From Punctularia strigosozonata HHB-11173 SS5 (taxonomy: Eukaryota; Basidiomycota; Agaricomycetes; Corticiales; Punctulariaceae): DNA of 64,000 bases. The translations under genes and the position numbers were made by a program. Positions 1 through 64,000 of the stretch are shown piece by piece; position 1 is the stretch's first letter, and the number at the start of each line of letters is the position of its first letter. The notes under the pieces were generated by a model, which saw nothing but the letters and a program-made list of their open reading frames with translations, searched no databases and was not told the origin of the DNA. The stretch covers positions 2,922,662-2,986,661 of the forward strand of contig NW_006767433.1 in assembly GCF_000264995.1 (NCBI RefSeq), written 5' to 3'.

Positions 1-3000
1 TCATGTACAATCAATCGTATTTGACAGTAGGTAAGCAGCTCGACTTCTCCTGATCACTGTTGTTGTCACTAACAATACGTGTGCAGCTCATCATTTTGAG
101 CGTCAGATTGACCGATACACCGCTTTAGCCCAAGTTCTCATGACCATCGCCTTCATCTGTCACATCGTCATGGGGATCAGTCGTCGCGACGCGGAATTCA
201 TCGTCGGTGCCATGGTGCTTTGCCTCAACATCGCTAGTTTCTGTCCTGGAGACGTCGCGCTGCAAACGTCATACCAACATCTCCCTACATCCCTCCAAGC
301 CATCTTGCCGAAGTTTGGTGCTGGTGGTCATTTCGTCGCATATGCTGTCTGTCCTGTCTGCCATCACACATATCCACCTTCTGTCACCGGTTCATACCCC
401 CAAATCTGTACCAACAAGCCGTCGCCAGATACAGAGTGTCATGAACAACTTTGTGACGACGAGGGCAATCCGTTGAAGACGTTCCTCTATCACTCTTTCC
501 CTGATTATCTATCAGGCCTGCTCTCAGACCCGGATCTGGAGAGGGAAATGGACAACGCGACGTCGTCTGTTGCGGACGCTGCGTTCATGGACCTCGACGA
601 TGACACCATCCGAAGCCCCTTCCACGCCTCTTTCCTGCAATCGTTCCGTGGGGCGGACGGGGAGTTCTTCATGACGGATTGCGCAGATGGTCGTTACGCC
701 TTCTCCCTGTGTGTCGACTTCTTCAACGTTGAAGGGATGAATATTCGCGGGGCCCGTACCTCCTGTGGCATCATCGCGTTAGCCTGCTTGAACTTACCGG
801 TCGATATCCGCTACAAACCTCAGAATATGTACCTTGCTGGCATTATCCCCGGCCCCAAAGAACCACCGCTCACTGCGACTAATCACTATCTTTGCCCACT
901 CATCGATGATATGGTCAAGGCATGGCATCCTGGAATATACGTTTCTCGGACGGCTCTCCGTCCTCACGGTCGCTTGACGCACAGTGTCATCGCCAATGGT
1001 GTGTGCGATCTTCCTGCCGCCCGTAAGACATCATCGCTTGCCCCGTCTATTTCCAAAATCTTTTGCTCGCTGTGCGACTGTTGGCATGTTACCGATGACG
1101 AAGGCAACATCATCAAAGACTGGCGTCGTCTCCTCAATCGCACGGATTACGAGGCCTGGAATATGCGTGACGGGTCTGAAATGCGTTCCTTTGCGGAGCG
1201 TTGGCGTGATGCGAGCTCAACACGAGAGCAGGATGACATATTTAAGCGGCATGGAGTCCGCTGGTCAGAGCTGTGGCGGCTACCTTATTGGGACCCCACC
1301 ATCCAACTCGTCGTCGACCCCATGCATTGCTTGTATGAGGGGCTTGCCAAGTTTCATTTCACCACTGTCCTTGGTCTATCGGACCCCAGTTCGACGGACA
1401 CTGCAAAATCTCAACCGGCCTTCTCATGGATCTTCGCGCTGCCACCTATCGATGATGAAGACATTGGACTTGGCGATGTCGATTCCGTCATCAACGTCCC
1501 CCCCGACCCCGGACCTGGCGATGCCCATTCCATCATCGACGTCTCCCCCGACAGTCAAGATGACGATGGCTTGAACATCGATGTCTCCGCTGATGCGCCC
1601 GACGTGGTTTGGACGCAGAAGCAGGTGAAGGACGTGCAGAAAGTCCATTCCTTGTTGACCTCACCGGTTCGGTCTTCGGATGTCTCACCAGGTTTGTCGT
1701 TCGGTGAACTTCGGGACCGCCTTTTGCAACGTACGGCACGATCTCTGCGCTTCGTAGCGGATGATTTGGGTCTTCATGTTCAACCCGTTCGTCGTCGTTC
1801 ACCAACGAAAGCAGAGTTCGTGATCGCGATGATCGAATGGGTTCGTGATATCTTACCTGTTAAGTTGATTCCTGACTCTTATCTGATCACAGCGCCGCCA
1901 TCAATCGCTCCAACCGCCAGCGCAACCAGTTTCATCAACTGATATGCTACACCGGCTTCGTGAGGTTATCTGAAAGGTCGTGAAACCATCGTGGGTTGAG
2001 GCCATCCCGGAGGACTTTGGCGCTGCCAGTGCCGGGACACCGAAAGCGGCCGAATGGCGTACACTCTTCAGAATCTACCTACCATTGGCCCTCGTTTCCC
2101 TACTGTCGGAGGGCACGTCCCCCCAGTTCATGGACGTGGTTGATAATACGATGGAACTCGTCCTTGCCTTGATCATCGGCTGCCGTGGAACCACGTCCGA
2201 GGAACATGCCGCTGCCTACCGTGAGCACTTGCGCAACTACATTGAAGGGATGCAAGTTCTATACCCGACCTTGCAATGCAACTCGATACACCATCTAGCC
2301 TTCCACATCTATGACTTCCTACTCATATTCGGTCCAGTGCCATCGTGGTGGTGTTTCCCTTACGAGCGTCTCATAGGCAAACTACAACGTACAAATCACA
2401 ACCACGTCTTCGGCGAGCTTGAGGCAACTATTCATCGCACTTTCGTTTACACCAGCAGCCTCTTTCGATGGCTGTCGCGACCTTCATGTCCAGACATCGT
2501 CCTCGCGTGCAAACGCCTCTACGACAAGGTTTACGCCAGTCAACGTGATGACATTCTGATCATGGCCGACGACGAGGACACGTTATCCACCACAGTTCCA
2601 GTCCCCGACATAATGGCCGACATCATGAGCGGCCATGTCAAGCTCGTCGTGCGTAATCATCTGCGGTGTCACCATCAGGTCTTCAGCACTTGGCGGGCTC
2701 ACCAAGGTAATAGCCGCGTCGCCCACATTTTCCACGACCAGCTCCGGGTGGGATGGATTGAATACATATACCGCGACGGAGGCGTGTGGATGTACGCGAT
2801 ACGGCACTTCCGGTGCTCCGAGCCTGGTCCATTTGCAAAGTGGCCCGCTCTCGGCGCCTTGATATGTTCCATAGACATGGAAGAGGAACTTTTCCCGGTC
2901 GAATCCAAGAACGTCGTCCACCATGTTGCTATGTACCCGATATCGGATACTTCCCTTGCTGCCATTCGTTTAACGCCGTCAGTACGTATCTTCTTTCCCT

Positions 3001-3116
3001 GCCTCCTTTCTTGTTCACATTCTATCGCTAGTCTTTGTGAGTGTCGCCTTGCACGACGTGTCATCGCGACACCTCGCCGTCCTTTGACCGTCCCTCACCG
3101 GTCACATATGTGGTAA
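1..3116 (+). mobile_element. CACTA/EnSpm-type DNA transposon, 3' part, decayed
   Basis: The first 3.1 kb codes for a Tnp2-family (Transposase_21) protein, the hallmark of CACTA/EnSpm DNA transposons that are abundant in mushroom genomes. The 5' end lies outside the window. No CACTA terminus or target-site duplication could be recognised at the 3' side. The element is not intact, because the reading frame is interrupted near position 1971. Base use and gene content change after about 3116, where an AT-richer non-coding stretch begins. Tnp2 assignment is from recalled family similarity; the extent of the element is inferred. Confidence 0.75.
3..3116 (+). pseudogene. Tnp2-like transposase, 5'-truncated by window and interrupted
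   Basis: Reading starts in an exon at 3-30, followed by a 57-base intron (31-87, GTAAGC...GTGCAG, with a CTAAC branch site at 70-74). A long open frame then runs from 88 to about 1858. It contains a Cys-rich patch (CPVCHHTYPP), the segment FMTDCADGRYAFSLCVDFFN typical of Tnp2, and the VDPMHCLYEGLAKFH block near 1315. A probable short intron (1859-1892) restores the frame that continues into VKPSWVEAIPEDFG at about 1977, but a TGA at 1971-1973 interrupts it just before that block. The downstream part (to 3116) carries the conserved IHHLAFHIYDFLLIFGPVP and WCFPYERLIGKLQ segments. The last 45 codons may be intron read-through. It looks like a single-lesion, fairly young relic. The stop could also be avoided by a different intron, so loss of function is likely rather than proven. 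Confidence 0.75.
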
Positions 3117-3816
3117 CCGACATCGGCCGGCGGATCTCGACGACGGGCTTTGAAGACCCACTTATGGGGTACTGAGCGGGTGCTCACGGGTCGCTGACTG
3201 GACCGCTCAATCTGCATCGGTATGGAATTTGAAACTCTCGCCTCCTCAGTCGGAAAAAGAGTAATTGAAATTCTATCCTGTGTTTTCACCTCACGCATTC
3301 TTGAAAATCTAACATATCGTATATGCCTAATTGTTCTTATAATGTAGCTGTAGATACGCTCATCGTGTTCATTTTGAATTCCCTATTCATTAATTCTGGA
3401 AATGCTGAAAGGCGTGCTGAATACACGAGATTATAAAATACAGATATTTGTTTCCTTCTTTTGTGATTGAGCGACCGATCTTCAAAATCTCATCCGCGCA
3501 CGGTTATAAATTCAACACATATCTGAACTCTGATCCCACCGCCGTGATAGGGCCGCTACCTCATAGAGTCATAGCGTTTGTACTCAGTACATTACACGGC
3601 GATCACTGACAGTAAGCCGCGAACGGCGCGACCGTGCATTGAGCAGTGATCATGTCCGCGAATCGGCGGAACGAGATGTTCAATCTATCCCTTCGGCACC
3701 TTTCTCTTGACGAGCTCTAAATTACCTGCCTTGCTGCTAGTTATTTTTTGCCATTTATGGTCGAGGCAACAGATGCAGAACTCTCAATACCGCTTCCATG
3801 CGCTTGAGGCAATGGC
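3117..3816. other. Intergenic, AT-richer, no gene seen
   Basis: No open frame here resembles a known protein. The stretch between about 3230 and 3540 is clearly AT-richer than the flanks. An 8-base inverted repeat (GATCACTG at 3601-3608 and CAGTGATC at 3644-3651) is the only structure noted. The 3' untranslated region of the minus-strand RRP15 gene must lie at the right side. Confidence 0.6.
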
Positions 3817-4614
3817 TTACTTCGCTACGATACCTCCTGAGCGGATTATATCCATGAAATCCTCCTGCTCGAGGTTACCTGAACAGCTTCGTAAGTTGGG
3901 TCAAGGTATGATGATGCTACAGTTCCTTACTTGATTTTGCACGACCGATCACGTTGTCTTTCTTCCTGCCTTTCGTTTTCGATATCTTGTCCAAGGCAGG
4001 CGCAGGTAGAGAAGGTTTCCCAGTCCCCCGGGAAGCCTTCGCCTCCTCCTCTGCCACCGCGGCGGCTGCCTGGGATTGCTGGATAGCGTTAAATAGTTTG
4101 ACGACTGCGTAGCACAGAATGAACCCCCTGGCGAGAGTATGAATATTCAAGGAAGTGACACACCTCCCCGCTGGGCGACTTTCCGTAGCGCCCGTTCACT
4201 TTCCCCTCCCCATCCACCGATCACGTCCCGTATCCTCCTGTTATCCTCCTTTTCCTTCTTTTCTATCTGTAGAACTCGCTTGGCCTTTTGCTCCAGTTTC
4301 TGTTCGTTCCGCTTCCTCGCGACAGAAGGCTTCAGGGAGAGAGGGAGGTCGGAAGCCACATTGGTGTCAAGCAGAGACTGTAACGTGGCGCCAAAGTTGG
4401 AGGGGTCCGTCGCGCGGTGTTTGCGCTTGAGCGTTTTCTTGGACTTCTGGCGCTTGGCGTCTGCGATTTCGTCTTCGGTGTCGGGAGATGCATCGGTCCC
4501 TGCGTCGCTGGCGTCTGCCTCAGACGCAGATTTGTAGTCGCTTGGGCTGCCCGCCCGTCCTGTTTCATCAGATACCACGGATTTGGAACGGCGCTGTCGC
4601 TTGGCAGGATGCAT
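3817..4614 (-). CDS. RRP15: Ribosomal RNA-processing protein Rrp15
   Basis: This is a nucleolar 60S-subunit assembly factor of the Rrp15p family, needed for pre-rRNA processing. The model has three exons (4614-4164, 4104-3931, 3878-3817), giving 228 residues. The introns are 59 and 52 bases with GT-AG ends. The first half is acidic, Ser-rich and disordered, with basic nuclear-type patches (HPAKRQRRSK, KSKKTLKRKH). The Rrp15 core follows: a Lys/Glu-rich helix, then KVAQRGVVKLFNAIQQSQ across the first splice. The family C-terminus DFMDIIRSGGIVAK ends exactly at the stop. The ATG at 4614 was chosen because the open frame upstream to 4695 starts at a TTG codon, not ATG. It is head-to-head with the ankyrin/DIL gene, with 154 bases between the start codons. 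Confidence 0.9.
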
Positions 4615-4768
4615 TAAGGTCACTTGGAAGCTCAGTAGGCTCTCGGACGGTGGAGGAGCGGCAGTCAATTCGAGTTTGCGCACAGCCACAATCAAGCCCC
4701 AGCGTCGCGCATGCGGTTGTGATGACAGTAATAACGCGCGTTGTCAAGTACGCGTACATCGTCGGGCC

Positions 4769-7700
4769 ATGGCATCCGCCTCCATCGACTTATCCCCAGA
4801 GCCAGACTTGAACCCCATCTACCCGACGCCGCAATACATAACACCTTTGCTCTCCTCCAACTCCGGCCTGACTCCGGCTCAGAAGAGCCAGCTAGTCGCC
4901 CACTGCCTCCTCCGAGCATGCCAGTTTGGCGATCATTCGCTGCTCTCATACCTCTTCTCAGATCCCCAGGCCCATCCATACATAGACCTGGGAATACAAG
5001 ACGAAGATGGCCTTGGTCTCGTTAGCACTACCATACTCGGATTTGGCCCGGAATCTGAACGCGATGTCGAACGCGAGGAATGCATCCGGTTACTTGTCTC
5101 TCAAGGCGCCGACCCAAATCAAGCTGACTATTGTAAGCTTTAAGGACGTAATTTGGTACACCCGGGCTCATTCAGACGCAGTGGGATGGACTCCCATGCA
5201 TCATGCCGCGCTCCTTTCGCCTCCTACCCTTATCTCCTATCTGCTGACACACGGGTGTTCTCCGTTCTCGGTGACACGCAGAAAGCTTACCCCTTTGGAT
5301 ATCATCACAGCTCATACGGTGGTTCCAGGCCGGGAGGATGTAGCATTACTTCTGGAGGAAGCGATGCGGGAAGAAGGCTGGACTGGAGGCAGAATGGAGG
5401 AGCGAAGGAGAGTATTCGAGGACCAGGCCAAGCGCCGAAGCCGAAAACGGCAGCTACGCGACAGCGTACAGAAGATTCTTGGGTTTGATCGCAGGTGGTG
5501 GGGCGATGATGACGACGATGCTATAAGCTGGGCATCTGAGCACGAAGACGAAGGTCTCCTCGACGACCGGGTCTACGTGAGTGCCATTGCTATTGTATTG
5601 CCGGTCTTCTGTCTCATGCTTATATCAGACTCCACCCCTCGATTTTACATCGATGCTCGTGTTTTCTCCGCAAGCACTGCCCTACATCTTCAACTCGCTG
5701 ATAACTACGTTTCCTCCTACCATCGGGAATGCCGAACCTGCGAATGCACTGTACATGCTCGCAAGATTCGCTGCTCTCACTTGTGATCATACTTGGTTGG
5801 AAGACCTTATCATCGGCGCCACGGATGCTATTGAGGAAACATTCTTTGTGAGCCTGATTTTCTTGTTCGTAGACGGTGTTTCTTATGCACGGACTTCGAG
5901 AATGCAGAGCCATCCAGACGACATTGCTTGTCTGATTTTTTGGTTGTATAACACAACTGTATGGCTGCACCTCCTACGTTGCGATCAGTCGATCAACGAG
6001 GCGTGCGAGCTCCTGGGTTCATTTGTTCTCATAGAGGAGGTCATAAACTCGGTGTTTGGTCGGTTTCTTCCATTATGATCTGAGCATCTCCCATCTAACG
6101 GATCGTCTAGTGTTTATCATTCGGTTTGCTGAGAGGAGTATCGACGGACTGCTGGATGCGGCTCTCCTTGACTATTCCTCAGCACCTGCCGAATTAGAGG
6201 CAGTGCAATTTGAGTCCGAGTGGTCCTTTCTACGACCATTCTCCAACAAAAAGAAGGCCGTAGCACCCACTCTCATTGTTCCTCCTCGCACACCGAGCTC
6301 TGTATCTCCAAGCGGTCTACAGCCATCATCACCCCCCAGCGCAACTCCATCCTCCTCTACGGGTTTTCACTCCTTCAAGCAGAGCATCTCGAAAGCAGCG
6401 GCCAGACAAAGTGGAGTGACCACCCCGTTACACTCATTGTTCCCTGAGCCAGCGTCGTCGCCGTCGGCTATCACCACGTTCCTCACCGCCCTCCAAATAC
6501 TGATGACGATGTCTGGTATAAATCCCGCGTTGATCACGCAGTTGTGGTCGCAAGTATTTTATTGGACTGCAAGTGTGTGTGCTCCGACCTTGTAATGCCT
6601 TTCTGCTCATGAGTTCCCAGGTGAAACATTCAATCGTATCCTCACGCGCAAGAAATACCTCTGTAGGCGGGTCGGCAGTATGTTCTCTGCTTGCGCCTCA
6701 GCCTGACCGACCGATAGGTCAAAAGCTGCGCACATCAATCTGAACTTGAGCGTCCTGAGCGAGTGGGTCGACTTCGTTGGATTGCCTGTCGGTGTGAAGA
6801 GCCACTTCACGCCAGTCCGAGATCTGTTGTACTGGATTCAGGTACGTGACAGTAACTTGATGCGCCAGGTGATGTCTGACCAGATCGTTAGTCTCATTCT
6901 GCCATCACTGAGTTTTCCGAGCTTGTTGTAACAATACAACAGTTAAAAAATCTCAACCCGCTCCAGGTAACTGATTGAACTTCGATATGCTTCTTGCTCT
7001 AAGCTCGAATAGATGCGGCGAGCTGTCCGCGACTATCGGTACGAAGTTGGCGAAGGCCGCATGACGGAAGAATGCATCCAATATCTCGCGCAGCTCCAGA
7101 AGGACTGGGAACGGCATCGTGTCAAGTTAGGCGTAGAAGCTCTGCGGAAGGAGGTTAGCAGATGCGATTTTTCTTGAAGGGCAACCAACTCAGTTTGGCA
7201 TTTAGATGGACGAGCGCGAACGTGAGCGTGAAGATAGCACAGCAGGAGACTACCCCGATGCATCGGATGTCGAGCTAGATCAATCGTCCTCCGCGTTGGC
7301 TCCGGGTTTCACGAATAATATCGATGTGCTTTTCGATCAGGAGGACAAATCAGCGGCATGGGAGCCTGTCAAGCCTGCGCCGGCGCTCGGCGAACTCCTC
7401 GACTCTCGCTTCATGCTCCCTCTTCTTCTTCCCTCGAATCCAAGACTCTTGTCGGCTACGCCCTCTGGGCCGTTCGACTTCGATCTGTCAAGTGACAAGG
7501 GCGCTCCAATTCCAATACTCGAGGGACTTGTCAGCTCGAATGGCTCAAAGCGTACCAGCGAGGACCGCAATATGTTCGCATACCGTTGTCGGAGCCGGAA
7601 GATTAGAGACGTTGGTGTTGACACCCTTCAGTGGGTGGATGGGTATAAGGCCGCGGCGCGCTTTCTTCGCCCGGTGCATCTCGATGAAGACGACATCGAA

Positions 7701-7856
7701 CGATCGGAAACGCCACGACACCGAGAGGACATGTCCGAAGACAACCTCGAATTCATGGACAGAGGGCTGTCACCACTTACTCGCATACCTTCCATGCGTC
7801 GCACGAAGAGTACGGTGCCTACCCCAAGCGACACGAAAGGTCTCAGTGCAGCGTAG
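4769..7856 (+). CDS. Ankyrin-repeat and DIL (dilute)-domain protein
   Basis: The nine-exon model (4769-5132, 5176-5576, 5629-6058, 6111-6572, 6621-6666, 6718-6841, 6892-6966, 7013-7153, 7206-7856) gives 897 residues. The N-terminus has ankyrin units (CIRLLVSQGADPNQADY, then GWTPMHHAALL). A DIL domain follows, split into DDIACLIFWLYNTTVWLHLL and later ITQLWSQVFYWTAS, FNRILTRKKYLC and LNLSVLSEWVDFVGLP. DIL domains form the cargo-binding tail of class V myosins. This ankyrin+DIL combination without a motor is known in fungi, and its role is not well defined; an adaptor in polarised transport is a reasonable inference. The tail after about residue 680 is acidic and disordered. The fifth intron (6667-6717) fits only as GC-AG. 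Promoter region is shared with RRP15. Confidence 0.85.
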
Positions 7857-8550
7857 ACCCGACGACGTAATATCTACATGTGCATTTAAATATTGCGCCT
7901 TCATCGTATAGCAATACTTTCGGAATCATGCAATGCGGATGCTTCATGTCATACGAGGTCATCTTCGATGGATAACGCGTCGATTATGCTTCAGACAAAA
8001 GCTATATGCAGCCTCATACAGGAAAGTTGTTGTTTGTCCACTCCAACCGGCCCATCGATGTTGTTTCTGGCCAGCTATAGTATGGCTTGACCATTTTGAT
8101 TGGTCTAGAAAGGAATTCCGCCTATTGCAGCCGTTCAGAAGGGTTTGCACAAGTGGAGTCTTCATCCGCCCTTGGGAAGTTGTTTCGTTGGTACGACCTT
8201 ATCCATACCCATAGCCAGCTCGGGTCTCTGCGTTGCATATACCATGTGCACTAGCATGGCACACACTGACGAAAACATCGAAAACGAGAAGATTACCAAT
8301 GAATTCGCGAAGTTTTTCCAGAATCGCCTAGACACGCGATCTTATCGCTCAATGATTCCGGTAAGAACCAACAGATTGAGGGAGGCGTCCAGCGGCGCGC
8401 GAGGAAATGCGTCATACCCAAAGGGAGGATTTGGGACGAGACTGCCGCTGAAAGCGCAAATTCACGCTCACCGCAGATTTGAAACTATGATCACTGTGCC
8501 GATTCGGTCATATATGGCCACCCCTATGTGTCTCTTCATTTAGGTTTGCA
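7857..8550. other. Convergent intergenic region, no gene seen
   Basis: This lies between the 3' ends of the ankyrin/DIL gene (+) and the acyl-CoA-binding gene (-). Open frames of up to 132 codons occur on the plus strand, but none shows family motifs or a plausible splice structure. The sequence is AT-richer than the coding flanks. Confidence 0.55.
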
Positions 8551-9422
8551 TCATCTTTGCAATAGTGCGATTATGTCTTCATGCCCAGACACCTTTGCCA
8601 GTTCCATAGGCGTGAAATCATCAGCATCCTGCGTACCAACGTCAGCACGATCATCAGCTATTATGACCATGCACCCTACCTTCAGATCCTTGCTGGCACC
8701 ATGTGCAAGCAGCAATCTCACGACCCCGGCATGACCCCTGTCGCAGGCTAAGTGCAGGGCACTGTAACCCTGCGCCGACGATTGAGGCGCCAAGTAATAT
8801 CGCAGCATAGGAGAACCTACGTGTTCGTCACGTTCATTGACATTAATGTCGGGATTCGCGTGGAGGTATTCTTCTAGGAGTCCTTGGTCTCCATTGAGGG
8901 CCAGGCCATGTAATGAATGCAGGTCTGGACTTGCTTCCTCTTCTGAGGACACTATCGTGCTCATGACTTTACCCATATCGCTGGCGACATTCTCCTCAGA
9001 ATCGCTCTCGCGAGCCAGTAACTCTTCAGCACTTGGCTCCTCCTCTTCCTCGCTTTCTTCAGACCCTTCACCATGAGTAAGGGGCGTGCCGTCTATCCAT
9101 CCTAGCTGCCTTGCGAGGTCGATGTAACGCTGCTCTACATCGGACTCGCTGGCGTATTTTGCGCCTGTCTCTTTCCATGAGTCCCACTTCGCCCGTCCAG
9201 CGAAGTCGAGGAGCCCGGGTCTGGATGTCGTCGGTTGCCGGCCCATCGTTAACACCTTGTAAAGTCCATACAGCTGGGTCGCGGTCAATAATAGACGGTG
9301 CAGCGTGGCAGCGCTCTTCGGACCTCTAGCTTCACATTGTTTGATACTTTGGATAGGGAAGAGGCATTTGACAGGTAGGCTGCAGCATCACGAAAAGCAG
9401 GGGAGCGCTCAGTCGATGTCAT
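8551..9422 (-). CDS. Acyl-CoA-binding protein with ankyrin repeats (ACBD6-like)
   Basis: The four-exon model (9422-9324, 9273-8821, 8769-8680, 8628-8551) gives 239 residues. The N-terminal acyl-CoA-binding domain starts FRDAAAYLSNASSLSKVSN and joins across the first 50-base intron to KLELYGLYKVLTMG. It continues RPGLLDFAGRAKWDSWKE and YIDLARQLGW, the lysine/tyrosine pattern that binds acyl-CoA. A long acidic linker follows (GSEESEEEEEPSAEELL), then two ankyrin units: GYSALHLACDRGHAGVVRLL and DFTPMELAKVSGHEDIIALL. The layout matches ACBD6-type proteins, which carry long-chain acyl-CoA. Introns at 8770-8820 and 8629-8679 are both 51 bases and have no in-frame stop. I call them introns because removing them joins ankyrin consensus exactly. 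It is head-to-head with TAF5. Confidence 0.88.
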
Positions 9423-9796
9423 GAAACTGGAAGAGGATAGCCGCGTGTAAGACGCGGACGTCTCATTAGCCCGACTCTCACAAGTACTGCAGCGTGCTTA
9501 TGACCTATCATCTCGGCGCTAGACACTCGCTGGAAGAAAATAGCTCTGGCAAGTAGCTTGAGTCCCAGGGACAATCTATGGCCGCAGGCAGACACAACAA
9601 GGGCTATCACCCACACTATAAGTATAGGCGCAGCGTTGTACATGTCACGTTCAACGCCACGCCCGGACGCGACGCGTCTCACACTGACAGTCACGGTCAT
9701 CCGCATCCCTTCCCCCTCCAGCTTACCGGGCACCCTTTTGAGGGTCGAATACATCGAAAAGCCGCACCAGACGATACATCAGCTTACTAACTCATC
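9423..9796. promoter_or_regulatory. Shared promoter region of ACBP-ankyrin gene and TAF5
   Basis: These 374 bases separate two divergent start codons. No coding potential was recognised. A pyrimidine-rich stretch occurs just upstream of the TAF5 start. No named transcription-factor site was identified with confidence. Confidence 0.4.
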
Positions 9797-12556
9797 ATGT
9801 CCACCCCGGCGCCTGCCTCTCCTGAGGGCAGCGCTTCACAGTCCACTCAAGAGTCGAACCAGCCCATGTCTACGGTGGATCGGGCTGTCCTCGAATACCT
9901 CCGCACGCGTGGTCACGCCCAGGCAGTTCAGGCGCTGCAGGAATCCATCGGTGACGTGGACGGCAAGGGAACGTTGACGGAGCCACCTGTATCCGCTCAG
10001 GACCTGGTGAAGCTACTCGCTATTTTCTCTCAGAAGGCGGATCGCCCTGGAGGCAACGCATTACGGGATAGCGCTGCAGTGATAGACGAGCTTTCCAAGC
10101 TAGGAAACGCCCCGAGCATCCAGAATCTCTTGCAGAGCATCGGGGCCGTTGGCGCTGAGGACCTTTTAGGATCCGATCCATTGGATAAACAAGAGGGGTT
10201 CCGGGAGCTGGAGGCGTGGGTGGATGGCTCTTTGGACATGTATCGGGTATGTGGATTCGGCGTTCAGCACGAACAGCGGTTGACAGGGGCAACAGCCCGA
10301 GTTCAGGGCGATCTTGTTCCCTATATTTTGTCATTTCTACCTTGACCTTGTGCAATACGGGTTCAAAGATGCAGGTGTGTATCCGTACTTTTCCACTTGG
10401 ACGCAAGACCTGACTATTCATGGAGCCATCAACTTCTTCCAGACCTTCTCCGGCCCTCTTGAAGCAGAGCACAGTAGCACCCTACATCATTTGTCCACTC
10501 TCCTTCTCCCATCACACGTCCAGAACGATGAGCTGGCACAACGCTTTCGAAACGAAAAATACGCTGTCCGTATGAGCCGTTCCGGCTTCAACCTTCTAAT
10601 CGGATGGCTTACTGAAGGCATTGGCGGAGAGCCATCGGGAGGAGATGCCGGTTTCACAGGCGAACGCGGGAAACGAGGGAGGTCAGCTGTTATGCGTGTA
10701 GTAAATAATCACCTGCGCTTCGATGGTAAACAGTCTCGTATTTTCGTCGTCGCAATATATGTTCACTATGCATACCCAGTCACTGCTACAACTGCAAGCA
10801 ACTTTCCGGCGAGCGCCTGGGAGGAATCTACCGGCCTGCTATCAGCGCTCATTCCAGAATCCAGCGGCGGCGCGGCTTCCTACACTGATCCACAAGCGTT
10901 CAATCGAATGAAAGGCGAATTAAAACTCGGACCCGCACCTCTGCAGGAGGAATTGAAGATTGAAGCGGAGCGCGTGCTTCGTGAGCAGGCGATGGTAGAT
11001 CGTGATCCATCGGCCCAGTACGATCTACACTATTTACAACCTCCCGCACCGCCTGGAACGATCGCGCCGACTTTATCCGACCTTCCACCACATCCACCAA
11101 ACTTCAAGACCGTGGATGTGAAACGTGAGGTGGAACGCGTACGGGATGCTCGGAAGCGGATACGCCTTGAACCGTCTGCTCTGAGCAGCGTCGACCAAGA
11201 CAGTCCACAGGCTGCAGCAATCAGGGCCCGTGCCCTCCCGAGTGTATGCGCATACACCATACACAACGTCCCAGAAGGGCGAGTGCCATCGTTTCCGATA
11301 TACTCATAGCTGCTCATAGAGGATTGCAGCGTACCCTGCTGTACTTTCTCGGCGGACACGTCGTTAATGGCGGCTGGATTCGCGGAAAGTTACATCAGAC
11401 TATGGAGTCTGAAAGGCGAGAGGTTACAGGGCATGCGCAGCGATTTCTCCCCCAGCAATATCCGCGACGGTGAGATATTTCAGCGCCATATAGCGATGCC
11501 CACCATGACATACAGACAATAGCGGGTTCAATACGACGAATACGCGAGAAAGGTGGTTCAACGACGCGGAAACTCGTTGGTCATAGCGGTCCGGTTTACT
11601 CAGTTGCCTTTGACCCCTATGGTGGTTCGGCCGTGCCTCCGCGGTACCTCCTTTCCAGTTCCGCGGACGCGACGACACGACTTTGGTCATTAGACACGAT
11701 GACTAACGTTGTTGCATATCGGGGACATCAAAATCCGGTATGGGACGTACAGTGGAGTCCGATGGGCGTGTATTTTGCGACCGCCAGTCGGGACCGCACC
11801 GCAAGGCTTTGGTCCACTGATCGAGTATCGACACTCAGAGTTTATGCAGGACATCTGAATGACGTAGATGTAGGTGTGTCAACAAACATAGCGAATATAG
11901 CTGATCGAACAATAGACTGTAAGGTTTCATCCAAACTCGTTATATCTTGCGACAGGATCTAGCGATTGGACTGCCCGTCTCTGGGATGTACAGAAGGGAA
12001 CATCTGTCCGCGTCTTCATCGGCCATCAAGGTGTTGTATCTACTTTGGCTTTCTCCCCGGACGGCCGCTACCTTGCGAGTGCTGGCAAGTCTGTCCTCGG
12101 TCTATGATGCTCGTTGATTCAATGCAACTTTTATTACAGGCGAGGATCTGGCTATCAATCTGTGGGACCTAGGTTCTGGCAAACGTATCAAAAAAATGAC
12201 GGGCCACACTGCGTCGATATACTCTCTGGCTTTCAGCGCCGAGTCGTCCATGCTTGTCAGCGGAGGCGCTGACTGGACTCTAAGATGTTGGGATGTCAAG
12301 AGTGCCGGTGGCTCGCCTCCCAAACGTGCGACCGCAAATGGCGTACTTGCCAACGGAGATTCAAGGGATCGCGAGGAGGACATTATGGCGTCGTAAGTCT
12401 GCACCCGCTCCCCAGGAAGCTGTGCTCACAGAGCCCTGCAGCACGGACTTGGTGGCGACGTTTCCGACTAAGAGGACACCGTTGATAAGCGTGCAATTCA
12501 CGCCACGCAATCTCTGCCTGGTGGCAGGCCCGTATCTGTCCTTGGACCAGCGCTAG
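9797..12556 (+). CDS. TAF5: TAF5, WD40 subunit of TFIID and SAGA
   Basis: TAF5 is the scaffold WD40 subunit shared by TFIID and SAGA. The eight-exon model (9797-10246, 10296-10725, 10780-11278, 11330-11469, 11523-11869, 11916-12084, 12140-12392, 12442-12556) stays in frame and gives 800 residues. A LisH motif ([18 protein letters not shown]) comes first. The TAF5 NTD2 domain follows, with [19 protein letters not shown] after the first splice. The C-terminal half is a WD40 propeller, with repeats such as [45 protein letters not shown] and [13 protein letters not shown]. The ending [12 protein letters not shown] is typical. Two introns, 12085-12139 (donor GCAAGT) and probably 11279-11329, are GC-AG. 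The intron at 10726-10779 is 54 bases and open in frame. Confidence 0.92.
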
Positions 12557-12882
12557 AAAAGCCAGGGGATGTCGATGCCGTATTTCCTGCTCTACCCGAT
12601 TTGCTGTTCAATGACCAATGCATGATACTTTGTATGTGTATGTAAATTACTTCAGACGCAAAACTTTCGGTGCGTGTGCGCACAGCCGGGTCCTTCTAAG
12701 ATAGTGGTTCGCGCGTAGCACGTGATGGATGAGGGTGGCGCGCCATCGCCATGCTTCCTTCGGTCTACACCAAGGTCTACCTGTGACATTATTCTGCGGT
12801 GCTCATAACATCAACGAGCGCTATTGTATCCATTCACCGGCCTTTTACAAGACCACCTCGCTATACCATAAACAAGGATACA
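12557..12882. other. Spacer between TAF5 and the next same-strand gene
   Basis: This 326-base stretch must hold the TAF5 3' end and the promoter of the following plus-strand gene. No gene or named site was recognised. Confidence 0.4.
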
Positions 12883-13747
12883 ATGGAAATGGACCACGAT
12901 GCGAGCATGGGTAACCCTTACCCCGAGGCAGCTCCTACGCAAGGCCAGCAAGCTCCGGCGATGCCCTCGACCGCTTCTCTAACAAGTATGCATATCCGTA
13001 AGACTAGCCTAGCTCATAATTGGCTGACCGTTTCAATGTCTACCTCAACCTAGGCACCACATCCTCCACTTCCTTCAGAGAGATCGCCGTCAAAGTTCAT
13101 ATTCGACGTCCTGAGAAGGATTCTTGGACGTATCTTGGCAGGGCTATAATCAGCCACGAAATGAGTGGCCACTCTTCCCGAGTTGGTAGGTGGTCGCTTG
13201 GGCTCGTCTGACCAACGCTTACGTCGCGCTCCAGTGCTTCGAACTGCATCCTCAAACAAGATACTGGCTGTGTTCGGTGAAGTAAGCATCATTACCACAT
13301 TCGCATACGTTCTATGCCCTGACCAGGAAGTATTGACTTGCAGAACTCCGACTTGCAGGCGGAACGAAGAGGGAACTTCGTCGTGATCGGATGCGTGGAG
13401 GGCAACCGCGTAGTTTCTTGGTCTCTCAACGTATGCGTTCCGCTGTTCCCTCCATTCCCCTCTAACCATCATTCCAGGCGCTCAATGCTTCAGAGACCCT
13501 TCGGCTACTCGCGTCCATTGAACTTGCCTGCTACCGTTGCAAGCAAGCAATGACCGATCCCCGTCTTCATGGCAAGACGAGGCGTCGCATAGAACGTGTC
13601 ATTAAAGACGATAGGCGCAGACGCCACAGACGCCGCAAGGATGCTGAAGCAATGGTTGACATGTTTTCAAAGCAAACTATCATGGACGAACTTCCAGAGG
13701 ACACTGGCGACACACCAGCCTCCACCTCTGGTGCGCCTACAAGCTGA
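12883..13747 (+). CDS. Unassigned small basic protein
   Basis: I do not recognise this protein. The five-exon model (12883-12985, 13054-13185, 13235-13281, 13344-13430, 13478-13747) keeps one frame through four introns and gives 212 residues, which supports a real gene. The first 35 residues are Pro/Gln/Ala-rich and disordered. The middle has an ordered-looking alternation of hydrophobic and charged residues (REIAVKVHIRRPEKDSWTYL, then FVVIGCVEGNRVVSWSLN), which could be a small beta domain. A CxxC pair (ACYRCKQAM) is followed by a very basic stretch (DDRRRRHRRRKDAE) that could bind nucleic acid or target the nucleus. The tail is acidic and Thr/Ser-rich. Function is unknown; a small nuclear protein is only a guess. 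Confidence 0.7.
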
Positions 13748-14234
13748 ACGGTCCGCCAATCCATGATCCGTTCCGCATCGTTCCGATGTCCTGATGCAGG
13801 CGTCCACAAGTCTCATGCATGTATTATTTTGAATGCCTATCACCCATCATTGTAACTCAAGGACAACTTAAACCCTCATGAATTCTCCAGCTCTTCCTAC
13901 ACCTTCCCCATACCTCGTCAGCTTTCCTTCGTGCTCATATAACTAAACTGTAATTGGCATCTTCTGGGAGGACATCCCTTGCTGTAAACTATTTACGAGA
14001 ATCGGATACGACGTTGCATGATCTGACGCTGCTGCGACCTAATCGGATACGACGTTGCATGATCTGACGCTGCTGCGACCTATCGCGCTGTTCATGCATA
14101 TCGAGGGGAATAAAAAGAGGAAAGCAATTCATTTTATGTTCCTGCAGATACAAGCAGAGATAGGCAACAAGCAAAAACGCGCGATAGGGCCGCGCGGCAG
14201 TCAAGCAAAACGAATGTGCAGCGGATAAGGAGCG
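13748..14234. other. Convergent 3' region with tandem duplication
   Basis: This lies between the 3' ends of the unassigned gene (+) and the surface-protein gene (-). No gene was recognised. It contains a perfect 41-base tandem duplication, listed separately. Confidence 0.6.
14000..14081. repeat. Perfect 41-bp tandem duplication
   Basis: The unit begins AATCGGATACGACG and ends GCTGCTGCGACCT. Copy one is 14000-14040 and copy two 14041-14081, with no mismatch and no spacer. It lies in non-coding DNA between two convergent gene ends. Identity of the copies points to a recent duplication or an assembly slip. Confidence 0.95.
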
Positions 14235-15977
14235 TTATAACGATTCCAGATCATGTCGGACGGCAGCTTCATCCGAGAACGGAGATATTGCGCGATGGGA
14301 AGGAAGCGTGGGCGGTGTCTGGTTACTGGCTTGCCCCTCGGGAACGCCTGGTAAATGCGGCTGCACTGAAGCTATACGTTCCGCAGGTATAGGGGCACGG
14401 TGCGGCGTATATTGCGGGGGCAATTCCACGACTCCGTTCTCGTCAGGTTCGACTTCTTCAAGGTCCGTGTGGAGAATGAACCGCGCAGGCTGATTGTAGC
14501 TGTGCACCCCGGCGAGCGACGCTTTTCGTCGTGCTGAGGACGTTTGGGACTGGATCGTTGAAGTGGGTCGCGAACGAGTGTCACGCTCCGTGAGCGAGCT
14601 GACTGTAGGCGAGGCGAGAGGTGGTAAGACGAAAGGATCAGGCTCGTATTGATTGTGAGAGGTAAGGAAGGGAGTGGAGCCCGTTGGTATGTCGTGCTGC
14701 GACCGACTAGGTGTCACGGCGAGCGACTCATGAGAGGTGAGGGTTTGCGATGCGTAAGGAGCGGTGGTAGGATGGGGATATGCGTATACGTGGGAAACAG
14801 GGCCGCTGGGTCCTCCGGGCTTGCCAAGCAAATCGACCGATGCGTTACGACGAGGATGGTTCCATGCGCGATTGCTACGCCGTCGCCGTATGAAGAACAT
14901 GCCCAACGTGATGACAGCCGCAATAGCGATCACGGCGCCGATGACAGTGCCTACAATGGGGCCTACTCCAGCACTGCTTGTATGACCCGTCTCGCTTGCG
15001 GATGGAGCGGTCGACGTCGTGCTGCTGCTTGCCGGGTCCGTTGCGGAGGTGGAAGAGCTTGTACTGGCTGCCGGCGGATTCGCAGTTGAAGAAGGTGCTG
15101 AATTGTCCAGACATCTCGAGTCGCTGCTTACGCTGACGAGACGAACGTCGGAACTCCCGCCCTGGCGACCTGTGCGGATCATGAGAGTCGGTCTTAAGCG
15201 TTAAACCGTACGAACTTTCACCAACCTTTGCTATCGTACATGAGGAATACCATTGACTGACCACCAGCAACATCTACTGTCCAATCAAACGAGGTTGGTC
15301 CTGTCGGAGGATTTAGCTCGATGTGGCCGCCGCCCGGTACAATTCCCTGATACCAGCATGAGTCGAATGAATGCAGATGAGGCGAGATACATACCAGAAT
15401 ATGAACTGGTTGCGTAGCCGAGTTATAATTACTGAATGAGAAGGTCCTGGGTACCCTGTAAGTGTCGACTTATGGCACTGTCTGAACGCACTCACCGACA
15501 CTGTTGTAGCGCATCGTTCAGCTCAAAGGTGAAATCAACTCCGGGATCGGTAGTGTTGCAACTTGAACCCCCGACAGAGGACCCGACGGTCAATACGTCT
15601 GTCGTTCCCCCTGTCCCGAAGCCCTGCGAGTCCGACATGGCTAATAGAAGCTGTTCTTTGGCGGCAAAGTTCAGCTGGGTCTTGAACAAGCCTGCTCCAT
15701 TGGAGAAAGCTGAATCGGGTATGGTTATGTTGCGCGGTGTGCCAAACACTGGAATGAGAAGAAGCGAAAAGGGGCTTTCACCGCCTAGAGACAAACTGAA
15801 TGGATACGCTGGCAACAAAAGGGCACAGGACTCTTGCTTACCGGACCAGGTCAGCGTGAGGTCGTCACACTCCGTTGGCGAGGAGAAGGAGAACGTAAAA
15901 GCAGCGTTCGTGAGGGGAACAGACGACCAGCAGACGAGGGCTACCCCGAGGAGGACATGAGGGAAGCGAAGCGTCAT
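14235..15977 (-). CDS. Signal-peptide, single-TM surface protein with cytosolic PPxY tail
   Basis: The four-exon model (15977-15496, 15455-15395, 15346-15226, 15169-14235) gives 532 residues. A cleavable signal peptide is clear at the start (VLLGVALVCWSSVPLTNA). The extracellular part has two beta-type stretches with few cysteines (FSSPTECDDLTLTWSG, then GHIELNPPTGPTSFDWTVDV), followed by a Ser/Thr-rich stalk suited to O-mannosylation. One membrane segment (GPIVGTVIGAVIAIAAVITL) is followed by the stop-transfer cluster RRRR. The cytosolic tail of about 250 residues is disordered, with acidic and PPxY elements (VELPPQYTP). This architecture is very common in mushrooms, and the function is unknown; wall sensing is only an inference. 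The ATG at 15977 is preferred to an upstream one because it begins the signal peptide cleanly. Confidence 0.82.
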
Positions 15978-16306
15978 TGTCCTCGCCAACGGTAAGAGCC
16001 AGCCAGCGCTGCAGAGATAATAAGAACGAGACCCTAAGGGTATGAACACGACAACGCAGGCAAGGCTATAGTCAAGGTCGGTGGCGGGGCGAGCGAAAGT
16101 TGGGCCGTGATAAGTGTAGCCTCTGGCGCTTGAGCTCCGGACGCATCTCGCCGCCTGTCAAGCAATTTGATCGCCGTTTCCAAGGTTTTTGCAGTCACGT
16201 TCACAAGGAATATGATCGTTCGAGAGATTGTGTAGTGCTTCCGAAGCCCAAGGACAGCATACATGTGCGGTACGATGGTAGTAAGTACATTCGGACGACG
16301 GTCGGT
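15978..16306. other. Spacer between two minus-strand genes
   Basis: No gene was seen. It holds the promoter of the surface-protein gene and the 3' end of the MetE-like gene. Confidence 0.4.
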
Positions 16307-18277
16307 TCACCCCCACACGTCCTTGGCGATCTGGGAAACCAAGCTCAACTTTTTCTTCACGTCTTCCTCGCTCACGGGATTGCCTTCGGAGTGACTTGCG
16401 AAGCCGCACTGCGGGCTGATGCAGATCCTGTTCAAGGATAGAATCAATCTCCCAATCCCGAACCGGAAACGCTTTGACGCACTGGTTCAGTGCTTCCTCT
16501 TTCGAGCGCGGGGGATTGCCGTGCGCGATCGTCTCGGCAGCTGCATAGATGCGTTTCTTCATCTCTTCGGGATCCTCAAGCTACCCCATGTTCAGCTCAT
16601 TTTTTTTTTTCACTCCACATGAATGGATAACGACACCTTAGGGAACTTGGACGTGATTAAGCCGAGGACAACGCTCTTGTTCTGCAGGCAATCTGATCAA
16701 CCACTGTTCCAGCGCATAGGGCCGTTCGTCACATACCTTGGGCAGAAACTTGAGCGGCTCGAATGTGCCAGCTCGTTCAGTGTCGTATTCCAACTGCGAT
16801 AGTGGTAATTATCGAAACAATGGGATTTTCCGAGGGATCCGGAACTCACGTAGTAGGTGTCCACATCAATTTCGTTGAAAAGTTTGATCGCAATGCGATC
16901 ATAGCCGCCTTCGCTGAAATGCTTGCCATCCTATGATCGCGAAGATTAACATTCTTTCTTCACTTTACTTCACCGCCCGTGTCTGTTTCGACTTACCCTG
17001 AAGTTCCCGCGGCAAAGGTGGAGTCCGGTCGTCATGTCGGAAGGATGTCCCTCGAGGCATTTGTTGTAGACGCGAACGTATTCGTTCAGAAGAGACTCGT
17101 GGTCAATATTGCGCTCCTCCATGCCCTTGAGCATGGAGTCTGCGCAGAAGTAGGCGAGCAGCGGGTCATCAAACTGAATGTTACCTACAACGCGGTTGGA
17201 GTTAAGTTGGAAAACCCGCCAATAATTAGTGCAAGCTCACGGCAGCCTAGTGCGTACAGATCCTTGATCTCCTCTTGGTACGCCTTTGCAATGTCGTCAA
17301 AGTACTCCGCTTCGCCAAAATCAGCGCGATCTCCCCCATCGGTGATGGTTGATGCTCACAGTCGTTGGCGTATACATCTTTCGGATACGCGTAGTCTCCG
17401 TGCCGTAAGTGAAACCACTATGAAAGCGGTTGGTGAGGTAGTGACCCACATGATAAGAAATGACAGCGTACCTCCGGAGCACACATCGTGATCTTGATAT
17501 TCCCGTGCTCCTGTAGCACGTTGAGATTTGAGCACGGGCTCGCAGAAAAGGCTCCTGACCTCAGGGGAAGTGATGCTCTTGAGATACTCAAACTGTGACG
17601 TGTAGAAAGGTTTGGTACGTTTGAGTTTACCCTGTGCAGACAACGTCGTTAACGAGAAACGAATTCTGCGACTGTGCAACTTTCCTTGCAAAGATACGAG
17701 TCCGCCTTCTTGAAGTCCAACTTCTTGAAAGCGGATACGTCCGGAACGTAATCCTGGTGCAACTGTGAACTGATGACGGACCAGCCACTTCCTGAACGGC
17801 ATACCATGAAAAGGTGGAGCGGCACTGGACAGGTTGTTAGCAATAGATCTTCAAAGCCACAACCAATGTTCTGCTGACAACTCACCCTCGGGAACGTATT
17901 CCATCCCCTCCAGGTTATCGAACACACCCTGTCATACATAGTTTTCGTGGTTTCGTTAACCGAAGGGTTCTAAATCGTGGACTAACATCATAGAACATGT
18001 GGCTGTCCAGCGGAAACATGTCAATCGCCTGAGCAGCATGTCACATTGAACACGCCACGAACCGTCTGAATTCTCCATCGGTGAACGCCTTGATCCCAAG
18101 CTGACGCTGCATGTCGACGATGGCGTTGATTGCCTTGTCCTCAACCTCGCGAAGCTCCTCGATCGTGCATTTCTTAGCGTCAAACTCAGCCCGCTTTTGC
18201 AGCAAGTATGCGGGGCGCTTCAGCGAGCCGATATGGTCGGCACGGAAGGGCGGATTCAGGTGAAGCTTGGTGGACAT
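16307..18277 (-). CDS. MetE-like (cobalamin-independent methionine synthase family) zinc protein
   Basis: The protein is a stand-alone C-terminal-type barrel of the UROD/MetE family (like bacterial YxjG), about half the size of full MetE. The N-terminus is PPFRADHIGSLKRPAYLL, then DGEFRR joined over an intron to HMFYDGVFDNLEGM. Further on are KITMCAPE and WFHLRHGDYAYPKDVY, and QFDDPLLAYFCADSML. All four expected zinc ligands can be seen: His and Cys in GLHLCRGNF (about 17000-17025), Glu in EYDTERAGTF (about 16770), and Cys in ISPQCGFASHSEGNP near the end. Family members transfer methyl groups to a thiol, but the substrate of this short fungal type is not settled. There are about ten exons. 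The exon boundary near 17640-17700 is uncertain. It diverges from the eL13 gene. Confidence 0.85.
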
Positions 18278-19494
18278 AGCGGATGGTGATCGTAACGGAG
18301 CAGCAGACGTACAGACGCAGGATTGTGGGTTGTACGAGAATCAAACCCCTGTTGATCATGGCGGTTTGGCCGTCTTTATCTATGCCGGGCCGGGTAATCT
18401 TCCGCAAGAAAACATGGCCTGATTTGCTGAGCCACGAGGAACGGTCACACCGAAGCCATGTCTCTGGGAATAAGCAGGCATGAGAATATCAGAAGCGGTT
18501 TAGCCTTGGATACTGCGTTCCAAAAGTGGATCTGACCATAACCGTGATTCCAGAGTACGGTGCAGGTGACAAGGTTGAAACGCGTCGAGATTGAATGTGA
18601 ACAGATCTACCATCGGACGAGATGCCGCCATTACTTCAAGTCTTGACGCGGACGAAAGGCTAGGATGAGAGACTGGGACGCGAGACAATGATGGGTACGA
18701 GTGGGACACTGAACAAACAAAGTAGTGCGGATACGTGCATGAAGTTCCAGTAGCCAACCTCTGACTGCAATACAGTCCTGGGACCGGCTGCGAATCGACT
18801 TTTTCATCGGTTCACAGTGTGCTCATGAGTGTATGAGTCCAATACCCATGGAGTAAAGTTCAAATCAGATCGACTCGCACCGGCACGACGAAGCGATCAA
18901 GAGGAGAAGCATATGTCCTACATACGCTGCAGCCCCGTCGCGCTTGCCGCTGATGCAGCAAGTCTGCGGGAAGGGTCATGCAAACCCAGTGAATAGGGAG
19001 GTACATGCAGCAAACAAGAGCCTTAAAGGCGCATCTAGTAGGATTTCGGTGCCATGGACTCGGAGCGGTGTCCACACATATTACTATCCCATCACTTGTC
19101 AGGAACTCTCCGCTGGAGATGTTGAGTGTACAGTCATCAGAAGAGATTATGACAATGACACGGGTAGACAAGGGCTTCAAGTACTTACAAGGTGCATTAA
19201 CTGTGTCAGTATCAATGTTAGGACGTGTGGCTGTGCTCCTTGTACACCAAGGTCAAGCCTCTCCCACCGGACGCCCTCCAACCCCTCAAGGCGAGTACGA
19301 CGGAATCTCTGCTTGGGTCACGAAGGATGCATCCCGGTAGTCCAATTCCTGGAATGGTGGACGTTACAGGCCCAGATTTCGCTGGGCAACGATGGATGGC
19401 AGGCTGGACTTTCGGATGACCTTGCGCGACCTTCTCCCTAATCTCCACTTTCCGTTACCTTTCGCTAATTACCTGCTCACCCGCAGACTGAACC
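18278..19494. other. 1.2-kb divergent intergenic region, no gene seen
   Basis: This is the longest gene-free stretch in the window, between the MetE-like gene (-) and eL13 (+). Open frames reach 165 codons on the plus strand but show no motif and no consistent splice structure. A pyrimidine-rich stretch just before 19495 resembles the leader of a ribosomal protein gene, and CAG at 19483-19485 may be the acceptor of a leader intron. Confidence 0.5.
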
Positions 19495-20288
19495 ATGGGC
19501 TTCCGGCACAACAACGGTATGTTGCACTCATTGCAGAATTCATACAGCCCATTCATTTGAATCTGCCGATAGTCCTCCACGCCAACCACTTCCGCAAGGA
19601 TTGGCAACGCCGGGTTAAGACTTGGTTCGACCAGCCCGGCCGTAAGCTCCGCCGTCGCAACGCTCGCAAAGCGAAGGCCGCCACACTCGGTGTCCGCCCG
19701 CTTACCCTCCTACGCCCTGCTGTCCGTGCGCCGACCGTGCGTTACAATCGCAAAGTCCGCGAGGGCCGTGGCTTCACCCTGGCCGAACTAAAGGAGGCTG
19801 GCATCGGCCGCAAAGAGGCGCGCGGCGTGGGTATCGTCGTTGACCACCGCAGGAGGAACCTCAGCGAGGAGGGCAAGGCTCTCAACGTTGAGCGGCTGAA
19901 GGCCTACAAGGCCAAGCTGATTATCTTCCCTCGCAAGGCGAGCAAGCCGAAGAAGGGCGACTCGACGGTGTGTGGCTAGTATGGTAAACGCGGTGATATG
20001 GTTGACGAATCCAACACATGTAGGGCGAGGAGCTCACAGCACCCACCACCCGCACCCACCTTCCCCTTCCGGACCCGTACGTCCACGAGGCTCCCCGGAA
20101 GATCACCGAGGAGGAGCGCGAGCTCGACGCCTACGTCACCCGCCGCCAGCAGCGCGGCATCGCCCGCACCGAGGGCGAGCGGAAGGCGAAGATCGCCAAG
20201 GTTGGTTTATACTACCCCAGATTTGGGAATACATTTGACACGGTCTCTACTGCAGAAGGAGGAGGAGGAGGCTGCCAAGAAGAAATAA
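19495..20288 (+). CDS. RPL13: 60S ribosomal protein eL13
   Basis: eL13 is a conserved protein of the large ribosomal subunit. The four-exon model (19495-19516, 19573-19967, 20024-20200, 20256-20288) gives 208 residues, the normal length. The start [19 protein letters not shown] crosses the first splice. It is followed by [58 protein letters not shown] and [20 protein letters not shown]. The last exon of 33 bases codes for the acidic-then-basic end [11 protein letters not shown] 22-base first exon just after the ATG is a common arrangement in fungal ribosomal protein genes. The gene is convergent with the desaturase. Confidence 0.97.
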
Positions 20289-20493
20289 GCCACGCAGCCG
20301 TTTCCTCGTGGTCTTATGTTGTCATGCTTTCGCCTCCATACCTGTACTTCATCGCCATGAAAACTGGGTGTCGGCCCGGGATATTGCATATGCTGCATGC
20401 GCACGTTCATTTGCTCCCAGCGAGACGCAGAGATCGATGACTGTTGTAAGGCCTAAAGATTATGTACACGAAGTATATGCCAGCACTCTGGCG

Positions 20494-22255
20494 TCAGGCG
20501 TTCTTCTTTTCCACCGCTTCGGCCGCTTCCGCTTGGGCGACCTTGCCGATAAGTTTCACCTGCTCCGCGACGTGCTGTAGGACGCCGCGGACCTCAGCGT
20601 TGCCGTCCACAAAACCGAACTCGACGTATTCGAGCCCTTGCTCCTTGGCAAACTCTTTGACATGAAGGCTTGCCTTGCGCAGGTTATGGCGAGGCAGGCG
20701 CGGGAAGAGATGATGGGTGACCTGGAGGTGGAGGCCGCCGTGAAGGAACTGAAGGTAGTCGGGACAGATGACGTCCGCCGTCGTGCGCAGCTGGCGGTGG
20801 GGGAACGACTCGGTCGGGCCGAGGTCACCCGTCGGGCGCGAATAGTGGGAAAGCACGATCTGCGTGATGGGGACGGTGAGGAAGGACGGGATGCAGAGGA
20901 CGGGGCGGACTTGCCTGGACGTGCAAGGGACTGGGCACGACGTTGCTGACGAGCAAGTACGCGAGGCCCATCTGCCAGCTGCCGCAACCGCGGAGGACGG
21001 CGGGGTACCAACACCACCAGACGACGAGCCCTGCCATCTCGAGCGCCCAGGACCAGAGCGCGCCCTTGGCCTTCATTTCGCCGCGGGCGACCTTGATCAG
21101 GTGGGCGTAGGAGAGACGATAGAGATTGAAGCGGGCAAAGGCCATGACCAAGTAGAAGAGCTTGTGCTGGACGGTGAGGACGATGCGGGAAAAGGCGTCG
21201 AAGGGCATGGTGCGCTTGTAGTACGACGAGTAGATGGAGTTGAGGAAGACGGGGGAGTTGGCGAAGAAGGGGAGGTGCTGGATGTCAGGGTCGTGAGTAG
21301 TGTGGTTCGTGACCACTGGACGCCAAGCGTCGGTTATTGGTACGATTAGCAGATAAAAGGACGTCGGTGCTTACGATGATGTATGTTGTGGTTCTGGGAG
21401 TGACCGAGTCAACACGGCGCGCTATGAGAAGAGAGATTGTACGGGACTGACATCGACCCACCAGCCAATGCTGAGCCCACCAACGAAGTTGGCGATGAAG
21501 ATGGCTATGGCACGGTCGATGGTCCAGCTGTGGGTGACGCCCATGTGGCCGAGGTCGTGGACGGTGAACACGAGCTGGTGCCATAGCAGGCCGAGGAAGA
21601 CGGCGCTGGAGATGAACCAGCGGTGGCGGTAGGCGACCACGGAGAGAACGGTGAGCAACACGTAGCGCAGCACCTCGGGACCGTAGCCGGTAAAGTAGGG
21701 GCAATCGTACAGGCCGGCGTCGGTGATCCGCTTGTGCAGCTCGCGGTAGGCGGCAGAATGGCGTGCCTGGACTTTGAGCGAGAGCGCGGTCGGCGCGGGT
21801 TGCAGGTCGGTGAGCGCGGGTCCGCTACCCGCAGGCCTCGGCAAAGAGTCGTCCTTCTCCATCAGGAGGATGGACGAGGACGGCGTAAACTCGTTGTGCT
21901 CGTCGGAGCGGACGGCAACGGCCTCCCTGAGCCAGGACTGTTTGCCATCCTTGTCGACGGTGCGGACCCAGCCGGCCATGACGGGGGGCAGGAGCGGGTC
22001 CCAGCCATGGTCGCCGAGCTCGGGCTCGCCGACGGCGAAGGCGCGGATGCGGTTGAGGGTGTGCTCGGCGTGGAAGGCTTCGATCTCGTCGGTGGCGTCG
22101 CGGCCGACGAAGTGGAGGATGGCGAGGGCGCCGCCGGGGTGGGCTGCGAGCCAGGCGGGGGGGATGCGGAGGACGGAGTTGCGGTAGATGACGAGGGTGT
22201 CGCCTGCGAGGATGTGGGCGGCGATCTTGTCGCGGGACCAGAGGGGTTTGCCCAT
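20494..22255 (-). CDS. Cytochrome b5-fused sphingolipid delta-8 desaturase
   Basis: The model has four exons (22255-21452, 21393-21375, 21315-20915, 20859-20494) and gives 529 residues. The N-terminal cytochrome b5 domain has the haem motif HPGG (LAAHPGGALAILHFVGRDAT). The desaturase domain has the first His box HDLGH and the second NHNIHH, which sits on a 19-base exon. The third is the QxxHH type (QVTHHLFPRLPRHNL). An N-terminal cytochrome b5 plus QxxHH is the signature of front-end desaturases; among fungi the close relatives introduce the delta-8 double bond into the sphingoid base of glucosylceramides. Several hydrophobic segments fit an ER membrane enzyme. The intron 20914-20860 is GC-AG with donor CAG/GCAAGT. 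Another front-end substrate cannot be excluded from sequence. It shares a 138-base promoter with Pal1. Confidence 0.9.
21375..21393 (-). other. 19-nt micro-exon coding the second histidine box
   Basis: The exon reads AAC CAC AAC ATA CAT CAT C and codes NHNIHH. It lies between introns 21451-21394 (58 nt, GTCAGT...CCCAG) and 21374-21316 (59 nt, GTAAGC...TCCAG). Exons on either side join in frame to give WWVDNHNIHHLVTNHTTHDP, the expected family sequence. Confidence 0.9.
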
Positions 22256-22393
22256 GGCGGCAGGCGTGGGGGAGGCGGAGAGGGCAGGGGGGGAGGACGC
22301 GTGCGCTTGCCACTTGGCCAAGACGTTATCGGCTCTGCAGCAGACCATCTGCATCAGCAGTCGCCAGGCGACAAACACGCGAGCACGCCCGCC

Positions 22394-24090
22394 ATGTCCT
22401 CCCCGCTCGCCCCCGCCGCCCACCACCGTCTGCGCTCCTCCAGCGACCCCTTCCGCGACCCCAACGTCGTCAACACTCGCGACGCCCGCCCCCGCCCCGC
22501 ACCCCCGCCCACCAGCTCATCCAAGGTCTCTCGCCGGCCCCCGCACCAGCAGGCCTACTCCGACTACGACGCCCCTGCCCAGCCCCGCTCCGCACCCGCC
22601 CACCGCGACAGGATGCCCGACGCCGCCCCCCGCGTCATCGACGGCAGCCCCCGCACCCGCATCCATCGCAGCCAGACCTCCGTCCCGTGCGTGTCTCCCG
22701 TCCCTCCCCCCCTCGTCTCTCGTCCGCTGGCTCATGGCGTCATCGAGGAGCCCCGCTGATCGCTTCCGCACCCCCTCCCCAGAACGACGGTAGGCACCGC
22801 ACCCCGCACCGTCGCCCACCCCTCCCGCCGGTCCCTCTCCCAAGACTCCGTCGCCCGCCAAGCAACCGCCATGGAAACCGCCAAATCGACCACCAAGTCC
22901 CGCACCGCCAAGAAGGGCTCCTCGCACGCGGACGTTATCGACAGGATGGACTTTTCCGGCGTCGGAGCAGGTGCGACAATCGCGCGCGCCGTTTTCTCGC
23001 TGGTCCTCGCCGTGCTCACTCCTCTACCACAGTCTTCCACCACGATTCGCCGTTCGACGCCTGTGCCCCCTCCCGCAACCGCCACCGGACCAAGGCCCCG
23101 ATGATGGCTTGGACGGGCGGCGCCAATCCCGAGGACGACGTGCTCGTCCAGCAGTACTCTCCACGCATCGCGGACTCGCCTTACGCCGCCGCTCGCACCC
23201 CGGCGCCCTACACCCCTGCCGAGCCCTGGTCCCCGCCCAAGAAGAACCACGACGCGCTCGCGGAGGCGTGGGGCATCCACGAGCCCGAACCTTACGAAGA
23301 GTTTTTCGCCGGTGGTGGTTCTCGGCCCGAGTCTACCTACGCCAGCAGGAACGGCAGCGCGCACGCCGTCGGGGGCGCCAACGCCCCCACGCCCACCCGC
23401 CGCCCCAGGGACCGAGACGCCCACCGCGAACACCTCGACGACGCCGCCGGCGTGCGGCGCGCAGGCACCAAGACTCGCAACGCGCTGCCGCCTCCCAAGC
23501 CCATCTTCGTCCCGGAGGCCGAGTCCGGTGCCGAGGGCCCGCCCTCGCCCAGCACGCCCGGCGTCGGCTCTCCCGGCGCCCCGAAGCGCACCAAGAGCCT
23601 CATGAATCGCATCCGCCGCATGCGCGAGAACCCGAACGTCCCCGCCGGACACGCGCAGTACGACGATTACGGCGTGCTCGGCGCCTCGCCGCCCAACTCG
23701 GCCGACCTCGCCGGCGGCTACCGCTCCGACGGCGCCGCCCAACGACCCTCCCGCCCGACTCACCGTGCTCAAAACTCGTTCCTCGGCAGGCTCGGCGGCG
23801 GGAAGACCGCGAAGGAGAGCTCGACGAGCCCGACGAGCGACAGCTCCGACTTTGTGTACGTCGGCTACGACGAGTGCGACGGCGGGCGGCACGGCCGCGT
23901 TCCGCGCGCCACCAACAAGGATCTGCCCGCGACGCCGCCTGCCCACGCGGCGCCCGAGGTAGGCTACTTTGACGGCGTCGGCGCCTCGGGTGGTCCCACC
24001 TCGCCTGGGGCCAGCCTCGGCAGGAAGACGAGCCTACTCAAGAAAGTCAAGGGGGCCATGCGCGGCGCCAAGTCGGTCGAGCGCCGCTGA
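22394..24090 (+). CDS. Pal1 cell-morphology protein
   Basis: Pal1-family proteins bind the cortex and endocytic sites and help keep cell shape. The three-exon model (22394-22686, 22783-22970, 23033-24090) gives 512 residues. The Pal1 core is HADVIDRMDFSGVGA joined over the second intron to VFHHDSPFDACAPSRNRH and KAPMMAW, the most conserved block of the family. Flanking regions are Pro/Ala/Ser-rich and disordered, with GC-rich third positions that create long open frames on both strands (these are shadows). The C-terminus is basic (RKTSLLKKVKGAMRGAKSVE). The first intron of 96 bases is longer than most here. It is divergent from the desaturase. Confidence 0.9.
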
Positions 24091-24631
24091 GCGATGTCCA
24101 TCTCAGCCCATCGTACGGGAGGGTATCTGGTTTCGGCCTCCCCCCGCCGTTCTCGTTCCGTGTATTCCATCCCACAATGTCTTGACCTTCCGCCTTTTTC
24201 GCCGATACCACTTAGACGGCCTATCTCCCTGTCGCGAAGGCACGGCCCGACCTCGGTCTTGTGTACGTACTGTATCGTCATATCGCCTCCACCTCGAACG
24301 TTCTCGCCCCAACATGTAGTTATCGATCCATCATGCATTCTCGTTCTCCCCGCCGCCGCCGGTCCTTGCTTTACATAACTTTGTCTCCCCCCTTTCTTTC
24401 CTTCTCGGACCAAAAAAACCGAATGTGGAATCCTGGACGTGTTAGTAATGGAATTGTACCATATTTCGGATCATCCGCGCGCGCCGATGTACGTACGATG
24501 TAAGTACACAATGCGTATGAACCGATCGATAGTTGACTCGCGACCGCTGTGCTGCCTCACAAGATATTGCAGCGATGGATAGACATACAGTGGTTTTTAT
24601 CTAATTATAGCCGTCTCGTGTAAAGGTACAT
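24091..24631. other. Convergent 3' region of Pal1 and HIS7
   Basis: No gene was recognised. The sequence is pyrimidine-rich on the left and AT-rich on the right, as expected for two 3' untranslated regions. Confidence 0.5.
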
Positions 24632-26434
24632 TTATTGTCTAGCATTGATGCCTGCCGCGTCCATCGCCTTCTTAACGTCCGCGATCTCTACTTCGCCCCT
24701 GTGAAAGATGCCTGCGGCCAGCGCGGACTCGACATCGGTCTGCTGGAAGACCTGGACAAAGTGATCCGCCGAGCCGGCCCCACTGCTGGCCACGACGGGA
24801 ATCCTGACCGCGCTCTTCACCAACTTGACGAGGTCGAGGTCGAAACCGCGCCCGGTGCCGTCCCGATCGATGCTGTTCACGAGCAGTTCACCGGCACCCA
24901 GCTCTTCCACTCCGCGGCAAAGCTCGACGACTGAGAGGGGGCGGTTTTCTCGTCCGCCTGACACGGTGCACTGGTACCACCAGGCCTTGCCCCGCTCGTC
25001 TTCCGGTCCGTCCAATTTACCATACACGAGTTCCGACCTGTAAGGCCCATCGTACGTGTCTGGGTCGACGTATGCTCTGCGAGGGTCCACCGAGACCACG
25101 ACCGCTTGCCGCCCATACGCGCGGGCTATCGTTTCGATGGCGCTAGAGCCGTCCCGGTCGCCGGCTCGCAGGCGCTCGACGGCATACACGGCCTCACTGC
25201 CGATGCTCACCTTGTCGGCGCCGGCGCGGAAGTACGCACCGGCGACCTCGAGCGCGCTGCGCTTCGTGCCATCCGGATCGACGGTGTCCTTGATGCCGCC
25301 TCCGATGGTGAGCGGCACGAAGACGGACTCGGCGGCGGCGCGGACCACGGCGAGCATCGGCTGATCGTGCAGCGGCGAGTGGCGGAAGGAGGTGATGTTC
25401 AGCAGGCAGAGCTCGTCCGCGCCTGCGTCGGCGTATCGGGCCGCGAGCGCCACGGGTTTGCCCAGATTGCGGACGGAGCCGGCGGTTTTGGTAGGCAGCG
25501 AAGCGGATGGCGTCGTCTGCGTGGTGGCGGAGGGATTCTCCGCGTCGTTCATCTCGGACGAGGATGTGAGGATGGGCGTGGGGAGGACCTTTTCGCGGAC
25601 GTCATACTGATCGCCTTTTGTGACGACGAGATCGCCAGCGTCGTTCGCGCGGACGTCCATGCACGCGATGATGCGCTTGGTGAGGCCGTCCTTGGGCCGT
25701 GGAGGCTGCGGCCTCCGGGGATTCGAGGGTAGTGCCCGCCGCTCGTCCTCGGTCTTGCTCAACCATGCGTCGAGCAGCTTGAGTCCCGCAGCACCCGACT
25801 TTTCGGGGTGAAACTGCGTGCCGAACACGTTGCCCTTCCGCACGCTCGACACGAAGACCTCTTGCCCGTATTGGGTGGTGGTGTACGCCCACTCCGCCGC
25901 CGCGGGATACGCCTCGACGTCATACTTGGCGCGGTACGAGTGGACAAAGTAGAAGTGGTCGCCCTCCTCGATTTCGCCACGCGCGGCCGTCGGGTCGAGA
26001 TGCTCGGCAGAGTTCCATCCCATGTGGGGAACCGCCTTGTCGCCGTCGTCGAAGCGCTCGACGGGCGAGGGGATGAAGCCGAGGCCCTTGACGTCCGGGT
26101 TCTCTGCGGAAGACCGGTAGAGGACCTGCATGCCGATGCAGATCCCGAGATAGGGTTTGCCCGAGCCGACGTACGCGCGCAGGGGCTCGAGGAGGCCGCG
26201 GGACACGAGCCCATCGATGGCCGTCTCGAAGGCGCCGACGCCGGGGAAAACGAGGCTCTGGGCAGGACAGAGGTTCGAGAGGGACGGGGTGCGCGAGGCG
26301 ATCTAGATACTGACGGTGGCCCGGTCGAAATCGTCGGGGGACGAGATCCACTTGAAGTCGTGTCCGAGCGTCCGCAGCGAGTTGGCGAGGCTCTGGACGT
26401 TGCCCGCGCCGTAGTCGAGCAGGTAGAGGCCCAT
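24632..26434 (-). CDS. HIS7: Imidazole glycerol phosphate synthase HisH-HisF (HIS7)
   Basis: HIS7 makes imidazole glycerol phosphate and AICAR from PRFAR and glutamine, a branch between histidine and purine synthesis. The two-exon model (26434-26315, 26257-24632; intron 57 bases, donor GTCAGT) gives 581 residues. The glutaminase half starts MGLYLLDYGAGNVQSL. It has the nucleophile motif YLGICIGMQ, the GVGAF block and the catalytic-His motif TQFHPEKSG. The cyclase half has the first catalytic Asp in IIACMDVR and the second in NSIDRDGTGRGFDLDL, plus the phosphate loop PLTIGGGI. Length and fusion order are those of all fungal HIS7. It is divergent from the serine-pathway gene, with 196 bases and two Gcn4-like sites between them. 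Confidence 0.97.
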
Positions 26435-26630
26435 GGCGGGCGTTGGTCGGGCAGAGATGAGATGAGCGTCGTTCGGCCGAGTCACCGCTCGTCGCCCTTG
26501 CTCTCCCCGTCCCAGCAATTTATTTATTCCATCTCGGCCATCGCGTCATCCTGCACCATCCCCCGTTCCATGACTCCGCCCGCCGCTACATAACTTGCCC
26601 ATCTTGCCCTCGGTCGCGCCGCAACCGACC
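26435..26630. promoter_or_regulatory. HIS7/SER33 divergent promoter with two Gcn4-like sites
   Basis: Two heptamers each differ by one base from the Gcn4/bZIP site TGA(C/G)TCA: CGAGTCA at 26478-26484 and TGACTCC at 26571-26577. They lie between two amino-acid biosynthesis start codons, where general amino-acid control would be expected. An AT-rich stretch (ATTTATTTATT) at about 26518-26528 could position initiation. Confidence 0.45.
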
Positions 26631-28093
26631 ATGTCTGCAGCGATCAACATCCCCGGCTCCCCCGTCAGGTACACCACCGTTGTCTCCGTGTCTCCCACCG
26701 CGAGCTCCCTCACCGAGCGCATCACGCGCCCGCTCCGGAGCGACTCGCTCGCCTCCTACGCCGTTCGCCAGCCTCGAGTGCTCCATCCGACGGATAACGA
26801 AGAGCTCAGGCTGCTGCTGCTGGAGAACATCAGCCAGGACGCCGTCGCCGCATTCAGAGCGCAGGGGTTCCATGTCGACCATCACGCCAAAGCCATGTCG
26901 GAGGAAGAGCTCCTGCAGAACATCGGCTCGTACCATGCCATCGGCATCCGCAGCAAAACCAAGCTGACCGACAAGGTCATCCGGGCAGCGTCCAAGGTGT
27001 GTGCACACCCACTCGCCATCGACTCACACCGACTCATGCGCTCTCTCGGTAGCTGCTCGTCATCGGATGCTTCTGCATCGGCACGAACCAGGTCGATCTC
27101 CACACGGCGGCCAAGGCAGGCATCCCCGTCTTCAACTCGCCCTTCTCCAACTCGCGTTCCGTCGCCGAGCTCGTCATATCCGAGATCATCGGCCTCTCGC
27201 GCCAGCTCTTCCAGCGCTCGTACGAGATGCGGAACGGCATTTGGAACAAGCAGTCCAAAGGATGCTGGGAAATTCGCGGCAAGACGCTCGGTATCATCGG
27301 CTACGGTCACATCGGCTCCCAGCTGTCCGTCCTCGCCGAAGCCTTTGGCATGCGTGTGCTCTTCTACGACGTGATCAACCTCATGCCCCTCGGTTCGGCG
27401 CGCCAGGTCGAGACTCTCGAAGCTCTCCTCTCCGAGTCCGACTTCGTCACGCTTCACGTCCCCGAACTTCCGGAGACGACGAACATGATCTCGGAGAAGG
27501 AGCTGGCGACAATGAAGAAGGGCGCCTACCTGATCAACAATGCTCGAGGCAAGGTCGTGGACATCCCAGCGCTCATCAAGGCACTGAAGTCGAAACATCT
27601 GGCCGGTGCTGCTCTGGACGTCTACCCGACAGAGCCCGGCTCGAATGGCGCAGCCTTTGACGATCAGGTCAACCCTTGGGTTACAGAACTCCGTTCCGTC
27701 GACAACGTCATCCTCACCCCGCACATCGGCGGCTCGACGGAGGAGGCACAGCGAATGATCGGCGAAGAGGTCGCATCGGCACTCACCCGTTACCTGAATA
27801 ACGGCTCGACCCTAGGCGCCGTCAACTTTCCCGAGGTCGACCTGCGCGCCATCAGCGCCGAGGAGGGTACGCATGTGCGCGTGTGCCATGTACACAACAA
27901 CCAGCCCGGCGTGCTCCGACAGGTCAACGAGGTGCTGTCGCCCTACAATGTCGAAAAGCAGTACTCGGACTCCAAGGGCGACGTGGCGTACCTGATGGCG
28001 GACATCGCCAACGTCAACGCCAGCGACATCAATATGCTCAAGGAGCGCATCAGCAAAACGAGCGCTAACATACTCACACGCTTACTGGCGTAA
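26631..28093 (+). CDS. SER33: D-3-phosphoglycerate dehydrogenase
   Basis: This enzyme oxidises 3-phosphoglycerate with NAD, the first step of serine synthesis. Two exons (26631-26996, 27053-28093) with a 56-base intron give 468 residues, like yeast Ser3/Ser33. The NAD-binding fold has GKTLGIIGYGHIGSQLS and the acidic Asp in VLFYDVIN. The catalytic set is Arg in INNARGKVVD, Glu in the following active-site loop, and His in LTPHIGGSTEEAQ. A C-terminal ACT domain (VRVCHVHNNQPGVLRQVNEV) would bind serine for feedback control. The N-terminal extension of about 50 residues before VLHPTDNEEL matches fungal Ser3-type proteins. Ser3 and Ser33 cannot be told apart here, so the symbol denotes the class. 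Confidence 0.95.
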
Positions 28094-28340
28094 TGTGCCT
28101 TTCTCTTTGAGCTTTTTCAAAAGGCCGAAGACGGACGGTCGTAGTAGCAACACATTGTCTTACTCCACTCAACTGGGGCCTTCGCTTTCGTTCCATTGAC
28201 ATATAGTGTAACCGTAGTTCAGGCAGTCCGGTACGGCTGTCAATTGTATCCATACATGTTTCATTCGATGAGGTAGTCCATGGTATAAAGATTGCTATAC
28301 GGTAGAACGAGAATGCAAGGGAAACCAGTGTCATTAGGAT

Positions 28341-29689
28341 CTAAGTTTCTTCTTCCGGATCGCCGATGCCGCTCTGAAGAATCGCGAATGTGCTCTCGCT
28401 CTCGGGCAACTCGGGCGAATCGTATATCTTGCATATACGGGTGTTTGCACGACCTTTGCGCAATTGCAACCTGGGATGGAGTATTCAGCCTGCAAGAGAG
28501 CAGTGCGATTCGAACATGGAAATACCGGGTGGTCGATGCATGCGCCATGATGTTACCTCCGATCGGTTTCTTCTCGTTTGCAGCATACGGGTTCGCGCCA
28601 CCGTCAGGATTCGAGACGACTTGATTGGTCACGACAACGGCGACACCGAACTGCGAAACGATCAGCTTTACAAGACGGCGATATAAGACTTTGACTATAC
28701 CTCATCTGCTAGCCTTTGCAGAGTCCTCAAGAACTTTGCCAGATGCGTTTGTCGCGCAGAGAGTTCCCCTCGACCACTGAAATCTGTCCGGTAGAGCGCA
28801 GTACACGAGTCGACAACGAGAAGACAAAACCTGTAGGATCGGGCATGCGTCAGGAGCGCGATATCAGTTGCAAGACATCGTGTGTGCGCACCGCGACTCC
28901 GACATCAGTGCACTGGCGCTGATCAATAGCGCATTCTGATGATCGGCGTTGTACGCACGGGCGTAGGCGACATTGTCGAGTACTTCTTCCCCATTCAAGC
29001 CAAAGCGTTCCGCCACCGCTAGCAGGCGAACAGGACGGAACGTGCCTTCAGTGTCAATGTACAAGCACTACGATCGAGTCTAAGCAGATGCCGAATCAAC
29101 GAACGCAATGTTGGGCACTCGCCTTGCCCTCCCCTCCACCCATGCTGACAGGAAGCTGGCATGTCACAGCGAGCGTATGGCAAAGCTGCGATTTTCCTGT
29201 TCGAAACTCGCCGAACATCTCTGTGATAGCTCCCGTTTCAATACCACCTGAGGAACAAATGATTAATGACGAAGTGGGGGGAGTCTAGTCTTGAGCGTGT
29301 TTTCGTACCGCCAAGAAGGGAGTCCAAATTCTTGGACCCTGTCGTTATGTGCACCAGCTCCGATCTCCTGGCATGAACCTCCGTCGCGCTCTGGAAGCCG
29401 AGAGGGACGATCTTTTGCGCTGTTTGTTCATTCAGCCATGGATGAAAGCGAGCAAAAGACGCGGCGAACCTTCTGCCAGAATTTTGTCTGCTTTGGCGTC
29501 GCTTATTCCCTTGATGGCAAGCAACTGTTTCTTGGGGGTGAACGCTACGGCCTCGACTGTATGCAGCCCTGCATCCGCAAGCTTCTTGACGTCCTGGGGT
29601 GCGATTCCAGCTTCCTGTAGCTTATTGACCACTAATGGTCCTGAGAAAGAATAGTCATCTTCTTCCTGGAGCTGGGACGCTTGCGACAT
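28341..29689 (-). CDS. RAD51: RAD51 recombinase
   Basis: RAD51 forms filaments on single-stranded DNA and carries out strand exchange in homologous recombination. The first exon gives [19 protein letters not shown] and the N-terminal helix-hairpin-helix ([20 protein letters not shown]). Later exons give Walker A as [13 protein letters not shown] (about 29165-29205), [14 protein letters not shown], and Walker B as [16 protein letters not shown] (about 28760-28810). They also give [16 protein letters not shown] and the end [15 protein letters not shown]. There are several introns of about 50 bases, and some boundaries were not fixed. The short acidic N-terminus is typical of fungal and animal Rad51, not Dmc1. 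An ACGCGT box lies 100 bases upstream. Confidence 0.94.
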
Positions 29690-29924
29690 GTTAGTAGCGA
29701 GAGTGAGGGGGGTGAGCAAAAGGCGCGATACCTCGGAGTCAGGACCGCGACACGATCACATGATGGTCCATGAAATGCATCCTCCATAACGCGTGCTCTT
29801 CACGTGACTGGTTGAAAGTGCTTTCCTCTCCTTCTCTGGCAGCAAAGCCGTTCGCCTCTGTCGCGTTTGCGTGTACTTCTGCGGTGTTTTCACTCCAATC
29901 CGACTTGTATCAGTACACTTGGAG
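29690..29924. promoter_or_regulatory. RAD51/LIM divergent promoter with MCB and CACGTG
   Basis: An MluI cell-cycle box (ACGCGT) lies at 29789-29794, 100 bases upstream of the RAD51 start. A CACGTG palindrome follows at 29801-29806. MCB elements drive G1/S expression of DNA replication and repair genes in yeasts through MBF, so the placement fits RAD51. Confidence 0.5.
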
Positions 29925-32900
29925 ATGGGATTCTGCAGGAGATGCGGTGATATTTGCAATACTGACCGGTGCAAATGCGGAGGCACCGCAGTCGGTACGT
30001 ATACGGGCAACACGACGAGATCCGACGCTGATTGCCATGCCGCACCAGCACCTGTGGTCAAATGGAACCAGGGAGACGCCGGGGATCAGCCCAAAGATCG
30101 CTGGTCGCAGACCTATACTCGCGAGAGAACTCCTTCACCCGTTCGGCCACAAGTCACAGGAACCATTATCCCCACACCTACAGGATCAAGCCCTATCAAA
30201 CGCTTTCCACGCCCGAAATCAGCGATCGGAAACCACCCATTCTCCCTCGATACCCGGGTATCAGCTCATATACGCTCTACTACGGCTGAGCGCGATCGAC
30301 CCGCATCACCACTGAAGCAGGGATTCCACGTTGACGATCTTCCTGCGGCAGACATCCTTCCGTCACCTCATACGGCCGAGCTCTCTAAAGCTTATGGCTC
30401 CGTGTTGCAACCTCATGAGACCTTACAGTCATTCACATGTCGCGTTTGCTCTACGCCATTCCCTCCCGATGCCACCATATACCCGGATCCCAAGTCGATG
30501 ACAGGAGAAGACTTCCTATGCCGACCCTGCTTCATACGGAATGGTGGTTCCAAAGGAGATTGTCAACTTTGCGGGCGTGCGGTGCTTATACTGAAGAAGG
30601 AGGGCGGTTTCGTCGAGAACTCGGGCCGCATCTGGCACAAAGCTTGCTTCAAGTGCGCTGGATGCTCGAAATCCATCGGAGACTGCCCCATGGTGGACCT
30701 CCTTGGCAGACCATCCTGCGCAGAGTGCTTTGACAGCTGCTTGAAGAGGAAAGATAGCCCAGCAAGGAAGACGCCCTTGAGCCCTGCGCAGGACAAGCGG
30801 AGCACACTAGGGGGGATGCGGACGACAGGAGAACGGGAATCGTTCAGTAGGGAGGGCAGTCCAGCCCTTGGTGAACTGGAGCAGCGCCTTGGAATCATCA
30901 AGAAGACGCGCGAGGGCAGTCCTGCCGTTGAACCTAAAACCCCACCTAAACCCCGAACCTCTCTGGGTTCAAGGTACACGACGATCAGCTCAGAGGGGGA
31001 GGCCAGCCCTGTGAGTACAGCCAGGAGTCGGGCAAACAGTATGGGCACAGACTCGTCGTCCGCGCCCCATCGTCGACGGTCGAAGAGTCGGGAGAGCATC
31101 ACCCAACACTCTGACTTTCCCAGTCGACCAGAGACTCGCACTACACCTGTGGGCGATCGACGACTCAGCAGCAGTGCGAGTGCCAGCCCTCGCTTCCCGG
31201 GAAGCCCATCTACCAGGAAAACGGTAATTACAGAGGATGCCGTCGAAGAGATGAAACGTAGATTCTTAAAATCCTCAGTGTCTGAATCACCGACGCCTTC
31301 GCCTTTGCCATCGACACCGCCTTTACGCATATCCAAATCCCCGTCACCTACCCGTGGATCGCCTCTACCGCAACAGATGTCGCCATCTTCGTCAACTAGA
31401 GACACGACGCCTACTCGTCGCTCTCTGAAGAAGTACTCATCCAGCTCGTCCTTGTCGACTTCCATCTCGGCATCCACAGGGATATCGGCATTGTCCCTCA
31501 GTGCGAGGAACTTCAGTCTCCTCGCTTCTCCCTCGGTTTCGGAAAGAAACTGGTCCGCATCCCCAGTTCATAGCGTTGTTTCAGTATCACCCGGCCTATC
31601 CAGCTCGTCGGTTGCTCCCAGTCCAATGCCAAGTACGCCGGATCTATTATCGGATACGTTCTCGGAGGCGGGAACGCACTCGAGCGGTATCGAGACTCCG
31701 CCATCATTCAGTCCACCGACGGTCATCCGAGGGGTCGACAGGCTCCCGTCGATGAGAGGCTGGGACAGTGAGGTTGGGGACATCGAACCGGCTATGAAAG
31801 TGCGCACAACCCCTACCCCCAGCTCCCGAAGGATATCGGAGCCTCTTGACTCGTTGCCGGAGTCAGCGCCTCTGAAGCCTTCCCATACGGGCTCGCACAT
31901 GCTGCGCCCCATAAGGCCTCATCCTACTGGTACCTACCCGCCCAACGTCGCCATCGACGCTTCCTGCGCCAAGTGCGCGCTTCCTCTGTTCACCAGCAAT
32001 GGTGGCAAGTACGTCACCGTTCCTGAGGAACCTACAAGTACGGGTGTACCCCCGAAGACCTACCATGCCGACTGTTTTCGATGTCGCATTTGTGACGGTA
32101 TGTTTAGAGAGCGCCAGGGAGGTCAAGCTGTTTTCGTTCGCGGAGAACGGGGCGCATGCCATATCGAATGTGCACCCCCAGAGAAGATCAAGGTAATCAC
32201 AAAGGACGTGCCGGCGGGCATACCGGCGCACTGGACTTCTGCAGCAATCGAGAAGAAGTTCACGCCGCCGCCCAAGAGCGTGCCTGCTGCGCAAACTACC
32301 TTTGCCGTGCCTGCGGCGCCGAAGGTGCCACGATTTGGCGGTAGTAATCGTTGTCCAGGATGCGACAAATCTGTGAGCATCATGGAACGCGGTGTCGTTC
32401 CAGGACCTCAAGGCACCCGGTGGCATGCGACGTGCTTGGTGTGCGGTGGCAAAGAAACGGCGGCCAGGGAGCGGGAACGTGGGTGGGGCCGGAGCAACCT
32501 CAATGGAAAGAGACAACCTGGATGCGGAAAGAAGCTCGACAGTGCAGCCAAGATGGATGCCGAAGGTGGAATCTGGTGCCGCGAATGCTCGGTGGGTGTT
32601 CTGTCTGGTCGCATACTGTATCTAGTACTAACATACCGTCAAGTTGATGCTGCCGTCGGGTTACGCGTCCCCCCAATGCTCTCCGACGCATTCTCCTGTC
32701 GTTCCGACGTCGACCGGTGGTGGATCCTTCTGGTCATCACGAAACGCTACCCGTGTGCTTCCCCAGTCTACAGGGACTACCATCGCGCGTCAGTTTACGG
32801 GCACGATGGATGCTGGCTTACTGCGTCAACTCACGGGCGGCGGATTATCGCCTACCAGGCAACTGTCGCACCAAATGACGGGAGGCGGTGTAACTGGCAT

Positions 32901-33054
32901 GACGCGACAATACACTGGTCAGCTGAACTCGGGGGACGTGCCAACGGTGACCAGGCCGAGGCCGAGAAGTGTGATCGGTATGAGGAGTTCGACGAAGAGT
33001 ATGGATGAAGGGCGAGGTGTGTATCTCATGAGGCAGTTAACTGGTGGATCCTAG
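29925..33054 (+). CDS. Multi-LIM (paxillin-like) protein with repeated Prk1-type motifs
   Basis: Two exons (29925-32591, 32644-33054) give 1025 residues. The start MGFCRRCGDICNTDRCKCGG is a Cys-rich knuckle. LIM-type zinc fingers follow: the pair starting CRVCSTPFPPDATIY and CQLCGRAVLILKKEGG at about residues 180-270; then CAKCALPLFTSNGGKYV with FRCRICDGMF; and CPGCDKSVSIMERGV with CGKKLDSAAKMDAEGG. A long Ser/Pro/Thr-rich disordered region lies between them. Architecture resembles fungal Pxl1-like LIM proteins that act in polarised growth and cytokinesis; that role is inferred. The last exon has seven copies of [LIVM]xx[QT]xTG, and two more lie near residue 90. The intron at 32592-32643 has a perfect TACTAAC branch site. 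The ATG at 29925 is the first in frame. Confidence 0.85.
32698..33045 (+). repeat. Seven [LIVM]xx[QT]xTG peptide motifs in the LIM-protein tail
   Basis: In order these are VVPTSTG, VLPQSTG, IARQFTG, LLRQLTG, LSHQMTG, MTRQYTG and LMRQLTG. Spacing is irregular and the DNA is not a simple tandem repeat, so the motif seems kept by selection on the peptide. The consensus matches the target of yeast Ark1/Prk1 kinases. Confidence 0.9.
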
Positions 33055-33303
33055 GTATATACGGACAAGGGACTCTCGATTGCTTATTTGGCCGTGTATC
33101 ATGCTTTGCATTTGGATGTAGAACGCGTTCGGAAGTCAGACTGCTCACTGCTGCCACAGGCCAATACTGGCAATGCCGAGTAAGGAGATTTGTTCACAGC
33201 CAGGCCCAATCAACATAGTGCACGTGCCTGGCTGCCCCAGATGTTCGCACGACGCGACAGGTCCGACGCGCCGTCCTCGGCGCTGCCTCTGACCACGACG
33301 ACT

Positions 33304-35402
33304 ATGGCTCCCAGATATTCTCGTGATGAGGTTCGTCCGTTCTGTTCCGCGATGAGTGGGCGTGTGGTCAACTCAGGCTTCAGCTCGAGAGTTTCAAGCG
33401 CGCCGACCTCCAGAAGATTGGCAAAGTATGCTTCAACTTACCATGGGTTCAACCCGTCATTGACAACTTACTCAGGATCTGGGATTGAAAGCCAACGTGA
33501 AGACCGAGACACTCATTGACCAGATCCTTGGATCGTCGCAGTCAGTCCAACACCTCCTCGGCTTTTCAGCGACCTGACACATCAAAGGCAAACTAGCAGC
33601 TCGAACCCCTCTCCCCCAGTCACTCCCCCGAGAGCATACTCTAGGCGGAAGTCCAGTCGTGTTGCAAGCAGTGCTGGTGCAAGGGCTCGGACGCGATCGA
33701 CGGCAACAGTAGTGATACACGATGATGACGAAGAGGAAGAGAAGGAGGAGGCCGTACCAGAACCGGAGCCGAAGGCCAAGGCTGAAGAGGAACCTTCTTC
33801 CCGCTCTATGAGGACTCGCAAAGCCAAAGATACGCAATATAGGCTAGGTGTAGGCCGACCTGCCGCAGCCGGGGGTTCGGGTGCGAGAGCCGTTACCAAG
33901 TCGGTCAGTCTCGGGCGAGGAAGCGGCACGAGGGGTAAGGTTAGTAGAGGTGTTAAGGCGAAGGAGCCAACGATACAAGAAGAAGACGGTGTGTAGGGTG
34001 TGGTCTGCACGCGGTTCCTCTCTGACGTGTCTTTCTAGAACACGACTCGTCATCCTCCGAAGCCGGGCCTTCTGGTGACAGTTCCAAGGAGATCAAAAGC
34101 GAAGTTGACCACACCTCGGAGCGTGACAAGCAATCTGGATCAGGTGCAAATGACCCAGACGCAATACTGCAACATGGTTTACAAGAGCTTAGGACGGCCT
34201 TGGCGCAACAAACTGCCGATTTGGTGAAACTGCAGCAACGCGTTGATGCCCTTGCAGCCGAAAACGAGAAACTGCGAGCTGAGTTCAGCACCATACCGCG
34301 CCTCGAGGCAGAGTTTGCGGAGGTCAAGTCAAGGTTATCCGCAGGATCTGTCGGGACTGTGAATGGAACGAAGGGACCTCTCAGTATGGTCGCCGGCTTA
34401 GGCATAGGGCGTCCATCGAGACCGGGAACGTCTGCTGTCCCTGTGGTCGCTGCGCCAGATCATCCTGGCATAGCTCCCAGTGCCCTCGGCAAACGACTAC
34501 GTAATTCTAGAAGCCCGTTCGAAGGCGACGTGGTGGAGGAGCGTGGCAACGGGGAGGACTCTGCGAGGGACTCGATAAGGCACGGGAAGAAACGAGCGAA
34601 GCGATCCGAGGAGGATGGCGATGAAAGTGCGGGTGCCTCTGGCATGACACAAGCTCAGAAGGACGCCGAAGAAGAGATGATGGGCATGCTGCAGGATCCT
34701 ACAGCACTGCCAAGTCGGGCGCCTACATTTACCGTGTTCACTGGGCCCGAGGAGCAGTCTTACGACGAGGGACCACCAAATCACCACCTACCCCATATTT
34801 TCGCTCGCTCTCCTGCGTCCGGTTCGAACCACACACCTAACAATGGCAATCCAATGACCGCGACAGCTTTCGCCACCGAGAATCAACCGCAGTATCAGTT
34901 TGGCTTCGGCGCGCCGGTTACGAGTACGCCGGGGCCAACGATGTCGAGCTCGAACGCGTACTCGTACCTCGAGGAACCTCAAAGCCCCACGCCCATGGGC
35001 ACTCTCGTCCCTGGGGCGAGCATCGTCCCGAGCGGAAGTGGTTACGGCCACACTATCGAACGTGCGGGCCGCCGGGAGCGTAACGATCTTTTTCATCCTT
35101 ATGGAACTCCTGCATCGCAGCGGACTACCCCTCGCCCCGATACCGATGCTAGCCAACGTGCAGTATCCCTAGGCGTCAATCCTGCTCTGATCCTTCGTCC
35201 AGGCAGCGCTGTTGGAACCCCCAAACGCGAGCTGAGTAGTACAGACATCGGCATGACCTTCGGTATGACCGAGCTGGCGAGTTCGACGCCGGCACTACCG
35301 CGGAAGACGATGTATGGCACGGAGCTAGAGGGCGACACGCGTTTTGGGGATTTTGGCGTGGAGGGGGTAGCAACGGGTTTTTGGGCGGGTGGGAGGTACT
35401 GA
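33304..35402 (+). CDS. SAP-domain protein with coiled coil
   Basis: The five-exon model (33304-33330, 33384-33425, 33476-33540, 33588-33988, 34039-35402) gives 632 residues in one frame. Spliced exons 1-3 give a SAP-like helix pair (ELESFKRADLQKIGKDLGL, then KANVKTETLIDQIL), a DNA-binding fold of chromatin proteins. A Ser/Arg-rich basic region and an acidic block (HDDDEEEEKEEAVPEPEP) follow. A coiled coil then runs through LQELRTALAQQTADLVKLQQ and RVDALAAENEKLRAEF. The C-terminal half is disordered, with a bipartite nuclear signal (RHGKKRAKRSEEDGDE). It is likely a nuclear protein; no enzyme domain is visible. The SAP call depends on joining the three short first exons. Confidence 0.78.
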
Positions 35403-35799
35403 GGGGCTCGCATAACACAGAAAACCAGTGCCCCCCGGACCCGCCGTTGCCCGACTTTTTGTATTGGATATCATAAGCACGTCTTTATTCGTTTTGCACC
35501 GCACATTGTTGCATAATTATCATTTGCTTAGCTGCCGCATTTTGTTCCGATCACTGAGCGTTAGCTATCAGGATGGATGCTCCCCATTTGAATCACAGGG
35601 ACGGGTTCCAACCTTCTGTTTGTCAGTTCAATAGGGGAACAACTGTTGATCATCATATTTGCGTTCAACGACCGGCGATTCAATCGTGTACGACACCGAT
35701 ATGACCTATCCTGAGAGGCGGGAGTAACAATGTCGGACAACGGCCGACTCGCTATATGCATTTGAATGATCAAGACCCCGGATAGTGAGTCGCATACGC
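35403..35799. other. Convergent 3' region, no gene seen
   Basis: This lies between the 3' ends of the SAP gene (+) and the MYND gene (-). It is AT-richer than the flanks, with no coding signal. Confidence 0.5.
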
Positions 35800-36878
35800 T
35801 CATGCAATCCATATGGCTGCGTGACAAAAATTCTTGTGCTCCTTCCACTGTCATTTGAAGATTAAGTATCGTGTGACGGACATGGGGCTGAGATTCAACT
35901 CACGTCTGCGCGCTGATGTTCTGCCGTGCACTAGATTCGGATTGAAGACGCGGTTCTGATTTGGGTCAGAGAAAACGACTCACGTATCGCGCCACTTTGC
36001 ACTTCGAGCATTGCTTCAGCGTATCTTGTTCTGGTATGAAAGGAACGGCGCATCCTCGCTTATTGCATCCCAATCGAGTCTTAGTCATGTCTTGCTTCAC
36101 ACGTCTCGCCCTAGCAACCCATTGCGCATCACGATTCAACAGGCCGAGCGCTCGAGGGACAGGGTGTTCTTCCTGCTCAACTCCGGGGCGAAAACTTTGC
36201 CAATGTAAGATACGTCGCTTCAGAACATCCACCGTCTCCGTCGAGAGAGCGTCCTCCGAGTCCTCCCATAGCAGCATCGTTGCGAGAAATTGGCAAGTGT
36301 TGTATATCTGGTCGTCAAAGTATTTTGGATCGTTCCACTCGCCTTGCGGTGATATCATCTTATCCGCATGTGCTCGAATGATCCACCGTGATGTGTATCC
36401 GCGTGGAGGACGGGAGAGGGAAAGGAAAGAGTGGTAGTATGGATTGTGCTGCAGCTGGAGTAGCATGATGAAGTAGCAGGAACCCGGATCCGATGTCTCT
36501 TCCCACTTGCGCAGGAGATCGACTAGGTACAACGCTGTGAATCGCGTGAATATAACCTCCTGTTGTTGCTCGTGCTCTAGCCTAAGCCGGGGTAGCTGGC
36601 ACGATTCGTGTAAGCTAAAGACCCTCGACAATAGATGAGACGGATATACCAATATATCCACGAGATCGCTATATCGCATCTCATCCGTTGCATCCCGTAG
36701 TTGATCTCGTCTGTGCTCGAATGTGCTTTCTTTGACCCCTGCGTTCAATATATTGATTGTGAGCAGCTGCGAGTCGATGAAACGGCTGAGGAACCATACC
36801 CAATGCCACAGCAAAGTCATCCGACATTGGCAGCGGGCCTAGGCTCGTCTCCGGCAAGCTACGAACATTTACTGGCAT
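35800..36878 (-). CDS. MYND zinc-finger protein
   Basis: The four-exon model (36878-36800, 36738-35984, 35930-35904, 35847-35800) gives 302 residues. The C-terminus is a MYND finger assembled across three exons: GCNKRGC, then LKQCSKCKVARYCTAEHQRA on exons 2 and 3, then DWKEHKNFC. These supply the expected Cys pairs and the final His/Cys. A 27-base exon codes CTAEHQRAD, the centre of the finger. The 250 residues before it are helical and show no catalytic SET motif, so this is not a SMYD methyltransferase. MYND fingers bind proline-rich peptides; the partner is unknown. Such stand-alone MYND proteins are expanded in mushrooms. It is divergent from lipoyl synthase, with 164 bases between start codons. 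Confidence 0.82.
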
Positions 36879-37042
36879 CTTCGGGTTGCCATAGACTAGT
36901 GCTCAGTAACTCTGAATTGTTGGATGGAAATCTGCCTAGGGGCGTCTCGGAGGAGTACAGCCACTGCGGCCCTCCGTCGTGCATCCGGACCCGTAGGCGG
37001 GGTTCTCTCTCAAATAACTCTCTTACGACTCGTTGTCGTCCA

Positions 37043-38533
37043 ATGGCTCGCATACCGTCGCCGATCTCTCGTTCTATACACGCCGCTAACAAAATAATAT
37101 CTGGCACAACGCATGTACGGTGCTTGGCGACGCCGTCTACCTCCAAGGCTGCGTTTAGTCAGCGACTCGCCGACGGCCCTAGTCTGGACGATTTCATCGC
37201 CGGGGACGCGCCAGAGAGGGTTGTGTTAGGGAACACAGCTGCGTAAGTATTCCTCGTTATGACCGCTCGCGAGGGACCTGAACCCACGGTCGCAGACCCC
37301 GCCTGCCCACCTATCTTAAGACAAGCATACCCTCCGGGAAGTCCTTCGCCAAAATCAGGAAGGATCTCCGTGGGCTCAATCTGCATACGGTCTGCGAAGA
37401 GGCCAGATGTCCTAACATTGGCGATTGCTGGGGCGGCGACAGCGGCGACGAGCAGCAAGCAAAGCGTGCAGCTACCGCAACAATCATGGTGATTCGTATA
37501 GCATCCATGTACCGTGCTTGCTGACGCATTATGTTCCAGCTAATGGGTGATACGTGTACTCGAGGGTGTCGCTTTTGCTCCGTCAAAACGAGCCGTACGC
37601 CACCGCCCTTGGACCCTCATGAACCCGAGCATACAGCAGAGGCCATAAGCCGATGGGGCCTCGGTTATATCGTACTTACGAGCGTAGATCGAGACGGTAT
37701 GTTGGATTTGCAGGTTCCCACTACCGTACGCTCGTACTTGACGTCCTTCGCAGACTTGGCCGATGGCGGGTGCAGGCATTTTGCAGAAACCATCCGTAAG
37801 ATAAAGCAGAAGTACGTGTTATGTCAACGTCCCGGAATGATACTCACGAACATACACAGAGCGCCAGATACTCTCGTAGAAGCCCTTACAGGCGACTTCG
37901 CCGGCAACCTCGATCACGTAGCATTGGTGGCGCAATCCGGATTGGACGTTTACGCCCATAACGTGGAGACGACAGAGGCTTTGACACCGTTTGTGCGGGA
38001 CCGTCGGGCAAGCTTCCAAACAAGCTTGAGAGTGCTGCAGCGGGCGAAGGAGGAAGGCGTTCGAGTCACCAAGACGAGCATGATGCTCGGCATTGGTGAG
38101 ACGGAAGACCAGGTCATGGATGCACTGAGACGTGAGCCTTAGAGATAACCTCATGTTCGTGTCTCTAATCCGCAGTACGCAGAGCTGCGCAGACATAATG
38201 TCGACGTTGTCACTTTCGGCCAGTATATGCGACCGACAAAGAAGCATATGAAGGTGGATCGTTATGTCGATCCGGCGGAGTTTGACCGATGGAAGCAAGT
38301 CGCGGAGGATATGGGCTTCCTCTATGTTGCAAGCGGCCCGCTCGTGCGGAGCAGCTACAAGGTGAGAATAGATGTTACGCGTACGGTTTCATGCTAAGCT
38401 CTGTTTTCGCCAGGCTGGAGAATTCTTCATAGAGAATGTACTTCGCGGTAAAGGAGCGCAGCGGAAGGCGGCGACATTGCTCGCCGATCGGGATGTGCAA
38501 GCTGCGGGCACTGACAAAGCGGTCCAAGTTTGA
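37043..38533 (+). CDS. LIP5: Mitochondrial lipoyl synthase
   Basis: This radical-SAM enzyme inserts two sulfurs into octanoyl-protein to form lipoate on pyruvate and 2-oxoglutarate dehydrogenases. The first exon (37043-37242) codes a basic, Ser-rich mitochondrial presequence. The auxiliary cluster motif [12 protein letters not shown] and the radical-SAM motif CTRGCRFC are both intact. Other landmarks are [56 protein letters not shown] and [14 protein letters not shown]. The C-terminal RSSY ([14 protein letters not shown]) donates a serine ligand to the auxiliary cluster. There are about seven exons with introns of about 50 bases. All key residues are present, so the enzyme should be active. 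The reading frame closes at TGA 38531-38533. Confidence 0.95.
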
Positions 38534-39104
38534 GATAGACCGCTGTGGAGGTTCTTTCAACCCCGACCAACATTACATATATCGCAACGCTGCATAATTG
38601 ATCCGATTCGCATTTCTTGCCAGGATCGCCCTTCACTGTTGCAGGCATAAGATCCGGGCGGTGCATAGCCTGCCTGATGGATGCCTTGATGTCGGTGGCG
38701 TCAGGCGGCGCCAGGTTGCGACGAAGTCCACTCGGTCGACTCGGTATCGACGGGTCGGACGTGTACCTTGACGACGGCGCTTTGCTGCTCGCAATCCATT
38801 GGGTGCTCAAACGAAACTTGCATCAGATCTATACGTACCCGGCTCAGCGACGGGCTCAACCGCCCACCATCTCCTTGACAGCTGCGGTCGGTGTAGAGCT
38901 CGATGACGCCTCGCGTGCACGCAATCGACCCCTTGCGCATGTACAATTCAGACCGGGATCGTGCTGCGTGCAGGAGTCAGAGCTTGGCCTCCGCCACCTT
39001 CGTTCTATTTCGTCCTATCGCTCTTCGATTTCTTCTCCCGCCGGCGGGTGCATCGTTATTTGGTGTCTTTTCTGTGCCGTTTATGATCAGTTTCGCTCGA
39101 ATCA
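38534..39104. other. Intergenic region, possible small minus-strand gene not resolved
   Basis: Minus-strand open frames at 38427-38810 and 38701-38946 contain coding-like stretches (KASIRQAMHRPDLMPATVKG, and MYMRKGSIACTRGVIELY). They could be exons of a small gene convergent with LIP5, but I could not build a model that holds together and recognise no family. I leave it as unassigned. Confidence 0.3.
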
Positions 39105-41198
39105 ATGCCAAAGGTCAATACTACCATTGACGACACCAGTCCGCTCATCCAGTATGGAAATGGGTGGATAGACGAAGGGGACGGCATACACGAGTGCGAT
39201 GCATCTCCCATTCCCCGTGTTTCGATACCTAACCGCGGTCGGGCAGCAACTTCAACGGAACGATAACCTTCTGCACAGCGGCTGGCACTTCGTTATCGTT
39301 CTCATTCAATGGCACCGGCGTCTGGATATTCGGGCCAAAACGCTCTGATCACGGGTATTATACCGTGATGCTCGACGATGGGCCCAATACTACGTTCTCC
39401 GGCTTTGCGCCTGAACCAGGGCTTGACCATTTTCCACTTTTCAACGGAACGGACTTGCTTCCCGGTTCCCATACGATCACCCTGACGAATACATGCAGCG
39501 ATTCCAACAAGACATTTCTGGGCGTGGACTTTGTGAGCGCATACGGCGATTGCGCCTCATAACCTGACGTTAACGGGTACCATGTCCAGATTACCTGGGA
39601 GAGTGAACAAGGCGCTACCGATGCGCCAGTAACGAACACGACGATCGATGACAAGGAGCTATCATTTGTATATGAGCCAGCCGCTGCGTGGTCTGTCGTT
39701 GACGATGCTTCGACCGGATTTTCGGGCCAGTAAGCACTCTACAGCGCCACTTCCGAATGTTAAGAGTCACTCACAATTCGTCAGTCGAACTATCGCAGAC
39801 GCCTCTTCCACGCTCACATTTAACGGTAACGGAGTGACGATCTATGGCGGTGTCGGTGCTGGTGCTGGTCTGTATACCGTGCAAGTGGATGGAGGGCCCG
39901 TGTCCCATTACAATGCTTCAAGGACAAGTACCAACGACACCATTCTTTTCTTTACCAATAGCCTCGATGATGGCAAACATGTCGTTCAGCTCGTGAACGA
40001 CCCAGGAACGAGCGGAACGAGCCTGAGCGTCGACTTCGCGATCGTTTCTACCACTACGGGCCAAAATGCCACACTTGGAACAGGTCCGTCACCTCCAAAA
40101 CCGTACGTACGTGATATCCGCGTTCCTAAGTCCCTAATAACCCCGCACTCTGTTAACAGTCGCTTCGGCAACGGTGTGCTCGCTGCCATAGCCATCTGCG
40201 TGTCAATGGCCGTCGCCGGTATCTTCGGGTTTGGCTTCTACTTCTGGTATCGGAGACGGAAAGCCAAGCGACGCTTTCAACCAGTGGACCTTATCGGCTC
40301 ACCAGTGGTTCCTCCGACCCACCCTCCTCCTCTGGTCAGTACGCAAGGAGGATGGAAGCCGCAGATCGAGGATACAGTCGTTCGCCCGTACATCCTGGAT
40401 ATCCCTGTCGATCCATCACATCAGTCATTCAGCGACGGTCACGGCGGACAAATGGTGGAAGTGCGGTCGCCTAAGCCTGCCTATATACGGACGTCTGTGG
40501 CATCACCGCGACAATGGGACCCGCACGCCGTGCCCCAACCTACTGGTCCGATACGTGGCCGCGAAAGCTTCGCGGGACCTCAGTCGGCCACATCCAACCG
40601 GAGTTTCCTTCCAGAAAGGGCTCGAGATGCAGAGACGGTCATGATCGGACCTCCGTCAGATATATATTCCAAGAGAAGCTATGGATCAGCCGGATCCTTA
40701 GGCACTTCAGAGAGCGTGAACAGTACTGCGTCCTTGCTGCGGACCACTAGGGTAAGAGGAAATGTTATTGCAACGCGTGGTAATCGCTCAGTCCCTCCAC
40801 AGGAACTTCAATATCCCTCCATAGCACGTCTCTCCGTAACAGCGGAACTCCCTGAACCTCGTTCTCCTGCTAACACCAGGCCACCTCCCACTCCATCGAG
40901 ATTCTCGATTGCCAACCCTGATATATCTCCCATCGACCATGAACCAACAGCCGTCGTTTCATCTCGAGCACCCGTAAGCACCAGCAAATCTCCTCTACCC
41001 AACCCCCATGTGCGGTCTGGAGATTCGCGAAGGTCGAAAGCCCTGCCGCTCCCGCCGATTATGATCGACCGTAGACCTGACGCAGACGCAATGACGTCCG
41101 CCACCGCTCTTTCGGATCATCAGCGTACGCATGCAGACCATGAGGGCGATGTATCGCCGCAGCCAACCTTGCCGCCAAATTACTATGAGGAAACGTAG
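39105..41198 (+). CDS. Single-TM surface protein with two beta-domains and PPxY tail
   Basis: The five-exon model (39105-39193, 39247-39532, 39590-39729, 39785-40102, 40160-41198) gives 623 residues. Two similar ectodomains are visible. Each contains a FNGxGV(W/T)I(F/Y)G strand (SFSFNGTGVWIFG, and LTFNGNGVTIYG) followed by a YTV-LD/VDGG strand. This looks like a lectin-like jelly-roll of the type common in mushroom surface proteins. One membrane segment (VLAAIAICVSMAVAGIFGFG) is followed by RRRKAKRR. The cytosolic tail of about 330 residues is Pro/Ser-rich and ends LPPNYYEET, a PPxY motif at the C-terminus. No cleavable signal peptide is seen at the ATG, and an in-frame stop lies just upstream; an N-out insertion or an unseen first exon is possible. 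Function is unknown. Confidence 0.78.
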
Positions 41199-41592
41199 TG
41201 ATAGTCATGCTTTTCCTCTTCCCCTGTCGTTCTCTGTACAACATCCATGTATCGAACCAATCAGCCCATCCCCTTGTTGCCATACGCACTTCATTCTTTC
41301 ATCGAATCTGTACAGTAGTGCCAATATCCAATACATCTCGACCATAGCCATGCCGCGACGCTCGGACCTCTATATGAATACGCGTCCGAGTGCATCGTAC
41401 GCGACTATAACAAATCTGCGAGCCGGATGTAAACATTCCAACGACCGATAAACACCCTCTGAAAGCTGTAGCGCGAACGGATTCGACCAGCCAGCTCGCT
41501 TTTCATGTCCAAATGATCCATGGATTGGCATGAGGCATAAAACAAATGTAGTGCGATCATATGCATGCGACGAGAATGTATCCAGTCGACGG
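41199..41592. other. Convergent 3' region, no gene seen
   Basis: This lies between the surface-protein gene (+)and the eL22 gene (-). No coding signal was recognised. Confidence 0.5.
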
Positions 41593-42159
41593 CTACTCTT
41601 CGTCCTCGTCAGCGGCACCGGTGCTACCAGGCCAGTGAGTTCAATGTAACAGATCTGACAGAACAGACATGTAGCGTACTCAATGTCGTAGAAGCGAAGC
41701 TGGTACGAGTCTTTGGTCGTCGCCACAACGCGAATCCAGTCCCGAAGCTGATTCTTCTTCAGGTACTTTTTGGTGAGGTACTTGAGGTACCGCTTCGAGA
41801 GCGGGATGCTCGAAGACACGGTGAGCTTTGTGTTCCCTTTAATGATATGAAGTTAAGATCAACCATGTCATATACCGGTGCAATGTACACTGACCGTCAC
41901 GCTGGATCTTGATGTTTTCGCCGAGATTGCCTGCCTTGCCCTCGACCTTAATACGGTCATGAAGGTACTTTTCAAAGGCAGCGCCGTCGAAGACCTGGTT
42001 GTCCGCCGGCTTGGAGTAGTCGATGACGAACTTGTGTTTAGCGGCGGTCTTTCCGGGAGCGGCCTTGGGCTACATGGCGGAGGAAGAAGAGAGAGGAAGG
42101 AAACCGGCGTGAGCCTACTGAGAAGGTAACTCAGCAAAGCGGTAACCGGGACTGACCAT
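41593..42159 (-). CDS. RPL22: 60S ribosomal protein eL22
   Basis: eL22 is a large-subunit ribosomal protein. The four-exon model (42159-42157, 42069-41895, 41836-41680, 41623-41593) gives 121 residues, the usual length. The start codon alone forms the coding part of exon 1; the donor GTCAGT follows ATG directly. The protein reads [18 protein letters not shown], then [40 protein letters not shown] and [20 protein letters not shown]. The acidic end TGAADEDEE lies on the last 31-base exon. It is head-to-head with CBF5 over 180 bases, a sensible pairing of ribosome-biogenesis genes. A CACGTG lies at 42244-42249 between them. Confidence 0.95.
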
Positions 42160-42339
42160 CTTGACGGCGGCGACGGCGGGGAACTGGTGGTGGTGGGTGA
42201 AGGCGAAGTTGGGTGTGCTGCACAGCTGGAATTAGAGTTTGCTCACGTGCGTCTGGGGAACGCCGAACGGGATACCGGCGCTTGAGCACCCGCTACCTGT
42301 TACCATTAAGCGCCCGACGTACTGTTTTGCACTCGAGCC

Positions 42340-44159
42340 ATGGCGCCTCCGGCAAACCTCACCAAGGAGCAGGTCGCCTCCGTCCAGCTAGATGGCGACT
42401 TTGCCCTCAAGCCGGAGAAGTCTGAGCCAAAGCTCGACACATCTCAATGGCCCCTTCTGTTAAAAAACTACGACAAACTGCTTGTCCGTTCCGCGCATTT
42501 CACCCCCATTCCCTCCGGTTGCCCTCCTTTGAAAAGGGACATCACGTCCTACATCAAGTGCGCTCGCTGCCCCCCTATGCTTGTGACCTGGAAGGCTGAA
42601 CGGTGTCTTCTGTAGGTCCGGCGTCATCAACTTGGACAAACCCTCCAACCCCTCGTCGCATGAAGTCGTTGCTTGGCTTCGGCGAATCCTGCGCGTGGAG
42701 AAAACTGGCCACAGTGGCACTCTTGACCCGAAGGTCACCGGGTGCCTGATCGTCTGTATCGACCGCGCGACTCGATTGGTCAAGTCACAACAGGGAGCCG
42801 GTGAGTCCCGTCCATACCATGCTCTCTGAAGTTCGCACAGTGTACGTGTTTTCAGGCAAGGAATACGTGGCCGTCCTTCGCCTGCACGACGGTCTTTCGG
42901 ACCCGGCAACTCTTCCCCGCGCCCTTCAGACTCTTACCGGCGCTCTCTTCCAACGTCCGCCCCTCATATCCGCTGTGAAACGCCAACTTCGTATCCGAAC
43001 TATATACGAGTCTAAACTGCTCGAATTCGATGAACAGCGCAATTTGGCCGTATTCTGGGTGTCGTGCGAGGCGGGAACCTACATACGGACGCTCTGCGTG
43101 CACTTGGGTCTGATCCTCGGTGTCGGCGGACACATGCAAGAGCTGCGTCGTGTCCGCAGTGGTGCATTATCAGAAAACGACGACATAGTCACTATGCATG
43201 ATGTTATGGACGCGCAATGGATGTACGACAACACTCGTGATGGTGAGTACCTCACCTCTCAGATTTCCGCTGGTTTTGTTGAGGCACTGAATACAGAATC
43301 GTATCTTCGGCGTGTGATCCGCCCCCTCGAATGCCTACTTGTGGGTTATAAGCGGATCGTGGTCAAAGATAGCGCAGTGAATGCTGTTTGCTACGGAGCG
43401 AAGCTTATGATACCCGGTCTCCTACGCTATGAAGCCGACATCTCGGTCCACGAGGAGGTTGTTCTTATGACCACCAAAGGCGAGGCAATCGCTCTCGCTA
43501 TCGCCCAGATGTCGACTGTTGAACTCGCGACCTGCGACCACGGCGTCGTGGCTAAAGTCAAACGCTGCATTATGGAGAGGGACACCTACCCGCGCCGCTG
43601 GGGCCTTGGCCCTGTGGCTGCCCAGAAAAAGAAAATGGTAAAGGATGGCAAGCTCAGCAAGTTCGGCGAGAAAATCGAGGGCGTCACTCCAGCCGAGTGG
43701 AGCAAGGATTATGTCGATTATAACCGCGAGGTACCTCCTCCGCAAATTCGAAAGGCAATCATTGATCTTGGATCACAGCAGCCCGCTGCAGGGCCATCAA
43801 CGACGGTGCCTACTGGCGCCGCCATCGAGGTTCCACCAGCTCCTACGGTCCCCGCTGCTGATACTACCTCCGAAGCTGCGTTGTCGAAGGAAGAGAAGAA
43901 GGAGAAGAAGCGCAAGCGCAAGTCGGAGTTGCCTGAGATTGATCCCGACGTATCCATGGCGGTGTCTGAACCGGCTAACGGTGAGGACGACGAAGCGAAA
44001 GCAGAAAGGAAACGGAAGAAGAAGGAGGAAAAGGAGAAGAAGAAAGCTGCAGGTGAGGCAGCAGCGGACGAGGATGGGGATGAAGCGGCAAAACGGGAGA
44101 AGAAGCGTCTGAAAAGGGAAGCAAAGAAGGCGAGGGAGTCCATGGGCGGCGAGTCATGA
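42340..44159 (+). CDS. CBF5: CBF5/dyskerin, box H/ACA rRNA pseudouridine synthase
   Basis: Cbf5 is the catalytic subunit of H/ACA snoRNPs that convert uridine to pseudouridine in rRNA. The four-exon model (42340-42557, 42616-42800, 42856-43242, 43297-44159) gives 550 residues. The TruB core contains [17 protein letters not shown] and the catalytic Asp in [31 protein letters not shown] and [20 protein letters not shown] follow. A PUA domain comes next ([20 protein letters not shown]). The tail is a Lys/Glu-rich KKE/D nucleolar region. The intron at 43243-43296 is 54 bases and has no in-frame stop. All catalytic landmarks are intact. Confidence 0.97.
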
Positions 44160-44557
44160 TGCTTGTTCGTTTTATGAGGATTTAGTGTGCCGTTTGTTGT
44201 TGTCTTCAGTAATGCTCTTCCATATGTGCTTTTGCATGACAACGTAAACCCCTGCAATATGCAATGCAACCCAAAGTCATAGGGTAATCCAAATACTCTC
44301 ACTGAAGGGCGCAAGGCACACCGAACGTTGTTGACAACTGCGCGAAACAACATTCCACTCCATCCCGGTCATGAAGTATGGTTGGTATTAGTAAAGTACG
44401 GCTACATTGTTCAACCCCATAAGAAAGTGATCGACCTCGATCGCATGGAACAAGTATAAGGTCATCAAGACGGCGTATAGTCCTAAGCTATAATCATGAA
44501 AAAGTCCGATGTCGTGTAAGGGAAGGGACTAGTTCCCCATCATTGGTGGTCTCTACG
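44160..44557. other. Convergent 3' region of CBF5 and cupredoxin gene
   Basis: No gene was recognised. The stretch is AT-rich relative to its flanks. Confidence 0.5.
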
Positions 44558-46166
44558 CTAAAGGAGTGCGAAGGAAGCGACGGCGAGGGCGCCGAGGATC
44601 GTGGCGAGCACATTGCCGCCAAATTGAGCGAGGGCACCAGACGTAGTGGTGGTCGCGCTCGGGGAGGCTGCAGAGCCGCTGGCGCTCGAGGTGGTAGCAT
44701 TGGTGCCGTTGAGCTGCTTGGCGAGAGCCTGGAAGGCGTCAAAGTTGCGCTGCGAGGACTCGACGGCGTTGATGGCAAACACCATGCCCATGCCGCAGTG
44801 GGATACAGGGGTCTTTTGACGGCAGTAAGCCCAGACAGGACTACAATGATGGTTGGGTCAGCATTCAGCATGCGCGTATGAAACGGACATACGAGGTGTC
44901 AACGACGGTGTAGTTCCAAGTAGGGAACTCGGTGGCATCCGGTGCAACGGGCATGAAGCCAGAGTCGAAGCCGACAACTCCGGACGTCGCGTTGTTGAGA
45001 TGTACGCAAGGCGCGGCAAAGGATGACTGGGTGACGGTGTGATTCTTCTGGTGGAACTCGAATACGACGACGTCGCGGGGAGCAGCTTGGATCGAGGGCG
45101 GGTCGAACGCGAGGGTGCCGTTCGCGCTGCCCACGACGATCTTATGCACGTTGCCCTCGAGCGACGCAGGAGTGGGCTCGGCCGATCCCGGATAGGATGC
45201 GTAGGTAGTCGTCCACGTCGAGGACGCTAGAGTCACCGTCGCCGTGACAGTCTCGGCTGCGGAGACAGGGGGGATCGTAGCGGAGCCGTAGGCAGCTGTC
45301 CAGGTGTCGGTGGCAGCATCGGTAGCACTGGCATATCCCCCGGTGGCAGATGCAGAAGATGCGGCAGCCTTCAAAGCGGCTCCCTGAGCGAGGGCAGCAT
45401 TCTTGAAGTTGGTAAAGCTGTTTGCGGAGCCGTCGGCGCCACAGTTGACGGCGAAGACCATGCCTTGGCCGCAGTGAGAGTTGGCTGTGTTTGCGGCCTG
45501 ATCACAGAAAACCCAGATGGCTAAGAAAAAAGAGTGCGCTGTCAGCACACAACGAGCCGTATCGAAGGAGATTTACTTACGACTCGAGTCAGTCACGGTG
45601 ATCGTGTAGGTCGGGACTTGTCATGTCCGTCAACAAGTGTGTCTCGCTGAAGAGCATGGTGATCAGCTTACAGTTGTCGGTCTGGTTCGCAGGAACGGGC
45701 ATGAATCCCGAGTCGAATCCGCCGTCCTCTTTCGGCAAGTCAATATCCCGATTCGGAAACAGATTAAATGGACCCACTGAGCGCGCAAGGGTTTGCGAAG
45801 GACGATTGCGTGACTGTGCATGTGCACATGGGTAAGAACACTGAGTATTCTATTCCTGACCGTGGTCGGCATTCTGCTCACCGGTATGATTCTTTAAGGG
45901 CGTCGGTGAGCGTGAAGACCGGAACAACAGACATGAAACCAACCTTTTGCTCAAAGTGGAAGATAACCTGGTCACCGGGATTTGCGAACTGACCGGGGTT
46001 TGAGATGGCTGGTCCTCCCAGAGCGAAACCCGTTACTCACGATGGCTTCGGGGTTGAACGCCAATGTACCATCGGCGCCGCCGACGGTGACGTCGTGTGT
46101 CGCAGCCTGAACGCCGGAAGCGGCCCAGGCAAGGCCGACGATAGCGGCAGAAGCAGTGAACAACAT
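44558..46166 (-). CDS. Two-domain extracellular cupredoxin, probably GPI-anchored
   Basis: A signal peptide (MLFTASAAIVGLAWAASGVQA) starts the protein. Two cupredoxin domains follow. The first reads HDVTVGGADGTLAFNPEAI, then NHTVTQSSFANPC, and later IWVFCDQ...SHCGQGM. The second, from about 45180 leftward, reads KIVVGSANGTLAFDPPSI, NHTVTQSSFAAPC and VWAYCRQ...SHCGMGM. Each therefore has the His, Cys, His and Met pattern of a type-1 copper site. A Ser/Ala/Thr-rich linker separates them, and the C-terminus is Ser/Thr-rich with a hydrophobic end (ATILGALAVASFALL), fitting a GPI signal. Domain 1 is cut by many introns, including one leaving a 10-base exon for NHT. Fungal relatives are usually single-domain serine-rich proteins. 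Electron transfer or copper binding at the wall is inferred. Confidence 0.85.
45882..45891 (-). other. 10-nt micro-exon coding the copper-ligand His of cupredoxin domain 1
   Basis: The exon AATCATACCG codes NHT plus the first base of a Val codon. It lies between introns 45943-45892 (52 nt, GTTGGT...TTAAAG) and 45881-45812 (70 nt, GTGAGC...GCACAG). Splicing gives QKNHTVTQSSFANPC. Domain 2 of the same protein has QKNHTVTQSSFAAPC in one uninterrupted exon, which supports the call. Confidence 0.88.
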
Positions 46167-47084
46167 CGGGAGCGATTTGACGTAGGTTAAGGAGCAGGTC
46201 TTGCTGAGGGAAATTATATCAAGGCGCTAAAGAGCGAACAGACTCGTAAACGAGTGCAGGAAGAAACCTAGGGAAGGCAGAATGGAGGAACCGAGAGCCG
46301 TACAACCGAGGGGGAGAGATGAAAGGTCTGCCAGAACCGTAGCATCGTTTCTTTTATACTCGAACAAAGGATTAACAGACGTGGGAGCTAGGAGGAATAG
46401 CGACCGAGGACGGAGACGGAAGCATGTGCGTCCAGGTGCTTTCCTTCTGATTCGCCGCACAATTGACGCGGCCTTTGCTCGACTTGGAACAATGGGACGC
46501 TGGCGCGGGCCGAGGTCAGGCGCGCAAGCTTACGAGCGCAGACAAGGTGCTCGAAGAGCCTGTGTGCGGGAGAGCCGCACAATACAATATCGCTGCTGTG
46601 TTGGCCGCAGAGAATGCGAGCGGGATGAGCATCGAGCGGAGTGCGGGGGTGGTGATCCCGAGAAGGCCGAGATGGCGACATTGCGTGGGAAGCTGGGGAG
46701 ATCGAGGACAGCCGCGGGAAGATCGTCCCAAAGTGGCAAGACAGGGCGGCGTGACAGTGATGGTGCGCTGATGGCACTCGTCTCTCGACACGGAGCGGGC
46801 TTAGATACAGTATCAGATATCATTGGCCACTTGGCCCGCCAGAAAGTGTGCCAATCATGCAGCTCGATGCAGTCAACTCTCAGTGACCGCCTGATGGATC
46901 GCGCACATCACCCACAGCCTCGGTATTCATCAGTATCATCCCTCCTTTGGGATCAATACGCAGCGAACAGTTTCATCACAAAAGCATGGGCCGTCCCTTT
47001 TGTTTCCTCCTCCCGGGCTTCTAGTGCCTCTTACCCCCAGTCAAGTCGCTCAGCCTTTCCTTCGCCAACACCTCCTCCCCCGCC
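46167..47084. promoter_or_regulatory. Divergent promoter region, cupredoxin gene and MAPK
   Basis: These 918 bases separate divergent start codons. A 294-codon open frame crosses most of it on the plus strand but ends inside the MAPK gene and has no protein motif. Two sequences resemble the basidiomycete pheromone-response element ACAAAGGGA: ACAAAGGAT at 46364-46372, and TCCCTTTTGT (reverse orientation) at 46994-47003. Both are imperfect. Confidence 0.35.
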
Positions 47085-48422
47085 ATGGTCGCCCTCACGA
47101 AGAAGGAGAAGACCTCCAAACCTCTTCCCAAGTTCCACGTCGGTAGGTCATCTGCACGTCACCTGAGATCTAGCAGTGCACGTCCCACCCTCATATGCCC
47201 CTCCATCAGGCGACGACTACCAGATCCTCCATAGCCTAGGCGAGGGCGCGTATGGAACTGTCGTGGCCGCAAAGCACCTGCCATCAGACCGTCAAGTCGC
47301 CATCAAACGGATACTGCCCTTCGAGCATACGCTGTTCTGCTTGAGGACCTTGCGAGAGCTCAAGTTGCTCAAGTACTTTTCGGACACATGCGTGAATGAG
47401 AATGTAGCCCGCATCCGTCCGTATGGCATGTGCGCGTTCACTCACGTCGGTTGCAGATCATCTCCATCCTCGATATCATCAAACCACCGTCCCTGGCCGA
47501 TTTTACGGAGATTTACTGTGAGAATCACATGATCGATCAGGGTCCCGCCTGCGCGTCTGACCATGTCTATGCAGTCATCCAAGAGCTCATGCAAACAGAT
47601 CTTCACCGAGTGATCCGGACACAGCAACTCACCGATGACCACTGCCAATACTTCGTATACCAGATCCTCCGCGGCCTCAAGACCGTTCATTCCGCCGATG
47701 TCGTCCACAGGGATCTCAAACCAGCCAACTTGTTGATCAACGCCAATTGCGACCTCAAGATCTGCGACTTCGGTCTCGCTCGTAGCGTTAAGACCAGCAG
47801 CGTCGAAGGCCCCAAGGATGCCGGCCTCATGACCGAATACGTTGCAACTCGGTGGTACCGGGCACCCGAGATCATGCTTTCGTTCAAGATGTACACCAAA
47901 GCGATCGACATCTGGTCTGTGGGCTGCATCCTTGCTGAACTTCTCACTGGTCGGCCGCTCTTTCCCGGGCGCGACTATGGCCACCAGCTCGATCTCATCC
48001 TCGACGTTATCGGGACGCCGACACTGGACGAATTCTACGCTATCACTTCACGGCGCTCGCGCGACTACATCCGTGCGCTTCCGATTCGCAAACGGAGACC
48101 GTTCAGCACGCTATTCCCCAAAGCGTCGCCCGAGGCCATCGACTTCCTGAATAGGACCCTGACTTTCGATCCCAAGAAGCGTGCAACGGTAGAGGAGGCG
48201 CTTGAACATCCGTATCTAGCGGCGTATCACGATCCAGAGGACGAGCCCACCTCGGGAACTCTAGACCCTGAGTACTTTCAATTCGATCGTGAGTGCTTGC
48301 AAGTGATTGCCTTCGGTAATGGTATTTCTGACGGTCGCCCAGTTCACAAGGACGAGCTCTCGAAAGCGGACCTCAAGGAGTTGCTGTACGAGGAGGTCAT
48401 GTCCTTCGTGCCATCCATATGA
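47085..48422 (+). CDS. Fus3/Kss1/Kpp2-type MAP kinase (TEY)
   Basis: Four exons (47085-47142, 47177-47403, 47457-47517, 47575-48422) give 397 residues. The kinase has the glycine loop GEGAYGTVVA, the lysine in QVAIKRILPF, the catalytic loop VHRDLKPANLL, DFGLAR, and the activation loop TEYVATRWYRAPEIML, whose Thr and Tyr are phosphorylated by a MEK. The stretch SFKMYTKAIDIWSVGCILAE with GRDYGHQLDLILDVIGTPTL fits the Fus3/Kss1/Kpp2 group, which acts in mating and filamentation. Slt2-type cell-wall kinases are the next best alternative. The C-terminal part carries the common-docking acidic stretch HDPEDEP. The first intron is only 34 bases. The third (47518-47574) is 57 bases and open in frame. 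Confidence 0.93.
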
Positions 48423-49305
48423 TGCTTATTTATGCCCTATTTATGATGCTCATTCCTTTCGTTATCCATTGCCTGGGGCTTGCAAACAATTCTAACCGCA
48501 CTTTGTGATATATATGAGCATATGTAATGGACCCAGAATGGACCAATGCAAAGCCTGCACAGACAGTTGGGAGCACACCGAAACTGCCCGTGAGAACTTG
48601 GTAAACGTGCGACTCGGCCGGATGTGGATCAGTTCCTGCTGTCCATGAACACACTTTCAAGGCGCGAAGAGGAAACGCTGGTCAAGACCACCAAAGCGCA
48701 TGCACTCAAGCAATGTGATCAATTGGTGAAAGGTTGGTATCCGAGCTTTCTCCTTGCATCCCTCCAGTAAATAGCGTACTATCACCTCCACACTAGATTT
48801 CGCAGCGTGCTCTGAAGGCAGGACTATATCTGTCGCGTGGGCATGTAAGGACAAATGGAAAGGCGTGCAGGACTGCATATCTCAGTAGTACGCACTCGCT
48901 TCTTGCCCTCCAGAGCCCACGCTCACCGAACGGCGCTTAGCACCGGCCCTGAAGCGATGACCAAAGTCAGAGCTGAGTATCTACGACTACGGAACGAGAA
49001 AATAGTGCAGGACGTCGCCGCGGCGGGTGCGGCTAACCCAAGCTAGCTGGTCCCGGCACCACCACCACTGGAAAAGTGTATCCGAGGTCGGGCCTCAGGA
49101 ACGGGACAAGCAAACACGAGAAAGCACGCCGAACGCAAGGTCTCTGCAAACTGTCTGCGAGAGGTCTCTCAAAACTCGGAGCTCGGCCCTACGTCGGGTG
49201 CCGCAGCACTAATGTACAGTGTGTGCCGCTGTATTCATTGCCTAAACACGTATTCGACGTGGCCATACATTGCAACGAATAGGTATACGTCCTCTCAACC
49301 CTTCT
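48423..49305. other. Convergent intergenic region, no gene seen
   Basis: Open frames up to about 75 codons on both strands show no motif. No RNA gene was recognised. Confidence 0.45.
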
Positions 49306-50287
49306 CTACGACTTGCCGGCCGCAGCAGCCCATTGGCTACGCAAGGCCATGACGGAGGTGATAAATCTGATGGACATTGAGCGCCATACTTTCTGGAAAC
49401 TGGATGAGGAAAGCAGACTAACCCAAAGAGACCCAATACCCCGTCGTTGAAGTTCACGAGGCCAACGTTGGATGCTGGAATCCAGAAGTCGAGAAGATCC
49501 ATCGCGAATTGGTATCTGACACCGCTTCGTTGTCTGTCATCCGTCCTCGTAAACGGCTGTTTTTCCACGGACTGATTGAAATGAATCCTTACGCTTCCAA
49601 AGCACTTAACCGACCATCCCTGCTCGCCTTCTCTCCCACCTCTGCGGAACCCCACGACTGACGCTTGATTTCCTTCATATCGTTCGCGAGCCTACCAGCC
49701 TTCAGCAACCCATGCGCAATGCTGAATGATATTCCGGCGAGCCAGAAGCGATTCGAAGTCTTGTTGACCTTTTGTGCGGTAGTTCGGGAGAGGGATATGA
49801 ACTTGACGGCGTTGGCCCATATGAGAGCGTCGTAGGTGAGGTAGCCGAAATAGCACAGCTGGCGACCGATGGAGGTCACCTCTTCACCACGGAAGCCGCC
49901 AGGAATCCGGAGGGCAGCCTGAAGGTGCTCCATGGGCTTCCCGAGGCGCATAACTGGTATCCGCAGTTTCGCGTCAGCTTCCGAAAGGCGTATCGTGAAG
50001 CCGAGCACACGCACGCTTACGCCCCAAAGCGAGATGGGCTTTCAGCGCATTCCAGCGGGCGGCGTCTACAGATTTGCCGCGGGATATAAGGAGCCAAGCG
50101 TAGAACCTGGCAAAGTACTGGACCGCCCGGTAGATCTACGCAGTATGCCCGTCAAAACCAGCTCGGATGGCTACAATGAGGACATAGCCACCTTGTCGCG
50201 GCCAAGAGTGGTAGACGAAAGCCTTAGACTCTGCGAGACGAAGGGGTGGAAGACCAGCTGGTGCGCAACCTGTTGGGCCACAGACAT
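49306..50287 (-). CDS. PEX11: Peroxisomal membrane protein PEX11
   Basis: PEX11 elongates and divides peroxisomes by inserting an amphipathic helix into their membrane. The first exon gives MSVAQQVAHQLVFHPFVSQS and LGRDK. It joins to IYRAVQYFARFYAWLLISRG and RWNALKAHLALG, then to MRLGKPMEHLQAALR, QLCYFGYLTYDALIWANAVK and NKTSNRFWLAGISFSIAHGL. The end is DLLDFWIPASNVGLVNFNDG and FITSVMALRSQWAAAAGKS, the conserved PEX11 C-terminus. There are at least five introns of ordinary length. No targeting tripeptide is needed for this membrane protein. The ATG at 50287 matches the family start. Confidence 0.93.
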
Positions 50288-50730
50288 GTTGAAACTAAGG
50301 AGAGCAAGGACGATAGGCAGGAGAAGGAATGCGTTTAGAACGGGTCCGGAGACCATTAATGCAGGACCGAAGCTGAAGAGCGGCAATCACGTGTGGTGGT
50401 GACCGTATAGCTTGTGATTCACGAGTAATGAGTTACTGAATCGTTCCTCGTCGGCGGCGGCGGCGGCGTTCTTGGGGCCAGAAACGACAGGCGCGAAATC
50501 AGTCACTACGAACCTCGACGCCCGGATATCGGACGTCGTATCAAGAGGCGGCGCTCACACGTCGCGCGATTCGGATGTACTCTACATATGTACTCACCTC
50601 CGGTCGCGCGCGAGTCGGAACGCGTCGGGCGCGTCCGGGGAGCAATGAAATCATTTGTCTCTTGTTCTCCCCGCATCCGTGCGCGCCGTCTGCGACGAAC
50701 CTTTCGTACTCATCCAAAAATTATCGAGCC
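50288..50730. promoter_or_regulatory. PEX11/fumarase divergent region with GGC repeat
   Basis: A short run of GGC triplets lies at about 50452-50468, and an ACGCGT at 50620-50625. No gene was seen. The fumarase leader probably begins in the pyrimidine-rich part after 50655. Confidence 0.4.
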
Positions 50731-52865
50731 ATGGCTGGCCGGCTGACCGCCCGTACAGTGAGCCCCGCGTCAACGTCGCCGTAGCCGGCCTAGCTCACCT
50801 GGTGCTCATGTGATTTCAAAGCTCAATCTAAATCGCCTTCAGAGCGGGAGGATATGTCACAGGCTATTCTCCTCAAGCCCTCGCATAATGGTACGCTGGC
50901 TTCCTCTGGCAAGACGACGTGGATGACAAGCTCGACGATCGCGGCAGTCTGGCCAGTTCCGTGCAGAGCGTGATACATTTGGCGAGCTTCAGGTGCCCGC
51001 GGACCGGTACTGGGGTGCGCAAACTCAGAGGTACGAGATCATGTCGGCGTTGAGTGACGAGGAACTCTCATACCTCGAGCACCGTAGGTCGCTACAGAAC
51101 TTTGACATCGGTGGTCCGACTGAGCGGTTACCGCCTCCCCTCATCAAAGCATTCGGTATCCTGAAGAAAGCCGCGTCGGTCGTCAACGCGACCTACGGGC
51201 TGGATCCCAAAGTTGCAGGCGCTATCCAGTCCGCTGCAGATGAAGTACGCTGAGCGCATGCCGCGATCACTCGGTTATGCTTATATATGCTCGATAGGTC
51301 ATCTCGGGCAAGCTCATTGACCATTTCCCCCTCGTGGTATTCCAGACGGGCAGCGGCACGCAGAGCAACATGAACGTCAACGAGGTGCTCTTTCACGTTC
51401 CTCATAGGTTTGCGACAGTATTGACTCCGGATCTAGGTTATCTCCAATCGTGCTATTGAGATCTTGGGTGGTGAGCTTGGATCGAAGAAGCCAGTCCATC
51501 CCAACGATCACGTTAATATGAGTCAGAGTAGCAACGACACGTACGAAACTCGTGCTATCGCCGATGCGATCCTGCTTGACATCTTAACACAGGTTCCCGA
51601 CAGCAATGCACGTTGCCGCCGTTATGGAGCTGCACCACACGCTTCTTCCTGCCTTGGTAGAACTGCGGGATGCGTTGGCAGCGAAGGCTGACGCATTCAA
51701 GGACATCATCAAGATCGGTCGCACGCACTTACAGGACGCGACGCCGCTCACTCTAGGCCAGGAATTCAGCGGATATGTTCAGCAGCTGGATAACGGAATT
51801 GCCAGGGTGAAGGACGTTATCCCTAGACTAAGCCTGCTGGCACAAGGTGGGACGGCGGTTGGCACTGTGAGTGAAGAAACTTGTACTTGCAGATCAAGCA
51901 CCACTCTAACAGCAACGAAAACAGGGCCTGAACACTAAGAGGGGGTTCGATGTGAAGGTGGCGGCTGAGATCTCTAAGCTCACTGGGATTGAGTTTAAGA
52001 CTGCGCCCAACAAGGTAAGTTTCAAGATTTCGAATTACCGGAACGTTCCATGTTGAAATGATTATTCAGTTTGAGGCCCTTGCGGCTCACGACGCCCTCG
52101 TTGAGGCACACGGAGCTCTCAACGTGCTCGCGGTATCCTTCATGAAAATCGCGAACGACATCCGCTTCCTCGGTTCCGGTCCTCGCTGTGGTCTTGGCGA
52201 GCTCATGCTGCCCGAGAACGAGCCCGGCAGCAGCATCATGCCCGGAAAAGTCAACCCGACCCAGTGCGAGGCACTGACCATGGTTGCTGCGCAGGTAATG
52301 GGCAACAACACCACGGTCAGCGTCGCGGGTAGCAATGGCCACTTTGAGGTGAGTGGCGGATCCTTCGCACTACTATCATGCGAGCACAGACGCTGATTCG
52401 CTGCGGACGTATGCAGTTGAACGTGTTCAAACCGGTGATAATCAAGAATGTCCTCCAGAGCATTCGGTTGCTGGGTGATGGTACGTATTTTTGGCGCCTG
52501 TCCGCGGAGTCCGATTTTGACATGGCTGGAGGCGCACGCTCGTTCACGAAGAACTGCGTTGTCGGCATCCAAGCCAACAAGGCTCGCATTAACCAGCTGC
52601 TCAACGAGTCTTTGATGCTGGCTACGATCCTCAACAGCCATCTAGGCTACGACAGTATGTGGTTTCCCCCTCTTCTGAAGATACGCAGCGGGCACGTGGC
52701 TCACGAAGTACGCACCGCTTCATAGACGTCGCCAAGTGTGCGAAGAAGGCTCACAAGGAGGGCACGACGCTGAAGGAGGCGACGGTTTCTCTTGGTTTCC
52801 TGACGCCCGAGGAATTCGACCAGAAGGTGCGGCCAGAACTGATGCTGCACCCCGACGAGCCGTGA
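50731..52865 (+). CDS. FUM1: Fumarate hydratase, class II
   Basis: Fumarase interconverts fumarate and malate in the citric-acid cycle and, in the cytosol, in DNA-damage response. Exons start 50731-50757, 50843-50890 and 50957 onward; all join in phase 0. They give a basic presequence ([20 protein letters not shown]) followed by [20 protein letters not shown]. Later landmarks are [44 protein letters not shown] and the signature [11 protein letters not shown] near 52230-52258. The end is [17 protein letters not shown]. All catalytic loops are present. A second in-frame ATG ends exon 2, directly before the catalytic domain. The presequence exons are deduced from phase and splice sites only. Confidence 0.93.
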
Positions 52866-53001
52866 GCGATCCGCATACAATGTCGTTCCGAATGCGGAGT
52901 CTCGTGGCCCGCCGAAAGCGAAGGCGCGGCAAGGGCGGATGGTGTCTGACGATGGTATGCGCGAGCTAGATGGTGTATAGTAGCGAGTAGGACGATAGAA
53001 C

Positions 53002-53967
53002 GAGAGATGTTGCACGGCGGCAGAGGACTCGTCCGTTGGTTCTCCCACCTCGAGAAGCTGTTGGTTTCCTTTTTTGGACATGGCAGCTCGAGCACGTCGA
53101 GTTCCAGGCGAAGTTCGCTCGGGCCAAAAAGCGATGCCGCGTCACTCAGGGCCGGGCCCGCATCAAGCTCAACTCAAAAAAGGCCTTTGCCACCTAACCA
53201 CCACGCCCACCGTCGTCCTCGCCGTCGCCCACGACGACGAGCACGACCTCCGCGCCCGCTCCCGACGTCACTACCCACTGAACAGCGCCTCCGCAGTCTC
53301 TCCCCGCAACCCCGCTAGACCGTCGAACGTTGCTTGATATTGCCCGGGCGAGCGCCTCGTTCCGCCCCCGACACCGGCCGGCCAGTCAAGCAAGTCGTCG
53401 AGCGGCCCGCCATGTCTCTCAGCAGGATCTTGAACAACGACTCGGAGCCACCTACCCCCGCGTTTTCGCCGCCGAAGCCGCCTCCGACGACGGCCGATGC
53501 CCCAGCGATCAGCAGCTCGCGGCCGAGGCGCGCGACGATATCGCCTCGCCGGTCTCCCCCGCGCCCTCTTAACGAGCATCCGCCCGTGCCCCGAGGAGCC
53601 GCATACCAACCCCCGCTATACGAAGGCGCCGGTGGCTATGATCCATACTCGGGAGAGCATGTGCAAGGGAACATGTTTCCGCTTGGACAAGGCGGGAACT
53701 ACTATCGACAACGAGGCCCGGGGCAGCCCCCTCCCGAAGACGACGACAACACGGAGGAGGAGTCCTATGGCGGAAGGAAAAATGGCGACACCTCTGGCAG
53801 GAGGAAGAAAAAGGCGACGCAGGACGATGAAGACTACCAGCCAGCGACCAGACGCGTAAGTGCATGTTACTTGCCAAGATGCACGGCCCGCTCACAACGT
53901 TCACGGGAAGTCGTCAAGGCGGACGTCGTCAAAAACCAAGCAGCAACAGCGACCTCCCTCACCTCCA
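53002..53967 (+). repeat. Copy 1 of a 966-bp duplicated segment (INO80 5' end), probable assembly artefact
   Basis: This segment is identical, base for base where compared, to 54286-55251. It ends exactly at the start of the run of N. It contains the INO80 start ([21 protein letters not shown] at 53412) and first intron, but the gene cannot continue through the gap. Two identical contig ends flanking an N run are the usual sign of an unmerged overlap. Confidence 0.9.
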
Positions 53968-54285
53968 NNNNNNNNNNNNNNNNNNNNNNNNNNNNNNNNN
54001 NNNNNNNNNNNNNNNNNNNNNNNNNNNNNNNNNNNNNNNNNNNNNNNNNNNNNNNNNNNNNNNNNNNNNNNNNNNNNNNNNNNNNNNNNNNNNNNNNNNN
54101 NNNNNNNNNNNNNNNNNNNNNNNNNNNNNNNNNNNNNNNNNNNNNNNNNNNNNNNNNNNNNNNNNNNNNNNNNNNNNNNNNNNNNNNNNNNNNNNNNNNN
54201 NNNNNNNNNNNNNNNNNNNNNNNNNNNNNNNNNNNNNNNNNNNNNNNNNNNNNNNNNNNNNNNNNNNNNNNNNNNNNNNNNNNNN
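53968..54285. other. Assembly gap (318 N)
   Basis: All bases are N. Sequence on the left (ending CTCACCTCCA) continues in the second copy at 55251, so the gap probably represents no real DNA. Confidence 0.98.
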
Positions 54286-55251
54286 GAGAGATGTTGCACG
54301 GCGGCAGAGGACTCGTCCGTTGGTTCTCCCACCTCGAGAAGCTGTTGGTTTCCTTTTTTGGACATGGCAGCTCGAGCACGTCGAGTTCCAGGCGAAGTTC
54401 GCTCGGGCCAAAAAGCGATGCCGCGTCACTCAGGGCCGGGCCCGCATCAAGCTCAACTCAAAAAAGGCCTTTGCCACCTAACCACCACGCCCACCGTCGT
54501 CCTCGCCGTCGCCCACGACGACGAGCACGACCTCCGCGCCCGCTCCCGACGTCACTACCCACTGAACAGCGCCTCCGCAGTCTCTCCCCGCAACCCCGCT
54601 AGACCGTCGAACGTTGCTTGATATTGCCCGGGCGAGCGCCTCGTTCCGCCCCCGACACCGGCCGGCCAGTCAAGCAAGTCGTCGAGCGGCCCGCCATGTC
54701 TCTCAGCAGGATCTTGAACAACGACTCGGAGCCACCTACCCCCGCGTTTTCGCCGCCGAAGCCGCCTCCGACGACGGCCGATGCCCCAGCGATCAGCAGC
54801 TCGCGGCCGAGGCGCGCGACGATATCGCCTCGCCGGTCTCCCCCGCGCCCTCTTAACGAGCATCCGCCCGTGCCCCGAGGAGCCGCATACCAACCCCCGC
54901 TATACGAAGGCGCCGGTGGCTATGATCCATACTCGGGAGAGCATGTGCAAGGGAACATGTTTCCGCTTGGACAAGGCGGGAACTACTATCGACAACGAGG
55001 CCCGGGGCAGCCCCCTCCCGAAGACGACGACAACACGGAGGAGGAGTCCTATGGCGGAAGGAAAAATGGCGACACCTCTGGCAGGAGGAAGAAAAAGGCG
55101 ACGCAGGACGATGAAGACTACCAGCCAGCGACCAGACGCGTAAGTGCATGTTACTTGCCAAGATGCACGGCCCGCTCACAACGTTCACGGGAAGTCGTCA
55201 AGGCGGACGTCGTCAAAAACCAAGCAGCAACAGCGACCTCCCTCACCTCCA
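54286..55251 (+). repeat. Copy 2 of the 966-bp duplicated segment
   Basis: It starts directly after the N run and is identical to 53002-53967, at an offset of 1284. This copy leads into the complete INO80 gene and should be taken as the real 5' end. Confidence 0.9.
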
Positions 55252-58200
55252 GGACATGCAAGGCAGCTCACCCCCGAGCCTTATATTCCTACTGAGGAAG
55301 AGCGAAGACTCGCGTCATCCGATCTGGATGACTGCGAGGAGGTTTGGCTGGGCGAACTCGCCGATTACATGGTTGAAACACGAAAGCGGCAGAAGCAGGT
55401 CGGAACCTGGTTCGAAATCAGTTGCGTGGTGAGTTATCCTGCTCAAAGTACATCTCCGCTGGGCTGAATGTTCATCACATTAGGAACGTAACAATGAGAT
55501 TGCTCGCATGATGTCCCAGCATTACGCCTCACGGTTAGCAACCATGCCTCCTCCGCCGCCTATTCCTATGTACCCTTTGGTCGTCCCGGCCGACAATCGG
55601 CACTCCGCCATTCACGAACGCTCACCCTCAGTGGTATCTGTGGACGAGTTCGAGTCTCTTGACGGCGACGAATGGGATCAATCTTCGCATCGCCATGCGC
55701 ACTCGCAAGATGATTTCAACAGCGCCGAGGATGCTGCTCGGGCGTTGGAAGATTTCGCGCTCGGTCGTGGGGGGCTGCCAGTAGGCGCAAAGAGACCCGC
55801 TGCTGGACCCTTTTCCGACAGCGGTAGTGATCTGGAGGTTCCCGTTCGCAAGTCGCACTCTCGCAAGCGACGAAGGCTGGGCGTTAGTGGAGAGGACATT
55901 GCCGCCGAGCTTGAGCGCGCCGCAGACCAGCTTACACCGTACGATCAACCGTACCTACCTGGCCACGCTCCTTCCATCTCTGCCATGGGCAAGGGCAAGA
56001 ATAAGCAAATACCTGCCGACCAACGAAGTGTGGATAGTGCTACTTCTACGCCCAGGGGCCACCGAGGCAAGAAGAAAAAGACGTTTCCACCACATACGCA
56101 AGATGGGCTCATGGAACCCTCCGCGTCGACCTCCGCATCGCGTGGTGGGACACCGTCTGCGTCCGGGCCTGCGTCACCTGCACTCACGGCATCCACTCTT
56201 CTGGAGCTCGATGAACCTATTCCGGCTATGAAAAAGGCGAGGAAGGCCGATCACGCCACCTTATTGAAGCGAGTCAAGGCCCTCGAAGAGTCTCAGCGGA
56301 AGGTATGGCTTACCATCGCGAGAAAGGACGTTGTCAAGGTGAGCTCAGTTGAGTGGCTGCCGATCATATGCACACCCATCATCATATTGTTGCAGGTCTA
56401 CCGGTATCACGCGTTGGGTTATCAAGCACGGCAGGCACAACATAAACGGCTTGCGACTCTGGCTTCCATCCAGGCTCGTCGGCCCTTCACGAAGACACCC
56501 AGGAACGCCAAGGACGTACAGAGCCGAGGCAAGCGACTCATGCGCGAAATGCTAATCTCATGGAAGAAGAATGAGAAGGAGGAACGCGACTGGCGTAAAC
56601 GGCAGCTTAAGGAAGACCTTGACCGGCAGAAAATGGAAGAAGAGAAACGAGAGGCTGCGAGACAGGCCAGGAAACTGGAGTTCTTGATCAGCCAAACGGA
56701 GCTCTACAGCCACTTTGTTGGGAGCAAGCTCAAGAGTGCGCGTTGACCTACATCTGGTGCTTACATTTCACTCATAAGTGCTCAGCTGCCGAAATTGAGG
56801 GAGAAGATGCTTTGGCGGCCAATGCACCACCGGGCGCTGACTATCTGCGCACTCCAAGTGGCTCGCTGAAGGAAATCGACTTCGATGACGGTACGGAACA
56901 CGGCATTGCGCGTATTCTTGGACTGATTTGGCTCGCAGATGACGAAACAAACCTGTACAATCACGCCAGCCGCAATGCGCAAGAAGCTCTTGCGCTGGCC
57001 AAGGCCAAGGCACAGCAGTTTGATTCTCAGGCTGCTTTGGAGCGGAAGACCAACCAGGCACTCAAGTTGGCGAAAGGCCAGGCACATGTCCGTGAGGACT
57101 CGGAGTCACCGTCGGCTTCGGGAGCTGCTACGACATCAGCCACACCGCTTGTTGATCGTCAGTGCTCCTCACATATTCGGAAGGCACTGTATTGAAATGT
57201 GTTCGCAGTGGATTCCGACGAGCTCAACTTCCAAAATCCCACGTCTCTAGGGGAATTGACCATACAACAACCTGCAATGCTCATGGCGCAGCTTAAAGAG
57301 TATCAGCTCAAGGGTCTCAACTGGCTTGCGACGTTATACGAGCAGGGAATCAACGGCATTCTGGCCGATGAGATGGGTGCGCGCCTTCCTCTTGCCCTTG
57401 CAACAGACTCGCTCACACTTGCGTATTCTAGGTCTGGGCAAGGTAAACTATATTCTGATTCATAACAACAAACCTGACTGACTGTGGCATACAGACTGTA
57501 CAGTCCATTTCTCTCTTGGCTTACCTCGCAGAGAAACACGACATTTGGGGACCATTCTTGGTCGTATCACCGGCGTCGACGTTGCACAACTGGCAGCAGG
57601 AACTCACTCGATTCGTGCCGAATCTTAAAGCCCTGCCTTACTGGGGCACAGTGAAAGACCGTGCCACGCTACGCAAGGTTTGGAGCAAGAAGGATATCAG
57701 CTATGACAAGGACGCACCCTTTCACGTGCTTATCACTAGCTACCAGTTGGTATGTAATCGCGTGTTGGGTCGAGTTAACTTTTTCTGATAGTACTGCAGA
57801 TCACCCAAGATCAGCAGTACTTCCAGCGATTGAAGTGGCAATACATGATTCTTGATGAAGCTCAAAACATCAAGAACTCCGCTAGTGTACGATGGAAGAC
57901 CCTTCTTGGCATGAACTGCCGCAATCGCCTTTTGCTTACTGGAACACCCATTCAAAACTCCATGCAGGGTGAGCAGGCTTCGATTTATGTTGTGTCTTGA
58001 AACGTTTGTATTAACCGGCGCAGAGCTATGGGCGCTTCTCCACTTCATCATGCCTAGTCTATTCGATTCACATGATGAGTTTAACGAATGGTTCTCGAAG
58101 GACATCGAGGGCGCAGCAGAAGGCAAAGGGAGTAGACTCAGCGAACATCAACTGCGTCGTTTACATATGATTCTCAAACCTTTCATGTTGCGTCGAGTCA

Positions 58201-60368
58201 AGCGACATGTCCAGAATGAGCTCAGCGAAAAGGTATCTGTATCCCGGCATCAGGAGATCGTACACTAATAATGTCGGTCAAGATCGAGAAGGATATTTAC
58301 GTGGACCTCAGCGCAAGGCAACGATCGCTGTACAGAGCGCTCCTGTCCAATGTCTCCGTCACGGAATTGCTGGAACGTGCGGCAAACATAGGTGATCCCG
58401 ACTCCGCTCGATCTCTCATGAACCTTGTCATGCAGTTCCGCAAAGTACGTGTAGGTTATCATGGTACCCGACAATTCTCTAATCGCAACTTAGGTCTGCA
58501 ACCACCCCGAGCTTTTCGAGCGTGCCGACGTCATAGCCCCTTTTTCGTTCGCCGAATTTGGTCGGTCAGGACCGTTGAACCGCGACGGCGATTTCGTTCA
58601 CCTCGCTTACTCAACGCGCAATCCCATCGAGTACAAATTACCCAATCTATTCTACCGCGAAGGCGGTTTAGTCGGCATTCCAGCTGAGGATTCCCATCCG
58701 CACTTCCAGAGGGGGTCCCTTCATCGCCTGATGAATATATGGGATACGGAGCGCATATATCACTCCCTGGTTGCAGACAGTATGCTTGATGCTTTCTGAC
58801 TTACGTACATCGCTGAACTGCCTATAGATGATTCCTCTTTTGCCTTCCTTCGCCTGCTCAACACTTCACCAGGGGAAGTCCATAAGATCTGTGTTTCGCC
58901 ACTCATACGTCGACATCTGTCCGCCACTATCGAGCGTGCGGAGCAGGCGCAAGACACATCCTGGTTGTACGTATTTGGTGAATCACTATGTTCAATCAAT
59001 ATTGACGCTGCGTTTTAGGGAATCCACCTGTTCCGATATCCTGGAAGCAGGCCACTTCACTCCCCTTCTCAACGATGTTCTTCTAGAAGGTTTTCCAGCG
59101 TTACGACGGATATCTACGACTATCTGGAACGAGTCACCTTTATCTCGTGCTATCATGAGGCTCTATGTGCCTCCAGCTGTAGCACCTCCGATATCCGTTC
59201 ACTGCACCGATCGCTCTTTCCTGGAACACCAGTCACGCGTGCTTGATGCGCCCTTGGCTTCATTGGCACTGTACGGACTCCCTCCTACGCTCGTGAACTC
59301 CGAGAACGCAACAGAAATTTATCAAGAATTGCTACCCGGAGCCCCGGTCACTGGTCTGCTTGCGTCATCTGGAGATGACCAACTCCCGATGTCGGTCATG
59401 CAAGTTCCTGATGCCAAGCGATTGATCTACGACTCAGCGAAATTGGCCCGCTTGGATTCACTACTCCAAGAGCTGAAGGCTGGAGACCATCGCGTGCTCA
59501 TTTACTCCCAGATGACACGGATGCTTGACCTGATGGAAGAGTACCTGGTTTTCCGGCAGCACAAATATCTCCGATTAGACGGCTCGTCCAAACTAGAAGA
59601 CAGGCGGGATATGGTCATTGAATGGCAAACAAGGTATATCGGTCCGGTATTATGGAGTGTGCCGGCGCTTATTCTGTCAAGGCCGGATATATTCGTCTTC
59701 CTTCTCAGCACGCGCGCGGGCGGGTTGGGTATCAACCTCACGGCCGCTGACACGGTGATATTCTACGATCACGATTGGAACCCCTCGAACGATGCGCAGG
59801 CTATGGATCGTGCTCATCGACTAGGGCAGACTCGCCAAGTGACTGTATACCGTTTAATCACCAAAGGCACTATAGACGAGCGCATCGTGCAGCTGGCCCG
59901 TGTGAAGAAAGATGTACGCCAAGTCCTGTCCTGATCTGTTGAAAATCCCTTACACGTTGCACGCAGGTCCAAGATATCGTGGTTGGTAACAAGAATCTCA
60001 CCGACGTCACCAAACCTAGCGACATCGTCTCGTTATTACTCAACGACGATCAACTGGCAAACCTAGAATCTTCCGCGAAGAGGTCCGCCAGGAACTTGGG
60101 CAAGCAACCAGCGGATGCAGGGGCCAACGCGGTTAATGATATCTGGAATGATGAGGGCGACGAATTTTTCAGTAATCAGAAGGGTGCTCAGGAGGTGGGG
60201 GCTGCTCTGGAGTCGGTTGTCGAGGATACCGGAGCGGTCCCCACAAAGGGTCGGAAACGCGGGCAGAAGCGTGATCCGAATGCGCCGAGGCGCAAGCCAG
60301 GACCGAAACCTGGCACGAGAAGGAAGAGGGATACTGGGGGAACCAATACCCCGCTTGCAAATTCATGA
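54696..60368 (+). CDS. INO80: INO80 chromatin-remodelling ATPase
   Basis: INO80 is the Snf2-family motor that slides nucleosomes and exchanges H2A.Z. Exon 1 (54696-55139) starts [18 protein letters not shown]. The disordered N-terminus is followed by the DBINO domain ([20 protein letters not shown], then [20 protein letters not shown]). The ATPase has [26 protein letters not shown], the Walker A GLGKTVQS assembled over an 11-base exon, [10 protein letters not shown] (DEAQ box) and LLTGTPIQN. The large INO80 insertion between the lobes is present. Lobe 2 has [39 protein letters not shown] and [18 protein letters not shown]. The tail is basic ([20 protein letters not shown]). There are about 15 exons. 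A false second copy of the 5' end lies upstream. Confidence 0.95.
57432..57442 (+). other. 11-nt micro-exon coding the Walker A GLGK of INO80
   Basis: The exon GTCTGGGCAAG lies between introns 57377-57431 (55 nt, GTGCGC...TTCTAG) and 57443-57494 (52 nt, GTAAAC...TACAG). Joining the exons gives [20 protein letters not shown], the invariant Snf2 motif I. Skipping it would remove the ATP-binding lysine and shift the frame. Confidence 0.92.
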
Positions 60369-60662
60369 TGACGGAACGGACAGGACCCTCAGTAGTAACC
60401 TTCATGCATATAACGTATCATTGTATAATGGTGGCATTGTCACATGTAATGCTAGATCATCTTGTTTGTTCTCCTTGTAGTTGCTTCAGTATAACACCTT
60501 CGTATGTTTTGGACTATCTTTTGCATCTATTCATGGTCCGGAAGCTCTTCATTATGAACAGGATCGGGAGTGTTGAGTTAAACAAGGCACTCTATTACCA
60601 CGATGGCTCGGTACAGCGTGGAGCGTGTTTCTACCTTATTCCTGAATGCCGACGTCGACCGT

Positions 60663-63600
60663 TTACCGCGAATTGTTGACTACCACGATAGAGCGACTGA
60701 TGCCATCACTTTCACCGTCTTCCTTGATCTTGATCTTTCCTAAGACATTTTCGGCCATCTGACTCCAGAGAACCTGGCTTTCCGTCAGAGGCTGCCCACG
60801 GAACTGTAAGGCTAGAGATGCGTTGAGCTGATGCCGCAGGTGTTTCAATGCGATGTGCGTTTTCGGAGGGATTCTATATCGTATCTTGCGATCGACGATG
60901 ACTGAATCAGATATGAGCTGAGACAGCCCCCGGTGAGTACCAGGAAAGATGTTGCAACGTGGTGTAAGATTACCTTGAAATCTGGATCTCCACATAAGAG
61001 CAGTAGTGCGACATCATCGGCTGGACCTGTCTCCCAAGCATATAATTTCTTTGATTGCCTATAACTAGCATCAGCGCAGTTTAACGTTATGAAAGCGCCG
61101 CACGGACATCAACGTGAAGTACGACAGATAGTTGACGCCAAAGTCCGTTGGCTTGCGTCCAAAATTGACCGATGAGGGATGGAATGAAGCAGCCTTTTCA
61201 TTCGTGATTGTACGCATTTGAGCCTTTCCGTCGATGGAGAGAATCTTGGGATAAAGCCCAGCGGCTAGTGCTGCATTAATTATCGCAATATTGCCAGAGT
61301 TCGCATCAAGTTCCGGTGGTATCGTAACAAAACGGGCCTTGTTTCGACCATACCGAGCTCTGCGCGGCGTTAATAAGGCTGGATCCTCAGTGGATGTAAC
61401 CCCGCACTAACCGGTTAAGCTCTCTGATGAATGTTCTGGAGACTTGCACAAAGGAAGAATCGATCAGGTAACTGAGGTGCTTGAGTGTTTAGCACACGAA
61501 CGGCGATATGTATCATTAGCGTACCCCAAAAACTGTTGACGAAGTTCCTCGATTTGCTGCAAGTTCTGTACCAATGGTCAACGCGGTTGATTCACCTAAC
61601 AAAGAGTGTATGTAACACACCTGATGGCTGAGGAAGTTCTGGCGACAAAATTTGTGCGCCGAACCAGGACCCATGCTCACGCGACGCCAACTAGAGAATA
61701 CATTGTGAAGTGTAAGGAAGTCCGAGTTTTCTGTTGCATGTCTGTGAGTAGCCCGGACCTTCGGATACAGGTTGTGACTCACCGATGCGAAATACGTTCT
61801 TCCTCGCTTCTGCCTCATCTTCGTGGCCAAAGGGTGTCAAGAAGGGCGATTTGGAATTCAGAGCAGCGGCGATGGTTAGAGCAGGATCCAGGCATCGGAA
61901 AAGGGTGGCGACAAGTAGGAACTTCCCGAGATGAACGTCAGTTGGCAACTTGCTCAAGAGACGCCCCATAGGGGTGATCTCTTCAGTCGGCGTTAACGCG
62001 CGAACCTGATGTGCCCGACAAGCGTTAAATTTAGTACTTCGGTGAGAGTCCTTTGCTACTCACCTCGACCAGCGCGGATATAGCTCGCTGAATGTTTATC
62101 GACGACGGCGGGTCGAGCGCTCTGATCAAAACATTTTCAATTGAAGATCCAAGGTTGACCTTCATGATTTTGATGCGAAGGGCGAGATCTGACAGACTCA
62201 GGCGCATCATCTCTGGCAATGGATGTTCCACCATCTAGAACAGCGGTGAGGATAATGTTCCATCTTCGAAGCGCTATCTCACCATGGTGTCATGCTTCAC
62301 TTTGGTGAACAGGTGGAAGCAGAGTCCATGTTGCACGCGCCCAGCACGGCCACGCCTCTGTGCAGCGTTGCTCTTCGCGATGAAAGCCTCGACGAGGTGA
62401 CTAATTTGGCGCTTCTCGTCGAACCTGAGTGATAGTCAATATGGAAATGCGAAAGCAAGCGCGGGTAAGTACCTCATCTCTCGGTGCTTTCCCGTATCGA
62501 TGACACAAGTAATGTCTGGGATCGTGATACCCGTCTCGGCGATGTTCGTTGCTAGCACGTCTGGTTATAGCCCAGTCACATGAAGCAAGGGAAATTCGTT
62601 ACCGATGACTATCTTCCTAATGCCTGATGGCGGAACGTTGAATACAGCGTTCTGATTTTCGCTGGAGATTGTGGAATGTAAGGGATAAATGACAAATTCT
62701 GCGCCTCCAAACTGTCTGTGCGCTGAGAGCATGTCGTTTAAACGACGGATTTCAGCCAAGCCAGGCATGAATACTACGTTGGATCGTTGAGATCTAGCCA
62801 GGCAACAGACTAACTTGAAATCTTACTGAGAATGGCACTGGAATAAAAACTATAGTCCGGATCTTCGAAGCAAATGCGTTCAATGAGTCGCATAATCAGA
62901 TCATACGGAATCAACCGTTCATCGAGAAGGTTGATTGTTGCTGCGGTACTGTCTGAGTAGCGTTTCTCGAGCTTGATATTCTCTTGGACGGCAGTATCTT
63001 CGTCAGAATCACCGAGAGCAGTCTCCTCCGACCATTCTGGCCGGTTCTTGCCACGATAAAACTTGTCATGTACTATCGTCCAGTTTTCATACGCGTCAGG
63101 GAGAGTCAGTGACGGTGAACGACGCACATCGTCTCGCATACGGTGAATTCTCAGAAATGGCCCAGCCAGTGAACTGTATCGCATCCTCCAGATACCTCGT
63201 GTCGACAGGGAAGGTGCGCCCAGGCACCTTGACAACGGGACACCCCCCGAAGTAATCAGATATCTTTTCCGCGTCCACTGTGGCAGACATAAGGATGACC
63301 CTGAAACTCATGCCAATGAGCAAGCTGAAGGCGATACGACTTTTCGCCCTCACTTCAAATCTGCCCTCTGTTGGAGTAAAGACCTCAGGACAATAAGCAG
63401 GAAATCCGATTCGATGCTCCTCTCGTGAACCTGCACGACTATGAGTCCGTGTGCCCCATTGCATGCATGTAAAAATGTACTTCGTCGATCACGATATGCT
63501 TTAAGAGCCGCGATCAGAGTTCGGTACGTCGCAAATTCGGACAGGCTTACTGTGATTTCGTCGAATGCTGTGCCCTGCCCTCCTTCGCCACTGCCGCTCT

Positions 63601-64000
63601 CCAGCATGCGTAATGCGATTCCGTACGTAACGAATGCCAGACGGGTCGTTTTAGAGGTGTTGCTCTCAAGCCGTATAGAGTATCCCACCAGGGAACCGAC
63701 ACATCCGACAGAACCTGGAGGGTCACCCAGCTCCCCGGATACGCGTTGAGCGAGAGATATAGCCGAGATACGGCGTGGTTCCGTGCAGTATATCTTACAA
63801 TGCTTGCCCTGCGATAACTGATCTTCAAGTATGAATGACGGAACTTGCGTTGACTTCCCGCTGTGAAGGCTTGATCGAACGGATGGGTGGATGGGAACGA
63901 CATAAGGCTCACCACCCTGTTTCCCCGCTGAGCACGAGAACCTGGGAAGAATCCAAAGTGTTCAGTATCTCTTGTCGGTATTGCGCGATCGGCAACTGGT
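60663..64000 (-). CDS. DEAH/RHA-type RNA helicase (DHX29/DHX57/YLR419W-like), 5' end beyond window
   Basis: The gene runs in from the right edge, so its N-terminus is missing. Motifs in order are [15 protein letters not shown], Walker [16 protein letters not shown] (split by an intron after the Cys codon), [19 protein letters not shown], the motif [13 protein letters not shown] (split by an intron), [10 protein letters not shown], and later [14 protein letters not shown] and [10 protein letters not shown]. The winged-helix, ratchet and OB-fold parts follow ([20 protein letters not shown], then [19 protein letters not shown]). The end [19 protein letters not shown] is characteristic of the DHX29/DHX57/YLR419W group, whose members act in translation initiation or RNA surveillance. 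Exons are many and short. Assignment to one member of the group needs the missing N-terminus. Confidence 0.88.
63481..63498 (-). other. 18-nt micro-exon coding HIVIDE of helicase motif II
   Basis: The exon CATATCGTGATCGACGAA lies between introns 63550-63499 (52 nt, GTAAGC...TTAAAG) and 63480-63431 (50 nt, GTACAT...GTGCAG). Joining exons gives [20 protein letters not shown], the expected DEAH-family sequence. Confidence 0.9.

Follow-up and report, generated by a model that had tools for sequence, protein, structure and literature searches.

A probable 11-nt micro-exon in the P-loop of INO80 from Punctularia strigosozonata and the crowding of introns in motif I of SNF2 genes

How does the INO80 gene of the fungus Punctularia strigosozonata HHB-11173 SS5 encode the ATP-binding loop of its chromatin remodeler, and could the arrangement serve regulation? 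In the window (the whole 64,000-nt stretch of contig NW_006767433.1 that was analyzed), the reading frame of this gene breaks between the residues ADEM and TVQS. An initial annotation proposed that the missing GLGK comes from an 11-nt exon and that splicing of this exon is an on/off switch for the remodeler. We argue that the 11 nt are probably a constitutive micro-exon, left between two spliceosomal introns that lie 11 nt apart in an intron hotspot of SNF2 genes. The micro-exon is most likely not a switch but a side effect of intron crowding in this gene family, and the hotspot is more interesting than the micro-exon itself.

We modeled splicing by profile-guided spliced alignment for INO80 and for 22 SNF2 paralog loci in the same genome. 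The INO80 model has a complete open reading frame (Table 1), and the predicted protein contains a DBINO domain (residues 494-625), a full-length SNF2-rel_dom (764-1064, matching positions 1-290 of 290), and a Helicase_C domain (1340-1452), which is the combination that marks an INO80 ATPase. When the ATPase lobe was compared to PDB sequences, the top eight matches were INO80 (E 4e-137 to 8e-122) and the next was SRCAP (3e-82), so the nearest solved homologs are also INO80. Across motif I, the spliced sequence aligns without gaps to 8euf_Q (Chromatin-remodeling ATPase INO80, E 4e-137) and to 6fhs_G (Ino80). These are the top two of the PDB relatives shown, and both read DEMGLGKT without an insertion.

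Separately, the assembly around the start of the gene is unusual. Positions 53002-53967 and 54286-55251 of the window are identical at 966/966 bases, they flank a run of Ns (53968-54285), and the repeat covers the INO80 start. These are most likely two contig ends with an unmerged overlap, in which case the gap and the first copy of the repeat may not be real.

Table 1. Features of INO80 and of one neighboring gene, with positions in the window. Percentiles are relative to the 95 modeled introns described in the text.
Feature	Position	Strand	Description	Basis or percentile
INO80 gene, ATG to stop	54696..60368	+	17 exons, 16 introns of 48-57 nt, 1,614 aa	Splice model, Pfam, PDB
INO80 intron 4 acceptor	56785	+		Splice model
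INO80 exon 7	57209..57376	+	Ends ...LADEM plus the first base of the Gly codon (phase 1)	
INO80 intron 7	57377..57431	+	55 nt, GTGCGC...CTCAC...TTCTAG	Donor 52nd, acceptor 73rd, length 46th percentile
INO80 micro-exon 8	57432..57442	+	11 nt, GTCTGGGCAAG; G from exon 7 plus exon 8 gives GLGK of Walker A	
INO80 intron 8	57443..57494	+	52 nt, GTAAAC...CTGAC...ATACAG, donor weak at +5	Donor 9th, acceptor 95th, length 29th percentile
INO80 exon 9	57495..57749	+	Starts TVQSISLLA (phase 0)	
Intron splitting Walker A of neighboring DExH-type helicase gene	63861..63912	-	52 nt, SGETGCGKSTQVP, phase 2 in Cys codon	

We enumerated the splice paths across the break, with zero to two introns of at least 30 nt, GT or GC donors, and AG acceptors. 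Of the paths that preserve the frame, 21 in all, only one reads LADEMGLGKTVQS, which restores DEMGLGKTVQS. This is the micro-exon path, in which the junctions are ...GATGAGATGG|GTGCGC...TTCTAG|GTCTGGGCAAG|GTAAAC...ATACAG|ACTGTACAG. At the level of the sequence, the proposed source of GLGK is confirmed to the nucleotide. If base frequencies are equal, then about 2e-5 frame-correct stretches of the form AG-11 nt-GT that encode GLGK are expected in the interval. Exon 8 is also well under the limit of about 30 nt that we used for micro-exons, has canonical GT-AG introns on both sides, and is required for an invariant motif.

To explain this structure, we propose that two spliceosomal introns came to sit 11 nt apart within the P-loop codons of INO80. 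Both short introns would presumably be recognized by intron definition and excised one after the other, which would restore DEMGLGKT. Mis-splicing would give truncated frames, presumably removed as nonsense transcripts (such transcripts are cleared by nonsense-mediated decay). Because wrong splicing truncates the protein, purifying selection would keep the exon and its splice sites. The initial annotation viewed 11 nt as close to the smallest size that exon definition allows, but this is the wrong frame here: intron definition is expected for introns of around 50 nt, and those of this gene are 48-57 nt. Also, a paralog (L050) seems to have even smaller exons.

In L050 (C1:2107700-2116600, locus positions 3570-3759), whose best PDB match is RAD5 (residues 49-166 of the submitted piece), restoring motif I appears to require two exons, of 5 nt (TGACG) and 3 nt (AGA), set among three short introns. 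We enumerated paths with one to three introns, of which 21 keep the frame, and the sole one that reads LADEMGMGKT uses both of these putative exons. It has the top summed splice score (8.3), but this is a sum over three introns; a rival path with two introns scores 7.3 and reads LADHDSTYNLTLSSLRLSEMGMGKT. If the 3-nt exon is left out, the sequence reads LADVGMGKT. In other models, a 22-nt exon holds most of the P-loop (L049) or a 26-nt exon starts with GKT (L040). L049 (C3:850700-858800) is far more fragmented than most of the paralogs: its model has seven exons of 21-32 nt and places 13 introns in the ATPase lobe.

These small exons belong to a broader pattern. Across the genome (33.6 Mb in 32 contigs), we grouped 43 PF00176 matches by hand into 23 SNF2 genes, including INO80. 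The 123 modeled introns include 28 that are outside of 43-80 nt or have a GC donor, which we left out of the counts; the other 95 (43-80 nt, GT donors) include the introns of INO80 and are our yardstick throughout. Introns of this kind lie inside the nine codons ADEMGLGKT in 17 of the 23 genes, or in 18 if a 117-nt intron in L045 is counted. (The 17 include INO80 itself and L051, whose motif-I intron has poor splice signals and is doubtful; L042, L047, and L051 are the lowest-scoring loci and have the least certain models.) The genes without a motif-I intron are L041, L042, L046, L047, and L048. Overall, motif I makes up about 3.6% of the domain and holds 20 of the 95 introns. If introns were placed uniformly, then a mean of 3.3 genes would have an intron in motif I (maximum of 11 in 20,000 trials), and even the best of all 9-codon windows would average 7.8 genes under random placement (maximum of 12 in 1,000 trials). 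In the windows that we take to be motifs II, III, and Ia, introns are found in 7, 9, and 4 of the 23 genes, respectively; motif I differs from motif II with P = 0.007 and from motif III with P = 0.036 (Fisher exact tests).

Given this crowding, closely spaced introns are not surprising. A rate of 0.87 introns per gene in motif I predicts that about 5 of the 23 genes would have two or more, as compared to 0.16 at the background rate; the observed number is 2 (INO80 and L050), which is fewer than predicted. With two introns in the 27 nt of motif I, a tiny exon is necessarily left in INO80.

Is the hotspot specific to the P-loop? It is quite possible that the P-loop itself plays no special part, and that we see only the known tendency of introns to lie where sequence is conserved, or else a bias toward G|G junctions. 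No other 9-codon window of the domain is as conserved as motif I, and in this respect the caution in the initial annotation, that micro-exons are easiest to see where a motif is invariant, was well placed. Even without motif I, intron counts are weakly correlated with conservation (rho = 0.14, P = 0.03), and an excerpt of de Roos 2007 (PMC1800838) reports that the presence of introns is correlated with the ancientness of the sequence. However, motifs III and II, which are next in conservation, are interrupted less often, albeit with only a modest P value for motif III. Similarly, 15 codons outside of motif I match or exceed its median conservation, and they have 0.73 introns each, versus 2.2 for the codons of motif I and 0.38 overall. 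As for the junctions, G|G is indeed preferred, but it is split at 9 of 104 sites in motif I versus 16 of 1,047 elsewhere, and the other junction types are also raised in motif I, except for G|T (0 of 15). So, weighed separately, conservation and the G|G preference seem to fall short of the excess in motif I.

A comparison with other P-loop families also bears on this question. The Walker A motif of DEAD-box proteins is conserved as well, yet it is interrupted in only 6 of 31 domains, versus 18 of 23 SNF2 genes (P = 2e-5, Fisher exact test) or 17 of 23 (P = 8e-5). (All 6 interrupted DEAD-box motifs were read; of the 25 intact ones, 7 were read and 18 were judged from match ranges without stops.) This argues against conservation as the full explanation, and we also reject a hotspot that extends to all P-loop families. 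Among Ras-like GTPases, the P-loop is interrupted in 4 of the 5 pieces that we read (L067, L068, L069, and L071), which does not give a rate because the five were picked for late-starting matches; three of these introns split a Gly codon in phase 1 and one lies between K and S. Finally, the window has a second P-loop gene with the same kind of intron placement as INO80: a minus-strand helicase whose Walker A motif, SGETGCGKS, is split by a 52-nt intron. A joined piece of 99 amino acids from this gene has DHX29 as its best PDB match (22tu_DH, E 2e-23), and three short pieces gave no Pfam match.

We tentatively suggest that, in this fungus, introns really have been placed in the SNF2 P-loop many times and independently, to a degree beyond what conservation and G|G preference explain. 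Introns there may be favored or retained because a splicing failure would cleanly kill the ATPase and avoid partly active remodelers, with micro-exons of 3-26 nt as a by-product. We view this extension of our account as possible but doubtful.

How might the introns in motif I have arisen? Across the 18 genes, they lie at 13 different nucleotides within 27 nt (after nucleotides 2, 3, 7, 9, 10, 11, 12, 13, 14, 18, 20, and 24, and after nucleotide 1 in L045 only). A single ancestral intron at one position does not account for this: with 14 label states, no fewer than 13 changes are required, and 15 are required on the tree. Neither does an introner-like origin, as the mean local alignment score is 6.6 among the 20 motif-I introns versus 6.4 for the 75 others, and introns 7 and 8 score 7 against each other. 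The positions are mostly not common to near relatives, although L036 and L052, which likely form a clade, share one. The position labels are slightly clustered on the tree (values as low were seen in 4 of 200 shuffles), but only 2 of its 20 inner branches are well supported. Introns may have been gained here repeatedly, or a few old ones may have slid to new positions.

We also scanned bacterial and archaeal genomes: nine stretches matched and one of these encodes a relative of INO80 (JAIYDP010000477.1, 47% identity). Its P-loop is uninterrupted, which counts against our account, but it resembles a eukaryotic INO80 that is only distantly related. This record is titled as a Verrucomicrobiaceae MAG, but the DNA appears to be eukaryotic and to contain introns, so it is probably contamination.

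We now return to the proposal that the INO80 micro-exon is a switch. In this scenario, inclusion of the exon would be controlled, and skipping it or retaining an intron would lower INO80 via nonsense-mediated decay. Out of 1,615 codons (including the stop), the predicted stops are at codon 833 if the exon is skipped, 855 if intron 7 is retained, 805 if intron 8 is retained, and 818 if both are retained. Thus, skipping does remove the Walker lysine and shift the frame, as was proposed, and all four of the mis-spliced forms that we tested are truncated at codons 805-855, with none yielding an ATPase. Although truncation permits an on/off effect in principle, it is equally expected of any constitutive exon that is not a whole number of codons long, so these forms do not support a switch. 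Also, because 11 nt is not a multiple of three, skipping cannot give a second full protein.

The splice sites are more equivocal. They had been described as good, which is accurate for three of the four, but the donor of intron 8 (GTAAAC) lacks a G at +5 and is weak relative to the yardstick (Table 1). This is the sole feature that could fit inefficient or regulated splicing. There is also a precedent in a filamentous fungus: according to an excerpt of the study of Xlr2 from Trichoderma virens (PMC11121469), inclusion of its micro-exon responds to glucose, and the isoforms are functionally distinct. An Xlr2-type switch involves a working protein both with and without the exon, whereas skipping in INO80 only truncates the protein. 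Finally, a motif-I intron is also present in 16 of the 22 other SNF2 genes, which makes a purpose that is specific to INO80 less likely. Overall, a regulated switch is improbable.

Another splicing path that places part of GLGK in a longer exon is very unlikely. Two of the enumerated paths, which use a GC donor at 57383 or 57364, do keep the frame along with LGKT or GLGKT. However, the resulting proteins would have extra or substituted residues in the most conserved motif, while neither of the aligned PDB relatives has an insertion, and GC donors are rare. Least likely of all, to the point that we set it aside, is that the locus is misassembled or the gene decayed: the probable flaw, with 966 nt identical on both sides of the Ns, lies apart from the micro-exon, 2.2 kb upstream, the frame of 1,614 aa has no other defect and encodes all three domains, and both introns resemble the others in the genome, save for one weak donor.

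The constitutive micro-exon that we favor joins a known phenomenon, as micro-exons in the motifs of fungal P450s and in Trichoderma have already been described. An excerpt on fungal P450s (PMC12940212) describes an 8-nt exon in the I-helix motif of CYP5141A1 from Phanerochaete chrysosporium and a 1-nt exon in the PKG motif of CYP621A from Fusarium, which is supported by RNA. Like exon 8 of INO80, these are tiny exons in fungi with lengths that are not multiples of three, they encode part of an invariant motif, and they were identified because the motif cannot otherwise be assembled. The differences are that they are in P450s rather than in an SNF2 ATPase, and that the Fusarium exon has RNA support while the INO80 exon is predicted from sequence. 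The P450 genes of P. chrysosporium have introns of 45-55 bp and many exons of 2-10 codons, for which the authors suggested alternative splicing, according to an excerpt (PMC1184071). The very short introns are alike in INO80, where we argue instead that the exon is a by-product of intron placement. As for the hotspot, the excerpt of PMC1800838 describes introns as concentrated in ancient conserved protein modules, including Rab GTPases, and reports a 4-nt exon. That work seeks identical shared intron positions, whereas the SNF2 genes have their introns at varying positions within a single motif. Among the literature matches listed, judged by title or the start of the abstract, there was no report of the 11-nt exon in INO80, nor, in a search with most subscription papers outside its scope, of an intron hotspot in the SNF2 P-loop.

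Exons this small are often missed by automatic gene finders, as noted in the excerpt of PMC12940212, and a gene model that lacks micro-exon 8 would make the INO80 chromatin remodeler look broken. More broadly, because one motif is common to 23 genes, intron placement can be compared at homologous codons. As the same 27 nt have been struck repeatedly, at different nucleotides, ideas about intron gain, sliding, and retention could be tested on fungal genomes with RNA data.
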